Shown: positions 1 through 64,000 of the stretch, piece after piece
Numbering within the stretch: the first letter of the stretch is position 1
How the letters are laid out: every line of letters begins with the position of its first letter
Assembly (NCBI GenBank): GCA_031082125.1
Contig: JAVHLM010000007.1
Coordinates: forward strand, 1 to 64,000
Direction of reading: 5' to 3'
Source: Candidatus Eremiobacterota bacterium
Lineage (GTDB): Bacteria; Vulcanimicrobiota; CADAWZ01; Ess09-12
DNA: 64,000 bases
Notes under the pieces: generated by a model
Databases searched by the model: none
What the model saw: the letters and a program-made list of their open reading frames with translations, nothing else
What the model was told of the DNA's origin: nothing
Made by a program: the position numbers and the translations under genes

Positions 1-60
1 ATCAGTGATCGGCTTGCCCTGGAATTGGCGATCGATTATCTCTGGAATACGCAGCCATGA
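1..60 (+). CDS. C-terminal tail of a protein cut by the left edge
   Basis: The first 19 codons read without a stop and end at TGA 58-60. The residues are a believable protein end, with a helical Leu/Ala/Ile stretch followed by Tyr-Leu-Trp-Asn-Thr-Gln-Pro. The start lies outside the window, so no family can be named. The frame is short enough to be chance; the plausible composition is the only support. Confidence 0.3.
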   Translation: MSDRLALELAIDYLWNTQP

Positions 61-213
61 GGTGATGACTTGTGCTAGGATTCAAATAATTCAGTATCTC
101 ACTGTCGTGGCTTCCTGCGATCCGGCTCTGCGCATTTAATATCCGCTGTTCCAGCTCCTGTCTCCCGGCCAGTTCCCTCTGGAAGCGGGGAGCACTCTCC
201 AAAATCCGGCAAT

Positions 214-242
214 TTGATGGCACATGGCGGGTATGATATACT
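214..242 (+). promoter_or_regulatory. Sigma-70 type promoter for the DinB-family gene
   Basis: TTGATG at 214-219 is followed by a 17-base spacer and TATACT at 237-242. A TGA just before the -10 box makes it an extended -10 element. Transcription would begin near 249, about 35 bases before the DinB-family start codon. Confidence 0.6.
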
Positions 243-282
243 TATCGGGCAGCACATGCAATAGAAGGTGGTGAGGAATGTG

Positions 283-777
283 ATGATGGATGATTCTTTG
301 ATGAAGCAGCTCCGGGAGCACCTGGTGAAGCTCCTTCGTAGCTCCGAGGCCCATATCGGTTTCGATAAAACTTTGGCCGACCTTCCTCAGGAGCTTCGTG
401 GAGCCAGACCCGATGGATTCGCCCATTCCATATGGCAGCTTTTGGAGCATTTGCGTATAGCCCAGTGGGATATCCTGGAATTCAGCAGGGATGCCGGCCA
501 TATTTCACCGAAATGGCCGGAAGGCTACTGGCCGGAGCGTGAGGCTCCCGGCGACGAGGCTGCCTGGAATGAGAGCCTCGCGAAATTCCGCGCTGATCTG
601 CATACGATGGAGGAGCTTGTTGCAAGTCCCGAAAACGATTTGTTCATTCCCATCACTCATGGCAGCGGGCAGACCATCCTCCGTGAGGCGTTGCTCGTTG
701 CAGACCACAATGCGTATCATCTGGGGCAGGTGATGCTTGTGCGCAAGATGCTCGAATCGGGAGCCTTCATCACATGA
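283..777 (+). CDS. DinB/YfiT-like four-helix protein
   Basis: About 164 residues matching the DinB superfamily, whose members are four-helix bundles that usually bind a metal through three histidines. Visible ligand candidates are the His in the Trp-Gln-Leu-Leu-Glu-His helix near residue 40 and the His pair in the C-terminal His-Asn-Ala-Tyr-His helix. Many family members are thiol-dependent transferases or stress proteins; the substrate here cannot be told. I chose ATG 283 because GGTGAGG at 269-275 sits 7 bases upstream; a GTG at 268 would place this site inside the gene. It stands alone behind its own promoter. Confidence 0.75.
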   Translation: MMDDSLMKQLREHLVKLLRSSEAHIGFDKTLADLPQELRGARPDGFAHSIWQLLEHLRIAQWDILEFSRDAGHISPKWPEGYWPEREAPGDEAAWNESLAKFRADLHTMEELVASPENDLFIPITHGSGQTILREALLVADHNAYHLGQVMLVRKMLESGAFIT

Positions 778-930
778 CTGAATAAGCTGCCACTTCAAAA
801 GCCTTAGCTCTGAAAGAGGGCACCAACCACCCTTCACTGCTTCCTGAGCTTTTCTCTCCACGCATCCTTTTCCCCATGAACAGGATTGCCTGAGAGGGCA
901 GCGAATACCTAATTGCTACGCAGGGGGGTA

Positions 931-1479
931 ATGAAATTGAATGTAAATCCGTCCATCCATCCAAAATATTTTCTTTATCTCGGAGTTTTCTGTCTTTTGC
1001 TCGTGCTTTCAGGCGATGTGATTGAGTATCTTGCATGGCGGGGAGAGAAAGAGGTCACCGCGGGGACCGTTCTCCAGGATACCGCGGCGGGAAGACCCTC
1101 TTTTTTTTCCCACCCTGTGAGAAATGCCTCACAGGAGCGCTATGCCACGCTCATCCACGAGGTCACCTACCGCTTCACCCCGCCAGGTGGAAAAGAATAC
1201 CGCGGTACCTCGTTTTATCACAGACAATCCAGAGTAAATTCGTCATTTGAAGAGAAATCCTTGGCCGGGGACCAGGTGAATGTTGAATATATGAAGAATC
1301 GTCCCTCCGTGTCGCGCATCCAGACCATGAGCAGGCGGAAAAGGCAATACTTTTATGATTTACTGATCCCCTGCATCATCGTCATCGCGCTGAGCGCCCA
1401 TGGAATATACTGCAGGAACAGGGAGATCCGCAGCGGAATCAGGCCTTTATCTGATGGTCCCGGGCCTGAAGAGGTCTGA
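931..1479 (+). CDS. DUF3592-like membrane protein
   Basis: About 182 residues. A hydrophobic segment near the N-terminus (Phe-Leu-Tyr-Leu-Gly-Val onwards) and a second near residues 145-163 flank a soluble extracytoplasmic domain. That domain has the beta-rich pattern of DUF3592: a Tyr-x-Phe core, Gly-x-x-Tyr-Arg-Gly, and a Gly-Asp-x-Val-x-Val-x-Tyr strand. The family has no assigned biochemical role. The run of G at 923-928 lies just before ATG 931. The protein may be part of a stand-alone unit, since the next plus-strand gene is 460 bases away with its own promoter. Confidence 0.6.
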   Translation: MKLNVNPSIHPKYFLYLGVFCLLLVLSGDVIEYLAWRGEKEVTAGTVLQDTAAGRPSFFSHPVRNASQERYATLIHEVTYRFTPPGGKEYRGTSFYHRQSRVNSSFEEKSLAGDQVNVEYMKNRPSVSRIQTMSRRKRQYFYDLLIPCIIVIALSAHGIYCRNREIRSGIRPLSDGPGPEEV

Positions 1480-1656
1480 TCATACAGTGGATCAAGCCCC
1501 GATTGCCGCAAGGCGGATCAGATTGAAATTACCTGAGGATCAACGCTGATTGACTTTCCTGGCAGGAGTCTTTTCTCTTGAACCGAAAGCCGGCAAGACA
1601 GGCATTTTGACTCATTGAGCACCAGGCTGTCCCTGAGGGCAGAGCCCGGAGAAGCC

Positions 1657-1803
1657 TTATAAAATATTTTTCAGCGCCCCACCTTTCACGGAGACTCCTT
1701 CCGGCACTCTCATATCAAGGGAAAATCCCCCATCTGGCAGGCTTTTCACGGCATTTGACAGAAAAAACTGCAAAAAATCACTTTCAGGCTCCCTGGAGGC
1801 CAT
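1657..1803 (-). CDS. Possible 48-residue protein or gene remnant
   Basis: A minus-strand frame runs from ATG 1803 to TAA 1657-1659. Its product starts Met-Ala-Ser-Arg-Glu-Pro and contains a coherent Leu-Pro-Asp-Gly-Gly-Phe-Ser-Leu-Asp-Met segment. The codons resemble those of the neighbouring genes. No good ribosome site precedes the ATG and an in-frame TGA lies just upstream. It could be a small protein or the tail of a lost gene. Confidence 0.25.
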   Translation of the reverse strand: MASREPESDFLQFFLSNAVKSLPDGGFSLDMRVPEGVSVKGGALKNIL

Positions 1804-1856
1804 CCTGTGAAGGCCTCAAAACCCTATAACCACAAGCAAATATGCTGCAAGCCATT

Positions 1857-1885
1857 TTGACTTATTCCTGATATTTCTGTATAAT
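1857..1885 (+). promoter_or_regulatory. Near-consensus sigma-70 promoter for the HNH gene
   Basis: TTGACT at 1857-1862, a spacer of exactly 17 bases, and a perfect TATAAT at 1880-1885. Transcription would start near 1892, about 50 bases before GTG 1942. It shares its TTTTGACTTA start and its TATAATA end with the VapBC promoter at 4690-4718. Confidence 0.75.
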
Positions 1886-1941
1886 AGAATCAAGAGATAC
1901 AAATGTTTCCCATAAAGATAACCTTTGAAAGGAGGATCATT

Positions 1942-4533
1942 GTGAATACCACGGCAGGAGGTCACCTCGGCGAGGTCTCTCACCGGGAGGCTGAAACAGC
2001 CACTCAGGCTGTTCTTGCCGCCCAGGCTGCTAAGCCTTATCCCGGGGTTATCCGCGAGTATCCCGGCTACGAGGCCGTCATGGAGGGCGGGCAGGTCTTC
2101 AATGCTTGCCCCGGCGTCCCTCTTGTCACGTACGGCGCCGACGAGGTGCTCTCGCGGTCGAACTGCCGCCACATTTTCCGCGACCTTACCGCCGAGGTCC
2201 TGGACTGGAACCTCTGGTGCCTCTCCCAGGCCGGTGGCAAGCTCGATCTCCTCATAGGGGAGGCCCTTCTCTCCCTCAACGGGAGGCTCGAGAAGCTCGG
2301 CTATGTGCGTGTTGGCGATTTTGTGCGCGAGGAGCTGGGCATCTCGTCAAGGAGCGGCTATGAGATGATGCGGAACGCGAAGGAGCTTCAGAAGCTCCCC
2401 CTCATCAGGGAAGCCCTTGAGAGCGGGAGGCTCCGCAAAAGCTCGCTGCGGTATCTTTTCCAGGTCGTCACTCCTGAGACTGAGTCAGAGTGGCTCCGAA
2501 AAGCCATGCATTCCACCATAAGACAAATTGAAGAGGAGGTGAAGCGTTTTAAAGCCGGGGAGGCCGGCACAGATGCTTCGGGGGCACCTTCGGAGGGCTC
2601 CGGAGCTCAAGAGGCAGGAGGCTGCCAGGGCAGTCTCGAAGGCGGCCCCGGGGGGAGCGGCATCAGGGCATTCGTCGCCGGGGATGACAACGAAGAGGAA
2701 ACAGGGAGCCTCGCGGTGAGCGTGCGGGTTCCTTTTTCCGTTGCCGCGAAGTGGGACCGGGCTCTCGAGGTCTTCCGCAGGATGGAGGAGGCGGAGCTCC
2801 CTTCGGAGAGCTTCGTGGAGGCTCTTCTTGCCGAATTTATCGCTTCGGCGCCGTCTGAGGGTCAGGGCTCCGGGGCACAGGGCTCCGGTGAGCAGGGGAC
2901 GGAGGGTCCCGGATTCCCGGCGGAGGGTTCAGAGCCCGGGGTTCCCCCGATGGCTTCTGAGGCCGCGGGAGCTTCTCTCTGCAACGCGCAGGGGGCGGGC
3001 TCACGGGGCACGGGAAACCCCGGCTGCTCCTGTAAAGGGGTGGGGCCCACCGTTGCACAAGGCGCTACGGCGGCAGCAGGCCACGGGCTTCAGCGCCATC
3101 ACGACGCAGGGGAAAAGGTGCTCCTCCTCGGCGCACTGGCAGGGGCCATCGGCGCTCTTGATGACGAGGCTTCTCTCTCCAGCGAGAAAGATCTTGCCCG
3201 GCAGGTCCACAAGGACCTCGAAGAGGTCTCTCATCTTTGGGCGTTTTTGCCCTGGAAGCCCGTCACGGTGGAGCTTCCCCCGGAGTTCCAGGCTACCGCA
3301 GGCTGCTGTTCCGCCGCCGATACCGCTGTCGGGGCTCCTGACGGGGGTCCCCTGGTGCATCCTCCCGCCGATCCCTTCGAGACCGTTGCACGGCTCAGGA
3401 AGATGGCGGCGCTCCGCCACTCCCTCTCCTTCTACCAAGGAAGGCTCCTGCGGACTCTCAACAATTTCGGGCTATACAAGGACATGCTCTTCCTGAGCCT
3501 GGGGCACTACACCAGGGAGCGCCTGGGAATGTCCCGCAGCGCCGCATATTCTCTTATTTCATTAGAAAGGAGTTATTTGGAATATCCCGATATGCTCGAC
3601 CTTGTGCAGGAGGGTAAGCTCACCCCCGAGCAGGCGCGGCATCTTGCCAGGGTCTTCATTGAGGGGACCCGCGTCAAGGGTGCGTGGCTTTCATACGCCC
3701 AGCAGGTCCCTGTGGCCACCCTCATTCAGGCCGTCGAGGGATTTCTACGCTTTGCGAAGAGGGCTGTCCACAAAAAGTGGGATATCGCTCCCGAGGCCTT
3801 CGAGGTGGCCGTCACGGGAAGGTCCGTCAAGAGGGTTTTCCCCGCACTCTCTAATGCCACGGAAACCTTTGGGGATAAGGGTTTTGATGCCGCAGTCCAG
3901 ATGTTCGCACAGCAAAAAACCATGCAAGGAGGTTCTTGGTCTGCATCCGGGGAGACTCCCGCGGTCATCTGGAAGGTCACCTGTGGCGGTACCCACCCTG
4001 AGCTCCCCGAGATCCTCTCCATTCTCTCGGGAGAGACTCCTAAAGAAGGAACCTTCGGGTCAAACCCCCAGGACCGGAGCGCCCTTATCCGCTTCTTCCT
4101 GAAACGGGACCTCATCCCCCTCTGGAACCATGCCGTGAGGCTCTGGGAAGCATCGCGGGGCGCTCACGCATCCCAGGGAGACCTCGGCCCCGAGGCTTCA
4201 GATGCGGCTCTCCTTCCCCTCTTCATCGAGGCCCTCCTTGACACCTTCCTCTCAGCCTGGGACCAGCCCGAGAAAAAAGACCTCCACAGCCGCGTGCTCG
4301 CCCGGGATAACCACCAGTGCCAGTTCCCCGGCTGCCGGTGCCGGCGCAACCTCCACGCGCATCATATCAAATACCGCTCCCATGGAGGCCCCGATACCGA
4401 GGGCAATCTCATCACCCTCTGCATGGCCCACCACCTCAGGTGTGTCCACGAAGGCCACCTCGTCATCAGGGGCACGGCGCCTCACAGTCTCACCTTCATC
4501 TTCCCCCGCGGCAGACAGGTATTTGCCACCTGA
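1942..4533 (+). CDS. Large HNH endonuclease-domain protein with internal module duplication
   Basis: About 863 residues. The C-terminal 80 residues form a classical HNH nuclease with zinc cysteines: Cys-Gln-Phe-Pro-Gly-Cys, Leu-His-Ala-His-His-Ile, Asn-Leu-Ile-Thr-Leu-Cys and His-His-Leu-Arg-Cys. An N-terminal helical module (about 2290-2560) recurs near 3445-3760: Arg-Glu-Glu-Leu-Gly-Ile-Ser-Ser-Arg-Ser aligns with Arg-Glu-Arg-Leu-Gly-Met-Ser-Arg-Ser. The copies are separated by Gly/Ser/Glu-rich low-complexity linkers. The layout resembles DUF222-type HNH proteins, which are often multicopy and of unknown role. I chose GTG 1942 because AAAGGAGG lies at 1928-1935; an upstream ATG at 1903 has no such site. 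DNA cleavage is inferred from the domain only. Confidence 0.8.
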   Translation: MNTTAGGHLGEVSHREAETATQAVLAAQAAKPYPGVIREYPGYEAVMEGGQVFNACPGVPLVTYGADEVLSRSNCRHIFRDLTAEVLDWNLWCLSQAGGKLDLLIGEALLSLNGRLEKLGYVRVGDFVREELGISSRSGYEMMRNAKELQKLPLIREALESGRLRKSSLRYLFQVVTPETESEWLRKAMHSTIRQIEEEVKRFKAGEAGTDASGAPSEGSGAQEAGGCQGSLEGGPGGSGIRAFVAGDDNEEETGSLAVSVRVPFSVAAKWDRALEVFRRMEEAELPSESFVEALLAEFIASAPSEGQGSGAQGSGEQGTEGPGFPAEGSEPGVPPMASEAAGASLCNAQGAGSRGTGNPGCSCKGVGPTVAQGATAAAGHGLQRHHDAGEKVLLLGALAGAIGALDDEASLSSEKDLARQVHKDLEEVSHLWAFLPWKPVTVELPPEFQATAGCCSAADTAVGAPDGGPLVHPPADPFETVARLRKMAALRHSLSFYQGRLLRTLNNFGLYKDMLFLSLGHYTRERLGMSRSAAYSLISLERSYLEYPDMLDLVQEGKLTPEQARHLARVFIEGTRVKGAWLSYAQQVPVATLIQAVEGFLRFAKRAVHKKWDIAPEAFEVAVTGRSVKRVFPALSNATETFGDKGFDAAVQMFAQQKTMQGGSWSASGETPAVIWKVTCGGTHPELPEILSILSGETPKEGTFGSNPQDRSALIRFFLKRDLIPLWNHAVRLWEASRGAHASQGDLGPEASDAALLPLFIEALLDTFLSAWDQPEKKDLHSRVLARDNHQCQFPGCRCRRNLHAHHIKYRSHGGPDTEGNLITLCMAHHLRCVHEGHLVIRGTAPHSLTFIFPRGRQVFAT

Positions 4534-4570
4534 GGCCAGGAGAGATTCTCCTTTTCCGCAGGTATTTGGG

Positions 4571-4606
4571 ATTTGTGTCAGAACGGCTTTCAGAGCCGAG
4601 ACAAAT
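4571..4606 (+). other. Bipartite stem-loop after the HNH gene
   Basis: ATTTGTGTC at 4571-4579 can pair with GACAAAT at 4600-4606, and CGGCT at 4584-4588 pairs with AGCCG at 4594-4598. There is no run of T afterwards, so this is not a typical intrinsic terminator. It could protect or end the HNH transcript. Confidence 0.3.
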
Positions 4607-4689
4607 GCCCGCCGGCCGGGCGGAGAGCCCCAGGCCTCACGACTGATGCCGGCTGCCTGAAACAGGATCGATTGTAATACTCAAAAATT

Positions 4690-4718
4690 TTGACTTACTT
4701 TCTTATATATGATATAAT
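4690..4718 (+). promoter_or_regulatory. Near-consensus sigma-70 promoter for the toxin-antitoxin pair
   Basis: TTGACT at 4690-4695, 17 bases, then TATAAT at 4713-4718. Transcription should begin near 4725, ahead of AGAAGGAAG at 4732-4740 and ATG 4747. Reading the antitoxin from an upstream TTG at 4690 would run through this promoter, which supports the shorter start. AbrB-type antitoxins usually repress their own promoter. Confidence 0.75.
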
Positions 4719-4746
4719 AAAGAAAAAAGTAAGAAGGAAGTTCCAG

Positions 4747-4977
4747 ATGCATACGTCAAAAGTGACTTCAAAAGGGCAGATCGTGATTCCTTCGAGGCTC
4801 AGGAAGAAATACGGGATAAGGGAAGGGACCAAGATCTGCTTTATCGACGATGACTCCAGGATTGTCATAGAACCCATCAGCGAGCGGTTTTACCGGGAGC
4901 AGCGGGGCTCCCTGAGAGGATCGGGCATTCTCGAGGCCCTGCTCGAGGAGCGGAAAAGGGACAGGGAAAAGGAATGA
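4747..4977 (+). CDS. vapB: AbrB/MazE-fold antitoxin, VapB-type
   Basis: 76 residues. The N-terminal 45 residues are a SpoVT/AbrB swapped-hairpin DNA-binding domain, with the signature Thr-Ser-Lys-Gly-Gln-Ile-Val-Ile-Pro and Arg-Lys-Lys-Tyr-Gly-Ile. The charged helical tail after residue 50 is the usual toxin-neutralising part. It overlaps the PIN toxin gene by 4 bases (ATGA), typical of VapBC operons. ATG 4747 follows AGAAGGAAG at suitable spacing. The protein should bind the operator around 4690-4718. Family assignment is firm; partner specificity is inferred from the overlap. Confidence 0.85.
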   Translation: MHTSKVTSKGQIVIPSRLRKKYGIREGTKICFIDDDSRIVIEPISERFYREQRGSLRGSGILEALLEERKRDREKE

Positions 4978-5375
4978 GCGGCACCAGGGTGCTTGACAGC
5001 TACGCGCTGCTCTCTTTTTTCCAGGGAGAGCGGGGCTCCGCGCAGGTGGAAGCCCTGCTGAACCAGGCGGAGCAATCGGGAGACAACCTGCTCATGTCGG
5101 CGGTGAACTGGGGCGAAGTCTATTATTCCATCATGCGGAAGCTTGGAGCTGCCGTTGCAGATGAAAAGGCCGCGCAGATCGACCTGATGGCACTCGATAT
5201 CATCGACGCTGACAAGGTGCTGACCCGGACCGCGGCGCAGATGAAGGCCTCTCATTCCCTTGCCTACGGGGACTGCTTTGCCGCCGCCCTCGCAAAGCAG
5301 AGAAAAGGCGAGCTGGTCACCGGCGACCGGGAGTTCGAGGTCCTGGCCGATGAAATAAGGATACTCTGGATATAG
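4974..5375 (+). CDS. vapC: PIN-domain ribonuclease toxin, VapC-type
   Basis: 133 residues, the full length of a VapC toxin. The four acidic residues of the PIN active site are visible: Asp8 in Val-Leu-Asp-Ser-Tyr, Glu48 in Asn-Trp-Gly-Glu-Val, Asp100 in Ala-Tyr-Gly-Asp-Cys and Asp118 in Thr-Gly-Asp-Arg-Glu. PIN toxins are Mg-dependent endoribonucleases that act on tRNA, rRNA or mRNA; the RNA target cannot be read from sequence. It is translationally coupled to the antitoxin by the ATGA overlap. The active site is intact, so the toxin is probably functional. Confidence 0.85.
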   Translation: MSGTRVLDSYALLSFFQGERGSAQVEALLNQAEQSGDNLLMSAVNWGEVYYSIMRKLGAAVADEKAAQIDLMALDIIDADKVLTRTAAQMKASHSLAYGDCFAAALAKQRKGELVTGDREFEVLADEIRILWI

Positions 5376-5414
5376 TCGGGAGCGGGCCTCAAGAACCCCG
5401 CGGCGCAGCGCATC

Positions 5415-6632
5415 TCAGTCGCCGCCCTCCTCCAGGGCTCTCGTGATGGCCTTTTCAAGCTTCTCCTTGTCGGGCTTCTTTTTTCCCAGGGAGGTGAGGC
5501 GGGGGATGATCTCGTCGGTCAGTTTCTTCGCCATCCGGGAGAATGTCGCCGCCGATACCTTCTCTCCCTTTTCAAACCATTTCTCGGCGGTGAAGCCTAT
5601 GGCGGCAGTTGTGGCCGATGCTATGGCGGCGGCGAGAATCCATCCCGGGATTCCCCCGAGCTTGCTGAGCTGCTCGAAAAGGGTCCTGGCCGCTATCCCC
5701 GCCCCAAAGGTGGCGATAAGCTCCTTGGCCCGCGCAAAAGTGATTTTATAGCCGTAAATCGAGGCGACGTTGAGCACCATGGCGCACTGGAGGGCGGTGA
5801 GGGGGATGAGGTCAACAAAGGGAATGGGGGTGAGCCCGATGACCCCTGCCGAGCTTGAGGCGCCCAGTATCCAGCGCTGGGCGAGCATGTGCCGGTACTG
5901 GGGCATGACCCTGCCCATGCTATGAAGGACCCTGCTGTCGGCTTTCACGATTGCCGAGACAAGGGATCCCATGTTTTCACCTTTTGCGGCGCTCACCGCG
6001 CAGATCTGCTCTTCCTGGAGGCCCAGAGCCTTTGCGGTATCGGCAATAATCTCCTTCAGGTCCTTTTTCACCAGGTCAATCTTGTTGAGGGCCACGACAT
6101 GGGGCTTCCGGGCGGCGAGTATTTCCTTATAAAGCTCTCTGCCCGAAGCGGTGACTCCGTGTGATGCATCGAAGAGCGCTATTATGAAATCAGCCTGGGC
6201 GGCGGCATCCAGTGCCTTCATCTTTTCCTCGTCACCGACATTGGTGCCATGATCGGCTCCAGGGGTGTCCACCACCTGCCAGAAACCCGCCTCCGCCTGG
6301 CGGATCTCCCTGGTGGTCCCCGGGACGGGGCTCACCTTGCCCTTGTCCTCTTTTTTCTCCATGAACTGGTTGAAAAGGGTGGTCTTTCCGGCGTTGACGG
6401 GGCCGACAATGGCAATCCTGCTCCTGGGAAACAGGAGAGGGGTGTATTGATCCTCCATCAGCCTGAGAAGATCCCTGATGAGGCCCACCTTTCCCTGGAC
6501 CAGGGGCTTCAGCATCTCCACCACACGGGCTGTTTCAGCCTTCTGCTCATCGCTCAGCAGGTTCCACCACCTGTCGAGCTCCTGCCTCACCGCCGGGGGG
6601 AACTCCTTGAACAACTCCTGCGCCTTGTCCAT
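5415..6632 (-). CDS. Era-like GTPase with C-terminal DUF697 domain
   Basis: 405 residues. A helical lead of about 70 residues is followed by a TrmE-Era-EngA-type G domain. It shows G1 Gly-Pro-Val-Asn-Ala-Gly-Lys-Thr-Thr at 77-85, a G2 region with Pro-Gly-Thr-Thr-Arg, G3 Asp-Thr-Pro-Gly, G4 Asn-Lys-Ile-Asp and a G5-like Ser-Ala-Ala-Lys. The C-terminal half is hydrophobic, glycine- and alanine-rich, as in DUF697 (YcjF-like) proteins, and probably contacts the membrane. The start follows AGGTGGAG closely. GTP hydrolysis is secure from motifs; the cellular role of DUF697 GTPases is not known. Confidence 0.8.
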   Translation of the reverse strand: MDKAQELFKEFPPAVRQELDRWWNLLSDEQKAETARVVEMLKPLVQGKVGLIRDLLRLMEDQYTPLLFPRSRIAIVGPVNAGKTTLFNQFMEKKEDKGKVSPVPGTTREIRQAEAGFWQVVDTPGADHGTNVGDEEKMKALDAAAQADFIIALFDASHGVTASGRELYKEILAARKPHVVALNKIDLVKKDLKEIIADTAKALGLQEEQICAVSAAKGENMGSLVSAIVKADSRVLHSMGRVMPQYRHMLAQRWILGASSSAGVIGLTPIPFVDLIPLTALQCAMVLNVASIYGYKITFARAKELIATFGAGIAARTLFEQLSKLGGIPGWILAAAIASATTAAIGFTAEKWFEKGEKVSAATFSRMAKKLTDEIIPRLTSLGKKKPDKEKLEKAITRALEEGGD

Positions 6633-6660
6633 CTCTCCACCTCATCTGCAGATGATATCG

Positions 6661-6843
6661 TCATTTGGGAAGCGGCCCTGCCATCAGAAATCCGGCAGGT
6701 CTCTCCATGGATGAGCCTCCCTTGAGATATATCCCTGTGAAATCTTCGAGAGTGTCCTCCTGATACCTGCCGGGGAACCTGCACCGTTCTTCCCTGCCGC
6801 GGAGATATTCTGCCGCTTCGTGAAGAGAGAGATCGGTTTCCAT
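6661..6843 (-). CDS. Possible 60-residue protein upstream of the GTPase
   Basis: The frame opens with ATG 6843 behind AAGGGAG and ends 28 bases before the GTPase start, so the two could form one transcript. The product is charged and unlike any family I recognise. It begins only 9 bases from the -35 box of the opposing promoter at 6852-6880. A chance frame remains possible. Confidence 0.3.
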   Translation of the reverse strand: METDLSLHEAAEYLRGREERCRFPGRYQEDTLEDFTGIYLKGGSSMERPAGFLMAGPLPK

Positions 6844-6851
6844 GGGCTCCC

Positions 6852-6880
6852 TTGACAGGGATACTAAAGTATCCTATAAT
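6852..6880 (+). promoter_or_regulatory. Perfect sigma-70 promoter with palindromic operator in the spacer
   Basis: TTGACA at 6852-6857, a 17-base spacer and TATAAT at 6875-6880 match the consensus at all twelve positions. The spacer carries a perfect inverted repeat, GGATACT (6859-6865), two bases, AGTATCC (6868-6874). A repressor bound there would block RNA polymerase directly. It reads into the short gene at 6913-7161. Confidence 0.8.
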
Positions 6881-6912
6881 AAAGGTGGATCTCTGGCAAG
6901 GGAGGGAGTCTT

Positions 6913-7161
6913 CTGTTCGAGAAAATTGACGAGCCCGTCGAGGCCATGGTGCTTTTTTCGGCGCGGGGGTTCAGGCCCCGGTCGTTCCTCTGGCGCCGCA
7001 GGAGCTATCCTGTCGAGGGGGTGAACCTCGCCCACCGTGTGAGGGAGGGCGCCGACTGGTGCTATTACTTCGCCGTCACTTCCGGGGGCGGCTCCTACAG
7101 GCTCTCTTTCAGCACAAGGAATATGGCATGGAGGCTCCTTGAGTCTTATATTGACGGCTAG
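6913..7161 (+). CDS. Short DUF6504-like protein
   Basis: About 71-82 residues. The pattern Pro-Val-Glu-Ala, then Pro-Arg-Ser-Phe-Leu-Trp-Arg-Arg-Arg-Ser-Tyr-Pro-Val-Glu, then Tyr-Tyr-Phe-Ala-Val and a final Trp-Arg-Leu-Leu-Glu, recalls the small beta-rich DUF6504 proteins of unknown role. ATG 6946 lacks a ribosome site and would cut the conserved Pro-Val-Glu start. A CTG at 6913 (or ATT at 6925) behind GGGAGGGAG at 6899-6907 fits better, so a non-standard start is likely. The promoter at 6852-6880 is the strongest in the window. Confidence 0.55.
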   Translation: MFEKIDEPVEAMVLFSARGFRPRSFLWRRRSYPVEGVNLAHRVREGADWCYYFAVTSGGGSYRLSFSTRNMAWRLLESYIDG

Positions 7162-7214
7162 GGGAGGGGGCTTCCCGGAGCCACGCCCGGGAAGGCAGGC
7201 TGCGGCGTCAGGGC

Positions 7215-7253
7215 CGGGTCGCCACGGCTCAGGCACGGGTCGCCACGCCTCAG
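7215..7253. repeat. Tandem direct repeat of 18 bases, 21-base period
   Basis: CGGGTCGCCACGGCTCAG at 7215-7232 recurs at 7236-7253 with one change. The second copy includes the stop codon of the minus-strand GGDEF gene, so the repeat extends just past its end. Confidence 0.6.
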
Positions 7254-9859
7254 AGAAGCGACGCCACGATGACCTTCTCATCCTCGGTGCGGGTGCGCTT
7301 GAGGGCCCTCGAGGCTGACTCCATCAGCTCGTTTGCCGAAGAGGAGCACTCGGGGTATGATGAGAGCCCTATGCAGACCGATATGAGAACGCTGCCGGCC
7401 ATGATCTGCTTTTTGTCGATGATGGCCTTGAGGCGCTCGGCCAGGATAAAGGCTTTCTCCCTTGGCGTTTCAGGCACAATCATGCCGATGGACTCGTCGG
7501 AGAGCCTCGTGGGAGTGTCAATTCCCTCGCGGAGGTTTGATTTCACCATGATGGAGAGCTGCTGCATCACCTCTTCGGCATGCTCCTCGTCAAGGGGGGG
7601 GGAGGGCCTCAGCACAAGGAGCGAGCAGGGAGACTTGTAGCGGTTCGCCCTCTTGATCTCCTCCTTGATGCGGAGGGAGAAGTAGGAGAAATTGAAGAGC
7701 CCCGTGGCATCATCCTTGATATTGAGGTGGTCGAACCTGTTCTCCAGCAGGAACTCGGTCCTGTAAGGCTTTCTCTGCTTCGCGGTGTCAAGCTCGCTGG
7801 CCTTTGAAATCCTGTTCTTCCCGGTCCTCTTTGCAAGATAGAGCGCCTGGTCCGACGTCTTGATAAGCTCGGAATCGCTGCGGGCATGGTCGGGGTACGT
7901 CGAGATGCCGATGCTCACCGTGATCCTGACAGGCTTGTCAAAGCCCTCAAAGCTGTGCTCTTCAACGGCAGCCCTTATCCTCTCGCCGACAGTGCACCCC
8001 AGGTCCATGTTCGTGGCAGGGAGGATGATGTTGAATTCCTCGCCGCCGGACCTGATTCCCACGTCAATGCCTTCCCTGATGCTGTTTCTCACGATTGCCC
8101 CGATCTCCTTGAGGACCTGGTCTCCCTGGGCATGGCCGTAAGTATCGTTGAGCTTCTTGAAGTCATCGAGGTCAAAGGTCAGCAGCGAGCAGGGCTGCTG
8201 GTAGCGATCTGCCCTCCTGAGCTCCAGGGTGAGGGTCTGGTAAAAGTACCTCTTGTTGTAAAGGCCGGTGAGCTCGTCGATGATGGACGTCTCGAAGAGG
8301 TAGAGGGTCTGGAGGGACTGGGCTGCAATGGTGGTGAGGGGGAGCAGCAGGTCATTCTGGGTGAACTGGAGGGCCTCGTCCTTTTTCTCGTTGCCGAGCA
8401 CCACAAAACCGACACAGGAGTTTTTCTCCTTTAAAGTGACAATATAGCCCATGTCACGCTGCTTGAGACGCTCCATAAGGCTTGGAAAGGCCTCTTCAAA
8501 GAGCTTTGAGCGCTCTATGTCCCTGAGAGCCATGATTGGCTTCGATTCCTGGATAATCCAGTTGGTCACCTCATTCCCCGTGACAATCTGGAAGTTCCCG
8601 AACTCCTTGTCCTTCATCCTGTCGGCACTGAGGGCCGAGAGAGAGTTGTTCTGCCTGTTGTAGAGAAGCAGGAAGCCCTGCTTGAGCGACATGATTTTAG
8701 AGAAAAACTCCGGCAGGAAGAGGCCAAGCTCCTTGATATCGTATATCTGCTCTATTCTCTCGTTGAACTTGGAGATGATGGAGAGGATATAGTGCCGCCG
8801 GTGTGTTGAGTAGATATAGAAGCATAGAAGGCTTATGAGGAGAAGGATGAGGCCCACCACGAGAGAGGACTGGAGAACTCTCCGCCTCTTTTCCTCGCGG
8901 ATCATCTCAATCTGGAATGAAACATCCCTCACATCCTTGCTGTTGGGAGCAAGCTTGTTGGCTTGCTTTACCTCATTGGAGGCCTCCTCGAGCTTTCCCA
9001 TCTCAATATAGACACCGGCCTTTCCCAGGAAGCCCTGGACGGCGTACTGCTTGTCCTGCGAGAGCCTCTCGTAAGCGCCAAGGGCATTCTCATATTTTTT
9101 CTGCTTCAGGGATATCTCTCCAAGGCGGGCGAAGTTGAGGGCGAAATTGGGCTCAATCTTCATAAGGGCCTTGATCTGCTCCTCGGCATCCTTGTAGTAC
9201 CCCATCGAGGAGAGGACCCTGTAAAGCTGGAACCGGTAATACCCCGAGTTGGGAAGGATATCGACGAGCTTCTTGTAATAGGTGATGGCGAGCTTCCCGT
9301 TGCCCTCGTCCTTGTAGGACTCGGCGAGCATCCTGAGGGCTGCCACGAACTTGGGATTGATGTCAATGGCCTCAACGAGGTGCTGTTTCATCCTGTCCAT
9401 CTTGCCGTCAAGGAAATATTCGTTGGCGATGAAGAAATGGGCGGCCTCATTCTTGGGATTCAGCGAGAGTGCATGTTCAAGGCTCTTCACTGCCTCCCCG
9501 GGATTTCTCATGTTGAGATGGCAGTAACCGATGAAGGAATAAGCCTCGGAGAGGAGGAGAGGATCGCGGTGCTCCGCACTCTGCAAATGTTCCTTTATGC
9601 ATATCTCAAGCTCTGCTATGGCTTTCTTGAACTGGAAATCGCTGAGGTAGTAGTAGCCGTTTGTGAGATGCTCATCCTTGTTGATAGAAGTCTTTAAATA
9701 TTGAATATTATATATGCCCAGCGAGGGTGATGAGCGCGTGGCCATGAGGGTGTATATCTCGGCTCCGCGGGCTGCGGTGAGTGATGCCGCAAGGAAAATA
9801 ACAAGGAAAAGAAGGGAGCCTCCAAGGGCGAAAAACCTGAAATTCCTCATTATTGTCAT
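7250..9859 (-). CDS. TPR-GAF-GGDEF-GGDEF membrane sensor, diguanylate cyclase
   Basis: About 869 residues from ATG 9859 (ATG 9850 is an alternative). A signal/anchor segment is followed by about seven TPR motifs, a membrane segment (Ser-Leu-Val-Val-Gly-Leu-Ile-Leu), a GAF-like domain and two GGDEF domains. The first has an intact active site, Ser-Gly-Gly-Glu-Glu-Phe, but Glu replaces the Arg of the RxxD inhibitory site. The second keeps the fold but has Ser-Asp-Glu-Ser-Ile-Gly where GGDEF should be, so it is probably inactive. It should make c-di-GMP in response to an extracytoplasmic signal sensed by the TPRs. PilZ proteins at 33860-34273 and 48398-49096 are possible receivers. An upstream GTG at 9958 would overlap the lipoprotein gene. 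Confidence 0.8.
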   Translation of the reverse strand: MTIMRNFRFFALGGSLLFLVIFLAASLTAARGAEIYTLMATRSSPSLGIYNIQYLKTSINKDEHLTNGYYYLSDFQFKKAIAELEICIKEHLQSAEHRDPLLLSEAYSFIGYCHLNMRNPGEAVKSLEHALSLNPKNEAAHFFIANEYFLDGKMDRMKQHLVEAIDINPKFVAALRMLAESYKDEGNGKLAITYYKKLVDILPNSGYYRFQLYRVLSSMGYYKDAEEQIKALMKIEPNFALNFARLGEISLKQKKYENALGAYERLSQDKQYAVQGFLGKAGVYIEMGKLEEASNEVKQANKLAPNSKDVRDVSFQIEMIREEKRRRVLQSSLVVGLILLLISLLCFYIYSTHRRHYILSIISKFNERIEQIYDIKELGLFLPEFFSKIMSLKQGFLLLYNRQNNSLSALSADRMKDKEFGNFQIVTGNEVTNWIIQESKPIMALRDIERSKLFEEAFPSLMERLKQRDMGYIVTLKEKNSCVGFVVLGNEKKDEALQFTQNDLLLPLTTIAAQSLQTLYLFETSIIDELTGLYNKRYFYQTLTLELRRADRYQQPCSLLTFDLDDFKKLNDTYGHAQGDQVLKEIGAIVRNSIREGIDVGIRSGGEEFNIILPATNMDLGCTVGERIRAAVEEHSFEGFDKPVRITVSIGISTYPDHARSDSELIKTSDQALYLAKRTGKNRISKASELDTAKQRKPYRTEFLLENRFDHLNIKDDATGLFNFSYFSLRIKEEIKRANRYKSPCSLLVLRPSPPLDEEHAEEVMQQLSIMVKSNLREGIDTPTRLSDESIGMIVPETPREKAFILAERLKAIIDKKQIMAGSVLISVCIGLSSYPECSSSANELMESASRALKRTRTEDEKVIVASLL

Positions 9860-9917
9860 TGCCCCGCGTTCCGAAATATCAAGAAGAGTTCTACAGGAAG
9901 GGAAAAAAATCCTCGCT

Positions 9918-10787
9918 TCAGGGCTGCCCGGGCTCTTCCCGGGAAGGCATCTCTGCATGGCCTGGCTGTTCCTCCGGCGGCTTTTCCGCCTGCATTTTCA
10001 GCCTGTGGCTCCTGAGCGCAAGAAGCGCAATGAAGGCCCCGAGGGGGAGGGACGCGGTGAGCATGAGGCCGAAAATGGTGACGTTCCAGGCTACCCCGAA
10101 GAGGAACTGCACGGTGAGGTATGAGATAAAAACCTTCCCGGTAAACCAGTTAAAGGAGACGGTGGGAATGCCGGCAAGGGAGAAAATGCTCCAGAAGTAT
10201 TTCCTTTTCATCGATGAGCCGATGCAGCTTTTTATCACGTAGAGTATGAAGATGACCTCCGCCGCCATGATGAGGAGGAATACGAAGTGAACCATGCTCT
10301 TTCCCTCGAGGGAAAACTTGTTCATGGCAATAAGCGAGGTGGCAGTGGGAGTGAAGGTCCAGCTCATCACCTGGTAGGAAGTGCCGTTTTTGAGAAGGTG
10401 CAGCTGGACAAGGGCGTATTTCCCTGAGTAGAACAGGCTGTACAGCATGGTGAGGAGCTTTGTGTCGCCGCCTTTCGTGGAATGCATGGTGAACCACCGG
10501 TGGCTGAAATAGTCAATCTTTAAATCCTGAAAGGGCCCGAACCGCGACTGCAGAAGTGTCACTGTCTCGTGGTGCTTTTCCCGGGAGACGGTCTCTCTTG
10601 CATTTGAAGCATAGAACTGGTATGATTCGCCGCTTTTCCCCTCCAGGAGCGCGGTGATGAAAGCCTGGGAGCACTCATCGGCCTTCTGATCCTTTTTGAG
10701 AGCGCCGCATCCCTGGATGAGGAGGGCCGTAAAGGCAATTATAACGAGGTATTTCCACGCGGTCGCGCCTTTTGGGACTTTTTTCAT
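9918..10787 (-). CDS. Membrane lipoprotein with four transmembrane helices
   Basis: About 289 residues. The N-terminus has a lysine-rich start, a hydrophobic core and a lipobox Leu-Ile-Gln-Gly-Cys, so the Cys should be lipidated. Residues 30-150 form a soluble domain resembling DUF4878/NTF2-like lipoproteins. The C-terminal half has about four hydrophobic helices and a Pro/Glu-rich tail. ATG 10787 lies six bases after AAAGGAG; an ATG at 10793 touches that site. It is followed by the GGDEF sensor after 58 bases, probably in one operon. No family with known activity is recognised. Confidence 0.6.
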   Translation of the reverse strand: MKKVPKGATAWKYLVIIAFTALLIQGCGALKKDQKADECSQAFITALLEGKSGESYQFYASNARETVSREKHHETVTLLQSRFGPFQDLKIDYFSHRWFTMHSTKGGDTKLLTMLYSLFYSGKYALVQLHLLKNGTSYQVMSWTFTPTATSLIAMNKFSLEGKSMVHFVFLLIMAAEVIFILYVIKSCIGSSMKRKYFWSIFSLAGIPTVSFNWFTGKVFISYLTVQFLFGVAWNVTIFGLMLTASLPLGAFIALLALRSHRLKMQAEKPPEEQPGHAEMPSREEPGQP

Positions 10788-11043
10788 AGTCATCTCCTTT
10801 CACTGAGAGGTACTTATAAAAATAAATACCTATTCCTGTTTTCTGCAAAAAGGCGTTCATAGCCGTCATTATGGGGAAAATCCTTAATTGTAACCATGTA
10901 AGCTAATAATATTTAAGAATTCTTTTACAAAAGTAACATTTTTTTAACTTTACTCTCTTTACCATGGGTCTTTACTACGTGATAATGCTCATGAGAAGAG
11001 AGGACTGTGTCGGTAAATTTCATTTAAATAAGGAGGGCTCACA

Positions 11044-12108
11044 ATGGATAAGATGTCAGCAATCGGCGGGTTCCCACAGAACGATATCATTGCCCAGGTG
11101 CTCAGGATGGCGCAGCAGGGCGGTATGCAGCAGGGAGCCAATATAAGTCCAAGTTTCTTCGGCCAGGATGGCCTCCAGCTCTCGGAAGGCGCCTTTGACA
11201 GGGGCGGCCCCATGAGAATGCCGGCCTTCGGCGCCCAGCAGGGTTCCCAGCCGATGGGCTACAACAACGGCATGGGCATGGTCCCCGGCTTCGGCTCGTT
11301 CGGGCAGACGGGGCAGATGGGGCAGATGGGGCAGATGGGCGGCGGCCAGCAGATGCAGCAGATGATGCAGCTGATGATGCAGATGATGATGATGATGATG
11401 CAGATGATGCAGCGCAACGGCATGATGCCTCCGAACCAGCAGGGCCAGCAGGGCCAGCAGCCCAACCAGATCCCCGGCCAGCAGGGCCAGCAGCAGAACG
11501 GTGAGGGCACCGTGGAGCTCCAGAAGGGCCAAACCTTCAAAACTCCCGGCGGGTGCGAGGTAAGCTGGAAAGGCGACACGGTGAAAGTCCATGAGCCGGG
11601 AGGCGGGCAGAAGGATCTCGCCGACGGCTTCGCGATGGCAGCGGCAGGCTCTGACGGCAAGGGCGCCTGGGCCAAGGCGGCAGCCTGGGGGAATGCCTCG
11701 GCGGCGGCGGCGGCAGCGGCAGGCGGCGGCGCGGCGGCATCGGCCTCTGCGGTGTCCGGGGCATCCAAGACAGCCCAGAGCCCGAGGGACTGGAAGGTAT
11801 ACGGCGATCCCCATATCCAGAACCCTGATGGCTCCAAGGATGAGTTCAAGACCAAGAATGCCTGCTTCACACTCCAGGACGGGTCAAAGGTCCTGATGTG
11901 CGCCGACAAGCCCGATGGCAACGTGAACAAGGTCCGCATCACCCTCCCCGGCGGGCAGATGAACCTCCAGGGCGTTGACCAGAAGCAGACCACGGTCTAT
12001 GGCAATGACGGCGACAAGATGACCAACAGGGGCACGCTTGACACCTATATGCAGCAGTTCCAGAATGCCCAGCTGAACTACAGCCCCATGGGCAACCAGA
12101 TGTTCTAG
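11044..12108 (+). CDS. Met/Gln/Gly-rich protein with DUF1521-type autocleavage domain
   Basis: 354 residues. Residues 87-155 are extreme low complexity: Gly-Gln-Met repeats, then long runs of Met and Gln, then Gln-Gln-Gly repeats. An Ala-rich linker follows. The C-terminal 100 residues carry Trp-Lys-Val-Tyr-Gly-Asp-Pro-His (Gly254-His257, codons 11803-11814), the motif of DUF1521. In NopE1 of Bradyrhizobium this domain cuts itself between Asp and Pro when calcium binds. No signal peptide is seen. AAGGAGGG at 11031-11038 fixes the start. A terminator follows, so it is a single-gene unit. Self-cleavage is inferred from the motif; the role is unknown. Confidence 0.7.
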   Translation: MDKMSAIGGFPQNDIIAQVLRMAQQGGMQQGANISPSFFGQDGLQLSEGAFDRGGPMRMPAFGAQQGSQPMGYNNGMGMVPGFGSFGQTGQMGQMGQMGGGQQMQQMMQLMMQMMMMMMQMMQRNGMMPPNQQGQQGQQPNQIPGQQGQQQNGEGTVELQKGQTFKTPGGCEVSWKGDTVKVHEPGGGQKDLADGFAMAAAGSDGKGAWAKAAAWGNASAAAAAAAGGGAAASASAVSGASKTAQSPRDWKVYGDPHIQNPDGSKDEFKTKNACFTLQDGSKVLMCADKPDGNVNKVRITLPGGQMNLQGVDQKQTTVYGNDGDKMTNRGTLDTYMQQFQNAQLNYSPMGNQMF

Positions 12109-12129
12109 AAGAATAACCAGGGATGCAGC

Positions 12130-12162
12130 AAGGCCGGGAGTACCTCCCGGCCTTCTTTGTTT
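12130..12162 (+). terminator. Rho-independent terminator
   Basis: AAGGCCGGGAG (12130-12140) and CTCCCGGCCTT (12144-12154) form an 11-bp stem with a three-base loop, followed by CTTTGTTT. It ends the DUF1521 transcript. Confidence 0.9.
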
Positions 12163-12236
12163 GCCGGGAGAGGCCAGCTTTTTCCCTGAAAAAGGATGAG
12201 GCCTTGCAGGGGAGAAAAAGGAATTGAGAGGGAGCG

Positions 12237-12326
12237 ATGAAGAACTATTTACTGACAATGGTCCGTCAGATATTTGACGCTGATGAAGAGGAGAGAGCCT
12301 ATGTGGTGTTTGAAATGCGGCGATAA
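12237..12326 (+). CDS. Possible 29-residue leader ORF overlapping the next gene
   Basis: ATG 12237 follows GAGAGGGAGCG, a good ribosome site, and the frame closes at TAA 12324-12326. The product is acidic in its centre (Asp-Ala-Asp-Glu-Glu-Glu) and ends Glu-Met-Arg-Arg. It overlaps the start of the zinc-ribbon gene by 26 bases in another frame, as translationally coupled leaders do. It is too short for domain evidence. Confidence 0.4.
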   Translation: MKNYLLTMVRQIFDADEEERAYVVFEMRR

Positions 12327-12849
12327 GGAACCAGGTGGCGGAGAAAAATGCAAGACCTGTGAATATCCGATAGGGACTCCGGAAAACAGGCTTTATCTCT
12401 TGCAGCTGATGCGCATGACCGGTGATCTCCTCTGCGGGAACATCGACAAGGAAGCCTATGACAGGATACTCACCAATACGTCGCTGATGCTTGACGAGAT
12501 GCACAGGGGAATACTCGCCATAGAGAGAAAGCTGAACTTTGACAAGCTCCCAGAAGGGGGGCAGTATGTCATGAGCCGGCCCCTTAACTCTTTCAAGGAA
12601 GGCATCGAGATCTTTTCCAATGCCATGGACGAGCTCAGGATGTACCTTGTCGATCCCGAGGAGGATCATCTGCGCAAGGGCCTCAAGCTCGTGGAAAAAG
12701 CCAACAATACCATGTATTACTGCTTTGAAGTCTCCCAATACGCCCTCAAGGAAATCAAGAGGTTTGTGCCTGAATCGGAGCAGCCTACCGAAGATCTGGT
12801 GAGGGAGGAGCTCGCAAAGACCCTCGGCGAATCCCAGGGGAAAAAATAA
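12301..12849 (+). CDS. Zinc-ribbon plus helical-bundle protein
   Basis: 182 residues from ATG 12301. The N-terminus has a zinc ribbon, Cys-Leu-Lys-Cys-Gly then Cys-Lys-Thr-Cys. The rest is amphipathic helix rich in Leu, Glu and Lys, with no membrane segment. GGAGAG lies five to seven bases before ATG 12301; a start at 12274 would absorb the ribosome site. The same ribbon-plus-helices plan recurs in the protein at 58389-59423, but the helical parts do not obviously align. No function can be assigned. Confidence 0.6.
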   Translation: MWCLKCGDKEPGGGEKCKTCEYPIGTPENRLYLLQLMRMTGDLLCGNIDKEAYDRILTNTSLMLDEMHRGILAIERKLNFDKLPEGGQYVMSRPLNSFKEGIEIFSNAMDELRMYLVDPEEDHLRKGLKLVEKANNTMYYCFEVSQYALKEIKRFVPESEQPTEDLVREELAKTLGESQGKK

Positions 12850-13128
12850 TCAGTCCTTCTTTCCCGCCCCGAAAAGGTTCAGTACCGCCACGAAGAGGGC
12901 GGCGCCCGCTATGGCCCACAGCACGGGGAAATCCTGCCCATAGAGACGAAAAGACAAGAGCATTGGAAGATGGAAATGTATCGCCACGAGCTGCCCTATG
13001 AAGCTCCCGATGAATCCAAGCGCAATAGAAGCGAAGCACCCCTTTTTCGACGAGCCGGCGAGCTGGGCCCCTATGGAGCCTGCGATTGATGCAATTATAA
13101 GGAGTGCAAGCAGGCTGATTATTGACAT
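12850..13128 (-). CDS. GlsB/YeaQ/YmgE-family membrane protein
   Basis: About 92 residues with three hydrophobic segments rich in Gly, Ala and Ile, as in transglycosylase-associated (GlsB/YeaQ) stress proteins. Typical features are the Ile-Ala-Gly-Ser-Ile-Gly turn and the Gly-Phe-Ile-Gly-Ser-Phe-Ile-Gly second helix. ATG 13128 follows AAAAGGAGGTGAG; a longer reading from 13185 lacks such a site. It is convergent with, and one base from, the zinc-ribbon gene. Family members often respond to stress; the molecular role is unknown. Confidence 0.65.
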   Translation of the reverse strand: MSIISLLALLIIASIAGSIGAQLAGSSKKGCFASIALGFIGSFIGQLVAIHFHLPMLLSFRLYGQDFPVLWAIAGAALFVAVLNLFGAGKKD

Positions 13129-13295
13129 AATCTCACCTCCTTTTCTCATGTACCGGTCCCTGCCCAAGGAGCCTTGTTTTCTCAATTCGATACTTCCGCC
13201 TTCTCTCCTACCTGGTGCGCTGGCAGTTTTCCCCGAAGAGGGGAAATGGCACCTGTGGAGAAATGCTCAGGCATTCACTGCGGCAGGCAGGTTCC

Positions 13296-14333
13296 ATGGC
13301 CAGAGAAAAAAAACACCATATCTTTCTTTTGCCGCTTCTTATCCTCATTGCAGCGCTGACTTTCTGCTGCAGCTCAGAACGGCAATCCCTGCCGGAGGCC
13401 CCCGGCCCGAAGACGCCCGTGCCTTCCCGAAGCGTGCCCTCTCCCCAGGCCTCTTCCCGCTCTGACAGCGGACTGAGGGTCGAAGCCCTTGCGATGAAGA
13501 TTGGCAAGGCCCTTGAGAAGGCTTCCAGGGAATTTCCCGGCATTCTCGGCGTCTCGTGGCGGGACCTTTCCTCAGGAGTCCACAGGGAGATAAGGGACAC
13601 GGAGCTGTTCCCGGCGGCAAGCGTGATAAAAGTTCCGATCCTTGTGGAGTGCTATCACCGTGCCGACGAAGGCCTTATGGATCTTGACGGGGAGTGCACC
13701 ATAAGGGAGGAAGATATCGTGGGAGGCTCGGGGGTGGTAGGCGACAGGGGAGCTGGCGAAAAATACACCTACCGGGAACTGGCCCGCCTCATGATAGTGA
13801 AAAGCGACAACACCGCCTCCGATGTGCTCCTTGCGAAATGCGGGATGGAGGGGGTGAATCGCAGAATGAAAGGCATGGGGCTCGAGAACACTGTGGTGAA
13901 AAGGAAAATATTTGAGTTTGAGGCTATGGACAGGGGGCTTGACAATATGACGACGCCCCGGGACATGACAAAGCTCCTCACCGTGCTTTATAAAGGGACT
14001 GACGGCCCCTCGAAGGAGATTATGGCAGTCCTGCGGGGCCAGGAGCGGAGGGATCTCATCCCGGCCGGCCTTCCTCCGGGGATTCCCATAGCCCACAAAA
14101 CCGGCGAGCTCGCCGGAACCCTGCTGGACGCAGGCATTGTCTATTACCCCGGGAGGCCCTATGCCCTTTCCCTCATGGGCAGGGAAATCCATGACTCAGA
14201 GCAGGCGAAAAGAAGCTTTGCCGAATTGTCTGGCGCCATATACCGCGCGGTAAAAAAGGAATTCCCCCAGGAGGAGAAACAAGGTGACGGCAGGAAGATT
14301 GAGCATGGCATGCAGAGTATGGAAAAGAGGTGA
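13296..14333 (+). CDS. Serine beta-lactamase-like exported hydrolase
   Basis: About 345 residues from ATG 13296. A basic start and a hydrophobic core end in Thr-Phe-Cys-Cys-Ser-Ser, a possible lipoprotein site, followed by a Pro/Ser linker. The class A beta-lactamase motifs are in order: Ser-Val-Ile-Lys (catalytic Ser and Lys), Ser-Asp-Asn and Lys-Thr-Gly. A clear Glu166 omega loop is not obvious, so it may be a penicillin-binding-protein-like or beta-lactamase-like enzyme rather than a resistance enzyme. It should act in the periplasm or on the outer face of the membrane. The homocysteine operon starts nine bases downstream, which probably reflects read-through. Confidence 0.7.
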   Translation: MAREKKHHIFLLPLLILIAALTFCCSSERQSLPEAPGPKTPVPSRSVPSPQASSRSDSGLRVEALAMKIGKALEKASREFPGILGVSWRDLSSGVHREIRDTELFPAASVIKVPILVECYHRADEGLMDLDGECTIREEDIVGGSGVVGDRGAGEKYTYRELARLMIVKSDNTASDVLLAKCGMEGVNRRMKGMGLENTVVKRKIFEFEAMDRGLDNMTTPRDMTKLLTVLYKGTDGPSKEIMAVLRGQERRDLIPAGLPPGIPIAHKTGELAGTLLDAGIVYYPGRPYALSLMGREIHDSEQAKRSFAELSGAIYRAVKKEFPQEEKQGDGRKIEHGMQSMEKR

Positions 14334-14342
14334 GCTGGTGTC

Positions 14343-15503
14343 TTGAAGACTTATGACGAAATCAACGAGAAGATAAAGAAAGGGAAAGCCGTAGTCCTCA
14401 CCGCGGAAGAGATTATCCCCCTGGTGGAAAAGAAGGGGGCTCAGGAGGTCTCCAGGGAAGTGGACGTGGTGACGACAGGCACCTTCGGCGCCATGTGCTC
14501 TTCCGGGGCCTTCATCAATTTCGGCCATTCCGACCCTCCCATCAAGATGCACAAGGTGTGGCTCAATGATGTGCCCGTATTCGGGGGCCTTGCGGCCGTA
14601 GATGCCTATATAGGGGCCACGGAGCCTTCGGACTCGCAGGGGATTGCTTACGGCGGGGGGCATGTGATTGAAGAGCTGGTGGCGGGAAAGCCGGTGCACC
14701 TTCTTGCCACGGCAAGGCCCACTGACTGCTATCCCCGCAGAAGGATTGACACCTATATTGATCTCGGCGCGGTAAACCAGGCATACCTCTACAACCCCAG
14801 GAATGCTTACCAGAACTATGTCGCGGCCACCAACTCATCTTCAAGGACCATCTATACCTATATGGGAAAGCTCCTGCCCTCCATGGGGAATGCGACATAC
14901 TCCACTTCCGGCCAGCTCTCGCCCCTTATCAATGACCCGCGGTGCCGCGCCATCGGCGTGGGAACAAGAATCTTTCTGGGAGGAGGCGTGGGGTACGTGG
15001 TGTGGGAAGGAACGCAGCACAACACGGGAAGGGAAAAAAATGAAAAAGGAATTCCCATAGGGCCGGGCGCCACCATAGCCGTGGCAGGCGACCTGAGGGG
15101 AATGAATGCACGGTACCTCAGGGGCGCCACCTTTCACAATTACGGCGCCACCCTTTACGTGGGAATAGGCACGGCCGTCCCGCTGCTCGACGAGGAGATG
15201 GTTTCCTCGGTGGCGATAAGGGATGAGGATATCCTTGTGCCTGTCTTTGATTACAGCGTGGAGAAAAGAAGCCGCCCTGAGCTGGCAAGGTTCACCTTCA
15301 GCGAGCTGCGAAGCGGCTCCGTCACCATAAGGGGCAAGGTGATTAAAACTGCGCCGCTCTCAAGCTACAGGATGGCCAGGGAGATTGCCGGGACACTGAA
15401 ATCGTGGATAAAGAAGGGCGATTTTCTCCTTACCACACCAGTGAGGCCTCTTGAAGAGTCTTTGACTGCGAAGCCTCTTGAGATAAGGGGGAGGGAAGCA
15501 TGA
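14343..15503 (+). CDS. DUF39/COG1900 homocysteine biosynthesis protein (aspartate semialdehyde sulfurtransferase)
   Basis: 386 residues, full length for COG1900. In Methanosarcina this protein, with a NIL-ferredoxin, turns aspartate semialdehyde and a sulfur donor into homocysteine. The two conserved cysteines are present: Cys52 in Ala-Met-Cys-Ser-Ser-Gly and Cys129 in Thr-Asp-Cys-Tyr-Pro-Arg. The gene starts at TTG 14343 behind GAGGTGAG and overlaps the ferredoxin gene by four bases. Homocysteine made here could feed methionine synthesis with methyl groups from the folate pool used by the nearby acs genes. The family call is strong; the sulfur source is not visible. Confidence 0.85.
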   Translation: MKTYDEINEKIKKGKAVVLTAEEIIPLVEKKGAQEVSREVDVVTTGTFGAMCSSGAFINFGHSDPPIKMHKVWLNDVPVFGGLAAVDAYIGATEPSDSQGIAYGGGHVIEELVAGKPVHLLATARPTDCYPRRRIDTYIDLGAVNQAYLYNPRNAYQNYVAATNSSSRTIYTYMGKLLPSMGNATYSTSGQLSPLINDPRCRAIGVGTRIFLGGGVGYVVWEGTQHNTGREKNEKGIPIGPGATIAVAGDLRGMNARYLRGATFHNYGATLYVGIGTAVPLLDEEMVSSVAIRDEDILVPVFDYSVEKRSRPELARFTFSELRSGSVTIRGKVIKTAPLSSYRMAREIAGTLKSWIKKGDFLLTTPVRPLEESLTAKPLEIRGREA

Positions 15504-15913
15504 TGACCCGCACACAGCGTTTTATCCTCACCTTTCCGCAGGGCCTCATAGAAGAGCCCATCACCTACGTGCTTGTCAAGGAATATGACCTCAAGTTCAA
15601 CATCCTGAATGCAAGGATCACGCCCACCGAGGAAGGAAAACTGGTCCTGGAGCTTAAAGGCGATGCAGAGAACCTCGAGAAGGCAATCGCCTTTGTGAAG
15701 CAGAAAGGAGTGCAGATTGAAGCCATATCCAAGGAGATCACCAGGGATGACGAGCGCTGCATCCACTGCGGCGCCTGCACTGCAGTGTGCCCCTCTTCTG
15801 CGCTCTCCCTCGACAGGGAGGACTACGAGGTAAAGCTCAATAAGGACAGGTGCATCATGTGCACCCTCTGTGTCGATGCCTGCCCGGTGAACGTGCTGAA
15901 GATATCGATCTGA
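15500..15913 (+). CDS. NIL-domain 2x[4Fe-4S] ferredoxin for homocysteine synthesis
   Basis: 137 residues. The N-terminal 75 residues are a NIL domain. Two ferredoxin motifs follow: Cys-Ile-His-Cys-Gly-Ala-Cys-x3-Cys-Pro and Cys-Ile-Met-Cys-Thr-Leu-Cys-x3-Cys-Pro, so two [4Fe-4S] clusters are expected. This protein is the known partner of COG1900 and supplies electrons for persulfide reduction. Its ATG overlaps the upstream stop (ATGATG), and its stop overlaps the next ATG (TGATG), so all three genes are coupled. Confidence 0.9.
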   Translation: MMTRTQRFILTFPQGLIEEPITYVLVKEYDLKFNILNARITPTEEGKLVLELKGDAENLEKAIAFVKQKGVQIEAISKEITRDDERCIHCGACTAVCPSSALSLDREDYEVKLNKDRCIMCTLCVDACPVNVLKISI

Positions 15914-16635
15914 TGGAAGGGCGCTACAGGGAGAGGCATTACAGGAGGACCGTTTCACCGGGTCCTCTGGTTCCCTTCACGGTGACGTACAGGGAGTCGG
16001 ATCTTTTCGTCCTGAGCAGGCCGGGACTCCCGCGGGAAGCCCTGGAAGCCCTCAAGGAAGCCTGGGGCATCATAGAGAAGTATGGGCTGAGCCATCCCCC
16101 CTTCCTTACGTCACTGGAGCCTCTCGCCACAGATTGGCAGGCCCACCCCCTCGTGACGGAGATGATGGAAGGGGCCAGGGCTGCCGGCGTAGGACCGATG
16201 GCGGCCGTGGCCGGCGCCGTGGCCGAATACGTGGGGAAGGCGCTCCTTTGCCTTTCAACTGAAGTGATCGTAGAAAACGGCGGCGATATCTTCATTTCCT
16301 CCACAAGGGCCAGGGCCGTGAGAATCTTCACCGACAACACCTGTTTCGGGGACAAGGTGGTGATTGAGGTTGACAGTTTTCCCGCGGGACTCTGCACCTC
16401 GTCGGGGGTGATAGGGCCCTCGCTCAGCTTCGGCAGGGCCGATGCCGCCTCGGTGCTCTCCCCTTCAGCAGCCCTGGCGGATGCAGCAGCCACGGCACTG
16501 GGAAACCTGGTGAAGACAGAGGATGACGTGGAGGAGGCCATTGAAAAGGCTAAGACCATCGAAGGCGTGAAAGGAATAGTGGTTATCATCGGCAGGAAGA
16601 TTGGCCTCTGGGGAGACCTGCGCCTGGCGAAGTGA
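15913..16635 (+). CDS. UPF0280/COG2122 family protein (ApbE-like)
   Basis: 240 residues. The glycine- and alanine-rich centre (Ala-Ala-Val-Ala-Gly-Ala-Val-Ala-Glu), Val-Glu-Asn-Gly-Gly-Asp and the Cys-Thr-Ser-Ser-Gly turn mark UPF0280, a family related to the FMN transferase ApbE. In Methanosarcina a COG2122 protein assists sulfide use in homocysteine synthesis. ATG 15913 overlaps the ferredoxin stop by one base. A longer reading from 15850 would run inside the ferredoxin gene. Flavin transfer to a partner is an inference from the fold relation. Confidence 0.85.
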   Translation: MEGRYRERHYRRTVSPGPLVPFTVTYRESDLFVLSRPGLPREALEALKEAWGIIEKYGLSHPPFLTSLEPLATDWQAHPLVTEMMEGARAAGVGPMAAVAGAVAEYVGKALLCLSTEVIVENGGDIFISSTRARAVRIFTDNTCFGDKVVIEVDSFPAGLCTSSGVIGPSLSFGRADAASVLSPSAALADAAATALGNLVKTEDDVEEAIEKAKTIEGVKGIVVIIGRKIGLWGDLRLAK

Positions 16636-16657
16636 AGGGGCTGGCTTTTCAGCCCCT
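16636..16657. terminator. Hairpin between converging genes
   Basis: AGGGGCTG (16636-16643) pairs with CAGCCCCT (16650-16657) around a six-base loop. It covers the end of both converging transcripts but has no T run after the stem on either strand, so termination would be weak. Confidence 0.4.
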
Positions 16658-17965
16658 GGTGTAGATGTGGGAGCCGGGTGATTTCTGGCGGAGCTTCGCC
16701 CTCTTGATGATGAGCTCCGTGAGGGCTTCATGGTTTCTCAGCGAAAGCGATACCCCTCCCGGTGGCATCGGCGAGGTATCATAGGAGAATTTCCCGTTGC
16801 GCGTGCGGACCTCGACTTCAGCCACAAGAGGAGTGCCATGGGGCGATGCCTTTTTCACGGAAAAGACAAGTGATTCAACGTCATCCCAGGCTGCCTGGAG
16901 CTTCCCCCCAGGCGAGAAGAAGGTGATGCCGCTTTCGCGCGTCATAATCCTCACGCCGGAGCGCTTTTTCAGCTCACCGTAGAGGACAGGCGGCAGGGAC
17001 GCCACAAAGGGCAGCATCCCGAAAAGGAGAAGGTCAATGGCCCAGACGGGGTTGATGACCGTGAGGCCCACGTCAATGGCGGCGAGGACAGCCGATGCCA
17101 GGGCATAGGGCTGCCACGCCGGGTCTCCCGCGCCATAGTCAAATACCAGCTCATTCACGACCGCCTCGTTCTTCCTGGCCAGGGCGTCTCTCATCTCCCT
17201 TGCGCTCTGGAACCGCAGGGCCGGATCGGTCATCACCGCCTTGGCGACTATGGCCTCAATGGCCGGCGAAAAGCAACTGTTCAGCTGGGTGAGGGGAGGG
17301 AAGGCAAAGGGGTTACTCCCCGGGTCGCGCCTCGAGAGGAGAAAATGCATGGTGGCTCCCAGGCTGAATATATCGGAGCGGGCGTCAGTCTGGCTTTTCC
17401 CGTACTGCTCGGGAGGCGAGTAGCCGGGCGTGCCCATGATGATGGTATCCTGGGTTTTCCCCGATGAGTAAATCCTCGCGATGCCGAAATCCAGGAGCTT
17501 CACCGTGCCGTTCTCCCTCACGATGATGTTGGAAGGCTTGAGATCGCGATACACAATCCCTTTCTCATGGATGTAAACGAGGCACTCGCAGACCTGGAGC
17601 GCCCAGCTCACTACTTCCTCCTCCGGGAAGGACTCCCTTTCATCGACAAGAGAGAGGAGGTTTTTGCCTTCCACGTACTCCTCCACGAGGAACTCCCGCT
17701 CGCCCTGGACAAAATAATCAAAGACCTTGGGCAGGTTGGGATGGGAGAGCTGCGAGAGTATCTCGGCCTCCTTCTTGAACTGGGCCTGGATGATGTTCTG
17801 CTCTTCCTTGTCCTGGGTCACCACCATGAGCTCCTTGATAGCCCAGCGGCTTCCCAGGCGCTGGTCCTCCGCATGATAGATGGTGCTCATGCCGCCGGAA
17901 TCTATGATGCCGGTGATGCGGTAACGCTCGTTCAATACTGTTCCAGTGGTCAGCGGTTCTTTCAT
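16649..17965 (-). CDS. Membrane Ser/Thr protein kinase
   Basis: 438 residues. The kinase domain (about 1-270) has the glycine loop Ser-Gly-Gly-Met-Ser-Thr, Ala-Ile-Lys-Glu-Leu, the catalytic Tyr-Arg-Asp-Leu-Lys-Pro-Ser-Asn, Asp-Phe-Gly and Ser-Pro-Pro-Glu-Gln-Tyr-Gly. Tyr replaces His of the usual HRD motif, as in many bacterial kinases. Two membrane helices near 290-340 are followed by a beta-rich C-terminal domain of about 90 residues. All catalytic residues are present, so it should be active. It is the last gene of the minus-strand run that includes the acs genes. Confidence 0.85.
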   Translation of the reverse strand: MKEPLTTGTVLNERYRITGIIDSGGMSTIYHAEDQRLGSRWAIKELMVVTQDKEEQNIIQAQFKKEAEILSQLSHPNLPKVFDYFVQGEREFLVEEYVEGKNLLSLVDERESFPEEEVVSWALQVCECLVYIHEKGIVYRDLKPSNIIVRENGTVKLLDFGIARIYSSGKTQDTIIMGTPGYSPPEQYGKSQTDARSDIFSLGATMHFLLSRRDPGSNPFAFPPLTQLNSCFSPAIEAIVAKAVMTDPALRFQSAREMRDALARKNEAVVNELVFDYGAGDPAWQPYALASAVLAAIDVGLTVINPVWAIDLLLFGMLPFVASLPPVLYGELKKRSGVRIMTRESGITFFSPGGKLQAAWDDVESLVFSVKKASPHGTPLVAEVEVRTRNGKFSYDTSPMPPGGVSLSLRNHEALTELIIKRAKLRQKSPGSHIYTRG

Positions 17966-17972
17966 TGCAGCA

Positions 17973-18659
17973 TTACTCTGATTTTTTCATAGGCTCGATC
18001 CACCGCACGATTTTGAACCCCCCCGGCGCAGGCTTCACCTCGGCCCTGCCGTAGGAGCACCCGTCAGTCATGTCATAGGCACCCACCAGCAGGGCGCTCC
18101 CGCTTTTCCCCTGGGAAAAGTTCATGATCCACCGTGTTTTGTATTCCTTGGTGCTGCTCCATTTATAGAGGCCTGATTTCGGTGCCGATTCGATGAGGGC
18201 CCTGGACTGCAGGAAGTCAAAGCCCTTCCCGTTCCAGCGGAAGCTCCGGTAATAGCATGGCCTTACGTCCGAGATGGGCTCGGGCACGAGCATCTCGACC
18301 TTGCCGTCGCCGTCGATGTCCGCAAGCAGCTCGGGGAGGCTCACACCCCAGTCAAGTGAGCGCATGACAAGAGGGGTTGAGTCCTTGACGTCTTTCCCCT
18401 TCGGACCTTCCCAGAGCACCTTGCCTTTCTCGTCCATGACAATGAGCTGCCCGAGCCATCCCTCGTCAATTACTTTCGTCACTTTCACGGCGATCTTTTC
18501 ACGGACGCCGTCACCGTTGAGATCACATTGCATGGTCTTGTAAATCTGCCCCGCTTTGGGCGGCGTGTAGTCGTCCTGCGGGAGAGCTGATCCCCCCGTA
18601 ATGAGCATAACCGCCGCAATTGCCAGCAGGAACAATGTCAAGCTTCTTTTATCCCGCAT
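17973..18659 (-). CDS. Secreted FG-GAP/VCBS-like protein
   Basis: About 228 residues. A basic start and a hydrophobic stretch (Leu-Phe-Leu-Leu-Ala-Ile-Ala) form a signal peptide. Two calcium-binding loops are visible, Asp-Leu-Asn-Gly-Asp-Gly and Asp-Ile-Asp-Gly-Asp-Gly, typical of FG-GAP/VCBS beta-propeller repeats. ATG 18659 follows AAAGGAG; a GTG at 18683 would place this ribosome site inside the gene. The kinase gene starts seven bases downstream. The protein probably acts outside the membrane; no enzyme activity is apparent. Confidence 0.6.
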   Translation of the reverse strand: MRDKRSLTLFLLAIAAVMLITGGSALPQDDYTPPKAGQIYKTMQCDLNGDGVREKIAVKVTKVIDEGWLGQLIVMDEKGKVLWEGPKGKDVKDSTPLVMRSLDWGVSLPELLADIDGDGKVEMLVPEPISDVRPCYYRSFRWNGKGFDFLQSRALIESAPKSGLYKWSSTKEYKTRWIMNFSQGKSGSALLVGAYDMTDGCSYGRAEVKPAPGGFKIVRWIEPMKKSE

Positions 18660-18745
18660 GATTCTGCTTCTCCTTTCATTCACTTACTTACCTCATGGTA
18701 CTGCAATCGCACCTGTAAAGTGCCAGCAACGGGAGGTCCCAGTTC

Positions 18746-19282
18746 TCATGGCGAAAAGCGCTCGCCGCATTCGCCGCAGAAGTCGTCATCACCTTTTCTT
18801 GGTGTCCCGCATGAGGGGCAGAAAAGGGAGGGGCCCTCGTCAGAGATAGAGACAAGGCCTTCACCGGGTATGCTTATCGATGTTTCCCGCGGGCCCCACG
18901 TGTCTTCTTCAATGGTGATTGCCTGCCCCCGGGGGATACCGTATACCCGCCCGAGGAGCTCCACCACTTCTGAGGCAACCTCTCTCAGGGATGCCTCGCC
19001 GGCGATGTGCCACTGGCGGAAAGGGGAGCTGCCGGGCTCGCTCTCCTGCTCCCAGCCCTTTGAGAGAAGCTCCTCCATGCGGGACTCAGGGATCCTGTGC
19101 TCCTCTTTCAGGTGGGCATTTCCCACCGCCTCGCCGCAAAGAATATCTCCGGGAGCCGTGGAGAACTGCACGTAGTAATTCCTGGGCACATCGGCATTGA
19201 TGATGACAAAGCTGCTTTCCTTGTCCCTGCTGGCCCAGAGGCGGGCAAGGGAGCCGAAGACTATCTCTTGCTGAGAACTCAT
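18746..19282 (-). CDS. Small protein with C-terminal zinc ribbon
   Basis: 178 residues. The N-terminal 130 residues alternate strands and helices in a way reminiscent of the CesT/YbjN/TY-Chap chaperone-like folds, but the match is weak. The last 30 residues are a clear zinc ribbon: Cys-Pro-Ser-Cys-Gly, then Cys-Gly-Glu-Cys-Gly-Glu. AAAAGGAG precedes the ATG. It lies between the membrane protein and the secreted FG-GAP protein on the same strand. Confidence 0.5.
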   Translation of the reverse strand: MSSQQEIVFGSLARLWASRDKESSFVIINADVPRNYYVQFSTAPGDILCGEAVGNAHLKEEHRIPESRMEELLSKGWEQESEPGSSPFRQWHIAGEASLREVASEVVELLGRVYGIPRGQAITIEEDTWGPRETSISIPGEGLVSISDEGPSLFCPSCGTPRKGDDDFCGECGERFSP

Positions 19283-19317
19283 AATAGTATCTTCTCCTTT
19301 TCCGGGGAATTTCCCCT

Positions 19318-19698
19318 TTATTTTGCCGACACATGGACAAGGCGCAGGGTGGCTGCCAGCGCCAATACTTCAACGAGGGCATAGAAGCCGTAGCAGGCAG
19401 GCGCTATCCCGCTCGCGAAGAGCTTTATAATAAGACAGAGCGATGCAAACTGTGCCAGGGCAAGCATCAGAGCGGTAAGCATGACGATACGGGCAGTGAA
19501 GCTCCCGGGTTTTTTCACGAAAAGGGCTATTATAAAGCATGGGGCGGTGAGCATTACCCTGATCGGCACGGAATGTGCCATGAGGGAGTTCCCCGAGGAC
19601 CAGATGAAAAACACCTCAAGAAGGGAAAAAAACAGCACGGACCAGGCACTGAGTGCTATCGCCCTTTCTTTTTCCCGAGAGGTTTCTGGACCCTCCAT
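19318..19698 (-). CDS. Four-helix integral membrane protein
   Basis: About 126 residues from ATG 19698, which follows AAAAGGAG by four bases. Four hydrophobic helices are visible, from Leu-Ser-Ala-Trp-Ser-Val-Leu-Phe to Val-Leu-Ala-Leu-Ala-Ala-Thr-Leu. A longer reading from 19758 would overlap acsD. It starts ten bases after acsD and may be co-transcribed. No family recognised. Confidence 0.5.
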   Translation of the reverse strand: MEGPETSREKERAIALSAWSVLFFSLLEVFFIWSSGNSLMAHSVPIRVMLTAPCFIIALFVKKPGSFTARIVMLTALMLALAQFASLCLIIKLFASGIAPACYGFYALVEVLALAATLRLVHVSAK

Positions 19699-19708
19699 GG
19701 TGCTCCTT

Positions 19709-20671
19709 TTATCGCGTGGAAGTCCCGCCTCTGAGGTCCAGAATGGCCTTGCGGACAAGGGAGACCGCCGCAGGATGGTGCATCACAAGGAGATCGGAGC
19801 CGGCCTGAAGGAATGCCAGGGCAGTCATTGCCTCCCAGAGGGCACCGCGGCGGTTTCTCTCTCCCCACTGGGGATTGTCGGCTTTGGCCTCTTTTGCATG
19901 CCAGGCCTCGTAGCCCACAAAGTTCACAAAGGGGCACCCCAGGACTCTGTCTCCCCCGAGGGCCGCTATTCTGGCCCGCTCCATGATTGAATAGGTGTAT
20001 TCAAGGCCGTATCCGAGGCCGCCTGTCGTGGGATCCATCACGACCCTGTCGAGGGGGAGCCCCTCGTCACCGAGCAGTATATTTGTCTGCTTCGCGATAT
20101 TGATGTCTATCGGGGACTCCGCTATGAGGCAGTGCCCGTTGGCAAGGGCGGTGCGCACGGCCTCCCTGTAATTCTCCTGCACTGCGGCGCCCAGAAGCAC
20201 GCGCTCCCCCTTTGCCTCCTCGCTCACGGCAGGAATGATGAGGTTGTCCTTTTCCGCCACGCCGGGGCCCCTTATCACCAGGGGGACTTTTACCGCCCCG
20301 AGAACTCTGCGGACTGTCTCACGTGCCTCGCCGGGGCCGCTGTCTTCCTCGTCGGGCTTCGTGGAGATGAGGTTCAGGCATATCATCTCCGCTCCGAAGG
20401 AGGCCACGCATTTTTCCGCCCACCGCGCCGCGTCGTCCCAGACATCGGAAAAAACCTCCGCCAGGGCCCCGGGGGCATCATGGGGCGGCCTGTCAAAAAT
20501 CTCCATGGCGATGACAGGCATATGGGGCATTTCGCCCTCAAAGAGATAGAAAGGAAGGGTAGTCTCTCCTCCGATCCTCACGGCGGCCACGCGCGTACCT
20601 CCTTCGGCAGCCGTGGCGCCGATGGTTACTTCCAGAACTTTCCCGGTCCATTGCTCCTTGTAAGTCTCCAC
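19709..20671 (-). CDS. acsD: Corrinoid iron-sulfur protein small subunit (CdhD/AcsD family)
   Basis: 320 residues, a TIM-barrel subunit of the corrinoid iron-sulfur protein. With AcsC it carries the methyl group from methyl-tetrahydrofolate to acetyl-CoA synthase in the Wood-Ljungdahl pathway. Family features include Thr-Leu-Pro-Phe-Tyr near residue 38, Asp-Pro-Thr-Thr-Gly-Gly-Leu-Gly-Tyr-Gly-Leu-Glu-Tyr and Leu-Gly-Cys-Pro-Phe. It starts at GTG 20671 behind AAAAGGAG, which sits at the base of a 12-bp hairpin (20688-20714). It lies in the minus-strand acs run, separated from the activator gene by a TerB-like gene. Confidence 0.88.
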   Translation of the reverse strand: METYKEQWTGKVLEVTIGATAAEGGTRVAAVRIGGETTLPFYLFEGEMPHMPVIAMEIFDRPPHDAPGALAEVFSDVWDDAARWAEKCVASFGAEMICLNLISTKPDEEDSGPGEARETVRRVLGAVKVPLVIRGPGVAEKDNLIIPAVSEEAKGERVLLGAAVQENYREAVRTALANGHCLIAESPIDINIAKQTNILLGDEGLPLDRVVMDPTTGGLGYGLEYTYSIMERARIAALGGDRVLGCPFVNFVGYEAWHAKEAKADNPQWGERNRRGALWEAMTALAFLQAGSDLLVMHHPAAVSLVRKAILDLRGGTSTR

Positions 20672-20687
20672 TCGAGTTCGCTCCTTT

Positions 20688-20714
20688 TCCGGAAGGCGGT
20701 AACCGCCTTCCGGA
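20688..20714 (-). promoter_or_regulatory. Perfect 12-bp hairpin just upstream of the acsD ribosome site
   Basis: TCCGGAAGGCGG (20688-20699) and CCGCCTTCCGGA (20703-20714) form a perfect 12-bp stem with a three-base loop. In the minus-strand RNA it ends directly at the AAAAGGAG of acsD. There is no U run, so it is more likely an mRNA-stability or translation-control element than a terminator. Confidence 0.6.
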
Positions 20715-20728
20715 GGATAGAGGGACTG

Positions 20729-21214
20729 TCAGGGAAGGCCCAGGGCGCTCCTGAGCTTCTCCAGGTATGCGGCCTCCCTGTCGCTTATCTTGTTTCCCGT
20801 GCCCATGAAGCCCTCGCCCGAGGCGTTCACTATTTCAAAGGCGATATTGTAAAGCATTTTCTTGAAGGCCACCATTTCGGGCTTTGAAGCTTTTTTCTGG
20901 AGGATTTCGAAGACCTTCACGATATCCTCCATGAGAGTCTGCGTGAGGGAATAATTCTGCTTTTTCGCCTCTTCGGCCCGCGCCCTCAGATCCGCATGCT
21001 CGCGGTGATGGTTCAGATCGTCAAAGATAAAGGAGATGAGCTCGTTGTCCTTGTAAGTTTCCATGGCATCGGCGAAGATTGTGGGAAAGGCTGAAAGCTC
21101 CCTTGAGTCCGCTATGAAGCCCCTGTCGGCGGCAGAGGCCATGAAAGCCACTTTCATCGGGGCGTGGGAGATAAGCTCCCATTCTTCTTTCGTGAAAGTA
21201 TCTCTTCTATCCAT
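20729..21214 (-). CDS. Helical protein with TerB-like C-terminus, inside the acs cluster
   Basis: 161 residues, almost all helical, with no cysteine cluster, signal or membrane segment. The last 50 residues (Tyr-Asn-Ile-Ala-Phe-Glu-Ile-Val, then Ile-Ser-Asp-Arg-Glu) resemble the TerB/tellurite-resistance-like helical fold, where an acidic DxE patch binds metal. ATG 21214 follows AAGGAGAG. It lies between the corrinoid activator and acsD, where I know of no standard pathway gene. A link to metal handling is only a guess. Confidence 0.55.
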   Translation of the reverse strand: MDRRDTFTKEEWELISHAPMKVAFMASAADRGFIADSRELSAFPTIFADAMETYKDNELISFIFDDLNHHREHADLRARAEEAKKQNYSLTQTLMEDIVKVFEILQKKASKPEMVAFKKMLYNIAFEIVNASGEGFMGTGNKISDREAAYLEKLRSALGLP

Positions 21215-21284
21215 TTCATCTCTCCTTATGAGTGGGGTGCGGGCAATCGGGCCCGGTGCCCTTATGGGTAATTCGTTCCAGCCT

Positions 21285-23180
21285 TTAAAGTTCCTTTGTG
21301 GCGATCCTCTTCAGACTCTCCAAGACTCCAGGGAAAAGGCTTTCATCGGTGTGGGGGAGAAAAAGTGATGCCGTGTAGCCGTTCATGAAATCGGGATCCA
21401 GGGAAAGCTCTATTGTGGTCATTCGACGAGCCACCTCTTCCGCCTCGCGCCTTGCAGTGCCGCTGACAAGCATGGCGATGGCCCCGCCCAGGGAGCTGTT
21501 TCCCAGGAAAACAAACCGCTCACGGGGGATATCGGGAAGAAGCCCTATGGTAACGGCATTTTCTATGTTCAGGAAGCTCCCGAAGCCCCCGCCGATGTAA
21601 AAAAGCTCCACATCGGCAAAGGAGAGGCCCATTTTCCCCAGAAGAACGCTGGCGCCTGAATAGAGGGCTCCCTTGGATCTTATGAGGTTCTCAAGGTCAG
21701 CCTCGCTTATTGAAAGGGAGCGGGCGGCGCCCTGGCGGCGGGAAATGAGGGGATATGCCTTCCCGCCGTCACCGGTGCACGACGCGACCAGGCTGTCGTC
21801 TTTCCTGAATCTCCCGGCGCGATCAATGATTCCATGGCGGAAGAGCCCGGCAGCGATATCTATAAGGCCCGAGCCGCAGATTCCCATGGGCTGCCCGCCT
21901 CCGTAAACTGAAAAACTGAACCGCTGTGAAGATCTCCGGAATTCCGCCTTCTCAATGGCGCCTGTGGCAGCTCTCATCCCGCAGGATATCCCTCCCCCTT
22001 CAAAGGCAGGCCCTGCCGAGCAGGAGGCCGAAAGGAGCCACTCGCTGTTCCCCAGGGCCACCTCGCCGTTGGTCCCAAGGTCCATGAGAAGGCAGACGGC
22101 GCTGTCCCTGTGCATTGCCGAGGCAATGATACCGGCGGTGATATCGCCGCCCACATAGCTGCTCACGCCGGGGACGGCTGCCAGGATCGCGTGGCGGTGT
22201 ACGGAGATTCCCAGCTCGCCGGCTTTCAGGGTGGGAAAGGAAGTGGCGGCGGGGACATAAGGCTCCCTGCGCAGGTAGGCCGGATCGGCGCCGTAAAGAA
22301 GGTGAAGCATAGTGGTATTCCCGGAGACCATCACGCTGTATATGGATTCCTCCTCCGCTCCGCAGGCGGCGCAGAGGGATGCTATGAGCCTGTTGACGCC
22401 CTCCCTGATGACTGCCTGCAGTTCCTCAAGGCCCCCGGGTCTCGAGGCGTGGATGATTCTGGATATGACATCGGCACCGTAAGTAAGCTGGGGATTGAGT
22501 ATGGTGGCGATGCGGCTTATCTGGCCTGTCTCCATATCGACAAGGGCTGATGACACTGTGGTTGTCCCGAGGTCCACCGCGAGCCCCCAGTGCCCGGCAG
22601 GCCCTTCAGGAGGGAGAAGGGCAATAAGCTCCCGCGAGGTCTGCGGGCCTGTGAGCACTGCCCTGGTCTTCCAATGCCATTTCCTGAGGCTTTCAGGCAG
22701 GTCCCTGAGGAATCCGGGAGCAGGGGAGAATGAGGAAGCCCCGTGGCACTTTCTCAAGGCTGCGCCGAGTCTCTCGAGGTCTGCTGAATTGTCTCTCTCC
22801 GAGGGGGGCTGAAGTGCAAGGGCACTTATGGAGGAGAGGGGCTCATCGACCCTGTGGGCAAGAATTCCGGGAGGCGCTGCCGGGATATCAACGGAAAGGC
22901 TGCCGGGTGGCAGCTCCACTGTAAGATCTGAAAGGACTTCCGCGCGGCATGCGCGGACATAAGGCCGTGCCATGCTGTCGCAGCCGTCGCAGTAAGGCTC
23001 GTTAAGCTTAATCTGGCCCTCGCAGACAGTGACAATGCATTTCCCGCAGGTTCCCTGGCCGCCGCAGAGGCTCTCCACAGGGATGGATGCAAGGCGGGCC
23101 GCGGCGAGAAGGCTCTCGCCCCGGGGGACATTCACGGTCTTGCCTGAAGGGAGAAATACCACCTTGCATTCTTTGCTCAT
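21285..23180 (-). CDS. Reductive activator of corrinoid protein (RACo-type, DUF4445/ASKHA)
   Basis: 631 residues. An N-terminal [2Fe-2S] plant-type ferredoxin domain has Cys39, Cys45, Cys48 and Cys78. A linker of about 110 residues leads to an ASKHA ATPase domain with Ala-Val-Asp-Leu-Gly-Thr-Thr-Thr, Met-Asp-Leu-Gly-Thr-Asn-Gly-Glu and Gly-Gly-Gly-Phe-Gly. Proteins of this type use ATP to reduce inactive Co(II) corrinoid to Co(I), rescuing the iron-sulfur protein. Its ATG is one base after the acsC stop, so the two are translated together. Confidence 0.88.
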   Translation of the reverse strand: MSKECKVVFLPSGKTVNVPRGESLLAAARLASIPVESLCGGQGTCGKCIVTVCEGQIKLNEPYCDGCDSMARPYVRACRAEVLSDLTVELPPGSLSVDIPAAPPGILAHRVDEPLSSISALALQPPSERDNSADLERLGAALRKCHGASSFSPAPGFLRDLPESLRKWHWKTRAVLTGPQTSRELIALLPPEGPAGHWGLAVDLGTTTVSSALVDMETGQISRIATILNPQLTYGADVISRIIHASRPGGLEELQAVIREGVNRLIASLCAACGAEEESIYSVMVSGNTTMLHLLYGADPAYLRREPYVPAATSFPTLKAGELGISVHRHAILAAVPGVSSYVGGDITAGIIASAMHRDSAVCLLMDLGTNGEVALGNSEWLLSASCSAGPAFEGGGISCGMRAATGAIEKAEFRRSSQRFSFSVYGGGQPMGICGSGLIDIAAGLFRHGIIDRAGRFRKDDSLVASCTGDGGKAYPLISRRQGAARSLSISEADLENLIRSKGALYSGASVLLGKMGLSFADVELFYIGGGFGSFLNIENAVTIGLLPDIPRERFVFLGNSSLGGAIAMLVSGTARREAEEVARRMTTIELSLDPDFMNGYTASLFLPHTDESLFPGVLESLKRIATKEL

Positions 23181-23181
23181 G

Positions 23182-24528
23182 TTACTGCCACGAAGGCCCC
23201 CGCTGTTTCAGGTATGAAGGGATTCCCGAGGCTTCCCGCGGCCCCCCCAGGGCGTTCCACCCCGAGGCTTCATTGACTGCGCCCGAGAGTATCGCCACAT
23301 GTCCCGGGAGAACGATGGTACGGTGCTTCACTTTTTCCCCTATGCCGTATTTCTCTATGGCTCCGCCAATAATGGGCCCGTTGAACTTGTCGGCGGCCCA
23401 GGCGGTGAGCACTGAAGTCCCGTCGGTATCAACGACCAGGAGGTATGAAGGTATCTTGCTTGCCTCTATCTCTCCTGAGACGACGAAATAAGTGAGAGAG
23501 AAGTTGGTGGTGACAAGCACGGGCGAACGATCTGACACGCTCCCGATCTGATAGATGCCTGGAGCTACCTGGATTGGCTTCTGGGGATCGGTGTAGATGT
23601 TCTGCCGCAGGGTGAGGAGGGGGAGAAGGGGAGCGGGATCCCATGAAGGCAGAATTATGACCGAAGCATACCTTGTAAGGCTTGCCGCCGACTGCAGGTA
23701 ACCGTAGTCGCCGTCCCCGTCCCTGAATGAGGCAATGGTGGGATAGCCCAGGGACCTGAGGCTCTTTTTCAAAGCGAGCCTTCTCACGTGGACCTGGCCT
23801 GCCAGTTCTTCCGAGAGGGACAGGGAGGGAAGGGAGAGCACCAGGTCCCTGATGCCCCTGCCCTTGAGGCTCTCGGTGACGGCCGCCATTTCATCAAGCG
23901 CTGCGGCCCGCGCCACAAGAGGGCAGTGATGCTTCTCCGCAAGAGCTGCCGCCGCGGGAATCAGCTCAGGCACGAGGCAGTCGATGAGGGGGCGGCTTCC
24001 CCCTATGCGGTCAAGAGCTGATTCCATCGCGCCCATGTCGCTGCACATGAGGATGAGGGGGAGAGGAAGAGCCTCTCGTATTGCCAGGGCTGTCTCAGTG
24101 AAAGCCTCGATGCCTGCTGATCCATGGCGGAGCGCCACGAGGTTGACCTTCATCAGCGATCCGGCCCTTTCAAACTGGAGCATCCCGATGTGATCAAGGG
24201 CATGCCTGAGGTCGCTGATTTCCATGGTGTCTTCCAGCATGACCGCAAAGGCTGTGGGGTTGTAGAAGGTCTCCTCGTGGCGGAAGAGGACTGTCTCATT
24301 GCCCACGGTGACGGAATGTTCCCCCGTGCCAATCACCACGGGGCGGATAGGAGGCGATGACGCCTCTTCCAGGGTGTTCTCCGCGTCAGGTGAGAGGTGG
24401 GGGCAGAGCGAGGGATCGGCCTTGCCTGAAGCGACAGCCATGCCAAAGGCCAGGCACTTGGGAAACCCGCAGTCGCCGCAATTGGTTCTAGGCAGGAGCT
24501 TGAATACCTGCATGCCCGTCAGTGCCAT
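23182..24528 (-). CDS. acsC: Corrinoid iron-sulfur protein large subunit (AcsC/CdhE)
   Basis: 448 residues. The N-terminal [4Fe-4S] motif has Cys17, Cys20, Cys25 and Cys42, the same spacing as in Moorella AcsC. A TIM-barrel and a C-terminal B12-binding domain follow (His-Val-Ala-Ile-Leu-Ser-Gly near the end). With AcsD it accepts the methyl group from AcsE and passes it to acetyl-CoA synthase. GGAGG precedes the ATG. It lies 20 bases after acsE. Confidence 0.9.
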   Translation of the reverse strand: MALTGMQVFKLLPRTNCGDCGFPKCLAFGMAVASGKADPSLCPHLSPDAENTLEEASSPPIRPVVIGTGEHSVTVGNETVLFRHEETFYNPTAFAVMLEDTMEISDLRHALDHIGMLQFERAGSLMKVNLVALRHGSAGIEAFTETALAIREALPLPLILMCSDMGAMESALDRIGGSRPLIDCLVPELIPAAAALAEKHHCPLVARAAALDEMAAVTESLKGRGIRDLVLSLPSLSLSEELAGQVHVRRLALKKSLRSLGYPTIASFRDGDGDYGYLQSAASLTRYASVIILPSWDPAPLLPLLTLRQNIYTDPQKPIQVAPGIYQIGSVSDRSPVLVTTNFSLTYFVVSGEIEASKIPSYLLVVDTDGTSVLTAWAADKFNGPIIGGAIEKYGIGEKVKHRTIVLPGHVAILSGAVNEASGWNALGGPREASGIPSYLKQRGPSWQ

Positions 24529-24548
24529 TCCTCGGTTCCTCCTGGTCT

Positions 24549-25346
24549 TTACTTTGCGCAGCTCCGGTATGCCTCGAGAAAGGAGTCGCAGTAGATGTCC
24601 CGGTTCAGCAGAATCCTGGCGGTAACGGCAGTGTTGACAAGATCCCTGTCCAGGACATCGCAGATTACCGCGTCAAGTCCCGCTCCCATCGCCATCGCAA
24701 GATACGTGCGGTTGATGAGCTCCCTGTTGCTGCATTTCTGGGAGACATTGGAGAGGCCTATGATCACATGGGGAGGCGGCTCATCGAGGGAGCGGATGGT
24801 TTTTATCGACTCGAGGACCTTCCAGGGTGTGTCCTGCGTGACGTTTACAGGCAGTATGAGGGGATCAAGATAGACATCGCCGGGGGGAAGGCCATGCTCC
24901 TGCACGGCCGTGGCAAATATCGTCGCGGCAAGCTCCACGCGACCGTCAACGTCGGCAGGAACTCCCTTGGCGTCCATGCAGAGGCCGATAACTGAAGCGC
25001 CGTATTTTTTTGCCAGGGCAAGGAGGACCTCCATTTTCCCGGGATCGGCCGTTGTGGAGTTAATCATTGGCTTTGCCCTGCAGAGGCGGAGGCCTGCCTC
25101 AAGGACCTCGGGCTTCGGGCTGTCAATGGCGAGGGGGAACTCGCCGGCCTCCTGGATGGTCATCACCAGCCATTCCATGGCCTCGCGGGCATCGGCGGCC
25201 GCGGGACCCACATTCACGTCAAGGCAGGCTGCTCCATGCTCCATCTGCTCATGCGCCAGTTCCTGTATCGCCTTCTTGTCCCTCTCCTGGATTGCTTTCC
25301 GCACTCCCTTGAACATACCGTTTATTCTCTCCCCTATAAAGAGCAT
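24549..25346 (-). CDS. acsE: Methyltetrahydrofolate:corrinoid iron-sulfur protein methyltransferase
   Basis: 265 residues, the usual length for AcsE. The folate-site residues known from Moorella are present: Asp75, Asn96, Asp161 and Asn200 (Asp160 and Asn199 there). The pterin-binding TIM barrel is complete. It moves the methyl group of methyl-tetrahydrofolate to the Co(I) of AcsC/AcsD. GGGGAGGT precedes ATG 25346. It is the first gene of the minus-strand acs run; its promoter must lie in the 100 bases before 25448, shared with the divergent gene. Confidence 0.9.
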   Translation of the reverse strand: MLFIGERINGMFKGVRKAIQERDKKAIQELAHEQMEHGAACLDVNVGPAAADAREAMEWLVMTIQEAGEFPLAIDSPKPEVLEAGLRLCRAKPMINSTTADPGKMEVLLALAKKYGASVIGLCMDAKGVPADVDGRVELAATIFATAVQEHGLPPGDVYLDPLILPVNVTQDTPWKVLESIKTIRSLDEPPPHVIIGLSNVSQKCSNRELINRTYLAMAMGAGLDAVICDVLDRDLVNTAVTARILLNRDIYCDSFLEAYRSCAK

Positions 25347-25448
25347 GGCGTACCTCCCCTGGCAGATGTTATTTTCTCATTTTCTTGCTCACCCCTTCCA
25401 ATCCCTTCGTAAAAAAGCTCCCCCGGGAGAGGAAATTCCCTTTTTCCC

Positions 25449-25937
25449 GTGGAAGGACATAGTGCGGTAAAGCAAATATTTGAGAGGGATGGCATCGATT
25501 CCATGGAACAGCCGGAAACAGCTTATCTTGAGAGTATTCAGAAGGTTATTGAGAGGTTCGGGTCAATTCAGAACCAGTTTGTCCAGGAAAAAAATGGCGT
25601 GGTTTCACTTGTGAAGTTTATAGAGAATATCGAGGGCTCGCAGCCGTCGCTTTCTCTCAAGGATCCCGTCATGCAGAAGGGAAAAAGTGCCGCATCGGTG
25701 ATGGTGCAGGCTCTTGAGCAGGAACTGGGGGCCCTCGAGGCAATCAGCCCCCCCGAGGTATGGGCCAAATTCCATGAGAACATGGTCACCTCCATAAAGC
25801 TCCAGGTGGAAGGGTACCAGGAGATGATGAAAGTCTTCGAGGACAACGATATAAAGCACATCGGCAGGGGTAAGGACATCGTTTCAAAAGGGATGAACAT
25901 CCTTGAGGGAGGAACAAACGTCATCCAGGGGGCGTAA
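25449..25937 (+). CDS. Helical protein of unknown function
   Basis: About 162 residues from GTG 25449, or 144 from ATG 25503; neither start has a strong ribosome site. The product is helical, with Asn-Gln-Phe-Val-Gln-Glu-Lys and Glu-Glu-Leu-type heptads and no cysteines, signal or membrane segment. Its end overlaps the RNA methylase start by 35 bases. It diverges from acsE. Length and helix content resemble other unknown proteins of this window (52532-53002), but I see no clear alignment. Confidence 0.5.
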   Translation: MEGHSAVKQIFERDGIDSMEQPETAYLESIQKVIERFGSIQNQFVQEKNGVVSLVKFIENIEGSQPSLSLKDPVMQKGKSAASVMVQALEQELGALEAISPPEVWAKFHENMVTSIKLQVEGYQEMMKVFEDNDIKHIGRGKDIVSKGMNILEGGTNVIQGA

Positions 25938-27342
25938 AGAAAGGCCTCTCAATGCAGGCGGAGCGCCCTTCAGGGAAGGTGAGCGCATCACCATTCAACT
26001 GGGATCGATAGCCTCGGGAGGCGACGCTGTCGGCAGGAATGGTGATTTTGTTTTTTTCGTGCCCTATGGTGTGCCGGGCGACATCGTCACCATCCAGGTG
26101 ACGGAGAAGCGGAAGAGTTATGCCAGGGGAGAGATAGCCCTTGTCGAAAGGCCCTCCCGTGACAGGGTGGAGCCTCCATGCCCGCACTTCTTCCAGTGCG
26201 GAGGGTGCCAGTTCCAGCACATCTCCTATGAAGCCCAGAGAGCCATAAAAAAAAATCTTGTGATTGAAGCCCTTGAAAGGATCGGGAGGCTCTCACCGGT
26301 GAACGTGAGAGACCTCGAGGAAGGCACTGCAATCTGGCATTACAGGAACAAGGTGCAGTGCGTCGTCGGGGGCTCGCCGGCGAAGAAGGATGAAAAAGGA
26401 GAGTTCCGTCTCGGGCTCTATGCCCGGAAAAGTCATCGAGTGGTGGACCTTGGCGAGTGTCTCATCCAGCACCCCCTTAATAACAAGGTTCTCGCATCAG
26501 TAAGGGATCTTCTTCCTCACACAGGATGGACATGGTACAGGGAAGACAGGCACTGCGGCCACATAAGGCACGTGATGTCCCGTGCAAGCCAGTGGAGCAA
26601 TGAAGTCGTGGTGACCCTTGTAGCCAGTAAGGTGAGCCTCGCCGGCATCGATGCCTTTGCCGGAAAGCTCCTCAAGAGAGTGCCTGAGATCAGGGGAGTG
26701 GTGCTGAATGTCAACAGCAGCAGGACCAACGTGATTCTGGGCCGTGAGCAGCATGTGATTGCCGGCAGTGAGACTCTTGTAGAGAAAGTGAAGGATCTCG
26801 AGTTTTCCATCTCGCCTCTCAGTTTTTTCCAGGTGAACATTCAGGGGCTCGTGGATATTCTTGAGGTGGTGGAGCGCTATGCATGCCTGGAGGGAAATGA
26901 AAGGGTGCTGGATCTCTTCTGCGGCGTGGGCCTCTTTTCACTGGCCCTCGCCCGGAAGGCCCGGGAGGTCCATGGGGTCGATGAAGTGGGTGAAGCCATT
27001 GAAAATGCAATTGAAAACGCAAGGCGCAACGGGATAGAGAACGTGCGCTTCACTGCAGGGAAGGCCGAGGAGACAGTCAGGGGCCTTATGAGCGGTGGCG
27101 CAGACCTTGTCATACTTGATCCTCCAAGAAGCGGTGCCCGGAGAGAGGTTCTCGAGGCCCTTGCCGATCCCGGTGTGCCAAGGATTGTCTATGTATCCTG
27201 CAACCCTGCGACTCTTGCCCGTGATCTTGGGCTCCTTTGCGGAAAAGGATATCGCCTTGTCGAGGTGCAGCCCCTCGATATGTTTCCCCATACGGGCCAG
27301 GTCGAGGCGGTGGCGTACCTTGAAAAATCTTGCCGATATTAG
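25903..27342 (+). CDS. rlmD: RlmD/TrmA-family m5U RNA methyltransferase
   Basis: 479 residues. An N-terminal TRAM domain is followed by an iron-sulfur motif (Cys-Pro-His-Phe-Phe-Gln-Cys-Gly-Gly-Cys), the SAM site Asp-Leu-Phe-Cys-Gly-Val-Gly, Asp-Pro-Pro-Arg and the catalytic Cys in Val-Ser-Cys-Asn-Pro-Ala-Thr. The family methylates uridine in 23S rRNA or tRNA; which one cannot be told. The TTG start at 25903 overlaps the previous gene, suggesting coupling; no later ATG precedes the TRAM domain. A terminator hairpin overlaps the stop codon. Confidence 0.8.
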   Translation: MREEQTSSRGRKERPLNAGGAPFREGERITIQLGSIASGGDAVGRNGDFVFFVPYGVPGDIVTIQVTEKRKSYARGEIALVERPSRDRVEPPCPHFFQCGGCQFQHISYEAQRAIKKNLVIEALERIGRLSPVNVRDLEEGTAIWHYRNKVQCVVGGSPAKKDEKGEFRLGLYARKSHRVVDLGECLIQHPLNNKVLASVRDLLPHTGWTWYREDRHCGHIRHVMSRASQWSNEVVVTLVASKVSLAGIDAFAGKLLKRVPEIRGVVLNVNSSRTNVILGREQHVIAGSETLVEKVKDLEFSISPLSFFQVNIQGLVDILEVVERYACLEGNERVLDLFCGVGLFSLALARKAREVHGVDEVGEAIENAIENARRNGIENVRFTAGKAEETVRGLMSGGADLVILDPPRSGARREVLEALADPGVPRIVYVSCNPATLARDLGLLCGKGYRLVEVQPLDMFPHTGQVEAVAYLEKSCRY

Positions 27343-27352
27343 CAAGATTTTT
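27323..27352 (+). terminator. Terminator overlapping the RNA methylase stop codon
   Basis: AAAAATCTTGC (27323-27333) and GCAAGATTTTT (27342-27352) form an 11-bp stem with an eight-base loop. The TAG stop lies in the loop and the first base of the second arm. The stem ends in five T, so it can act as an intrinsic terminator. Confidence 0.7.
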
Positions 27353-27447
27353 GGCTGCCGCGGCGAATTTCCATATGGCCCCCTTCTGCCCTGGGCAGAG
27401 ATAAATAAATTCTATAAATTGCAGCACGATGGTGCCAGGAGGTCCCC

Positions 27448-29865
27448 ATGCCCTTGCTTTTTGACGAGCGGAGCAACACCGTGCACAGTGAAGCACGGAA
27501 AATAAGCAGCCAGGCGGGGCATTTCTACGTGGGCGCAGAGCACCTCGCCCTTGCCGCCGTCGAGGTGGATATGCCCCTCAGGAATGCCCTTACCAATCTT
27601 GGCCTTGACAAGAATCTCTTCAGGGAGAAGGTCATAGAGCTCGCCACGCCGGGCGACAAGGACTGCATCCCGCCCAACCCCATTGAGTCGCCCCGTTACA
27701 AGAAGGTGCTCAGGAACTGCGAGAAGGTGGCCATCTCCACGAAATCCTACAGGATTGAGCCCGCACACATCTTTATCACCATTCTCCAGGAGCGCAGGGG
27801 CGTCACCATCCTGGCCCTCAACGAGCTTGGCTTCGACAGCGCGGCCTGCGAGACAAGTCTCATTGAAGCCTTTAAAGGCGGTGTTTTTTCAGGGAGCGTC
27901 TCTCCCGGTGCCCACCACCACCACAAGGCGGCGGAGAAGAAGGATGAAAAGAAGGAGCCGAAGCTCCTGGCCCAGTATGCGAGGAACCTTATCGAGCTTG
28001 CCCGGTCGGGCAAGATGGACCCTGTCGTGGGCCGCAATGACGAGATTAGGCGCGTGCTCCAGATCATCACCAGAAAGGGCAAGAACAACCCCGTGCTGAT
28101 AGGCGAGGCGGGCGTCGGCAAGACGGCGGTGATCTTCGGCCTGGCCCAGCGCATCGCTGAAGGGAAGGTTCCCGACATGATCAAGGACAGGATTCTGCTT
28201 GATCTGCCCATGGCGAGCATCGTAGCCGGCGCCAAGCACCGCGGGGAGTTCGAGGAGCGCCTCCAGCAGATAATGAAGGAGGTCTCGGAAAATCCGGATA
28301 TCATCATATTCATTGACGAGATCCATACCATTGTCGGTGCCGGCGACTCCAAGGGCGGCATGGACGCGGGGAACATCCTGAAGCCGATGCTGGCCCGCGG
28401 CGAGTTCCCTGTCATCGGCGCCACGACCATCGACGAGTACAGGAAATATATTGAAACTGACCCGGCCCTGGAGCGACGCTTTCAGCCGGTCCTGGTCAAT
28501 GAGCCCTCGGAGGAGGACACTCTCCTCATCCTGAAGGGGCTTCTTGAGCGCTATGAAAAGCATCACGGCGTGAAGTTCACCGACAAGGCGCTCCTCGCGG
28601 CGGTAAAGCTCTCGGTGAGATACCTCCCGGACAGGAACCTCCCCGATAAGGCAATAGACCTCATAGATGAGGCCGCGGCCAAGGTGAGGATGCGCTCGGT
28701 CTCCATCTCCGACGGGGAGTCTCCCACATTCGAGGTGAATGACGAGGCCATCGCCGAGGTGGTGGCCCTCTGGACAGGCATCCCCGTATCAAAGCTCACC
28801 TCTGAGGAAAAGGAGCGCCTCCTCAACCTTGAGGAGCACATGAAAGTCCGTGTGGTGGGCCAGGACGAGGCTGTGAAGATAGTGGCGCAGACCATAAGGA
28901 TGGTGAGGATGGGGCTTGGAAATCCCAACAGGCCCGGAGGCATTTTCCTCTTCCTGGGGCCCACAGGTGTGGGCAAGACAGAACTTGCCAAGACCCTGGC
29001 CGATTTCATGTTCGGCAGTGAGAAGGAGATGATCAGGCTTGACATGTCGGAGTACATGGAAAAGCACGCCATCTCCCGGCTTATCGGCTCTCCGCCGGGG
29101 TATGTGGGCCACGATGAGGAGGGGCAGCTTACCAAGGCGGTGAGAACGAAGCCCTATTCGGTGGTGCTGCTGGACGAGGTCGAAAAGGCCCACCCCGAGG
29201 TTTTTGATCTCTTTCTGCAGGTTTTTGACGACGGCCGACTTACCGACGCAAAGGGGAGGACGGTGAACTTCACCAACACCATCATTATCCTCACCTCGAA
29301 TATCGGCACCAGCAAGGTGGACAAGGACGGGAATACCAGGCTCCTGGAGACAGGTGATCCCCAGGTGCGGGAGGAAGTCTTCAAGGAGCTCAGGAAAGCC
29401 TTCAGGCCCGAGTTTATCAACAGGATCGACGAGATTATCATCTTCAACCCCCTGGGCCGCGAGAGCCTCAAGAACATCGTGGAGATAAGCATCCGCGAAG
29501 TGATGAAGCGCGTGAAAGAGAAGGGCATCACGCTTGATTTAGAAGAGAGCGCCTACGATCTCTTCCTCAGGATGGGCTACAACCCGGCATACGGTGCCAG
29601 GCCCCTCAAGAGGGCCATACAGACTTATCTTTCCAAGCCCCTGGCGGAGAAGATGCTCACCCTTGGCGAGGCCTTCACGGGCACGATTCTAGTCAGGGCC
29701 CCTGAAGGCGAAGAACGCGTTGAATTTGAGGTCCTCGGCGAACCTGCCGGTATTCCCGCGGGGACTATAGCAGGCGAGGGGGAGCCGCAGCGCCCGCCGG
29801 GAGGGCTCCCCGGAGACCTGAAGACCGATGGCGGCACCATGATAGGAGGTCCCGATGAAGGCTAA
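27448..29865 (+). CDS. Two-AAA-domain Clp ATPase, ClpA/ClpV-like
   Basis: 805 residues. An N-terminal Clp repeat domain precedes D1 (Walker A Gly-Glu-Ala-Gly-Val-Gly-Lys-Thr, Walker B Ile-Phe-Ile-Asp-Glu) and D2 (Gly-Pro-Thr-Gly-Val-Gly-Lys-Thr, Leu-Leu-Asp-Glu-Val-Glu-Lys-Ala-His). There is no long coiled middle domain as in ClpB/ClpC, and no Ile-Gly-Phe/Leu ClpP-docking loop where ClpA has one. A His-rich Lys/Glu linker follows the N-domain. It should be an unfoldase that works without ClpP, as T6SS ClpV does. CCAGGAGGTCC precedes ATG 27448. It heads the FHA/kinase/receiver operon. Confidence 0.8.
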   Translation: MPLLFDERSNTVHSEARKISSQAGHFYVGAEHLALAAVEVDMPLRNALTNLGLDKNLFREKVIELATPGDKDCIPPNPIESPRYKKVLRNCEKVAISTKSYRIEPAHIFITILQERRGVTILALNELGFDSAACETSLIEAFKGGVFSGSVSPGAHHHHKAAEKKDEKKEPKLLAQYARNLIELARSGKMDPVVGRNDEIRRVLQIITRKGKNNPVLIGEAGVGKTAVIFGLAQRIAEGKVPDMIKDRILLDLPMASIVAGAKHRGEFEERLQQIMKEVSENPDIIIFIDEIHTIVGAGDSKGGMDAGNILKPMLARGEFPVIGATTIDEYRKYIETDPALERRFQPVLVNEPSEEDTLLILKGLLERYEKHHGVKFTDKALLAAVKLSVRYLPDRNLPDKAIDLIDEAAAKVRMRSVSISDGESPTFEVNDEAIAEVVALWTGIPVSKLTSEEKERLLNLEEHMKVRVVGQDEAVKIVAQTIRMVRMGLGNPNRPGGIFLFLGPTGVGKTELAKTLADFMFGSEKEMIRLDMSEYMEKHAISRLIGSPPGYVGHDEEGQLTKAVRTKPYSVVLLDEVEKAHPEVFDLFLQVFDDGRLTDAKGRTVNFTNTIIILTSNIGTSKVDKDGNTRLLETGDPQVREEVFKELRKAFRPEFINRIDEIIIFNPLGRESLKNIVEISIREVMKRVKEKGITLDLEESAYDLFLRMGYNPAYGARPLKRAIQTYLSKPLAEKMLTLGEAFTGTILVRAPEGEERVEFEVLGEPAGIPAGTIAGEGEPQRPPGGLPGDLKTDGGTMIGGPDEG

Positions 29866-30145
29866 TATCGAGGTTTTAAGCGGTCCCACTGACGGGGAGA
29901 CCTTTTCATTCAAGAGCTCCTTTGATATAGGGAGGGACAAGACCAGCAACATCTCCCTGCCGATGGACCGCTATATCTCCCGGCGCCACGCCCGGGTGCT
30001 TCTGGCGGAGCCCGAGTGTTTCCTCGAGGATCTGGCAAGCACCAACGGCACCTTCGTGAACAACGCCCGTGTCCATGGGAGGATAATATTGAACAATGGC
30101 CAAATTTTCCGGGTAGGGCGTACGTGGCTGCAGATAGAGTGGTAA
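29855..30145 (+). CDS. Stand-alone FHA-domain protein
   Basis: 96 residues, one forkhead-associated domain and nothing else. The phosphothreonine-binding signature is complete: Ile-Gly-Arg-Asp, Ser-Arg-Arg-His-Ala, and Ser-Thr-Asn-Gly-Thr-Phe-Val-Asn. The ATG follows ATAGGAGGTCCC and overlaps the Clp ATPase end by 11 bases. The kinase gene starts 22 bases later. It is expected to bind a phosphorylated partner, most likely a target of the kinase next to it or the kinase itself. Confidence 0.85.
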   Translation: MKANIEVLSGPTDGETFSFKSSFDIGRDKTSNISLPMDRYISRRHARVLLAEPECFLEDLASTNGTFVNNARVHGRIILNNGQIFRVGRTWLQIEW

Positions 30146-30166
30146 AATAGGAGCAGGGGGAATGCT

Positions 30167-32146
30167 ATGGTAAGCGCGACAATAGGCCGGTATCACATAA
30201 TCCAGGAGCTGGGACGGGGCGGTATGGGCATTGTCTACAAGGGGCATGATCCCATACTGGAGAGGCCAGTTGCCATCAAGATCCTCTCCCAGCAGCTCGT
30301 GCAGAACACCGAGGCCAAGGAGCGTTTCATCAAGGAGGCCCAGGCCGCGGCGCGCCTCAACCACCCCAACATCACGGGGATCTTCGACATCAACGAGCAT
30401 GAAGGTATCTACTACATTGTCTTTGAGTTCATATCGGGAAGAAGTCTCGATAAGATAATAAAAGAGAAAGGCGCCCTCCCTCACAAGGATGCCCTCAACC
30501 TTTTCGTGCCCACGTGCCAGGCCCTTGACTACGCCCACCAGCACGGCATCGTGCACCGCGATGTGAAGCCGGCAAACGTGATGGTCACTGATGACGGCGT
30601 GGTGAAAGTCTCCGACTTCGGTATCGCCTGGGTGGAGGCCTCGCACACCATTACACAGCCGGGCGAGATAATAGGCTCGTTCTTTTATTTCTCGCCTGAG
30701 CAGGCCCGCGGTGAAAAGGTTGACCGCCGTGCCGACGTCTATTCCCTGGGCATCATGTTCTACGAGATGCTCACGGCGAGGCTCCCCTTCCTCGCAGACA
30801 ACCCTGCGGCCCTCATCCAGATGCATCTCACCGCCGATCCTGAGCCGCCGTCAGAAATCAACCGCCATGTGCCAATGCAGATTGAAACAGCCATCCTGAA
30901 GGCCATGGCCAAGGATCCCTCCGACAGGTATCAGACGGTAAAGGATTTCATCAACGACCTCACCGTTGAAGACGTGCCCGTTGATCTCTACAAGACCTCC
31001 ATCTCCCCCTCGGAGGCGGCCCTCCACAACATCCTGGGCAACAATTACTACAAGCAGGGGAAGCTGGACCTTGCCATCCTCGAGTGGGAGAAGGCCACGA
31101 ACCTTGACCCTTATAATGCCCTGACCCACAACAACCTGGGAACGGCCTATGACGGCCTGGGAAACCTTGAGTGCGCCGTGACGGAGTACGGCAAGGCGGT
31201 AGACCTGAACCCCAACAATTTCGTGGCCCACTACAACCTGGGCTCGGCCTATTACCGCAAGGGCGACCTCGATCACTCCATTGAGGAGTACCGCAAAGTG
31301 ACGGTGCTGAACCCCAAGTTCGCCCCGGCCTATTACAACCTGGGAAACGGCTACTACAAGATGGGCAAGGTGGACCAGGCCATCGAGGAGTGGCAGAAGG
31401 CCCTTATCCTGAACCCCCAGTTTGCCGAGGTGCACTACAACCTGGGGAATGCCTATTACAAGAAGGGCAAGAAGGACGAAGCGGGGGCATACTGGGAAAA
31501 GGCCCTGGAGCTTGATCCCTCCTTCGCGATCGCCACTTACAACATAGCAGCGCGTGAGATGGAGAAGGGGAACTCGGAAAAAGCCCTTGACATGTGGAAC
31601 AAGGTCCTGGAGGTGAACCCGGAGTTTGCCGAGGCCCATTACAACCTGGGAAATTTTCACTATACGGGCGGGAACATCGATCAGGCCATAGAGTGCTGGG
31701 AGCGGGCAGTGAAGGCCAAATACGGCTTCTGGAGAGCCCATTACAACCTGGGCAATTCTTACTACCAGAAGCAGAATTATGACGAGGCCATCTCCCAGTG
31801 GCAGAAGACCATCCAGTTCAGGCAGGAGTACTGGCAGGCCCACTGGAACGTGGCCAACACATTCTACTATGACAGGCAGCAGCTTGAGCCCGCTGTCCTT
31901 GAATGGCAGGAAGTGACCCATATCAACCCATCCCACTGGCAGGCATACTACAATCTCGGGGAAGCTTACCTGAGCCAGGGGAAGATTGAGCTGGCCATAC
32001 TGGAATGGGACAAGGTCGTGTCGCTTAATCCCAAGTTCTGGCATGTCTACCACAACCTTGGATGCCTCTTCTACAAGAAGGGGAAGATTGACCAGGCCAT
32101 GGCCTACTGGACGAAGGCAGTGGCTCTTATGTTGTTCTCATTCTAG
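30167..32146 (+). CDS. Soluble Ser/Thr kinase with 11 C-terminal TPRs
   Basis: 659 residues. Residues 1-270 are a Hanks-type kinase with Gly-Arg-Gly-Gly-Met-Gly, Val-Ala-Ile-Lys, His-Arg-Asp-Val-Lys-Pro-Ala-Asn, Asp-Phe-Gly and Ser-Pro-Glu-Gln-Ala-Arg-Gly. From about 283 to the end there are 11 tandem 34-residue TPRs, most with the Tyr-Asn-Leu-Gly-Asn core. No membrane segment is seen, so it is cytosolic and likely uses the TPRs to gather substrates. It stands between the FHA gene and the receiver-HATPase gene in one tight operon. Confidence 0.85.
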   Translation: MVSATIGRYHIIQELGRGGMGIVYKGHDPILERPVAIKILSQQLVQNTEAKERFIKEAQAAARLNHPNITGIFDINEHEGIYYIVFEFISGRSLDKIIKEKGALPHKDALNLFVPTCQALDYAHQHGIVHRDVKPANVMVTDDGVVKVSDFGIAWVEASHTITQPGEIIGSFFYFSPEQARGEKVDRRADVYSLGIMFYEMLTARLPFLADNPAALIQMHLTADPEPPSEINRHVPMQIETAILKAMAKDPSDRYQTVKDFINDLTVEDVPVDLYKTSISPSEAALHNILGNNYYKQGKLDLAILEWEKATNLDPYNALTHNNLGTAYDGLGNLECAVTEYGKAVDLNPNNFVAHYNLGSAYYRKGDLDHSIEEYRKVTVLNPKFAPAYYNLGNGYYKMGKVDQAIEEWQKALILNPQFAEVHYNLGNAYYKKGKKDEAGAYWEKALELDPSFAIATYNIAAREMEKGNSEKALDMWNKVLEVNPEFAEAHYNLGNFHYTGGNIDQAIECWERAVKAKYGFWRAHYNLGNSYYQKQNYDEAISQWQKTIQFRQEYWQAHWNVANTFYYDRQQLEPAVLEWQEVTHINPSHWQAYYNLGEAYLSQGKIELAILEWDKVVSLNPKFWHVYHNLGCLFYKKGKIDQAMAYWTKAVALMLFSF

Positions 32147-32158
32147 CGAGGTGCCAAG

Positions 32159-33208
32159 ATGAGCAACGGGGAAAATGAAAAGAATCCCCGCATCCTTATT
32201 GTTGATGATAATTCGCAGAACCTGGCGCTTTTGAAAATCTATTTCAAATCGACGGACTATGAGCTTATTGAGGCCGAGACGGGCGGGGAGGCAATAGAGA
32301 AGGCCCGGTCGGAGAAGCCCGACCTGATACTGCTGGACCTGATGCTCCCCGATATCGACGGCTACGAGGTCTGCGCGACCCTCAAGGCTTCTGAGGATAC
32401 GGAGTGCATCCCCATCATCATTCTCACGGCTCTTACCGACATCAAGGACAAGCTGAAAGCCCTTGACAGCGGCGCCGACGATTACCTCTCCAAGCCGGTG
32501 AACCAGGTGGAGCTCATCGTGCGCGTCCGGTCTCTTCTGCGCATGAAAAATCTTATTGAGCGGATCCGCCTCAAGGAGCGCGAGCAGATGGAGCTCACCA
32601 TCTCGCTGGAGCGCGAAAGGATACTCCTTGAGAAGGAGCGCCAGGTCCGTCAGATATTCAAGGACGTGCTCCAGGCCATTACGCAGAACAAGCTCCACCT
32701 TCTCCTCGATCCTTCAGAGCTCTCCGTGGTGGCTCAAGGTGAAAAGAAGGAGCAGATAGAGCTGAAGGTGCCCCACGATACCGTGAAGGTCAGGAGAGCC
32801 CTCGAAGCGTGGCTCAGCAGGCTCGGCGTGGAAAAGAGCCGGCGCTACAACATGGTGGTATGCATCTCCGAGGCCACGACCAATGTCATCAAGCATGCAG
32901 GCCTTGGCACCGTGACGTTTTACCAGCTCAGGGACAGGGTGCAGGTATGGATTGATGACAAGGGGAAGGGCATAGATTTTTCCGAGCTTCCCCGCTCGAC
33001 GCTCCTCAAGGGCCATTCCACCAAGGTATCCCTCGGAATGGGCTATACGATCATGCTGGAGCTGATGGACAAGATTTATCTCTTTACGAACCCCCGGGGG
33101 ACCCTCGTGATTATGGAGATGTTCCTGCATCCCTGCGAGGAGGCACTCCCGCCGGGCCTTGAAAGGATGCTCAGGGAAGAGGGTGAGTGCTTAGGTGAAG
33201 ACTCCTGA
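32159..33208 (+). CDS. Response regulator with RsbW/SpoIIAB-type HATPase output
   Basis: 349 residues. The receiver (1-130) has Asp16-Asp17, phospho-acceptor Asp60 in Leu-Leu-Asp-Leu-Met and Lys in Ser-Lys-Pro-Val-Asn. A coiled-coil linker of Glu/Arg/Leu heptads covers about 130-180. The C-terminal domain is a serine-kinase-type GHKL ATPase with Glu-Ala-Thr-Thr-Asn-Val-Ile-Lys-His, Asp-Asp-Lys-Gly-Lys-Gly and Gly-Met-Gly-Tyr. Such domains are anti-sigma or partner-switching kinases. It is 12 bases after the kinase gene. No anti-anti-sigma protein is seen beside it. Confidence 0.8.
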   Translation: MSNGENEKNPRILIVDDNSQNLALLKIYFKSTDYELIEAETGGEAIEKARSEKPDLILLDLMLPDIDGYEVCATLKASEDTECIPIIILTALTDIKDKLKALDSGADDYLSKPVNQVELIVRVRSLLRMKNLIERIRLKEREQMELTISLERERILLEKERQVRQIFKDVLQAITQNKLHLLLDPSELSVVAQGEKKEQIELKVPHDTVKVRRALEAWLSRLGVEKSRRYNMVVCISEATTNVIKHAGLGTVTFYQLRDRVQVWIDDKGKGIDFSELPRSTLLKGHSTKVSLGMGYTIMLELMDKIYLFTNPRGTLVIMEMFLHPCEEALPPGLERMLREEGECLGEDS

Positions 33209-33262
33209 ATCCCGGGGGAGCCTTTTTCATCTAATTGAAGAAACAGGACAGAGGAGTCCCAT

Positions 33263-33298
33263 ATGAGCTTTTTTTGCCGCCTTTTTACAAAGATCTGA
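33263..33298 (+). CDS. Possible 11-residue leader ORF before ferritin
   Basis: ATG 33263 lies eight bases after GAGGAG and the frame ends at TGA 33296-33298, 19 bases before the ferritin start. The peptide begins Met-Ser-Phe-Phe-Cys-Arg-Leu-Phe. The ribosome site is better than expected by chance, but so short a frame cannot be confirmed by sequence alone. Confidence 0.3.
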   Translation: MSFFCRLFTKI

Positions 33299-33317
33299 AA
33301 GAAAGGATGTGGAGACC

Positions 33318-33830
33318 ATGATGCAGGAAAAAGTGCAGGAAGCCATCAACAAGCAGGTGAACGCCGAGATTTACTCGGCATACCTCTACCTTTCAATGAA
33401 TGCCTATTTCCAGTCCCTGGGGCTCAAGGGATTTGCCAACTGGATGCATGTGCAGTCCCAGGAAGAGCTTATCCACGCCATGAGGTTTTACGATTACGTG
33501 AACGAGAGGAGCGGCAGGATCAGAGTCCTGCCCATCGAGGGCCCCCCCGTGGAGTGGAAGTCACCTCTTGATGCTTTTGAGGCTGCCTACAAGCATGAGC
33601 AGCTCGTGACCAGCCTTATCAACGACCTCGTGAACCTCGCGACGAAAGAGAAGGATCACGCCACGGTGGCAATGCTGCAGTGGTTTGTCACCGAGCAGGT
33701 CGAGGAAGAGGCAAACACGAGCGATGTGGCGGGAAAACTCAAGCTCATAGGAAAAGATGGCGCAGGCCTCTTCATGATAGACAGGGAGCTGGCCACGAGG
33801 GTTTTCGTGCCGCCGCCACCGGCAGCGTAA
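33318..33830 (+). CDS. Ferritin
   Basis: About 170 residues, a full ferritin four-helix bundle. With ATG 33318 as start, the ferroxidase ligands fall at Glu17, Glu50 and His53, the numbers of E. coli FtnA; this supports that start over GTG 33309. The second-site region Thr-Glu-Gln-Val-Glu-Glu-Glu is also kept. It oxidises and stores iron in a 24-mer. Upstream is a possible leader ORF; no Fur box is clear. It follows the receiver-HATPase gene by 109 bases and may have its own promoter. Confidence 0.88.
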   Translation: MMQEKVQEAINKQVNAEIYSAYLYLSMNAYFQSLGLKGFANWMHVQSQEELIHAMRFYDYVNERSGRIRVLPIEGPPVEWKSPLDAFEAAYKHEQLVTSLINDLVNLATKEKDHATVAMLQWFVTEQVEEEANTSDVAGKLKLIGKDGAGLFMIDRELATRVFVPPPPAA

Positions 33831-33836
33831 TAAACC

Positions 33837-33860
33837 GGGGACAGGCGGGAGTCTGTCCCC
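33837..33860. terminator. Hairpin between converging ferritin and PilZ-like genes
   Basis: GGGGACAG (33837-33844) and CTGTCCCC (33853-33860) form a perfect eight-base stem with an eight-base loop. It follows the ferritin stop and touches the end of the opposite gene. No T run follows on the plus strand, so termination may be weak. Confidence 0.45.
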
Positions 33861-34273
33861 TAATTGCAGCCCGTCTTGTACCTCTCGATGAATCCCTTCA
33901 GCAGTACGTTATCATACTTGTTGAGCTGCTGGAACTCTATCCCTCCCTCAAAGAGCCTTTTCCCGTTGATGACCGCCTCCTGGCACCATCTCACTTCTCC
34001 CTTGGTGGTGATGTTCCTGTGGGAAGTCTGGAGCAGTATGGTCATGTCAAGGGTTTCGCCCGGTGCCAGTGCCACAGGGGAAAAAAACTTGATGCCATAG
34101 ACATTGATATTCTCCGTGGTGAGGGTAAGGGATTCATTTCTAACGGATCTCAAGGCCATCACCGTGAGGGTCAGCGCGACCCTTGCGAGCCTCCTTTTCT
34201 CGGCAGGAAATACAATGGGCCTGTTCATTGCTGTATAGAGCTGCCGGATCGATTCCTTGACGGATTGCCACAT
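33860..34273 (-). CDS. PilZ-like domain protein
   Basis: About 137 residues from ATG 34273, ten bases after ACAGGAG. The beta-barrel pattern of PilZ is seen: an Arg-Arg-Leu-Ala-Arg stretch that satisfies RxxxR, then Glu-Asn-Ile-Asn-Val-Tyr-Gly at the place of the (D/N)xSxxG motif, and Gly-Gly-Ile-Glu-Phe near the end. Asn replaces Ser in the second motif, so c-di-GMP binding may be altered. A longer reading from 34360 would leave the PilZ fold unchanged. Confidence 0.6.
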   Translation of the reverse strand: MWQSVKESIRQLYTAMNRPIVFPAEKRRLARVALTLTVMALRSVRNESLTLTTENINVYGIKFFSPVALAPGETLDMTILLQTSHRNITTKGEVRWCQEAVINGKRLFEGGIEFQQLNKYDNVLLKGFIERYKTGCN

Positions 34274-34399
34274 AAAGGGGTATGCTCCTGTAGTATTCCC
34301 TCCCATACATTTTACAGGATTCTCCGGTGAATGTCGTCCATCAAAGGGCGCATGCTTCAAGGGAATAAAGAACTAGTATTCCATGCATCGAAGAGATAC

Positions 34400-34428
34400 T
34401 TTACTGCAGAGAAATATTCTGATAGAAT
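34400..34428 (+). promoter_or_regulatory. Probable promoter for the secreted hydrolase gene
   Basis: TTTACT at 34400-34405, 17 bases, and TAGAAT at 34423-34428 match sigma-70 with one mismatch in the -10 and two in the -35. The start would lie about 60 bases before ATG 34497. Confidence 0.5.
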
Positions 34429-34496
34429 TATCCGGGAGAGGGGACCTCTCAAAGGGACCGATCTTCTGCAAGTGAAGAGTCATCAGGAGGTATGCG

Positions 34497-35414
34497 ATGA
34501 AATATCTCATAACCCTTATCATGGCCCTGTTGAGCTCACTTTTCCTCAATGCAGATCACCGCTCAGCCCACCTCTCGGCAGCAGAGGTGCCGGCTCCCCC
34601 CGCCCTCGAGGAGGAGTTTTTTTTCACCAATCCCTCGAGTGGGGCGAAATTGTGGGGCAAGGTCTATTATCCCAGGGAGGTCAATGGAGGAAAGAAGTGC
34701 CCCGGCCTTGTCTTTGTCCCGGGAGGAAAGGGCTTCGGATCTCAGCTTCAGAGAGGGGGGCCCAGGGGAGGTCCCATGGACTTTGTGCGGGAAGGCTTTA
34801 TCGTGATGATCTTTGATCCTGACGGCCGCGGCAGGAGCGGGGGAGAGGAGAACCTGGGCGGCTTCGTTCACCAGGACGGCCTCCATGCGCTCCTGCTGAA
34901 GCTTGCCGCCAGCCCTTATGTGGACAAAAGCAACATAGGGGTCTTCACCTCCTCACTGGGGATTGCCATCGGCGCCGGCGCCGTGGGAAGGTATCCCGGG
35001 AGCCCCTCGGTGCGCTACCTTATCGATGACGAGGGCCCCTGTGACAGGTTTTACATCACCAAATTCGATGACCCGAGGTTTGTGGGGATGCTGGGCCACA
35101 CCACCAGCGACGGCGACTGGTGGAACGAGAGAGAGGCTTACCGGTACATCGCCAGTTTCCCCGGGATGTACCTCCGCATCCAGAAGGTGCGCGACCATGT
35201 CCACGGCGAGAACAAGGGTCATGCCCTCAAGATGATAGAGTATGCCACGGCAAAGAAATATGGGGGAAAGGGAAAGTGCTGCTGGACAAGGATGAACGGG
35301 AAAGAGAACAGGCCTGACACGCTCTTCACGGAGAAAAATCCCCCCCGGTGGCTCTCCAATGAAGAGGGAAGGGCCGCAGGCCTGAGGTTCGTGAAGGAGC
35401 TCCGCGGGAAATAA
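34497..35414 (+). CDS. Secreted alpha/beta-hydrolase-like protein
   Basis: 305 residues. The first 20 form a signal peptide. The body resembles the CocE/dienelactone-hydrolase type of alpha/beta fold: a beta strand Pro-Gly-Leu-Val-Phe-Val-Pro-Gly-Gly, Asp-Pro-Asp-Gly-Arg-Gly-Arg-Ser-Gly, then a putative nucleophile elbow Thr-Ser-Ser-Leu-Gly. The elbow lacks the first Gly of GxSxG. A His-rich segment near residue 235 may supply the catalytic His. CAGGAGG precedes the ATG. The substrate cannot be inferred. Confidence 0.6.
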   Translation: MKYLITLIMALLSSLFLNADHRSAHLSAAEVPAPPALEEEFFFTNPSSGAKLWGKVYYPREVNGGKKCPGLVFVPGGKGFGSQLQRGGPRGGPMDFVREGFIVMIFDPDGRGRSGGEENLGGFVHQDGLHALLLKLAASPYVDKSNIGVFTSSLGIAIGAGAVGRYPGSPSVRYLIDDEGPCDRFYITKFDDPRFVGMLGHTTSDGDWWNEREAYRYIASFPGMYLRIQKVRDHVHGENKGHALKMIEYATAKKYGGKGKCCWTRMNGKENRPDTLFTEKNPPRWLSNEEGRAAGLRFVKELRGK

Positions 35415-35419
35415 AAAAG

Positions 35420-35492
35420 CCTCCACGGCCGGAATCGAACCGGCGACCTACCGCTTAGGAGGCGGTCGCTCTATCCCCTGAGCTACGCGGAG
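35420..35492 (-). tRNA. tRNA-Arg (anticodon CCT)
   Basis: A complete cloverleaf of 73 bases. The acceptor arms CTCCGCG and CGTGGAG pair with one G-U; T8-A9 and the D arm GCTC...GAGC follow. The anticodon loop is CTCCTAA, and the T arm GCCGG-TTCGATT-CCGGC is perfect. The discriminator is G73, as in E. coli tRNA-Arg(CCT). The 3' CCA is not encoded; six T follow after one base and can end transcription. A strong promoter lies at 35513-35541. Confidence 0.95.
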
Positions 35493-35508
35493 GTGATTTA
35501 ACTGTAAT

Positions 35509-36360
35509 TCATATTATAGCGCACTGCCCCCTTCCCGTCAATTCCTCCGGAAAAAATCCCCCCGGCAGAATCATCCGGGCCACGAGGGCCGGCGGGATTT
35601 CTGCATGGACCTTCCAGAAAAAGCTTTTTTCTCTCATCTCCGGGCACACCGGCTCTTCAAGGCCGTTGAGCACGAATCCATGGATGAAAAACTGCCTGAA
35701 AAGCACCGAGAGGGACCGGTGAAAATAGTACTGCACCTCGGGCTGATCGGCCATGCCTATGCCCTTCAGCGTGAAGGGCGTGCTGTACTGCGATGTCATC
35801 ACCGAGCAGGTCGAGGTAAGCTCGCCGTCCCTGTCCTCTTCTTCGATCACTCTTCTTGTTCTGCCCGAATTGAAGCATGGGTGCAGAATCGAGAAGACAA
35901 ATCTCCCCCCCGCTTTCAGAACTTTTTTCAAGGCAATGGCAAGGGGCTCAATGGCGGCCATATCCATCAGGGCCATGGTGCACACGGCCCCGTCAAAGCG
36001 CTTATCTCCCAGCTCCTCGAGCTGCCCCCTGTCAGCGGCGTCCAGCACGCAGTAATGAATCCTGTCCCCGAATTCCTTTGATCGCTCCCGGGCAATCGCG
36101 ATGAAGCTTTCCGCCAGATCGAAGGCGAGGACCTGTGCCCCGAGCTTTGCCATTCTCCTTGCAAACTGCCCGTTTCCGCAGGCAATATCAAGGATCTGAT
36201 CTCCCGGCTTCAATTCCAGGAGCTTTTCCTGGGCGGGCTCGATGAGGAGACGATGGAACTCATTCCCCTGTGACCCCATCCTCTCATCCCAGAAAGCCGC
36301 ATTGGCATTCCATATTTTTCTTACTTCGACGTTTATATTCTCAGTATCATGCGATGCCAT
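35509..36360 (-). CDS. Class I SAM-dependent methyltransferase
   Basis: 283 residues. SAM motif I is Ile-Leu-Asp-Ile-Ala-Cys-Gly-Asn-Gly-Gln-Phe, with the acidic end of strand 2 in Ala-Phe-Asp-Leu-Ala-Glu. Motif-post I Asp-Gly-Ala-Val-Cys-Thr-Met-Ala-Leu-Met-Asp-Met and Leu-Lys-Ala-Gly-Gly-Arg are typical of UbiE/Methyltransf_11 proteins. The C-terminal 100 residues probably bind the substrate, which is unknown. The tRNA-Arg promoter lies inside its last codons. Confidence 0.75.
   Translation of the reverse strand: MASHDTENINVEVRKIWNANAAFWDERMGSQGNEFHRLLIEPAQEKLLELKPGDQILDIACGNGQFARRMAKLGAQVLAFDLAESFIAIARERSKEFGDRIHYCVLDAADRGQLEELGDKRFDGAVCTMALMDMAAIEPLAIALKKVLKAGGRFVFSILHPCFNSGRTRRVIEEEDRDGELTSTCSVMTSQYSTPFTLKGIGMADQPEVQYYFHRSLSVLFRQFFIHGFVLNGLEEPVCPEMREKSFFWKVHAEIPPALVARMILPGGFFPEELTGRGQCAII
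35513..35541 (-). promoter_or_regulatory. Strong tRNA-Arg promoter inside the methyltransferase 3' end
   Basis: On the minus strand TTGACG (35536-35541), 17 bases, and TATAAT (35513-35518). Eleven of twelve consensus bases match. Transcription would start near 35506, giving a leader of about 14 bases before the tRNA. The box overlaps the last codons of the methyltransferase. Confidence 0.85.
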
Positions 36361-36393
36361 TCTATGCCTCCAGCTTTTTGCCGGTATACTTTC

Positions 36394-37284
36394 TTATGCT
36401 TCTTCTGGAAATAAGGGCATCCACTTTTCATCGCTCCTTTTCTTAAGCCTCTTGATGGCTTCCAGGTAATATTCCTCAACAATCTCAAATCCCGTAAAGG
36501 GCACGCTGAGCTCAAGCGCTGCCTCTGCCGTGCTCCCCAGGCCCATGAAGGGATCAAGCACCATGCCCACCCATTCTCTCCCGTGGAGCCTGATGCACAT
36601 CTCGGGGAGCTTCGGCGGGAACGTGGCAGGGTGGGGCCTGTCGGTGGCCCTGTGCTTGATAGTCCTGTAAGGGATGAACCACGTGTTCCCCCGGCAGTGC
36701 AGGTCTTTCCCCGCGCCCTTCCAGCGCGCCACGTTGCTCTTGTCCTGGTAGGGAACGCCGAGGGCAAGCCTGTCCAGGGGCACGTCGCCTGATAAGGTGA
36801 GATGGAAGATGTATTCATGGCAGTCGTTCAGGTAGCGGGGGCTCTGTATGGGCTTGTAATGGCCCACCGCCACATCCTTCACTATGCCGGGGTATCTGCC
36901 TACATCCTCCTTCAGGATGGCGATGGATTTCACCCAGTGGATGGTGTTCTGCAGCACAAAATGGCGGACCATCACCTCGAGGACCTGGAAGGGGATGAGG
37001 GGGTCCGTGGGCTTGGAGCCCACGTTGAGAAAAAACGAGCCTCCCGGGGAGAGAACCCTTTTCACTGCAGAGGCCCAGGTAGCTGTCCAGGCAAGGTACT
37101 CCTCCCTTGATATCGTGTCGTCGAATTCATGGTAATTGATACCGATGTTGTAAGGGGGGGAGGTGACCACTACATCAGCGGAGCCTTCAGGGAGGGCGAG
37201 GGAACCCTTCACGCAGTCGTCATTTATGAAGGTAAAGGCAGTCTTGCGAAGGGTGAGCCTTGTACTGCCTGGTTGTTTCAGCAT
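36394..37284 (-). CDS. Orphan beta-class DNA methyltransferase (N4-C or N6-A)
   Basis: 296 residues. Catalytic motif IV, Thr-Ser-Pro-Pro-Tyr-Asn-Ile-Gly, is near residue 42, and SAM motif I, Asp-Pro-Phe-Met-Gly-Leu-Gly-Ser-Thr, near 245. This order defines the beta class. SPPY is usual for N4-cytosine enzymes but occurs also in N6-adenine ones. The target region lies between. No restriction enzyme is beside it, so it may be a regulatory or anti-restriction methylase, or its partner may be elsewhere. It is 33 bases upstream of the class I methyltransferase. Confidence 0.8.
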
Positions 37285-37540
37285 GAAAGCACCTGGGAAT
37301 CTGAAGTGGCACCTGGTACTTCTTTGCCTGGTGCCGGCATACCTTCAGGCTGTGAGAAAAAATAGGGATTTTGAAGGATTATGGCATTGTTCCCGGAGAA
37401 TAAGAAAACTCTCAGGGAGCGACCTCTTCAGAGAAACATGCAATTTGAGTTCTCCCGCAGTATGAAATGCCCTTTATCCCGGCTCTCTTTTGTACTGTGA
37501 TGATATGAAGGCTCATATTTTGATTGATGGAGGTGTGATG

Positions 37541-38212
37541 ATGAAGCATGAATCCCATCGGTTGAGAAAAATCCTTGTGCTTTTTCTCCTCCTGTGTTTT
37601 GCTTTTGTCCTGTCGGCAGCGGACAGCGCATGGGCAAAATACTGCCCCAAGTGCGGCACGTACAACAATGATTCCAATGCCTTCTGCACCAAGTGCGGTG
37701 CCGATCTCAAGACAGCCGCATCAAGCACTAAGCCGAGAGTTGGTGTTCTCTTCGTTGCAAGCGTTTATCCATACCAGGATGCGCGTTTCACTATATACCA
37801 TAAAGGTACAGTGACACCTTTCATCGTATGGAATTCTGAAGGGAAATATGAGCTTGGCGAAGTGACGCTCCCGGTGCTCCCCGATATCGAGTTCGTGCCC
37901 ATCATGGAGAGGGAGATTCCCACGGCCACCTCGGTGCCTTATATCGCCAAGCGCTATAACGTGGAGAAGCTCATGGTCCTCAACATGAATGCGAAGAAGG
38001 TGGAGCGCGCTCCCCTCTTCTCCTCTCAGCGCTACGAAGTGTTCATGGATGTATCCAGTTATTCGTGCCCCGCAGGTGCACTGATCCAGGAGAAGCGCTA
38101 TAAGGGATCGGTGAGCTCATGGCCCGACATCACGGTGACACAGGTGAAGGATGTCTGCACCAGTCTCTGGCAGCAGATGGTGCCTAATATATATCTGCTA
38201 TTAAGAAGCTGA
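37541..38212 (+). CDS. Secreted protein with zinc ribbon directly after the signal peptide
   Basis: About 223 residues. ATG 37541 follows GGAGGTG at 37529-37535 (ATG 37538 is an alternative). A signal peptide ends near Ser-Ala-Trp-Ala-Lys. A zinc ribbon Cys-Pro-Lys-Cys-Gly, Cys-Thr-Lys-Cys-Gly follows at once. The remaining 150 residues are beta/alpha mixed, without a family I know. A zinc ribbon in an exported protein is unusual. It lies 25 bases ahead of the ATP-grasp gene. Confidence 0.6.
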   Translation: MKHESHRLRKILVLFLLLCFAFVLSAADSAWAKYCPKCGTYNNDSNAFCTKCGADLKTAASSTKPRVGVLFVASVYPYQDARFTIYHKGTVTPFIVWNSEGKYELGEVTLPVLPDIEFVPIMEREIPTATSVPYIAKRYNVEKLMVLNMNAKKVERAPLFSSQRYEVFMDVSSYSCPAGALIQEKRYKGSVSSWPDITVTQVKDVCTSLWQQMVPNIYLLLRS

Positions 38213-38237
38213 CAAAACAATAAAAGGAGCGTGTAAT

Positions 38238-39743
38238 ATGGCAAAGACTGAAAAAAAAGTCATAGGAATCATGGATCCCAACTATTTTTCGTTCGTGGCG
38301 ACGCTGGAGCACCTCATCAAGTTCTGCGCGCCCAGGCTCGAGCACAATGGCACGGAGTACGAGGTGGCCACCAAGAGGATGAAATGCCGTCCTTACGATA
38401 CACTCAATGCATGGACCGAGACCTGCGTCATCATGAACAGGGGAGCCCACTGGAATCATCACCGGAACAGCTTTTTCTCCATCGTGGGATGGAAGGCCCA
38501 CCTTATCTACAACATGTTCAGCTTCAAGGCCATCGATAAGAACGCCGGCTATGGCATGATGCACGAGCTGGGCCTCAAGGTTCCCACTACGTGGGCCATA
38601 CCGCAGAAGGATTATACGAAGCTGAGGGAGGAGTCCACGACGGTCAACATGCAGTTTGACCTTATCTTCGAGGATCATGAGCTTTTTGACCTCGAGAAGA
38701 TTGGCGAGGCCGTCGGCTATCCCGCCTTCCTGAAGCCCCAGGCAGGCGGCGGATGGGTAGGCGTCAAGAAGGTGAACAATTACCAGGAGCTCAAGGAGGC
38801 TTACGACAAGTCAGAAGACAAGCCGGTGAACCTCCAGAAGGCCGTGGACTACAAGGAGTTCGTCAGATCGGTGGGCATCGGGCCCCAGATAATGCCCATG
38901 CATTACAACGCCGATGCAAAGCACTCCCATGACCGTTACATGCGGACCGCCACGCAGGCAGTGGAGTTCAATTTCATCACCCCCGAGGAGGAGAGGGAGA
39001 TCAACAAGATTACCAAGATAATCAATGCCTTTTACGGCTGGGATCACAACTCCTGCGAGTCCCTTATCACCGCCGAAGGGGACAATTTCATCATTGACTA
39101 TATCAATGCTTACCCCGACAGCTCTCTGATATCGCTCCACTTCTACTTCCCCGGCGTCGTGAAGGCTATGGCGAAGTGGCTTCTCTTCTGCGCCGTCGTG
39201 GGGCGCCCCGAGGGCTATGATTTCATGAGGAACTGGCCCCGATTCTATAAGATCAGGGAGGAGTCCAGGAAGAAGAACTGGGACTATTTCAGGCTCCTGG
39301 ATGAATATGAGAAGGTAGCCGATGATTACTGGGAAACGGAGAAGTTCAATGACTTCTGCGCCCACCAGCTGGCTGATTTTGACGAGAAGGCCCTTGAGTT
39401 TTTCTCCTCCGCGGAGTTCAATGCCATCATCGCCGAAGACGTGGAGCGCTACTTCAAGATCCCCGAAGAGCGCCCGGAGAAATACTCTCATTACCGAGGT
39501 ATCCTGGATTTCTGGGTTCACTGTGAGCGCGACAAGATCGGCATGAACAAGAAAGGCGTCAGGCCGCCGCAGGTCGAGAAGGCCGAGAAAGTCGAGAAGG
39601 CAGTGAAAGTCGAAAAACCAGTGAAGGTTGAGAAGACCGTGAAAGCTGAAAAGCCGGTAAGGATTGACAAAGCGGCTGCACCAAAAGTCCATGGAAAGGT
39701 AGAAAAACGCGAAGCGGTAGGCGCCGGCCGCAGAAAGAAGTAA
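38238..39743 (+). CDS. ATP-grasp ligase-like protein with Val-Glu-Lys repeat tail
   Basis: 501 residues. The centre is an ATP-grasp domain: Gly-Tyr-Pro-Ala-Phe-Leu-Lys-Pro with Gly-Gly-Gly-Trp-Val-Gly-Val-Lys-Lys for nucleotide, then Asp-Tyr-Lys-Glu-Phe-Val and a final Ile-Ile-Asp-Tyr-Ile-Asn-Ala-Tyr-Pro-Asp metal motif. The N-terminal 100 residues form a preATP-grasp-like domain. The last 70 residues repeat Val-Glu-Lys-x-x-Lys six or seven times and are strongly basic at the end. It should join a carboxylate to an amine or thiol using ATP; the substrates are unknown. AAAGGAG precedes ATG 38238. Confidence 0.65.
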   Translation: MAKTEKKVIGIMDPNYFSFVATLEHLIKFCAPRLEHNGTEYEVATKRMKCRPYDTLNAWTETCVIMNRGAHWNHHRNSFFSIVGWKAHLIYNMFSFKAIDKNAGYGMMHELGLKVPTTWAIPQKDYTKLREESTTVNMQFDLIFEDHELFDLEKIGEAVGYPAFLKPQAGGGWVGVKKVNNYQELKEAYDKSEDKPVNLQKAVDYKEFVRSVGIGPQIMPMHYNADAKHSHDRYMRTATQAVEFNFITPEEEREINKITKIINAFYGWDHNSCESLITAEGDNFIIDYINAYPDSSLISLHFYFPGVVKAMAKWLLFCAVVGRPEGYDFMRNWPRFYKIREESRKKNWDYFRLLDEYEKVADDYWETEKFNDFCAHQLADFDEKALEFFSSAEFNAIIAEDVERYFKIPEERPEKYSHYRGILDFWVHCERDKIGMNKKGVRPPQVEKAEKVEKAVKVEKPVKVEKTVKAEKPVRIDKAAAPKVHGKVEKREAVGAGRRKK

Positions 39744-39774
39744 GCGGCGGGCGACCATAAGAAAGGAGAAAACG

Positions 39775-41250
39775 ATGACCTATACGACACTGGATAACTC
39801 ACCTGTAGCGGGCCTGAAGCCCGGGCTGTTCTGGAAGCATTTTTACGAGCTCACAAGGATACCGAGGCCATCGGGGAGCGAAAAGGCAGTGGGAGACTAC
39901 CTCGTGGAGTGCGCAAAAAAGATGAACCTCGAGGGGAAGAGGGACGACGCGGGAAACGTTCTTATCAGGAAGCAGGCGACCAAGGGCCATGAGAAGGCGC
40001 CGGGAGTGATTCTCCAGTCCCACCTGGACATGGTATGCGAGAAGAACAGCAGCGTTTCCTTTGATTTTCACAAGGATCCCATAAGGATAAAGAGGGAAGG
40101 TGATTTTATCACCGCCGACGGGACGAGCCTTGGCGCCGATAATGCCGCGGGCATAGCGGCAAGCCTCGCGGTCCTCGAAGAGGAGGGGCTGGTTCATCCT
40201 CCCCTGGAATGCCTTTTCACCATTGACGAGGAGACGGGGATGACGGGCGCAAAGAACCTCAAGGGGGATTTCCTTCAAGGGAGGCGCCTTCTCAACCTGG
40301 ACTCCGAGCAAATGGGCGATATCTATGTGGGCTGCGCGGGAGGCTCAGACAATGTGCTGCGGCTTCCCCTCATCATGGTGCCCGCCGAGGCGGGATCAAC
40401 CTTCGTGGAAGTGAAGGTGACAGGCCTCAAGGGCGGCCATTCGGGGCTTGACATCCATGAAGGGAGAGCAAATGCCATAAGGCTCCTGGGGCGCTTCCTG
40501 TCAAACTGCCACAGCGATGGACTGGAGTTCCACCTCGTGTCCTTCAAGGGCGGAAGCAAGAGAAATGCCATTCCGCGCGAAGCCGAGGCCCTGATAGCTC
40601 TGAAGCCGCAGGCTCTTACGGCGCTGAAAGAGAAGGCAGCAAGCTGGGAGAAGATTTACCGCACCGAGTACTCGCCTGTGGAAGAGATAGTGGAGATATC
40701 CATCAAGGAAGGCAAGGCCCATGACAGGGTCTTCCTCCCAGACTGCACCATCAAGGCCCTCGATCTTCTCATCCTGATCCCCCATGGCGTGCTGGCGATG
40801 AGCCGGAGTCTCAAGGATCTCGTGGAGTCCTCGACGAACCTGGCCATCGTGAAAACCGAAAACCAGGAGCTCTCGATTGAGCTCTCCCACAGGAGCTCGT
40901 CGGGTACCTTCATCCGCAGCATCGATGAGCGCACCGAGGCGCTTGCCAGGCTCTGCAGGCTGAAATACAGCCGCGGCCAGGGTTATCCCGGCTGGCAGCC
41001 CGACATGGAGTCCGAGGTGCTCAGAATCGCAAGGGAGACTTACAGGAAGAGCTTCGACAAGGAGGCCGAGATCAAAGCCATCCACGCGGGGCTGGAATGC
41101 GGGCTCATCATCGAGAAGTTTCCCGGCATGGATGCCATCTCCTTCGGGCCCACCCTCAGAAATGTCCATTCTCCCGATGAGGTCATCAATATCCCCTCGG
41201 TGGAGGTTTTCTGGAAGTACCTGGTGGAGCTTCTCAAGGCTCTCTCATAG
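39775..41250 (+). CDS. pepD: Cytosol dipeptidase PepD (M20C)
   Basis: 491 residues, the full length of PepD. The zinc ligands of M20 peptidases are visible: Ser-His-Leu-Asp-Met-Val, Leu-Gly-Ala-Asp-Asn-Ala-Ala-Gly, Asp-Glu-Glu-Thr-Gly-Met and Gly-Gly-His-Ser-Gly-Leu. It cleaves a broad range of dipeptides, including Xaa-His. GAAAGGAG precedes the ATG. It lies 31 bases after the ATP-grasp gene, so the pair may make and degrade related peptides, which is an inference. A strong terminator follows. Confidence 0.88.
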   Translation: MTYTTLDNSPVAGLKPGLFWKHFYELTRIPRPSGSEKAVGDYLVECAKKMNLEGKRDDAGNVLIRKQATKGHEKAPGVILQSHLDMVCEKNSSVSFDFHKDPIRIKREGDFITADGTSLGADNAAGIAASLAVLEEEGLVHPPLECLFTIDEETGMTGAKNLKGDFLQGRRLLNLDSEQMGDIYVGCAGGSDNVLRLPLIMVPAEAGSTFVEVKVTGLKGGHSGLDIHEGRANAIRLLGRFLSNCHSDGLEFHLVSFKGGSKRNAIPREAEALIALKPQALTALKEKAASWEKIYRTEYSPVEEIVEISIKEGKAHDRVFLPDCTIKALDLLILIPHGVLAMSRSLKDLVESSTNLAIVKTENQELSIELSHRSSSGTFIRSIDERTEALARLCRLKYSRGQGYPGWQPDMESEVLRIARETYRKSFDKEAEIKAIHAGLECGLIIEKFPGMDAISFGPTLRNVHSPDEVINIPSVEVFWKYLVELLKALS

Positions 41251-41274
41251 AGACATTCAACAGGTATCATACCA

Positions 41275-41303
41275 GGGAGAGCCTGAGGCTCTCCCTTTTT
41301 TTT
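41275..41303 (+). terminator. Rho-independent terminator after pepD
   Basis: GGGAGAGCC (41275-41283) and GGCTCTCCC (41287-41295) form a nine-base stem with a three-base loop, followed by eight T. It ends the pepD transcript and meets the end of the converging hydrolase gene. Confidence 0.95.
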
Positions 41304-42127
41304 CAGAAGCCTGCCGCAGTCTCCAGGAAGTCCAGGCAGAGCCTGTTGAAGAGGGGAGCCATCTCTATGTGGAGGAGATGGCTTGCATAGGGGCTTTTGA
41401 AGAGATGAAACTCCGCGCGGGGAATAAGGCCTGCCACCTTTTTCCCGTAAGTGGGATGAATAATGACGTCATCCTCTCCTGCGATGACCAGCGCAGGAGC
41501 TTTTATTGAAGGGAGCCGCTTCTCGGCGTCATGGGTGGTGACGGCTGCCATGTGTCCGAGAAGGGCAATGTCAGTGGGCTTCCACTGGTTTTCCACAAAG
41601 TTCGAATGATAGAAGGCGTCAAGAAACGAGGGCTTCGAGGAGAGGAGCGCCGGGCTGAAGGCAAGAGAGTAGATGAAATCTGAATAGGCTTTGAGGCTCT
41701 CCCGGGCTATCAGCACAGAGAGCACCGAGCAGATCTGGCTTATCCGCAAATCGCTCCGTGCCCATGTGACATCGAGGACAAGCGAGGCCACTCTGCCGGG
41801 ATGCCTTATGGCAAGCTCCTGAGCCACCGCAGAGCCTAGTGACTGCCCGATCACGTGGGCCTTTTCAACCGAGAGCGCATCGAGGAGCGCTTTTATATCC
41901 TCAGCCATGAGGCGTGCCGTGTAAGATTCCTTCAGATCGGGCCTGTCAGATTGTCCCGTGCCCCGCATATCGGGCGTGATGACCCTGAAACCTCTGGAAA
42001 ATTCAGGCACCTGGAGCACCCAGGCGGAATGATCGGCACTTGCCCCGGGGATGAGAAGAAGGGGCTGGCCCTGGCCCTCTTCCTCGTAATAGAGCGAGAT
42101 GCCTGTCGAGAGGCGGAGGTGAGGCAT
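41303..42127 (-). CDS. Alpha/beta hydrolase
   Basis: 274 residues, one complete alpha/beta-hydrolase domain. The nucleophile elbow is Gly-Gln-Ser-Leu-Gly, the acid is in Gly-Glu-Asp-Asp and the His in Ala-Ser-His-Leu-Leu-His. An oxyanion region Pro-Gly-Ala-Ser-Ala follows the first strand. It resembles 3-oxoadipate enol-lactonase-like enzymes, but no pathway genes are nearby. It is 12 bases downstream of a secreted protein gene. Confidence 0.8.
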   Translation of the reverse strand: MPHLRLSTGISLYYEEEGQGQPLLLIPGASADHSAWVLQVPEFSRGFRVITPDMRGTGQSDRPDLKESYTARLMAEDIKALLDALSVEKAHVIGQSLGSAVAQELAIRHPGRVASLVLDVTWARSDLRISQICSVLSVLIARESLKAYSDFIYSLAFSPALLSSKPSFLDAFYHSNFVENQWKPTDIALLGHMAAVTTHDAEKRLPSIKAPALVIAGEDDVIIHPTYGKKVAGLIPRAEFHLFKSPYASHLLHIEMAPLFNRLCLDFLETAAGF

Positions 42128-42139
42128 TGAAGGCTCCTC

Positions 42140-42607
42140 TCAGGGCCGGAAGAGTGCCTTGTCGCTTTCCTTCCACTGGTCAAAAGGCTGGTTGTTCCAG
42201 TGCTCCTGCTGCATCTTCCATGCCCCGTCCTCTTTCAGGAACAGGGCCCTGCCATACTGCTGCGTCATTGCCCCGGGCTTCATCATATCAGGCCCTGTCC
42301 CGGAGAGCTCGAGCACGGCCCTGGATCCGGAAATCTTCTGACCGTCAATTTTCAGCGTGGTAGGCATGAATGCTTTCAGCACCGCCACGAGCTGCTGCTC
42401 CGAATAGCCCGGTTTTTTCGCCATGGCATCAAATTCCGCCTTTTTTGCCTTCGTGGTGTGAAGGTTCAGCTCCTTGAGGTCGCCTTTTTGAATGGCGTTC
42501 TGAATAGCCATGTACACGGCTGAAGGAGTGTCCTGCGCCTTGAGGGGCAGGGCGGATATTACAAGGGCACCGACCAATGTGACGAGAAGCAGAGTGATAG
42601 AACGCAT
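42140..42607 (-). CDS. Small exported NTF2-like protein
   Basis: 155 residues. A signal peptide ends near Pro-Leu-Lys-Ala-Gln. The body has the cone-shaped helix/strand pattern of DUF4878 or SnoaL-like domains: Tyr-Met-Ala-Ile-Gln-Asn-Ala-Ile-Gln-Lys-Gly-Asp-Leu, and a closing Phe-Leu-Lys-Glu-Asp-Gly-Ala-Trp-Lys-Met. Such domains often bind small ligands. GGAGGTAATGCC leads the ATG. It is probably co-transcribed with the alpha/beta hydrolase. Confidence 0.6.
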   Translation of the reverse strand: MRSITLLLVTLVGALVISALPLKAQDTPSAVYMAIQNAIQKGDLKELNLHTTKAKKAEFDAMAKKPGYSEQQLVAVLKAFMPTTLKIDGQKISGSRAVLELSGTGPDMMKPGAMTQQYGRALFLKEDGAWKMQQEHWNNQPFDQWKESDKALFRP

Positions 42608-42692
42608 GGCATTACCTCCAGTTAAGCGAATAGCTGCTCGTATAATAATTCTCCAGCGGCAGCAATTCCTCCTGGGAAATCAGGAGCAGGCT

Positions 42693-43121
42693 TTACTGGA
42701 TGTTGCCCGTTCCCAGGCAGACGAAAAGGCGGTTGGGCCCGTAACAGACTGTTGAGTGCTCTGAGTCGATGCAGTAAAGTATGAATCTGTCGCATGAAGG
42801 ATTGTAGTAGTAGCCGGCACTATAAGTGTTATGGCCTGCCGTAGGGCAGCGGGGTATGAATTTTATATACCCGGCTTTCCTCAGCTCCTCGAGAGAGGAG
42901 GGATAATTACGGTAGTCGGCATGGTAGCGCTCAAGTGAGCCCACAAGGCTCCTGAGATTCTGATCGCAGAGTGCGCAGTCCCCTCCGTCTGCACTCAGCC
43001 GGCACACATCTTTTGAGGCAATGCAAAGCATAAGCACCACAAAGAGAATCGTGAGCATTTCAACCGATGAGAAGGCAAAGCGAAGTTCGTCTTTTGTCTC
43101 GATGTGTTTCGTACTACTCAC
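42693..43121 (-). CDS. Type IV pilin-like / pseudopilin protein
   Basis: 142 residues starting at GTG 43121. A charged leader of 16 residues is followed by Phe-Ser-Ser-Val-Glu-Met-Leu and a long hydrophobic helix, so the class III pattern with Glu5 is kept while Ala replaces the Gly before the cleavage site. The C-terminal globular part has four or more cysteines and the Pro-Ser-Ser-Leu-Glu-Glu-Leu and Tyr-Tyr-Tyr-Asn-Pro features of GspG-like pilins. No prepilin peptidase or assembly ATPase gene lies in the window. Confidence 0.65.
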   Translation of the reverse strand: MSSTKHIETKDELRFAFSSVEMLTILFVVLMLCIASKDVCRLSADGGDCALCDQNLRSLVGSLERYHADYRNYPSSLEELRKAGYIKFIPRCPTAGHNTYSAGYYYNPSCDRFILYCIDSEHSTVCYGPNRLFVCLGTGNIQ

Positions 43122-43334
43122 TCCCTTCCGAAAGCTCTCTTTTTCTATTGTAGCAGACTTCAGGATACCTTTCCTCGGGCATTCGGCATATTCTTATGAG
43201 CCGGAAGAACTATTTTTCAGTACTTCAAAAGGCCCACAGGCTTTGCGGTCCTGGAGGGGGCATTATTTTGTCTCAGAGAGGATTTTTTCCGGAAGAATCA
43301 AATTGACACAGAAAGAGCGTGATGGGAGGAGCCT

Positions 43335-44003
43335 ATGGATGACCTGCTTCGTATGTTCGGCGGCGGGCAGAGAGAGCAGCCTCCACAAGAGGATCAGCAG
43401 GCGGCGGGAAGGGAGCCCGGGGGAGTCTGGGAATTTGAGATGCCTGTTGGGGGCATTCCCCCCCCCTCTTCTCAGCAGGGCCAGGGAGGGGAGGCTCCCT
43501 TTGTCATCCCCGGCGGGGTGCCCCAGGAGGCCCTTGATATCCAGGAATCGACAATCGAAGGGTATTACAAGCATCTGGGCCTGGAGTTCGAGAGGATGGA
43601 CCAGGGCCTCTGGCTTGCCAAGTACAAGGGCTCGGCCAAGGATTACGACATGTACGTGGAGCTTACCCCTCAGTTTCTCGTGCTGGTGATCCCCGTTATC
43701 GAGAGGGTCCGCGACGTGTGCCGCGAGAAATTATGGTATCACCTTCTCAGGCTCAACTACCTGTCAAACCAGGTGCGCTTCGGCCTCAACAAGCGTGACG
43801 AGGTGCTCATATCGATTGAGATCCCTGCCCGTTATCTCTCCTTTGATGAGTTCAAGAATGCCTTCTCCTATATTGGAAATCTTGTCGATGACTCCTACCC
43901 CGAGCTTATCTACCTGAGCCAGAAGGCCGATGCGCTCTCGAGCTTCATGAAGCCTCCCGAGCCTCCCCCCGGCCTCTCACCGATGGCAGGGCCGCTGCAG
44001 TAG
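43335..44003 (+). CDS. YbjN-like protein
   Basis: 222 residues. The first 65 are Gly/Pro/Gln-rich and look unfolded. Residues 70-200 fit YbjN: Val-Leu-Val-Ile-Pro-Val-Ile-Glu-Arg-Val, Tyr-His-Leu-Leu-Arg-Leu-Asn-Tyr, and Val-Arg-Phe-Gly-Leu-Asn-Lys-Arg-Asp-Glu-Val-Leu. The fold resembles type III secretion chaperones. YbjN proteins modulate stress and motility by unknown means. GGGAGGAGCC precedes the ATG. Confidence 0.65.
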   Translation: MDDLLRMFGGGQREQPPQEDQQAAGREPGGVWEFEMPVGGIPPPSSQQGQGGEAPFVIPGGVPQEALDIQESTIEGYYKHLGLEFERMDQGLWLAKYKGSAKDYDMYVELTPQFLVLVIPVIERVRDVCREKLWYHLLRLNYLSNQVRFGLNKRDEVLISIEIPARYLSFDEFKNAFSYIGNLVDDSYPELIYLSQKADALSSFMKPPEPPPGLSPMAGPLQ

Positions 44004-44033
44004 CAGGGGTTCTGTATGCAAGGACACCAGAGC

Positions 44034-44597
44034 TTAAAGCCTGAAATGCCCCATGATCACCCATCTTTCAAGCACTTCATCTTCTGTACATTCAGGCGGG
44101 AAGTTGTGAATGACGAGAGGGACGTCCCTGCTGTTTCTGCTGTCGCTTATTATCCCGCAATGATCAGCCACACCGTCGCGGAGCAGTGACCAGAACACGA
44201 TATCGCCGGGCTTCCAGCCCGCAAGCGCCTTCCCATTGACGCTGACAGGGAGGCTCCTGGCATAGCGCTGGAACCATACGAAAAGGTTGGGGCACCAGCG
44301 GTAATCTATGTTCCTGTCACGCCTCGAGGGATAGCGCGAAGGCGAGCGCGCAATGTCCCTGGCAATCTCATCCTGGAGGTCCACGTTCACTTTTTTTAAT
44401 GCGTAGTAAAGCACATCGGTGCATGCGCCGTGCCCCCGGGGAGGCGGCCCTCCCGCATAATAGCCTGAGTCATAGGCGTACCCGAGGTTTGAGCGCGCGC
44501 CTGAAAGCAGTGCCTTCTGCCTGGCGGTAAGCTCCGCTGCCTGAAGGAGTGACAAGGTTATCAACACAAGAATAAGCGCTGGAAGGGCTCTTTTCAT
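44034..44597 (-). CDS. Exported DUF1287-family protein
   Basis: 187 residues. A signal peptide precedes Arg-Gly-His-Gly-Ala-Cys-Thr-Asp-Val with a likely active Cys, and Ala-Asp-His-Cys-Gly-Ile with a likely active His. These match DUF1287, an NlpC/P60-like cysteine hydrolase fold seen in E. coli YijF. Met-Gly-His-Phe closes the domain. It probably cuts a bond in the cell wall, which is an inference from the fold. It stands alone, facing away from the permease gene. Confidence 0.7.
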   Translation of the reverse strand: MKRALPALILVLITLSLLQAAELTARQKALLSGARSNLGYAYDSGYYAGGPPPRGHGACTDVLYYALKKVNVDLQDEIARDIARSPSRYPSRRDRNIDYRWCPNLFVWFQRYARSLPVSVNGKALAGWKPGDIVFWSLLRDGVADHCGIISDSRNSRDVPLVIHNFPPECTEDEVLERWVIMGHFRL

Positions 44598-44779
44598 TGC
44601 CTCATGCTCACTGGGAGATCATGGCGATGAATTCGACAGCGGCGCCAAATCCCCTTTGGAAGACTGCGGGGTGACCCTTGACGCCTGGAAGCGGAAGTTT
44701 GAGCTCTTGGAGGGTTTGCCGGGTTTTTCCCCGAATTTCCGTTCTGTGGCACGATGCCTCATAGAAAGAGAGGTGTGGC

Positions 44780-46204
44780 ATGGCAGAGGAGAATAATGAG
44801 CCCCGGCATGAGGTAGGGTTCATCAGGGGGATTGACCTTATAAGCGCCACCACCATTGTGGTAGGCTCCATGATAGGCTCGGGGATATTCATAGCCCCAT
44901 CCCTCATGGCTGGCTATATAGAAAGCCCCGGAATCATTATCCTTCTCTGGGTGATCGGGGGAATATTTACCCTCTGCGGAGCTCTCAGTTACGCCGAACT
45001 TGCTGCCTCAATGCCCCATGCCGGCGGGCAGTATGTTTTTCTGAAGGAGGCCTACAGACCACAGCTTGGCTTTTTATATGGCTGGACAGTTTTTCTCGTG
45101 ATTCAGACAGGCTTTATCGCTGCAGTGGCAGTGGCCTTTGCGAAATATCTGGGCATATTCATCCCCTGCCTTTCTGAGAAAGTGATTCTTTTCAGCATCC
45201 CTCTCGGTGCCGGCGCGTTCTCGTTCAACTCGGCGCAGGCCGCGGGAATCATCAGCATCATAGTGCTTACAGTCATTAACTGCTTCGGGGTGAAAACGGG
45301 GGCACTGGTCCAGAATGTCTTCACCTTTCTCAAGGTGGGGGCCGTACTGCTTCTTATAATCTTTGGCTTTTCCATGGGGAAGGGGAACACCGCCAACTTC
45401 ATGCCTCTCTTTGAGCCTGTCATTCCCTCGGCGCTGAAAATGGGCCTCTTTGCCGCCCTGGCCGTGGCTCTTTCCAAGGCCCTTTTTGCCTATGATGCCT
45501 GGACCACTGTCACTTTTGCCGCCGAGGAGGTCCATGAGCCCCAGAAAAACCTTCCTCTCTCATTGATTGTAGGGGCCCTCATCGTCACGTTTCTCTATAC
45601 CGGCGCCACGGCAGTCTATTTCTTCCTGGTGCCCATCAAGGCGGCAGCGGCAGTGCCTGATAACCGGATCGCCGCGGCAGCGGCAGAGGTCATATTCGGC
45701 CCTGTCGGTCTCTATCTCATCTCGGCGGCCGTCATCATTTCCACGTTCGGCTGTAACAACGGCCTTATCCTCGGGGGGCCGCGCGTCTATTATGCCATGG
45801 CGAAAGACAGGCTTTTTTTCCAGAGCCTGGCGAAGCTCCATCCCCGGTATAGAGCACCTGTGAACGCCCTGATTATCCAGGGGGCCTGGTCATGTGTTCT
45901 GACGCTCACGGGGTCATACAGCAACCTGCTTACTTACACAGCCTTCGCCTCGGTGCTTTTCAACGTGCTCACCGTCGTGGGGCTCTTCATACTGAGAAAA
46001 AAGAATCCTGATCTCCACAGGCCTTACCTTGTCCATGGATACCCCTTTATCCCGGTGCTCTATATACTTATCGGCGTCGCCTTCCTCTTTTACGTAGTCC
46101 AGGGGGCTCCCGGCGATTCCCTCAAGGGACTTGCCATCATACTGGTGGGACTGCCGGTGTACTATTGGTTCAGATCAGTGGGAAGGGGCCCTTCGCCATC
46201 CTGA
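44780..46204 (+). CDS. APC-family amino acid permease
   Basis: 474 residues with about 12 membrane helices. The unwound first helix with Gly-Ser-Met-Ile-Gly-Ser-Gly-Ile-Phe is the substrate site of the LAT/APC family. Ser-Tyr-Ala-Glu-Leu and Pro-Arg-Val-Tyr-Tyr-Ala-Met-Ala-Lys-Asp also fit. It should take up or exchange amino acids, without a clear choice of substrate. AGAGAGGTG precedes the ATG. Its end overlaps the converging flippase gene by 43 bases. Confidence 0.85.
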   Translation: MAEENNEPRHEVGFIRGIDLISATTIVVGSMIGSGIFIAPSLMAGYIESPGIIILLWVIGGIFTLCGALSYAELAASMPHAGGQYVFLKEAYRPQLGFLYGWTVFLVIQTGFIAAVAVAFAKYLGIFIPCLSEKVILFSIPLGAGAFSFNSAQAAGIISIIVLTVINCFGVKTGALVQNVFTFLKVGAVLLLIIFGFSMGKGNTANFMPLFEPVIPSALKMGLFAALAVALSKALFAYDAWTTVTFAAEEVHEPQKNLPLSLIVGALIVTFLYTGATAVYFFLVPIKAAAAVPDNRIAAAAAEVIFGPVGLYLISAAVIISTFGCNNGLILGGPRVYYAMAKDRLFFQSLAKLHPRYRAPVNALIIQGAWSCVLTLTGSYSNLLTYTAFASVLFNVLTVVGLFILRKKNPDLHRPYLVHGYPFIPVLYILIGVAFLFYVVQGAPGDSLKGLAIILVGLPVYYWFRSVGRGPSPS

Positions 46205-47700
46205 GTCCCCTGGGAGAGGCCAAGAGGAGCGAGAAGCCTTTTCCCGAGCTCTATCTCATTCTGCTCCACGAATTTTCCCCTGTGAAGTGAATAGAGAAAA
46301 AGGGCGCTGTAAAGCGCTGAGAGAGCAATCGCCACTCCATCAGTATTTCTTATGTGAGCGGGGATAATGATCCCCGCCATCCCGCAGAAAACCAAGGTTG
46401 CCACCACGGGTATATAGAGCTTTTTATTCCTGTAGAAATGGTAATTATAAGCCTTTACTGTCATACATGCCATTATCAGAAACAACGCCAGGTTTGCCGA
46501 GAGAGAGGCAATTGCGGCGCCATTGATGCCGAGACGGGGAATAAGGAGGATGTTAAGGACGGCGCTTATGGATGCAGCGCTCCCGAAGGCGAAAAGAACC
46601 TTCAAGGTATCCTTGGTGGTATAGAGAATCCTCTGGAACATGCAGGCCACGAGGAAGAGCGAAGTGGCAACGGAGAGGACGGGGAGCACTGCCGAAGCCC
46701 TTAAGAACTCCTTTGAGGCGAAAAGGTGCACGACGGGGACTGCCATCAGGTAAAGGATGCCGCTGGCGCACGAGGCCAGGCAGATAATCCATTTGAGAGC
46801 CGTCAGGTTGTAGTAAGAGAACTTTTCCATCGCCTTTTCGTTCCAGAGCTTGAGGATCGTGGCGCCGAAGGCAAAATCGAGCGCCGGGTTCACCATGAGG
46901 AGGAACGCGGCGATATTGACTGAAGCGGCGTAGATACCTACCTCTGAAGTGGTGAAATAGTGGGCAATGAGGTACTGGTCAAAGCCCTGGATGACCCAGA
47001 GGAAAAAGCCCACGGGTATTATGGGAAGCCCCAGCAGGGTGAATTTTACCAGCTTTCTGCCGTCAATGGAGAACTCGAAGCCGATATCCCTGAAAATGAG
47101 GCAGAGGAGCACCAGTGAGCCTGCCGTGTAGCAGATAATTGTTGAAAGAACAACTCCCTTGACAGAAAAGCCCATGAACAGCAGCGCAATGGAGATCGCT
47201 GCCGCAGAAAGCTCAACCGAGGTGGTGAACACGGCAATTATCCTTGCCTTCTGGAAGGTCTCCGGCATGGTGAGGCTGTATTCTTTCAGTATCATGGCGA
47301 ATACCAGCGCGGCGATCCAGTACCGGTAGGTATTGAGAGACGGGCTGATGAAGGAGAGGTCGCAGAAGGTGAAAACCATGAGGTTCAGGGCGCTGAATGC
47401 CAGGGCGGGAAAGAGCGTCGTGGTGAAATTTCTTCTGATCTCGTCCGGATCGGTCAGGTGTGTCGAGTAAACCCTGAATCCGTATGAGAGCACCACTTTC
47501 ACAAGGGGATAGAGCACTCCTGCCGTGAGGAGCACCATTGAAAGATCGCCGTACCCTCCCGTGCCAAGTATCCTTGTGAAAAAGAAAAAGGTGATGACGC
47601 CTTTTGCCTTTGAGAGAAAGTAGAGAAAGAAACCCACTCCCATTCTCCGGGCCACCTTCTCCCCCGATATCTCAAAGCCTATGAACCTGATGGGCTTCAT
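46162..47700 (-). CDS. Wzx-type polysaccharide flippase (MVF/MOP superfamily)
   Basis: About 512 residues from ATG 47700, with 12-14 hydrophobic helices. The first helix pair, Lys-Ala-Lys-Gly-Val-Ile-Thr-Phe followed by Gly-Thr-Gly-Gly-Tyr-Gly-Asp-Leu-Ser, is typical of Wzx/O-antigen transporters. It should flip lipid-linked sugars across the membrane. ATG 47700 overlaps the upstream methyltransferase stop (ATGA). No glycosyltransferase lies beside it in the window. Confidence 0.8.
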   Translation of the reverse strand: MKPIRFIGFEISGEKVARRMGVGFFLYFLSKAKGVITFFFFTRILGTGGYGDLSMVLLTAGVLYPLVKVVLSYGFRVYSTHLTDPDEIRRNFTTTLFPALAFSALNLMVFTFCDLSFISPSLNTYRYWIAALVFAMILKEYSLTMPETFQKARIIAVFTTSVELSAAAISIALLFMGFSVKGVVLSTIICYTAGSLVLLCLIFRDIGFEFSIDGRKLVKFTLLGLPIIPVGFFLWVIQGFDQYLIAHYFTTSEVGIYAASVNIAAFLLMVNPALDFAFGATILKLWNEKAMEKFSYYNLTALKWIICLASCASGILYLMAVPVVHLFASKEFLRASAVLPVLSVATSLFLVACMFQRILYTTKDTLKVLFAFGSAASISAVLNILLIPRLGINGAAIASLSANLALFLIMACMTVKAYNYHFYRNKKLYIPVVATLVFCGMAGIIIPAHIRNTDGVAIALSALYSALFLYSLHRGKFVEQNEIELGKRLLAPLGLSQGTQDGEGPLPTDLNQ

Positions 47701-48380
47701 TGGTTCCTCTGTCCCACGATGCCTATTCCCGGAGCATAGGAGCATATTGCCTTCACTGCCCTGTAGAGAACGGGAGGGAGAAGGTGCTTTAAGACCCTTG
47801 CAGAGCCCGCATCCCCCAGGGTGAACTTTGCGACAGTCTTGAGGCCCGCCGCAAAAAAAAGCCTCCCGAATGCCCCTGTGGTGTAAAGGCGCTCATCAGT
47901 GATGGGATCGCTCGAATGAGCCGTGGGGATTGTGGCGAGCACAAAGGGAGCGCAGCGCGCCTGCCTGCCGAGCAGCCCGATGGTGGTCTCTCGATCAAAA
48001 TGCTCGACGACGCCGAAAGAGATGGTCATATCAAACTGGTCATAGTATTCATCAAGCTCAAAGGCCGAACGCACTTCAAACACGGCATCACTGTTGAAAT
48101 GCGAGCCGATAGTGCGGGCCTCCTCTATAATGGTCTCGTCATTATCAACGCCCACGGCCTTGTAGCCGTATCCCGCAAGAAGAATGGCGCTGAACCCGAT
48201 GCCGCATCCCACGTCCAGTATACGGGAGCCTGGAGGCACCCTGCGGAAGATCTGCTCATAGGCAGGCCAGCGGAAAGACCAGTGCTCGTAAGCGTTCTGC
48301 AGAAGCGCTTTACGACCTGTGTGCTCCAGAAAATAGTTTCGCCAGCGGTTATCAGGAGAATTCATTGCCCTGTCTTTCAC
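47697..48380 (-). CDS. Class I SAM-dependent methyltransferase linked to the flippase
   Basis: 227 residues from GTG 48380, or 222 from ATG 48365. SAM motif I is Ile-Leu-Asp-Val-Gly-Cys-Gly-Ile-Gly-Phe, the acidic residue lies in Gly-Val-Asp-Asn-Asp, and the post-motif is Phe-Gly-Val-Val-Glu-His-Phe. It resembles the Methyltransf_11/23 group. The four-base overlap with the flippase gene suggests it modifies a sugar or lipid of the same surface polymer. Confidence 0.75.
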   Translation of the reverse strand: MKDRAMNSPDNRWRNYFLEHTGRKALLQNAYEHWSFRWPAYEQIFRRVPPGSRILDVGCGIGFSAILLAGYGYKAVGVDNDETIIEEARTIGSHFNSDAVFEVRSAFELDEYYDQFDMTISFGVVEHFDRETTIGLLGRQARCAPFVLATIPTAHSSDPITDERLYTTGAFGRLFFAAGLKTVAKFTLGDAGSARVLKHLLPPVLYRAVKAICSYAPGIGIVGQRNQ

Positions 48381-48397
48381 TTCTGAAAAGGCTGCCG

Positions 48398-49096
48398 CTA
48401 CATCGAGGGATACTCGGCAAGAGCTTCTATGAGATGGTTTTTTACCGCTTCAGGATCAAGAAACTCAAGGATTATGGCCAGGGAGTGCTCATCTCCAGGA
48501 TGGGCGTCATCACCGGAATCATCCTTCTGGTAGAGTACCTGCACTCTTGTGACGCAGGGAGTGAGGGCCTTTGCAAGGCTGAAGGTAATCTCGAAGGGCC
48601 TGTTTTCAGGGAGCTCCCTGTGGCTCGTGAGCTCCATTCTGAGAGGGCTTATGGTTTTTATGTAGGCATAGAGGGTGTCGTTGGGCTCCCTGAGCCCTGT
48701 CGTGAGGTGTATTGTCGAGTTAATGTGAAATGATGCCCTTTCAAAATATGGCGTGGCCCATTCCATCAGCTTTGCTATGTCCTGCAATGACTCCGCCGCC
48801 ATGGTGAATTCAAGTCCATAGGTATAATTGCTGATACCCAGCTCCTTTTTCCACTGCACCTTTGCAGGGATGAGCACAGGGGTATCGAGATGGAGCTTCA
48901 GATGGATCACTTTACGGGAAGGAAGCGGGATGTCGGTAGAGATGCGGATCCCCTTTTCACTCACATCATTGATATAGACATAGTGCATTCTGGGCACACC
49001 CGGCTCCCCTATGGAGATTTCCGCCAGGGTCATTTTTTTCACAATGAGAGTCTTGCGCGGGAATATTCTTCGCTCACTGCCAGAGGCTTTTTTCAT
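48398..49096 (-). CDS. PilZ c-di-GMP receptor protein
   Basis: 232 residues. The N-terminal PilZ domain has both c-di-GMP motifs intact: Arg-Arg-Ile-Phe-Pro-Arg (RxxxR) and Asn-Asp-Val-Ser-Glu-Lys-Gly (DxSxxG). A second domain of about 100 residues follows and may repeat a degenerate PilZ barrel (Thr-Ser-His-Arg-Glu-Leu-Pro). It is a likely receiver for the GGDEF enzyme at 7250-9859. It leads the methyltransferase-flippase pair, so c-di-GMP may control surface polysaccharide; this last step is inferred. Confidence 0.75.
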   Translation of the reverse strand: MKKASGSERRIFPRKTLIVKKMTLAEISIGEPGVPRMHYVYINDVSEKGIRISTDIPLPSRKVIHLKLHLDTPVLIPAKVQWKKELGISNYTYGLEFTMAAESLQDIAKLMEWATPYFERASFHINSTIHLTTGLREPNDTLYAYIKTISPLRMELTSHRELPENRPFEITFSLAKALTPCVTRVQVLYQKDDSGDDAHPGDEHSLAIILEFLDPEAVKNHLIEALAEYPSM

Positions 49097-49305
49097 GGAG
49101 ACTCCTTGAATGGAATGGATGGAAAACCCTGGGCGCCGGTGCTACCACATCTTTTATAGTAATTTCCCGGAGGAGGTGAAATTCCTGCATCAGGCTGATG
49201 CGGGAACATCAATGAGACTCCCGGTGCCCCGGGGAGGAAGTTCTTCCCGGAGAAAGGAAAAACCGCCATTGATGTGAAACTTTTATCAGGCGGAGGAGAA
49301 AAGCG

Positions 49306-49944
49306 ATGCCTCTTGACAAGCTGGGACAGATATGGCTCAAGGATGTGCTGGGAAAGATGGGGATCTACCAGGATCTTTCCAGAGATGAACGCGAGGAGCT
49401 TTTTTCCAAGGCACAGATGATTACCTTTGAGAATGGTGAGTATATCATCAGGGAAGGAACTTTCGGCGATGAGTTCTTTATCCTGGCGAAAGGCACGGTA
49501 TCGGCGGTGAAGAAGGGTGCCGATGGCCGGGAGATCACCGTGGGAGAGATAGAGAGCGGTGATTATTTCGGCGAAACAGCCCTTATTTCTGATTCAGTGA
49601 GGAGCTCCTCCATCGTGGCGCGGGGAGAGGTGAAGGTTTTTTCCATCGGCAGGATGGATTTCTTCGATGTGCTGATGCGCAATGAGCACGTCAGGGAAAA
49701 AATAGAAGACAAGAGCAGGATGAGAAATAAAGCCACGCAGTCCAAATACCGCCAGAGCAAGTATCCCGGCTTCGACCTGGCGCAGAAGCTTTTATGCAAG
49801 CTCAGGGAGCTCTCCGCCCAGCGGGAGACTCCGCACTACCGCACCAGAATTCTTGAAAACAATGAGCCTTCCTACAAGACCGCGATGCTTGACGAGCACA
49901 TGCGGGGGAAGGCTCCTGGCAGCAGGGATATCAACACCCTCTGA
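49306..49944 (+). CDS. Cyclic-nucleotide-binding domain protein
   Basis: 212 residues. Residues 15-130 form a cNMP-binding beta barrel with Gly-Thr-Phe-Gly-Asp-Glu-Phe-Phe and a phosphate cassette Gly-Asp-Tyr-Phe-Gly-Glu-Thr-Ala-Leu that keeps the Glu, followed by Ser-Val-Arg-Ser-Ser-Ser with the Arg. So cAMP or a similar ligand could bind. No helix-turn-helix is seen; the last 70 residues are basic and coil-like. It is therefore not a plain CRP regulator. CGGAGGAG precedes the ATG. Confidence 0.75.
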   Translation: MPLDKLGQIWLKDVLGKMGIYQDLSRDEREELFSKAQMITFENGEYIIREGTFGDEFFILAKGTVSAVKKGADGREITVGEIESGDYFGETALISDSVRSSSIVARGEVKVFSIGRMDFFDVLMRNEHVREKIEDKSRMRNKATQSKYRQSKYPGFDLAQKLLCKLRELSAQRETPHYRTRILENNEPSYKTAMLDEHMRGKAPGSRDINTL

Positions 49945-49965
49945 CAGACTGAATGAAACTTGATT

Positions 49966-51063
49966 TTACTCGAGCTTTCCCCAGTAGATCTCGTTGCCGT
50001 TGAAGGTGACGTACGCTTTCCCGAAAGCCGCCAGTCTTAACTGGTTCATGGGCTGGTTCTGCAGCGCCGCAACAGGTTTGATTTTGAAATCATCCTTTTC
50101 CGTTGCATAGTAATAGCTCATCCTGTTTGCGCGCACTTCGATGTTGGCGATGACGGCAGTCTTCTGATTTTTGGAGATGAAGAGATACGAATAGAGCTTT
50201 TCATCAGGGTTGAGCTTCCATGATTTTCCGGAAGCAGCGTCCTTGAGATACACTTCGGTCTTGTCTTTCTGATGTGCCATGCAGTATACCACCCTGCTGC
50301 CGGCTGCCGCCGCCGTCTTGAACTGGGGGGCCTTTTCCAGTTCCTTGAGTGTGCCATTGTCATAGAAAGCCAGAGTCTGCTCCTTGGCGCCCTTCTTTCT
50401 GCCGATGACAAAACACTGATTCTTGGAAACCCACTCAATATAGCGGGAATTGTAATATCTTTTTTCGAAAGGCCCTGTATCAAAGGCAGGCTGGAAGACG
50501 TCGGCGCCTGTTTTTGCAGGATCAATCATGGCAATGGCGCGCTTGGTGACAAGGTCTTCATTGTTGTAAAAATAGCCCCAGCTCAGGAATTTTTCCTGCA
50601 GGTAGTTGAGGATACCCTCGTCGGAGCGGAAGCCGGGAGCGCCCTTCTTGTGGTCAAAGAGCACTGTCACTGTCCTGGAGGGAATGTCCACCTTCAGGAA
50701 TTTTGCTCCCCTGTTGCCGGTGATGATGCCTGTCCTGCCATCGTCAGAGAGGGCCATTGTCTGGAACTCCGTGAGAGGGAGAAGGACCTCGCTGATTTTC
50801 ACGTCATCGCGGGTTTCGCCCATAAACTCAAATATCCAGAGCTTGAAGACGAAGCCTTTCTGCTTGAGCTTCAGATCGCTCACTTTTTCATAGCAGGTGA
50901 CGATTTTCCCATCACCTGAGATGTTCATTATGCCAAACTTGACAAGGTTTATCTTCTTTGAGGAAAGCTTCACCTGGCCGATTCGCACATCTGCCATTGC
51001 CGGCATACAGACAATGAGGATGGCGATGAGCGCTGAAAAGGCTGCCTGCTGAAATCTCCGCAT
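49966..51063 (-). CDS. Exported beta-propeller-like protein
   Basis: 365 residues from ATG 51063. A signal peptide ends at Ala-Met-Ala-Asp. The body shows repeated short beta blades such as Ile-Ser-Gly-Asp-Gly-Lys and Leu-Ser-Asp-Asp-Gly-Arg, as in TolB/WD40-like propellers. GGAGGAGG stands ten bases before the ATG. A longer reading from 51387 runs back over the EF-hand gene and its terminator, so it is not real. The function is unknown. Confidence 0.65.
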   Translation of the reverse strand: MRRFQQAAFSALIAILIVCMPAMADVRIGQVKLSSKKINLVKFGIMNISGDGKIVTCYEKVSDLKLKQKGFVFKLWIFEFMGETRDDVKISEVLLPLTEFQTMALSDDGRTGIITGNRGAKFLKVDIPSRTVTVLFDHKKGAPGFRSDEGILNYLQEKFLSWGYFYNNEDLVTKRAIAMIDPAKTGADVFQPAFDTGPFEKRYYNSRYIEWVSKNQCFVIGRKKGAKEQTLAFYDNGTLKELEKAPQFKTAAAAGSRVVYCMAHQKDKTEVYLKDAASGKSWKLNPDEKLYSYLFISKNQKTAVIANIEVRANRMSYYYATEKDDFKIKPVAALQNQPMNQLRLAAFGKAYVTFNGNEIYWGKLE

Positions 51064-51148
51064 AAGGGGATACCTCCTCCTGCAAGATAGGGTAATGGTA
51101 TTGTTCTCTTCACTTTTTTCGATGAAGGAGGGGTGAAATCCTTTGAGG

Positions 51149-51175
51149 AAAAAAAGAAGGGCCTTTCGGCCCTTC
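51149..51175 (-). terminator. Rho-independent terminator of the EF-hand gene
   Basis: On the minus strand GAAGGGCC and GGCCCTTC (51156-51163 with 51168-51175) form an eight-base stem with a four-base loop, followed by seven T. It separates the EF-hand gene from the propeller gene. Confidence 0.92.
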
Positions 51176-51197
51176 CTGCACGCGGTGATAGGTGATG

Positions 51198-52322
51198 CTA
51201 CTTTGAGCTGACCTTCTTGAGCTCCATTGCGCTCGGCCACCAGTCCCACATCTTGTAAGTCTTGCCGTTGCGCTCGAAGCTGCTCATGAAGTTCTTGGTC
51301 TGGAGGCTCAGCGAGGTGATGCCGACATCCTTGACGCTGACGACTTCGCCCTTGTCGGCTATGCCGTTCTGGTTCTTGTCCTGCCACACTGCGAGGCTCT
51401 TGAGCTCATCGTTTGAAATCTTGTTGTCGTTGTTCCTGTCATAGAGGGAGAGCTTCTCGTAGCCGTTCTCAAAGCCGCCGTTCGAGCCGAAGAGGCACGA
51501 GGCGTCGATTGAGCCGTCAGCCTTGGGAGTCACGAGGAGGCCGTCATTGGGGCCGACCCACTCCATCGCTATCTCGAAGCCGTTGCCGAAGAAGTCCATA
51601 AGCACCATGTTGGACCTGTCGAAGGAAGAGTGGGGGAGGTACTCGCCCTTGGAAGCCTCGAGCTTGCCTGAGCCTGTCATGTCAAGGACGATGGGGCTGA
51701 CGTACTTGTTGCCTGATGTGTCATACACACTGTAGTGCACGCTGTTGGTGGTCATCTGTGATGATGAGCCCAGCTTGTGGGAGCCGCTGTCCTTGTCATA
51801 GCTTACGGCGACGGTGGTGTCGTAAGTGTAGGAGTGGGTGCCCGCTGAGTCGTCATTGCCGGTGATGGTTGCCGTTGATTCGTTGCCCCATTCATCATTT
51901 CCTGACCATGATGCCGTTCTGCCGGGCACCTGGTTCTGGGCCACCCATGCGAGGTTGGTCCAGTTGCTGCTGGCGTTCCATGAGAAGTTGCCCCAGTTCC
52001 ACACGAAGCTCTGCGTGGTGGCGAGCTCGGTGCCCACCGAGGGGGCAACACAGTTAAGAGCTGCGGTATAGGGGTTGCCGAGGTCGGCGCTCATCATCTG
52101 GAGTATGGCGCTGTTGATAAAGAGACCCGAGCTGTACACATACTGGTAGGTGCCGCTCATTGCGCCTGAGACATTGACTGTCCCCTGGTAGAGGGAGCCG
52201 CCGTTGACTGCCGCGTTGTCCACCGTTGCCGCGTTGCCGCTCTGCACCTTGTAGCCTGTCGATGCGAATGCCGTGCCCACTACGAGGCACATAATCACCA
52301 GGAATGCCATCATTTTCTTCAT
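51198..52322 (-). CDS. Secreted EF-hand calcium-binding protein
   Basis: 374 residues. A signal peptide ends at Thr-Ala-Phe-Ala-Ser. Residues 20-210 are Ser/Thr/Asn-rich and look like an extracellular beta domain. From about 220 a domain begins with Val-Leu-Asp-Met-Thr-Gly-Ser-Gly-Lys, and two EF-hand loops follow: Asp-Arg-Asn-Asn-Asp-Asn-Lys-Ile and Asp-Lys-Asn-Gln-Asn-Gly-Ile. It should be exported and stabilised by calcium. It is a single-gene unit with its own promoter, regulatory repeats and terminator, which suggests conditional expression. Confidence 0.7.
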   Translation of the reverse strand: MKKMMAFLVIMCLVVGTAFASTGYKVQSGNAATVDNAAVNGGSLYQGTVNVSGAMSGTYQYVYSSGLFINSAILQMMSADLGNPYTAALNCVAPSVGTELATTQSFVWNWGNFSWNASSNWTNLAWVAQNQVPGRTASWSGNDEWGNESTATITGNDDSAGTHSYTYDTTVAVSYDKDSGSHKLGSSSQMTTNSVHYSVYDTSGNKYVSPIVLDMTGSGKLEASKGEYLPHSSFDRSNMVLMDFFGNGFEIAMEWVGPNDGLLVTPKADGSIDASCLFGSNGGFENGYEKLSLYDRNNDNKISNDELKSLAVWQDKNQNGIADKGEVVSVKDVGITSLSLQTKNFMSSFERNGKTYKMWDWWPSAMELKKVSSK

Positions 52323-52355
52323 TATGTCACATCTCCTTTACATAATTTTTGCTTC

Positions 52356-52383
52356 TGTATATATTATTTCACATGGCTGTTAA
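52356..52383 (-). promoter_or_regulatory. Probable promoter of the EF-hand gene
   Basis: On the minus strand TTAACA (52378-52383), 16 bases and TATACA (52356-52361). Five of six -35 bases match. The start lies about 27 bases before ATG 52322, and AAGGAG follows. Confidence 0.5.
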
Positions 52384-52438
52384 CATAGTGTTAACAATTT
52401 ATTAAGATTTTGTCATAAACTCTATTAAGATTTCGTCA
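52379..52438. promoter_or_regulatory. Repeat-rich operator region upstream of the EF-hand gene
   Basis: On the plus strand TTAACA (52380-52385), five bases, TTAACA (52391-52396) is an exact 11-base direct repeat that also forms a palindrome over 52379-52395. Further out, ATTAAGATTTTGTCA (52401-52415) recurs at 52424-52438 with one change, 23 bases apart. Hexamers at 11-base spacing are the hallmark of PhoP/PhoB-type response-regulator sites. The inner repeat overlaps the -35 box. Confidence 0.55.
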
Positions 52439-52531
52439 CAATCCGATCCGGAGTACCGGGGACAGCCGTCGCGCATGAAAAGGAATTGTGCCTTGCTGCG
52501 GTGAATCACTCGGGAAATAACCGGGGTTCTG

Positions 52532-53002
52532 GTGGAGAGCATGAAAGCCCAAACGGCCTCGTCAAGGCATTCGGATCTTTACAGGAGAAGCAACGAGCTC
52601 ATAGAGCTCGCGAGAAAGACTTTTTCCATCGATCAGGAAGGGAACAGAGCTCTCCTCAAAGTGCCGAGGGAGATTACCCTTGACAACCTTCCCCTTGTTC
52701 TGGACACCTGTCCCATCATCAAGAGAGTCTATATCTACCGCGTGAAGCTCAATTCCATGGAAAAAGGCCCGCCCCTTACCGAGGGCCAGAAGCTGGGCCT
52801 CCTCATTGACTCGGCGAAGGGTATAGCCCAGCTTGCCCACCTGCTCATCAACAACGAGGCCGCTCTGAACAAGGTGAGGGAGCAGCAGGGGGTTCTCACG
52901 AAAGAGGAGGGGCAGCTTCTTGATGACCTTGTCATCGCCCTTTCACGGATACTCCTCTCTAAGAGCATCATCATCAGGCGAAAGGTCTCCCGCAAGGCAT
53001 GA
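52532..53002 (+). CDS. Helical protein of unknown function
   Basis: 156 residues from GTG 52532; ATG 52541 is an alternative. Residues 30-70 contain a beta segment (Leu-Leu-Lys-Val-Pro-Arg-Glu-Ile-Thr-Leu-Asp) and the rest is helical, ending with a basic Ile-Ile-Arg-Arg-Lys-Val-Ser-Arg-Lys. No membrane segment or signal is seen. It converges on the gene at 53012 with ten bases between them. No family recognised. Confidence 0.5.
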   Translation: MESMKAQTASSRHSDLYRRSNELIELARKTFSIDQEGNRALLKVPREITLDNLPLVLDTCPIIKRVYIYRVKLNSMEKGPPLTEGQKLGLLIDSAKGIAQLAHLLINNEAALNKVREQQGVLTKEEGQLLDDLVIALSRILLSKSIIIRRKVSRKA

Positions 53003-53011
53003 CCGGCCCGC

Positions 53012-53737
53012 TCATTCTTTTTTCCTGAAAAGGTCCAGGAAGCGGTCCTCGTATTCCTCAAAGACCCCCCAGGCATCCAGTTCCTTTTTCAGCAGCGAGG
53101 GGTCTGTCTTTCCCGATTCAACCTCCCTGAAAAGCCTCTCTATGTGGAAACGGCTCTCACCTGTGACACCAGACCGGTCTACGGAGAGCATGCCGAGCGA
53201 CCCGAGCTCGGAGAGGTTGCTTTTCAGAGATTGTCCTGTGAAGCTGTATATAAAGAGCATGAGAGAGACATCCCAGAGCTTTCTGTCACCTTTGATGACG
53301 GCCGCGAAGGGCTCGTTTTCCCTGTCCAGGTCTTCTCCGAGCTTTCGCGCGACTTCCTCGAGGGGCGTGGTGACTACCTCCATGGACTTGAAGTCGTTGG
53401 AATACTGGTACATGATTCCCGGCTCGCAGGGACCGTAGGCTTCGATAAGGTGCCGGGCATAAACGCTGCCGTGCTCGAATCCCTGAAAGATGTTCCTGAG
53501 GTAATTCGGCGTGATGATCCTGGGCTTTTCCGCAATCACGTACCCCTCTCTCAGGACAGTGTCGTCAGAGTTGTCAAGAAGCCCCTTGTACACGGGATCG
53601 GTGAGGATGTAGTAATGGATTCTCGTGTTTCCGAAAGTGGTGAGCACATTCCTGGGGGAGCGGAGGATCTGGGTGTTCTGTGCCGTGGCAATCAGTTCCA
53701 TGTGATGTTCTTCCACTCTTTGAGTCCCCTCTCTCAC
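53012..53737 (-). CDS. Conserved-looking protein of unknown function
   Basis: About 241 residues from GTG 53737, or 229 from ATG 53701. GTG 53737 overlaps the upstream HAD stop by four bases (GTGA), which favours coupling. The protein has no signal, membrane segment or cysteine cluster. The N-terminal third is beta-rich (Thr-Arg-Ile-His-Tyr-Tyr-Ile-Leu-Thr-Asp-Pro), the middle has Val-Val-Thr-Thr-Pro-Leu-Glu-Glu-Val, and the last third is helical and acidic. I do not recognise a family. Confidence 0.6.
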   Translation of the reverse strand: MREGTQRVEEHHMELIATAQNTQILRSPRNVLTTFGNTRIHYYILTDPVYKGLLDNSDDTVLREGYVIAEKPRIITPNYLRNIFQGFEHGSVYARHLIEAYGPCEPGIMYQYSNDFKSMEVVTTPLEEVARKLGEDLDRENEPFAAVIKGDRKLWDVSLMLFIYSFTGQSLKSNLSELGSLGMLSVDRSGVTGESRFHIERLFREVESGKTDPSLLKKELDAWGVFEEYEDRFLDLFRKKE

Positions 53738-54456
53738 TGCATTCCCTGGAAGCCCCTGTCAAGCCTGGCAAGAAGCTCCAGGAATCCCCCGGTGCTCTTT
53801 ACGGTATATTCGGCCCTCCAGAGCTTTTTCCCCCTTGCCGCGCGGTAAATCCCGCCCCTCGCGATCCTTACGGTGAGCATCCCCATGGCCTTTGGCGTGA
53901 CGAAATCCTTGAGGACATTGTCGCCGAGCACGGCGATTGAGCATGGAGGGATCTCCCACTCTTTCAGGATCTTTTCGTATGACCGGGGGTGGGGCTTGAA
54001 ATATTCTCTGCTCTCATTGATGATGAGGGGGGAAAAAAGACTCCCGATGCCAAGAGCCCCGATCTTCCGCTCCTGCATGGCCCTGTCGCCGTCGGTGATG
54101 AGAGCCAGCAGGAAATTCCCGGCGAGATAAGGCAGGCTTTCTCCGGCGTCCTCATAAAGCCGGTAAGAGCCTGAGGGCCTGTGGCGGCGGTAGAGGGAGA
54201 GCAGCTGTGAGATGTCCTGCTCAGAGTAAGGCATGGCGTTTTCCTCAAGGACCCTGTTGAAGAGGAGCTTTCTTTCGCCGCGGTCAAAGAGCTCCCGGAG
54301 CTCTCCGAGAGCTCTTTCTGCAACCAGGCCGAACCGCCTCTCCATTTCCTCTGCAACGGCCATGAATCCGGAGTAAACAAACTCCTTCTCAGGCGCAAGG
54401 GTATCATCCAGGTCCAGGATGATACCCTTGAAGTGCTGAAAAGAGCCCGATACCAC
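53734..54456 (-). CDS. HAD-superfamily phosphatase-like hydrolase
   Basis: 240 residues. Motif I is Leu-Asp-Leu-Asp-Asp-Thr-Leu with the nucleophile Asp, motif II Leu-Ile-Thr-Asp-Gly, motif III a Lys in Phe-Lys-Pro-His-Pro and motif IV Leu-Gly-Asp-Asn. A helical cap of about 70 residues lies after motif I. It should remove phosphate from a small molecule, such as a sugar phosphate or nucleotide. GTG 54456 follows the upstream stop directly. Confidence 0.8.
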   Translation of the reverse strand: MVSGSFQHFKGIILDLDDTLAPEKEFVYSGFMAVAEEMERRFGLVAERALGELRELFDRGERKLLFNRVLEENAMPYSEQDISQLLSLYRRHRPSGSYRLYEDAGESLPYLAGNFLLALITDGDRAMQERKIGALGIGSLFSPLIINESREYFKPHPRSYEKILKEWEIPPCSIAVLGDNVLKDFVTPKAMGMLTVRIARGGIYRAARGKKLWRAEYTVKSTGGFLELLARLDRGFQGMQ

Positions 54457-56895
54457 TTAGCGGCGCCCGCCCCTGAAGCCACCGAAGCCTCCCCTGAAGC
54501 CTCCAAAGCCGCCACTTCTGCCCCAGCCGCCACCGCCCCAGTCCCTGTCGAAGGACTCGGCCCTGTGGAAGCCTCCTCCCCAGTCGCCGCCCCACGAAGA
54601 AGCAGCAGCGCGCTGCTCGCCGGCCTGGCGCGACCACTGGTGATCTTCCAGGGAGTTGACGGTGCCGGCGTTCTGGACATTGTTCCATGAGCCCCTGTTG
54701 TCAACCTGCTGCCAGCCGCTCCCCGTATTGCGGTACACGCTCCCGTCGCGCTCGGCATAGTAGTTGTTACCTGCCTGCTGGACATGGGTGGTCTGGCCGC
54801 CGGGGCCCGTTACCTTCCCCGCTCCCACGGTCTCTTTTGACCCCGAGCCCGCATTGCCGACGTTGACGCGCTCGCCGGATGCCGAAGCGCCGGTCCTGGG
54901 GTTGTAGGTGCCGCCGCGGCTGCCGTAAGCATAGTTTCCCGTGTAGACATTCTCGACGCCGGCCCTCTGCCCGGCAGAGATCTGCCCTGTCACTGAATTG
55001 TAGGAGTGGCCGACCTTGCTTGCCCAGGCGTTCCCTGTCCACGCGTTGTAGCCTCCCGATGTCCTTGTCACGACGCCCGTATTGCCCCAGCGGGAATATA
55101 CGTTGCCTGTCGTGGCCGACCAGCTGTTCGGCCCCCAGCGGGGATAATTACCTGCCCATCCGCCATAGCCCCACCCGTAGGGCATGGCTCCCCAGTAAGG
55201 AGCCACTCCCCAGCACCAGTCCGCCATAGCGTCGCCGTAGGCCCATCCGAGTCCGAAGCCGATTGCCCAGTTCGTCCAGGGAGTCCACGCGGGATTCGCC
55301 GCGTAGCCGTAAGTTACTGGAGCGGGGTACCAGCCGTCGTCGTCGTAGTAGTCCGTGTAATCATAGCCTGTACCGTACACGATGGTATTGTCGGGCGATA
55401 CCGCGGTTCCCATGTAGCCTGGGGTATATCCCGAGGTCACGGTATCGGGGGTGGAGCCGTACACTTTGACGAAAGTGACATAGTAAAGGGGGGAACTGGG
55501 AGGGATGGAGTAAATCACCGCAGGGACTTTGGTGGCGGCGCTCCATGTGCCGGCAAGCGAGGTGGCGGAGAACCAGAGGCCGTTCACGCATGCGTACCAG
55601 GTTTTCTCATCGACGCGGATGAGGGGAGTCGCTGAGTTCAGCACATAGGAGAGGGGAGTCCCGGCGATTGTCTGGAGCTTCGGATCGCCGTTTATCTGGG
55701 GAGTGAACTTCGCCTGGCTGATGTTCACCGTGGCCGTCTGCGGTATCTGGTTTGATATGAGGGCCTCCTGGGCCTGCGGAGTTCCGGGCACTGAGGCCTT
55801 GGCATTCTCCTTGGGGCTCGCGTCGGGTATCTTGGCGAAATCGGCCGGGAGAGCAGACGCGGCAATATACTGCCAGGGGCCCTTGAAATCGGGGGCCCAG
55901 AACCAGCGGCCCGTGACCAGCAGATAGGTCCGCTGATCATAAAGGGATTTAAAGACATTGCCGGTGGTGTTCTTGAGATAGAGGAGCATGGTCCCGTCAA
56001 GAGGCACCCAGCTGGGAGTGCCGTCGGTCACCACGAGCTCCGTGGGAGTCGTGACTACGTAGATATCGGGTGCAGAAGAGGAAAGGGAGGGCTTTGCCTT
56101 TGTCTTGTCGTCAGGCTGGCCTTCCATCAGGTCAACGGTATTCTGTTTCGCCAGGCCCTGGGCGATGGCGTCGGCACCTTGCGGGGTGCTGTCCGACACT
56201 GTCCAGGGACCTGAAAGGGCCGGGGCCTCCATGAACCCGTCAAAGAGGTGGAGGTAGAGCTGGCCTGAAGAGTCTTTGAAGACAAGGGCCCTCGAGTTGA
56301 GGATTCTCTGAAGGCTGCTCCCCTTTACGGCCGCCCAGATGGGGGTGCCGTCAACAGAGACAAGCACGGCCGGCTTCTGTGAAAAAATTACGGCTGGAGG
56401 ACTGTTCTGAAGAGGCACGGCGTTGCCTGCCTGCTGCTGCCCCAGTATTGAAAGCGAAGCCTGGAGCTGGTCCAGAGGCATGGTGGCATTGCCGTTCGCA
56501 GCGGTGCTCTGGATGTCCTGGCGGTACTGTTCCGCCTTGTCGGGCGCTGAGGGGAACACGGCTTTTGTCACGTTGATATCATGAAAATAGACTGTACGGG
56601 ACACTTTGTCGGTATAGGTTCCGGCGCTGATCTGAACGACGCCGAAGACAGGCTCCTTTGAGTCCTGGGAGAGGGCCGACACGGCGGCATGGGCCTCGAG
56701 GGTGAAGGTGTCCCAGCTGTCTAGCTGGGGCTGGTAAATGGTATAGGTTATGCCGTTTACCACGGCTGTCTTTGGCCATTTGTCAGGAGCGACATCGCTG
56801 GAAGAGGGCTGCTGCCCATAAACCGGGGGCACCGCCGCTGCCATAACCGCGAAAATAAGGACAAGAACAAGGGAAATGAAAAACCTGCCTGCCAT
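54457..56895 (-). CDS. Large exported tryptophan/glycine-rich repeat protein
   Basis: About 812 residues from ATG 56895. A signal peptide ends near Val-Tyr-Gly-Gln-Gln. Residues 150-480 hold four loose 70-90 residue repeats with Gly-Thr-Pro-x-Trp, Leu-Tyr-Leu and Gly-Pro-Trp endings. Proteins of this type are sometimes annotated as carbohydrate-binding family V/XII. The C-terminal 300 residues are Gly/Trp/Tyr/Asn-rich, end in Gly-Gly-Phe-Arg-Gly repeats and look extracellular or disordered. GAAGGTGAC precedes the start. Sugar binding is unproven. Confidence 0.65.
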   Translation of the reverse strand: MAGRFFISLVLVLIFAVMAAAVPPVYGQQPSSSDVAPDKWPKTAVVNGITYTIYQPQLDSWDTFTLEAHAAVSALSQDSKEPVFGVVQISAGTYTDKVSRTVYFHDINVTKAVFPSAPDKAEQYRQDIQSTAANGNATMPLDQLQASLSILGQQQAGNAVPLQNSPPAVIFSQKPAVLVSVDGTPIWAAVKGSSLQRILNSRALVFKDSSGQLYLHLFDGFMEAPALSGPWTVSDSTPQGADAIAQGLAKQNTVDLMEGQPDDKTKAKPSLSSSAPDIYVVTTPTELVVTDGTPSWVPLDGTMLLYLKNTTGNVFKSLYDQRTYLLVTGRWFWAPDFKGPWQYIAASALPADFAKIPDASPKENAKASVPGTPQAQEALISNQIPQTATVNISQAKFTPQINGDPKLQTIAGTPLSYVLNSATPLIRVDEKTWYACVNGLWFSATSLAGTWSAATKVPAVIYSIPPSSPLYYVTFVKVYGSTPDTVTSGYTPGYMGTAVSPDNTIVYGTGYDYTDYYDDDGWYPAPVTYGYAANPAWTPWTNWAIGFGLGWAYGDAMADWCWGVAPYWGAMPYGWGYGGWAGNYPRWGPNSWSATTGNVYSRWGNTGVVTRTSGGYNAWTGNAWASKVGHSYNSVTGQISAGQRAGVENVYTGNYAYGSRGGTYNPRTGASASGERVNVGNAGSGSKETVGAGKVTGPGGQTTHVQQAGNNYYAERDGSVYRNTGSGWQQVDNRGSWNNVQNAGTVNSLEDHQWSRQAGEQRAAASSWGGDWGGGFHRAESFDRDWGGGGWGRSGGFGGFRGGFGGFRGGRR

Positions 56896-57134
56896 ACATG
56901 TCACCTTCCTTCTGAATAAATAGGACTTCCCGGGAGGCCTTCCCATTGATATATTTCTCAAAGGCCACCCTCACAATATTACCGCACTGAGGGCTCTTTT
57001 CCTCTCAAAATCCTCGCAGGGGCGGGAGAAATATTTCCCCGCCACGAAAGGAGAGGAATCTCCCTCCCCCGGGAATAAATTATCAGAGTGGCGCACCTGA
57101 AGATGCGTCCCTGTCACAGAGGAAGAGAGAATTG

Positions 57135-58373
57135 ATGATGGACGGAACGAAAGAGCCTGTCAGCGCAGAGGGCCCCGGGCAGGGAGAAGGCTGGCTTTAC
57201 TACTGCCCCCGGTGTGGCAGGGCATTCCCTACCGCCGGGGCCCTGAAGGGCATATGCCCCTGCGGTGCCGTGCCCCTCGAGCCCTCGGAGCTGAGGGACA
57301 TGAGAGAGAGCCTTTTCCCTCTGATAAGCCGGTATTTACCCATTGAATGGATTGCTCTTGAGGGGGCTTCTTTTTACTTTCCCGTACCTGAGGGAGTGAA
57401 GCTCCCTGCAGAGCTGGTGCAGAAGCTTTCCGATGAAGGCTTCATACCCTTCATACGGAGGAGGGAGGGGATCCGCTTCTGCCGTCTCCTGAAAGTGGGC
57501 AGGAGGGGGAAGGGGCAGAATGTCATCCTTCACCTTGTGCTTCTGGTGCTCACCATTATCACCACCACTCTGACAGGCTACTTCATGAGCTATGATCTCT
57601 ATGCGATGAAGCTCATCAAGAACATATGGGGGGGCGCCGCAGGGTTTTCCCTGGGGCTCCTCTTCATCCTGGGAAGCCACGAGCTGGCCCACTGGGTCAC
57701 GGCAAGAAAAAATGGCATTCAGGCGAGCTTTCCTTATTTCATCCCCATGATCCCCGTGCTGTCCCTTGGGACTCTCGGCGCCGTCATCAATATCAGGACC
57801 CCTCCCCCCGACAGGGAGGCGATGGTAAAGCTTGGTGCGAGCGGTCCCCTTACGGGCGTATTGGCGTCAGTGATCGTGATAGCCGTTGGCCTCTCAATGT
57901 CGCCTCTTGTCGATATCACAGGCATAAAGCCCCCTTATATCTCCCTGGGCGATCCTCTCCTGTTTCATTATCTTGCCTATGGCTTCAGGGCGATACCCGA
58001 GGGGAAGGATATCATGCTGCATCCCCTGGCGCTCGCAGGGTGGTTTGCCCTCCTAATCAATGGCTTCAACCTTCTGCCTGTCGGCCAGCTTGACGGTGGT
58101 CATATTACAAGGGCCTTCATGCCTGCAAAAGCGCACCGTATTCTCTCTTTTCTGGTGGTGGCAGTGCTGATTCTGCTGGGATTGCTTTACTGGAAAGGCT
58201 GGATCACCCTGGCCGTCCTTGCCCTGGTTTTTGCCCTTGCCGGGAATCCCGGCTCAATAGATGATGACAGGCCGCCCGGCAGGACGGGAAAGATACTTGC
58301 CCTTGCGGCACTTCTGGTTTTTCTGGTGAGCGTGAATATTGAGCCGTTGAAAATGGTGATGCCGCCTCAATAG
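57135..58373 (+). CDS. M50 site-2-protease-like membrane metalloprotease with zinc ribbon
   Basis: About 412 residues. A zinc ribbon (Cys-Pro-Arg-Cys-Gly, Cys-Pro-Cys-Gly) near the start is followed by a domain of about 90 residues and six or more membrane helices. The active site Ser-His-Glu-Leu-Ala-His-Trp and the third ligand in Asn-Leu-Leu-Pro-Val-Gly-Gln-Leu-Asp-Gly-Gly-His define an M50 intramembrane protease, nearest to the plant EGY type. It should cut membrane-anchored regulators; no anti-sigma factor lies beside it. ATG 57135 is chosen over TTG 57132. Confidence 0.85.
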   Translation: MMDGTKEPVSAEGPGQGEGWLYYCPRCGRAFPTAGALKGICPCGAVPLEPSELRDMRESLFPLISRYLPIEWIALEGASFYFPVPEGVKLPAELVQKLSDEGFIPFIRRREGIRFCRLLKVGRRGKGQNVILHLVLLVLTIITTTLTGYFMSYDLYAMKLIKNIWGGAAGFSLGLLFILGSHELAHWVTARKNGIQASFPYFIPMIPVLSLGTLGAVINIRTPPPDREAMVKLGASGPLTGVLASVIVIAVGLSMSPLVDITGIKPPYISLGDPLLFHYLAYGFRAIPEGKDIMLHPLALAGWFALLINGFNLLPVGQLDGGHITRAFMPAKAHRILSFLVVAVLILLGLLYWKGWITLAVLALVFALAGNPGSIDDDRPPGRTGKILALAALLVFLVSVNIEPLKMVMPPQ

Positions 58374-58388
58374 AGGCTTGGCTTCCTT

Positions 58389-59423
58389 TCAGCTTTCAGC
58401 CTCATCAAAGAAGCGTACTTCCTCATCCATTCTTGCCCCGTCCTCCTGGGCCTGCTTGTCAATGAGGGGATAAAACTGGCTTCCCTGCATCATTTTCCTG
58501 GAACCGTAAAGAAGCTCTGTCCATCCCTCCTGCATCCTGCCGAGGTCAAAAGTGAGGAGGCAGAGCCTTATCTTGTTCATGGAGATATTCACGATATTGA
58601 GGCCGTCCATGAGCGCCCAGCCAATCTGTATGATTCCTTCCCTCGCCTTGCCGATGGTCTCCTTGAAGAGCACCTTTTCTGTCTTGAGCTTGGTCCTGTG
58701 GAGGAGAGCAAGGAGCCAGTCCACCTCTCCGATAAACTCTCTCATGGAGATATCGCTCTTTGTCATCTTGAGAAAATTTTTCTGCAGGTTTGCCAGGTGT
58801 TTGGGGAAGAGGAGGCCACCAGTGGTGATCTCTATCTCCATGTCGATGGTGCTCATAAGATCGAACTCCTTGGAGATCTCCTCGGTGGCCATGGCGAAGA
58901 CGTGCTTGCATTTCTTGCAGTACACTTCTCCGGGCACGTTTATGTAGCCGCAGTCAGGGCATTCCTTGCCTCCCATGGCAAGCTGGTAGCGCTGGAAGTT
59001 CTTGTTGGCCTGCGACATCTGCTTGAAGGCAGATACAAGAATATGGAGGCCCTGGGCAATGTGCTTGGTGTCGGAGTCCACAAAATAGAGGAGAAGCTCG
59101 GCGAGGGCCTTTTCCTGCTCCTCGAAGGCCTTGAGAATTTTCTGGGCCTCCTTGTCGATGACCTCGGGGAGCTGGGCCTCCGAGTAGATGGTGAGGAAGT
59201 TCCGGTATGATTCAAAAAAACGAAGCTGCAGGTTCTTGATCTTTTCCTCAAGGATGGCCTTCCCGAGCTTTTCCTCTCCTACGGCAATGGCCACGGCTAT
59301 AAGCTCGTTGATGAAATAGGATTCAGTGACGTTGGGGATCTCGAGGCCTATAAGGCGTGAATCGGCATGGACCCCGTCACCGAACCATGACTCCTTGACA
59401 GATTTCGCGATGTTTCCTTCCAT
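58389..59423 (-). CDS. Zinc-ribbon protein with two helical domains
   Basis: 344 residues. Two long helical regions (1-150 and 200-344) flank a zinc ribbon Cys-Pro-Asp-Cys-Gly, Cys-Lys-Lys-Cys near residues 155-175. There is no signal or membrane segment. The helices are rich in Leu, Glu and Lys. The plan resembles the 12301-12849 protein, in which the ribbon comes first. It converges on the M50 protease gene with 15 bases between. No function can be given. Confidence 0.6.
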   Translation of the reverse strand: MEGNIAKSVKESWFGDGVHADSRLIGLEIPNVTESYFINELIAVAIAVGEEKLGKAILEEKIKNLQLRFFESYRNFLTIYSEAQLPEVIDKEAQKILKAFEEQEKALAELLLYFVDSDTKHIAQGLHILVSAFKQMSQANKNFQRYQLAMGGKECPDCGYINVPGEVYCKKCKHVFAMATEEISKEFDLMSTIDMEIEITTGGLLFPKHLANLQKNFLKMTKSDISMREFIGEVDWLLALLHRTKLKTEKVLFKETIGKAREGIIQIGWALMDGLNIVNISMNKIRLCLLTFDLGRMQEGWTELLYGSRKMMQGSQFYPLIDKQAQEDGARMDEEVRFFDEAES

Positions 59424-59583
59424 TGTGCCGGAAGCTTTCTCCTTACCTTGTGAGGTTCCGCAGGCTCACGTAATAAAAAAACCAGATGATCCCGTGGTTC
59501 ATAATGAGCGTGAGTATATAAAGAATAATGACTTATTACACAAGGGGAGGCAATCTCCTTCAACGGCGTGGGAAGAGAGAAGC

Positions 59584-59618
59584 AAAAAAAAGAGGCACCG
59601 GCACGGTGCCGGCGCCTC
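59584..59618 (-). terminator. Rho-independent terminator of dnaK
   Basis: On the minus strand GAGGCGCCGGCA pairs with TGCCGGTGCCTC (59592-59603 with 59607-59618; one G-U) around a three-base loop, followed by eight T. It lies 20 bases after the dnaK stop. Confidence 0.92.
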
Positions 59619-59638
59619 GCCTGGAGCGGAGGGACCTG

Positions 59639-61528
59639 TTAATTTTTCACATGATATTCAGCATCAATTATGTCATCATCTCTCTGGCCTTCGCCCTGGC
59701 GCCCCTGTCCCTGGGGGCCGTGACCGTAAGCGCCATAAGATCCGCCGTCGCCGCCTGTGTTGCATGTGCCTGACGAGCAGCCCTGGTGGCTCTGCTGCTG
59801 GCCGTAAGCCTTTGACGAGAGCTCATAGACTGCCTGGGTGAGCTTCTCCATATCGGCCTTGATCCTGGTGGAGTCTTCCCCCCTGGCGCTTGACCTCAGG
59901 TCGCTTATGGCGCTCTCTATCTTTGAGCGCATTGAGCTGTCAAGGCTCGAGCCCAGATCTCTCATGGTCTTCTCCGTGGTGTAGATGAGGCTCTCAGCGT
60001 TATTCCTGAGCTCCACCATCTCACGGCGCTTCCTGTCCTGTGACTCGTATTGCTGGGCATCGTTTACCATGCGCTTCACATCCTGATCGCTCAGGTTTGT
60101 CGTGGCCTTGATCTGGATATTCTGCGTATTTCCCGTGGCCCTGTCCTTGGCCGTCACCTGGAGTATGCCGTTGGCGTCTATGTCGAAGGCCACCTCGATC
60201 TGCGGCATTCCCCGCGGAGCCGGCGGGATGTTGGACAGCACGAACTTCCCGAGGCTTTTATTGTCGGCGGCAAATTCCCGCTCGCCCTGGAGCACATGGA
60301 TATCCACAGCAGGCTGGTTGTCAGCGGCAGTCGAGAAGATCTCCGACTTTGAGCACGGTATGGAAGTGTTTCTGGGAATGAGCTTTGTCATGACTCCTCC
60401 AAGCGTCTCAATGCCGAGAGTGAGGGGGGTGACATCGACGAGCACCACATCCTGCACTTCTCCGGAGAGCACTGCCCCCTGGATTGCCGCGCCAAGCGCC
60501 ACGCATTCGTCAGGGTTGATGTCCTTATTAGGCTCTTTCCCAAACCGTGATCTCACATAATTCACTATCATGGGCATCCTTGTAGCGCCCCCTACCATAA
60601 GAACCCTGTCAATATCCTTTGGATCGAGCTTTGCGTCCGCCATAGCCTGGTTCACGGGCCCGGCGCACATCTGGACGAGATCTGCCGTGATTTCCTCAAA
60701 TTTTGCCCTTGTGACGGTCATATCAAGGTGCTTCGGTCCATTCTGGTCAGCCGTGATGAAGGGAAGGTTCACCTGCGTCTGGAGCACCGTGGAAAGCTCT
60801 ATTTTTGCCTTTTCCGCTGCTTCCTTGAGCCTCTGCAGTGCCATCCTGTCATGCTTCAGGTCTATGCCCTGCATTCTTCTGAACTCCTCAGTAAAATGGT
60901 TTATGAGCTTCTGATCCCAGTCATCACCGCCAAGGTTGGTGTTCCCCGACGTTGACTTCACCTCGAAGACACCGTTTCCTATCTCCAGGATTGACACGTC
61001 GAAGGTGCCGCCGCCCAGGTCAAATACAAGGACCGTGAGGAGCTCTTCCTGTTTGTCAAGGCCGTATGCAAGGGCGCTTGACGTGGGCTCATTGATAATT
61101 CTCAGGACCTCAAGCCCCGCTATCTGGCCGGCATTCTTGGTGGCCTGCCTCTGGGAGTCATTGAAATATGCGGGAACGGTGATGACCGCCTTGGTGACCT
61201 TCTCGCCAAGGTAGCGCTCGGCATCTTCCTTCAGCTTCTTCAGAATCATCGAGGATATCTCTTCAGGCGAGTAGCCTTTCCCGTCTATGGACACCCTGTA
61301 GTCGGTGCCCATTTTCCTCTTGATGGATACTATGGTCCTGTCCGGGTTGCTGATGGCCTGCCGCTTTGCAAGCTCTCCCACGAGCCTCTCTCCATTCTTG
61401 GAAAAGCCCACTGTCGAGGGGGTTGTTCTCCCACCCTCAGAATTGGCGATTACCTCGGGCTTCCCTCCCTCCATGACTGCCACGACGGAATTGGTTGTTC
61501 CCAGGTCTATTCCCACTATTCTAGCCAT
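59639..61528 (-). CDS. dnaK: Chaperone DnaK (Hsp70)
   Basis: 629 residues, complete. The ATPase domain has Gly-Ile-Asp-Leu-Gly-Thr-Thr-Asn-Ser, Asp-Leu-Gly-Gly-Gly-Thr-Phe-Asp and Val-Gly-Gly-Ala-Thr-Arg. The substrate domain and lid follow, and a Gly/Gln-rich tail ends in Asp-Asp-Asp-Ile-Ile-Asp-Ala-Glu-Tyr. It folds proteins with DnaJ and GrpE, neither of which is next to it; the following minus-strand gene is unrelated and a terminator closes the unit. GAGGAGGG precedes the ATG, and a HAIR-like operator lies in the leader. Confidence 0.96.
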
Positions 61529-61546
61529 ACTGAATCCCTCCTCATT

Positions 61547-61567
61547 GTTGAGCGTTATTGGCTCAAC
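61547..61567. promoter_or_regulatory. HAIR-like inverted repeat in the dnaK leader
   Basis: GTTGAGC (61547-61553), seven bases, and GCTCAAC (61561-61567) form a perfect seven-base inverted repeat. HspR operators (HAIR) have the form CTTGAGT, seven bases, ACTCAAG; the inner TTGAG/CTCAA and the spacing match. It lies about 20 bases before the dnaK start, next to the ribosome site. Confidence 0.65.
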
Positions 61568-61697
61568 TAATTTGTAAAATTTGTTTCACATTTCATTAGA
61601 TGTAATAGTAAGACAATAGATTCATGACATCAGGGAGGGAAAAAGAAGTGGTCGGGTGGTCGGGGGCTCATAGGGTAAAGGAATGAGAGCCTTGTCG

Positions 61698-63335
61698 TTA
61701 CGGCACGGGCACTGCCGCTTTCTTCAGAAACATAAGGTGTGACTCGGTGACAAAGGGCTTGAGGAACTTTGAAAATGCGTTCCGCCTGCGGGTATTCTCA
61801 ATCATTGCCGTTGCCGTGTCGGCGCTGATGCTCCCAGTGGCAAGGTACCTGAAGGTGGTGAGAAGATCATAGTCCATGGTCCGTTCCTCAACCTTTTCGA
61901 TACCGTAAAGGGAGGGATTCCTGTATACATCGGTATTATCGGTGAGAATGAACTTTCCCGGCGCTATCATATCTATAAGGTCATTGTGCTCCGCGATGAA
62001 TTCCAGTGTTGCCGCCGCCTCTTCAGGCTTTTCACCGGGAAATCCAAGGAACAGGAAAATCCAGTTGAGTATGCCGGCCCGGTGGGCCCGGGAGAGGATT
62101 TTCGCCGCCAGTCGGTGATCATACCCCTTGCGCATAAGATCAAGGACACGCTGGCACGATGATTCCATGCCGTAAAGAAGAAAGCGGCAGCCTGCCCCTG
62201 CGGCTTTCTCAAAGTCAAGCCTCTCCAGGGACTTGTCAAACCTTACCTCGCCACCCCAGTGAAACCTTGGAGGTGCGGAGGGAAGAAGTTCCGCCAGACC
62301 ACTGATGATGGCCGGAGGAACGGCGTCATCGACAAAATAGAAGTGTGACGCCCCCGTGGCGGCCGCCATGCTCTCCATTTCCTTAATCAGCCTTGCAGCC
62401 TTTTTCATGCGGAATGACGAGAGGCTCATGGAATGATTGCAGAAGGCGCAGCGGTTCCAGTAACAGCCCCTCGAGGCCGACAGGGGAAGATAAATCTTGG
62501 GTGAGAAATAGCGCCCCAGAGGAAGGCCCTGGAAGTCAGGCGTGGGAAGGTCATTTACCGGCAGCGGCGCAGGGGGTGCCACGGTCCCCATGTGTTTCTT
62601 CCCTTCAGGAAATATGATGCCGGGCACCGTATGAAGGCTTTTCTTCTGCGCCACCGCGTCGGCAAGGGCCAGCAGTGGAACCTCGCCTTCATATACTATG
62701 AAAGAGTGGCAGCAGGAAAAAAGCTTTCTTTTATATGCAAGCATGGCGCCCAGGTGGGTTATCATACTCCCTCCCATGGTGACATGCACTGCGGGAAGGC
62801 GTGCCACGAGAAGCCTGCCCAGGGTGAAGGCCGGTATTATCTGCGAAGGCCAGCTCACCGAGATCCCTATAAGTTCCGGCTTCTCTTCGAGAATTGCGGG
62901 GAGGGCCTCTTTTTCGAAGAATTCAATATAGGGGTTCTTCTGATAGTCCCGCGTAGCTCTCAGCACCTGCTCCGATGAGGATGTCCTGTATTCCATCCGG
63001 AAGTCTTTCAGGTCAAGCGAGGTCCCCTCATGGCGCATCCCGATCTCTCTGAGCATATTGGTGAGGAGTGTGGTGCTCCAGTAATATTTGTCCTCCCTGA
63101 GGTATTCCTCCCCTGAGCGGAGGTGGCCCAGGGCCTCGCTTATCAGCGAGAAAACGGCGTCAGGCTTGTTGGAAAGGAATTCCGGGGAGAGGAAATACTC
63201 GTAGGAGGAGAGATTCAAGTCCATCAGGGAGACTTCATGGGTGCTCCCGGCCCTGAGGTATGCCGAAAGGGAGGGAAGGGCAAGGTGGGGGAGAAATGGC
63301 TGTGCCTGCGGGGGGAAGAGGAGAAGGACCTTCAT
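61698..63335 (-). CDS. B12-binding-domain radical SAM protein
   Basis: About 545 residues from ATG 63335, which follows GAAGGAGG closely. The N-terminal part is a B12-binding Rossmann domain (Val-Leu-Leu-Leu-Phe-Pro-Pro, Leu-Ile-Gly-Ile-Ser-Val-Ser, Val-Thr-Met-Gly-Gly). The radical SAM core holds Cys-Tyr-Trp-Asn-Arg-Cys-Ala-Phe-Cys, with four residues rather than three between the first two cysteines. Such enzymes methylate or rearrange peptides, lipids or cofactors; the substrate is unknown. It is coupled by four bases to the NHL-repeat gene upstream. Confidence 0.8.
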   Translation of the reverse strand: MKVLLLFPPQAQPFLPHLALPSLSAYLRAGSTHEVSLMDLNLSSYEYFLSPEFLSNKPDAVFSLISEALGHLRSGEEYLREDKYYWSTTLLTNMLREIGMRHEGTSLDLKDFRMEYRTSSSEQVLRATRDYQKNPYIEFFEKEALPAILEEKPELIGISVSWPSQIIPAFTLGRLLVARLPAVHVTMGGSMITHLGAMLAYKRKLFSCCHSFIVYEGEVPLLALADAVAQKKSLHTVPGIIFPEGKKHMGTVAPPAPLPVNDLPTPDFQGLPLGRYFSPKIYLPLSASRGCYWNRCAFCNHSMSLSSFRMKKAARLIKEMESMAAATGASHFYFVDDAVPPAIISGLAELLPSAPPRFHWGGEVRFDKSLERLDFEKAAGAGCRFLLYGMESSCQRVLDLMRKGYDHRLAAKILSRAHRAGILNWIFLFLGFPGEKPEEAAATLEFIAEHNDLIDMIAPGKFILTDNTDVYRNPSLYGIEKVEERTMDYDLLTTFRYLATGSISADTATAMIENTRRRNAFSKFLKPFVTESHLMFLKKAAVPVP

Positions 63336-64000
63336 CGCGCCTCCTTCGGGCACTCAGACCTCCCGGCCTGCCTTGCGAATATCCCTATCCTGTGGTCGTC
63401 AGAGACATAAAGCATGTCGTTTCTGATGCACAGGTACTTTGGGAGGAGCACCTGGCCGTTTCCCGCGCCGTAAGAAGCGATATCACCGAGACAGGTGCCG
63501 CCTGAGTCAAACATGCTGATCCTGTTTCCCGTGGCACTCGTCGCCCCGGCGAAGGAGACACAGACATTTCCGCTGCCGTCGGCGGCGATTCCCATGGGGG
63601 AAGCGCTATCGGAAGAGGTGACGGAGAATTTCAGGAGAAAATTGCCCGAGGAATCGAACTTCTGTATGCCGTTGCCGTCCGTCACATATATGTCACCCAG
63701 GGCGTCGCCGGTGATCCCCCGGGGGGCGATGAACTGGCCGCTTCCCGTGCCCGTGGCTCCGAATTTGAGGAGAAAGGCGCCCTGGGAGCTGAACTTCTGC
63801 ACCCGGTCGTTGATCCTGTCAGTGACGAAAATATTTCCCGTGGAATCGGCATAGACGCCGCAGGGTGAGCTGAACTGCCCGTCGCCTGACCCGCTGCTTC
63901 CGAAGGTGATCAGGAAGTTTCCCGAGGAATCGAGCTTCTGCACCCTGTGGTTCCCCCCGTCAGCGACCAGTATATTGTCTGAAGCGTCCACGAAGATCCC
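63332..64000 (-). CDS. NHL-repeat beta-propeller protein, N-terminus beyond the window
   Basis: The frame is open to the right edge, so at least the start is missing. The 220 visible residues are four to five NHL repeats of about 45 residues with cores such as Asp-Ser-Ser-Gly-Asn-Phe-Leu, Ile-Phe-Val-Thr-Asp and Gly-Ser-Gly-Gly-Gln-Phe variants. NHL propellers bind proteins or RNA, often outside the cell. The stop overlaps the radical SAM start by four bases (ATGA). Confidence 0.75.
   Translation of the reverse strand, partial: GIFVDASDNILVADGGNHRVQKLDSSGNFLITFGSSGSGDGQFSSPCGVYADSTGNIFVTDRINDRVQKFSSQGAFLLKFGATGTGSGQFIAPRGITGDALGDIYVTDGNGIQKFDSSGNFLLKFSVTSSDSASPMGIAADGSGNVCVSFAGATSATGNRISMFDSGGTCLGDIASYGAGNGQVLLPKYLCIRNDMLYVSDDHRIGIFARQAGRSECPKEAR

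What the first reader, a model, noticed from the sequence alone, without database searches (positions are those of the whole stretch)
11044..12108. GDPH autocleavage domain on a Met/Gln-rich protein
The C-terminal domain carries Gly-Asp-Pro-His at 254-257, the cleavage motif of DUF1521 in NopE1, where calcium triggers the cut between Asp and Pro. Here it is joined to a long Met/Gln/Gly low-complexity segment, outside any visible secretion locus. The Met run might bind copper or form a condensate, which is speculation.
Basis: partly seen in the sequence, partly recalled or inferred. Interest (0 to 1): 0.65.

Follow-up and report, generated by a model that had tools for sequence, protein, structure and literature searches.

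The report
Self-cleaving-type DUF1521 protein with partner
A little-studied bacterium (Candidatus Eremiobacterota) encodes a relative of the self-cutting domain of rhizobial NopE proteins, joined to a methionine/glutamine-rich front module that it shares with cell-wall-cutting enzymes and usually encoded beside a conserved zinc-ribbon partner gene; the cutting itself is untested.

Summary
In detail: a 354-aa ORF (11044-12108, +) has GDPH at 254-257, a Met/Gln/Gly-rich N-terminus and no Sec signal or TM segment. The C-terminal domain is DUF1521: the window protein scores just under Pfam's cut-off (20-22 vs 23.6 bits), but an ortholog passes (31.6) and GDPH is invariant in orthologs and in remote DUF1521 relatives. 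The genome is Candidatus Eremiobacterota.

(1) The domain is split just before GDPH by a ~55-residue Ala/Gly-rich insert and is charge-neutral, unlike acidic classical DUF1521 domains, so calcium control is uncertain. (2) The Met/Gln segment is a module ('PMGYNNGMGMVPGFG' + Met run) shared in this genome with a VanY, an SLT, an M15 peptidase, a Cys-protease-like protein and, weakly, an NlpC/P60 protein, suggesting an export/assembly module rather than a copper site. (3) The downstream gene encodes a zinc-ribbon/helical partner found at 12 of 25 DUF1521/module loci across five families, against 0 of 17 control regions.

Best reading: a non-Sec-exported protein cut at Asp255-Pro256, with a chaperone- or regulator-like partner. 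Cleavage, trigger and export route are inferred; a complete second T3SS was not found. New variant of a known kind.

The parts
11044..12108 (+). DUF1521 (GDPH) protein, 354 aa, P0001
   Evidence: orthologs
11030..11036 (+). Shine-Dalgarno-like AAGGAGG before the ATG at 11044
   Evidence: sequence
11044..11427 (+). N-terminal module (residues 1-128) shared with cell-wall hydrolases of the same genome; ends in the Met/Gln run
   Evidence: alignment, genome search, domains of the other carriers
11251..11295 (+). Module core motif PMGYNNGMGMVPGFG (residues 70-84)
11509..11595 (+). First part of the DUF1521-like domain (residues 156-184, beta strands)
   Evidence: searches (conserved; pLDDT about 77-87), pattern shared with DUF1521 paralogs
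11608..11772 (+). Ala/Gly-rich insert (residues 189-243), predicted disordered, just before the cleavage motif
   Evidence: (pLDDT < 50 for model residues 38-92)
11785..12057 (+). Second part of the DUF1521 domain (residues 248-338) carrying GDPH
11803..11814 (+). GDPH, residues 254-257; predicted cut between Asp255 and Pro256
12130..12154 (+). Intrinsic-terminator-like hairpin between the two genes
   Evidence: 1 found, 1.6 expected in shuffles; 11-pair stem, 8 G-C
12301..12849 (+). Partner gene: zinc ribbon (CxxC...CxxC) followed by a predicted helical bundle, 182 aa (P0002 is the same frame from a more upstream TTG)
   Evidence: translation; homology; family; linkage; model

Best explanation
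This is a diverged DUF1521 (NopE / 'MIIA'-type) self-cleaving domain in a modular protein. The N-terminal Met/Gln module, shared with cell-wall hydrolases that also lack Sec signals, most likely directs export or assembly by a non-Sec route, possibly a flagellar/T3SS-type one. After export the beta-rich C-terminal domain folds and cuts its own backbone between Asp255 and Pro256, separating the 99-residue tail from the 255-residue N-terminal part. The zinc-ribbon helical protein encoded directly downstream is a dedicated chaperone or regulator. Shown: ORF, DUF1521 homology, invariant GDPH, module sharing, conserved gene pairing. Inferred: cleavage, its trigger, non-Sec export, the partner's role.
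For: DUF1521 is the only Pfam family matched by the window protein; all 9 domains tested match it and an ortholog passes the curated cut-off. GDPH is invariant in the subfamily and in remote relatives. In the tested Vibrio homolog the cut is C-terminal of Asp in GDPH and D116A inhibits it (PMC6506597). AlphaFold gives one beta-rich domain built from both halves around the insert, with a strand ending just before GDPH. The N-terminal module recurs in five proteins at E <= 1e-39 (all five are rows of the profile) and in one more at E = 0.001; the others carry VanY, SLT, M15 and NlpC/P60 domains, enzymes that must leave the cytoplasm; no strongly hydrophobic N-terminal segment in P0001 or the carriers. 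Partner at 12/25 DUF1521/module loci versus 0/17 control regions (213 kb), in five families, mostly downstream on the same strand. Characterised DUF1521 proteins (NopE1, NopE2, VIC_001052) are tied to T3SS (PMC6506597). The genome has a flagellar export apparatus plus extra FlhA/SctV, FliP/SctR and FliF/SctJ homologs.
Against: No cleavage data. The subfamily is not acidic. The window gene is not in a secretion locus; full-length FlhB and FliR were found only in the flagellar locus, so a complete second T3SS is not shown. The partner model is only moderately confident and has no significant PDB match, and none to known export chaperones. A terminator-like hairpin separates the two genes.
Confidence: 0.5

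Rival explanations
1. Constitutive Asp-Pro self-cleavage that stabilises a structural domain, as in eukaryotic VWD domains, with no calcium trigger: the two halves stay together and the protein is a surface or matrix component built from Met/Gln and Ala/Gly-rich stretches.
For: VWD GDPH sites cleave autocatalytically and stabilise the domain (PMC10880436); near-neutral charge of this subfamily; both halves predicted to fold together; long low-complexity segments.
Against: The sequence matches DUF1521, not VWD; no fold match to VWD in the PDB search; the shared N-terminal module mostly occurs on cell-wall enzymes, not structural proteins.
Confidence: 0.25
2. A non-cleaving DUF1521 homolog that keeps GDPH for structural reasons (metal ligand or tight turn) and works as an intact effector or adaptor.
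For: Sub-threshold DUF1521 score and reduced acidity.
Against: Asp and Pro of GDPH are invariant over very divergent relatives, as expected if the bond itself is used.
Confidence: 0.2
3. A cytoplasmic Met-rich copper-binding or condensate-forming protein.
For: 27 Met in the first 155 residues, few charged residues.
Against: The Met/Gln segment is part of a module shared with VanY, SLT, M15 and NlpC/P60 enzymes; the N-terminal 155 residues lack Cys and His; no metal-handling gene among the neighbours tested.
Confidence: 0.05

Closest known systems
NopE1/NopE2 of Bradyrhizobium (DUF1521, T3SS effectors)
   Same: DUF1521 with GDPH; characterised as self-cleaving between Asp and Pro, Ca2+-dependent (as cited in PMC9185962 and PMC6506597)
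   Different: Different N-terminal module, Ala/Gly insert splitting the domain, neutral charge, zinc-ribbon partner gene, not beside a secretion locus, different phylum
VIC_001052 MIIA domain of Vibrio coralliilyticus (PMC6506597)
   Same: GDPH within a DUF1521-type domain; D116 is the cut residue there, Asp255 the equivalent here
   Different: That domain is highly acidic (42 acidic against 21 basic residues) and largely disordered without Ca2+; the window domain has as many basic as acidic residues
VWD domains of mucins/FCGBP (PMC10880436)
   Same: Autocatalytic Asp-Pro cleavage at GDPH
   Different: No sequence hit to VWD and no fold match; eukaryotic extracellular proteins
DUF1521 proteins of the same genome (L008/L009/L011) and phylum (L095-L104)
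   Same: GDPH, LxDGT motif; several have the same kind of partner gene
   Different: Two canonical ones (L008, L009) are strongly acidic; none of L008/L009/L011 has the Met/Gln module

Membership tests
DUF1521 (PF07481) | Match to the Pfam profile above the gathering score | tested here: inconclusive
   Window protein 20.0-22.0 bits, cut-off 23.6; ortholog from G044 31.6 bits; aligned along the domain with that ortholog
DUF1521 (PF07481) | GDPH cleavage motif at the profile position | tested here: met
   GDPH inside the matched stretch and aligned with that of above-cut-off paralogs L008/L009
DUF1521 / MIIA | Strongly acidic domain (calcium-induced folding), as in the tested Vibrio example | tested here: not met
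   20 acidic against 20 basic in the 187-aa domain; canonical paralogs net -14 and -18
DUF1521 / MIIA | Metal-dependent cut between Asp and Pro, lost on Asp to Ala | not testable with these tools
   Needs purified protein
NopE-type T3SS effector | Gene in, or protein secreted by, a type III secretion system | tested here: inconclusive
   Not in a T3SS locus; genome has flagellar export plus scattered FlhA/FliP/FliF homologs, but full-length FlhB and FliR only in the flagellar locus
VWD domain | Match to the VWD profile or fold | tested here: not met
   No Pfam VWD hit at E <= 10; no PDB fold match
Export chaperone (partner gene) | Small acidic helical protein encoded beside its substrate | tested here: inconclusive
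   Related partners pI 4.1-5.4, helical model, linkage 12/25 against 0/17; no match to known chaperones

The most novel reading that the evidence does not exclude
Large-genome Eremiobacterota use a dispersed flagellar/T3SS-derived export route with many FlhA/SctV-type receptors and zinc-ribbon helical chaperones to release a set of module-tagged proteins (cell-wall hydrolases, a protease-like protein and a self-cutting DUF1521 protein); the self-cut would split the tag-bearing part from the tail after export.
Probability: 0.2. Interest if true: 0.8.

Novelty: new variant of a known kind. Interest (0 to 1): 0.5.

Why it matters
It extends NopE-type self-cleaving domains to a mostly uncultured phylum and finds a conserved gene partner next to many DUF1521 genes there, which gives a direct handle on what the cut is for. 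It also reveals a tag-like module shared between this protein and several cell-wall hydrolases, which makes an unrecognised non-Sec export or assembly route testable.

Tried and rejected
Single-protein scan of genome contigs gave nothing because its patterns came largely from low-complexity stretches; the alignment A2 worked and named the phylum. Removing the Ala/Gly insert did not lift the window protein over the Pfam cut-off (21.7 bits). No PDB homolog by sequence or by fold of the C-domain or partner (best matches are generic four-helix bundles, none significant). No hits in PADLOC or in plasmids. The idea of a complete second T3SS was not supported. The copper/condensate idea was rejected because the Met/Gln segment is a module shared with cell-wall hydrolases. 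The NopE1 characterisation paper PMC3147523 is not held. No paper found that describes type III secretion in Eremiobacterota as a topic.

Full report
What is there. The ORF 11044-12108 (+) encodes 354 residues with GDPH at 254-257. It has a good ribosome-binding site and no Sec signal or transmembrane segment by hydropathy. The genome is 7.4 Mb in 69 contigs; named relatives of the protein are Candidatus Eremiobacterota MAGs and isolate SZAS-1 (EREM-KAN-1), with one record labelled Armatimonadetes.

Is it DUF1521? The only Pfam hit is DUF1521, slightly below the curated cut-off. Eight loci in seven genomes of the phylum, the window included, carry this subfamily at E <= 1e-83 in a search with an alignment built from six of them. 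An ortholog scores 31.6 bits, above the cut-off. GDPH, an acidic residue before the conserved aromatic, and the LxDGT aspartate are kept throughout. Remote DUF1521 proteins in other families of the phylum keep GDPH. I treat DUF1521 homology as settled, with the formal score caveat.

What differs. The subfamily domain is split by an Ala/Gly-rich insert (residues about 189-243) immediately before the GDPH half; AlphaFold packs both halves into one beta-rich domain and leaves the insert disordered (mean pLDDT 65, about 80 outside the insert). No solved structure matches. Net charge is about zero, against -14 and -18 for two canonical paralogs and 42 acidic against 21 basic residues in the tested Vibrio domain (PMC6506597). 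A C-terminal loop of one ortholog (G048, DNDRDGKWDNNG) looks EF-hand-like and is degenerate in the window protein, so a metal site is possible but weakly supported (inference).

The Met/Gln segment is a shared module. A profile of the N-terminal 128 residues finds six proteins in the genome, five strong (these five are rows of the profile) and one weak; single-sequence comparison had already found the relation (E 1e-10 to 5e-6). The other carriers have VanY, SLT, Peptidase_M15_4 and NlpC/P60 domains, and one a Cys-protease-like domain without a Pfam name. That last domain is encoded as a separate gene 22 bp downstream of a GDPH gene in genome G038, which again ties it to this protein set. Enzymes acting on peptidoglycan without a Sec signal need another exit, so the module is most simply an export or assembly tag (inference). 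The low complexity of the segment means that part of the similarity could be compositional; the ordered motif PMGYNNGMGMVPGFG is the best evidence that it is not.

The partner. The next gene (12301-12849) encodes a zinc ribbon plus a helical region. Its homolog lies beside the GDPH gene in the f12 genomes (30% identity, E = 8e-7). An iterative profile built from it recognises partners next to DUF1521 genes in families f1, f4, f6, f10 and f12 and next to module proteins: 12 of 25 loci against 0 of 17 control regions. Caveats: the five seed sequences of the profile came from such loci, three of the 25 loci are very close species, and the flanks of many loci are only 1.5 kb, so the rate is approximate. 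Most partners are directly downstream on the same strand; in the window a terminator-like hairpin lies between. The same family also sits beside other low-complexity proteins without Sec signals. A chaperone or regulator role is the natural guess.

Export route. NopE proteins are type III effectors. This genome has a flagellar locus and many FlhA/SctV-type genes, most of them only the cytosolic domain and away from any operon, plus an isolated FliP and two extra FliF/YscJ genes. Carriers of the GDPH gene have 7-19 FHIPEP matches; most small-genome relatives have 1-4, but some genomes without the gene also have 5-12. Full-length FlhB and FliR were found only in the flagellar locus. I therefore rate a T3SS-type route as possible, not shown.

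Verdict. A real, conserved, diverged DUF1521 protein in a new architecture with a conserved partner; self-cleavage likely (about 0.65), calcium control uncertain (about 0.45), non-Sec export likely (about 0.6), T3SS-type export about 0.4. These are judgements, not computed values.

Noticed in passing
G000 contigs C1, C2, C6, C9, C31, C38, C41, C56 (L019-L029, L038, L069): Expansion of FHIPEP (FlhA/SctV) genes: one flagellar, a few other near-full-length ones away from any operon, and many with only the C-terminal cytosolic domain; relatives have up to 19 matches.
   Followed up: partly
L069:7093-8376 (G000 C41): A 428-aa protein that fuses the C-terminal domains of FlhB and FlhA, without their membrane parts.
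   Followed up: no
L037:12290-13186, L066:6831-8477, L067:7678-8730: Isolated FliP, FliF-like and YscJ-like genes outside the flagellar locus.
   Followed up: partly
L002:754-2079 and L043:7838-9118: A conserved GNCASxAxIKAAM domain without a Pfam name (Cys-protease-like by eye), fused to the Met/Gln module in one genome and encoded next to a GDPH gene in another (45% identity).
   Followed up: partly
L034:6406-6963: A short Met/Gln protein with silk-like GASAAASAGPGG repeats and the partner gene directly downstream.
   Followed up: partly
L108:4759-6054: A partner-family gene beside a 236-aa low-complexity protein without a Pfam family, convergent orientation.
   Followed up: no
window 1903-4533: 876-aa protein with an HNH nuclease motif and a weak ParB-type HTH.
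   Followed up: no

Follow-up and report, generated by a model that had tools for sequence, protein, structure and literature searches.

A HAIR-like palindrome in the leader of a second dnaK gene is a probable HspR operator in a Candidatus Eremiobacterota bacterium

A perfect palindrome lies just upstream of a dnaK gene in an uncultured Candidatus Eremiobacterota bacterium. Its layout recalls the HAIR operators of the heat-shock repressor HspR, which raises the question of whether the gene is under HspR control from a repressor encoded elsewhere. The window is the whole stretch of DNA analysed, 64,000 nucleotides (C7:1-64000), taken from a source genome (G000) of 7.43 Mb in 69 contigs. The initial annotation placed GTTGAGC, seven bases and GCTCAAC at 61547-61567 in the dnaK leader, and a direct reading bears this out. 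The exact letters are GTTGAGC GTTATTG GCTCAAC with perfectly symmetric arms, and the dnaK open reading frame (ORF) starts with an ATG at 61528 on the minus strand, 18 bases from the palindrome. The features of the locus are:

59639..61528, minus strand: dnaK2, a stand-alone second dnaK copy of 629 aa, above the cut-off of the NCBIfam DnaK model
61534..61541, minus strand: likely ribosome site GAGGAGGG of dnaK2, found by eye between the operator and the ATG
61547..61567, no strand: HAIR-like operator, the proposed HspR binding site of dnaK2, read directly from the sequence
61568..61630, minus strand: AT-rich stretch, the putative dnaK2 promoter region, from sequence reading

The palindrome by itself, without context, is weak evidence for HspR. 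The Streptomyces HAIR consensus is given as CTTGAGT-N7-ACTCAAG, and its arms are described as needed for HspR binding, with an arm mutation de-repressing the target in H. pylori (PMC6102357, PMC7464140, as far as excerpted). The layout of an HspR site, as first annotated, is present in the TTGAG-N9-CTCAA core that is shared with Streptomyces, but the match to the full consensus reaches just 10 of 14 letters; the arms end in G and C here (GTTGAGC) and in C and T there. Taken by itself this match lacks significance, since 24 of 300 dinucleotide-shuffled 200-base leaders reached the same score. The window has nine perfect palindromes of this 7-7-7 layout. Because such palindromes are common and shuffled leaders reach 10/14, the case for an HspR operator rests on context. 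Genome-wide, the core has 38 sites, and all except the window palindrome are inside ORFs of at least 100 aa, these being mechanical ORFs and not curated genes. By the same count, TTGA[G/C]-N8-GCTCAA occurs at 36 distinct places, 34 of them inside such ORFs. The remaining two are the dnaK2 leader in the window and the leader of an operon that contains hspR.

The genome has five MerR-domain genes above the Pfam cut-off (on C19, C5, C15, C4 and C10). All are outside the window, consistent with the annotation of no hspR gene there. A genome-wide search for a MerR-type hspR, the check that had been suggested, recovered the strongest of the five on contig C19 (L001:1456-1824, 122 aa). Among NCBIfam models its product matches HspR best, at 95.8 bits, short of the 105 that the equivalog cut-off requires; the fused-dimer HspR model is second at 92.1 and the best non-HspR family reaches 51.9. 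The gene stands last in a grpE-dnaK1-hsp20-dnaJ-hspR operon, directly after dnaJ, which is where hspR usually lies. Upstream of grpE, CTTGACAACATGAGGCTCAAC is embedded within TTGACA-N17-TATAAT, a 12/12 sigma-70 promoter. The -35 box serves as the left half-site, and four bases separate the right half-site from the -10 box. This site is one letter off the TTGAG-N9-CTCAA core and its arms are unequal. TTGACA-N17-TATAAT has 63 sites in the source genome, and only the one at grpE carries the right half-site. As in Streptomyces, a MerR-type HspR is encoded last in a dnaK operon and dnaK promoters are the targets, here by prediction (the comparison extends to the portions of the Streptomyces literature consulted).

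The same arrangement recurs in relatives. Of 148 genomes in a phylum-wide sample, 14 have HspR at E 1e-15 or better, among them the source genome; a scan of the genome collection returned four HspR loci, all from uncultured bacteria and apparently G001-G004 again. The promoter-embedded form TTGACA-N8-CT[A/C]AA-N4-TATAAT is present in 8 of the 14 genomes with HspR and in none of the 134 without. The Fisher p of 6e-10 overstates this association, given that the relatives are not independent of each other and that sites from seven of the same genomes served to shape the pattern. Ten of its 11 copies stand before grpE, dnaJ, dnaK or hsp20. They precede grpE in six genomes and dnaJ in two (with hspR behind dnaJ), and G007 has further copies before dnaK, hsp20 and a small zinc-ribbon gene (Zn_ribbon_8). 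Six of the 14 HspR genomes are without the exact form. Two of these relatives with HspR, G015 and G048, have the repeat directly upstream of the grpE -35 box; in G048 it reads GTTGAGCCAACTAGGCTAAAT, whose first ten letters are those of the dnaK2 site in the sense direction. No clear site was found in G012 and G032, and the operon-start comparison left out the incomplete genomes G005 and G016. Comparison of the relatives' leaders thus supports what the initial annotation had asked of them, since HspR-bearing genomes keep such repeats at grpE, dnaK or dnaJ promoters.

The Streptomyces consensus by itself is a poor means of telling leaders with HspR from those without. Among 30 leaders, the two of the source genome score 10 of 14 each, seven HspR-bearing relatives 9-11, and twenty leaders without HspR 7-10; G032, with a weak HspR, scores 7, and G012 was scored on its dnaK leader, not its grpE leader. 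A second pattern, CTTGA-N10-CTCAAG, was set aside: in 13 HspR genomes its sites were mostly coding at the loci checked, and two (L169 and L177) were flagged intergenic. G007 encodes two HspR-type proteins, and the 7.5 kb examined at the gene on C28 (L111) showed no match to dnaJ, dnaK or grpE.

The dnaK of the window is a second dnaK, different from that of the HspR operon, a point absent from the initial annotation. Its product scores 949 bits against the curated NCBIfam DnaK model NF001413 (cut-off 648). Three DnaK copies of the genome are relevant: dnaK1 in the hspR operon, the stand-alone dnaK2, and dnaK3 behind hrcA. The dnaK2 product is 71% identical to that of dnaK1 and 59% identical to that of dnaK3. 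When 30 DnaK proteins were placed in a tree, dnaK2 branched as the sister of the order's dnaK1 clade (support 98/95), and it therefore looks like an old duplicate. In three genomes of the same order (G001-G003) one DnaK copy has 70-71% and another 57-58% identity, and so these genomes are without a second copy of the dnaK2 type. An orthologous dnaK2 was found in no other genome; the fourth other sampled genome of the order, G004, is 69% complete.

Reading the dnaK2 leader from the palindrome to the gene, GAGGAGGG is likely a good ribosome site. On the other side, the AT-rich stretch probably holds the promoter. A promoter scan of 61500-61720 found no sigma-70-like site. Because none was found around it, the dnaK2 operator seems to be downstream of its promoter, unlike the other sites.

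The earlier suggestion that the same repeat might precede clpB or other heat-shock genes holds for the grpE-dnaK1-hsp20-dnaJ-hspR operon and fails for clpB, before which there is no HAIR with up to two mismatches. None was found at this threshold before the ClpC-type gene on C10 either, and the starts of three other hsp20 genes have no HAIR-like repeat. One two-mismatch HAIR upstream of the window's own ClpC-type gene (27448) was rejected as lying inside the preceding ORF. A TTGAG-N9-CTCAA site about 175 bases before an hsp20-like gene at C5:262779 was dropped as a candidate operator for the same reason.

With these results, the palindrome is very probably the operator of the HspR encoded elsewhere in the genome, which would repress dnaK2 at normal temperature. 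The hspR gene, the repeat at its operon and the relatives support the HspR control of dnaK that was proposed at the outset; binding to the palindrome and repression are what we infer from the established behaviour of HspR. Several observations stand against this reading. The HspR match of 95.8 bits is below its cut-off of 105, clpB is without the repeat, the dnaK2 promoter is unrecognised by the scan, and the site is further downstream than in relatives. The non-significant match to the Streptomyces consensus, the six HspR genomes that have no exact promoter-embedded form and the failure to find an orthologous dnaK2 for comparison also count against it.

The mechanism would be as follows. At normal temperature an HspR dimer would sit on the dnaK2 palindrome, one subunit per TTGAG half. 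Transcription would be blocked either by cover of the start region or by HspR acting as a roadblock shortly after the promoter, for a start site whose position we infer. HspR would also sit over the -35 box of the grpE-dnaK1-hsp20-dnaJ-hspR operon and shut it, and would therefore limit its own synthesis. On heat shock HspR would be released, and both DnaK copies would rise together. DnaK is a corepressor of HspR in Streptomyces, and the same role here would close a feedback loop. It is conceivable, if rather doubtful, that the operators diverged in build after the dnaK duplication, with a symmetric downstream roadblock at dnaK2 against a site woven into the -35 box in most HspR-bearing relatives. 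On this reading, if both DnaK copies are corepressors of HspR, the result would be a two-branch feedback loop on one repressor.

Alternatively, the palindrome could act as RNA. In the 5' leader of dnaK2 it would form a 7-bp stem capped by a loop of 7 nt that stabilises the message or senses temperature, and folding of the leader RNA does predict such a stem, near the ribosome site. However, it leaves the ribosome site uncovered, shuffled leaders fold with energies as good as the real one (z -0.85), and the leader has no Rfam match up to E 1. The sister site of the hspR operon also disfavours an RNA hairpin, since its arms are unequal and it lies between the -35 and -10 boxes, so that it is not transcribed from its promoter. 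We regard an RNA role as improbable.

It is very unlikely that the palindrome serves another regulator, either HrcA or a further MerR-type protein. HrcA is present in the genome, as are the four other MerR-domain genes, and CIRCE, the HrcA operator, has a similar inverted-repeat layout and likewise lies immediately upstream of a chaperone gene. Its sequence is different, however, and no CIRCE site (TTAGCACTC-N9-GAGTGCTAA) with up to four mismatches occurs in the 1500 bases before dnaK2. The repeat of dnaK2 is shared with the hspR operon and with HspR-bearing relatives. HrcA is disfavoured because CIRCE-like repeats, of different sequence, stand before the groES genes instead. Both groESL operons carry this variant, TTAGCAAT...TTGCTAA, with three mismatches to CIRCE (L136:1501-1527 and 1631-1657 on C4; L181:1513-1539 on C17). 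In the 800 bases scanned before hrcA there is no CIRCE with up to five mismatches. The hrcA operon (C3) has a thermosome-like chaperonin between hrcA and grpE (L104:1998-3560, 520 aa; PDB 5x9u, E 5e-131), followed by grpE, dnaK3 and dnaJ. The chaperonin is similar to the 'group III' chaperonins that bacteria encode in hsp70 operons.

Chance is a highly improbable explanation. The nine 7-7-7 palindromes of the window speak for it, and so does a relative: in G001 a perfect 14/14 HAIR consensus at C44:18414 (L153:1501-1521) forms the centre of a longer inverted repeat with A and T runs at its flanks, between two minus-strand flagellar-looking genes, and is therefore probably a terminator. This is a warning that HspR sites should not be called from the repeat alone. 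Against chance, the only two intergenic sites of the source genome both fall on the leaders of dnaK operons. That the palindrome is itself an intrinsic terminator on the plus strand, as a simple scan flags it, has a near-negligible probability, given its poor T-tract (TAATTTGTAA) and neighbour genes that are on the minus strand on both sides, so that no plus-strand gene reads into it.

The probable HspR operator can be compared with known heat-shock systems in the parts of the literature consulted. Streptomyces also differs in that here clpB has no site and a stand-alone second dnaK has its own. S. coelicolor is described with three HAIR repeats per promoter region and one repeat was found here (PMC7464140, in excerpt). 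Campylobacter jejuni and Helicobacter pylori also have HspR and HrcA in one genome and imperfect-arm HAIR-like repeats near heat-shock promoters. According to the same excerpts, the two repressors share promoters in these species (PMC7464140, PMC6102357). In contrast, the HAIR-like repeats here are at dnaK genes and the CIRCE-like repeats at groESL, and the two sets were not seen to overlap. As a side observation, the zinc-ribbon gene of G007 (C208, L152) encodes a small Zn_ribbon_8 protein with a charged tail under an HspR-type promoter, and a similar-looking small gene is located just upstream of groES in the source genome (L181:908-1303, C17). Both recall Ruc (Rv0991c) of M. tuberculosis, described as a zinc-ribbon, redox-controlled chaperone repressed by HrcA (PMC7448276, in the portion consulted).

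The literature collection searched yielded no paper on HspR in Eremiobacterota or Eremiobacter, or on heat shock in Vulcanimicrobi- groups. The type of switch is known, and what seems new is the lineage, seemingly unreported, and the second dnaK copy. The finding brings HspR control to an uncultured lineage on which the search gave no report. TTGACA-N8-CT[A/C]AA-N4-TATAAT offers a compact signature for calling HspR targets from sequence. Within one genome, HspR and HrcA seem to divide the chaperones, the dnaK copies on one side and groESL on the other. The locus is also a case in which a duplicated dnaK seemingly stays under the repressor of the other copy by way of an operator of different build.
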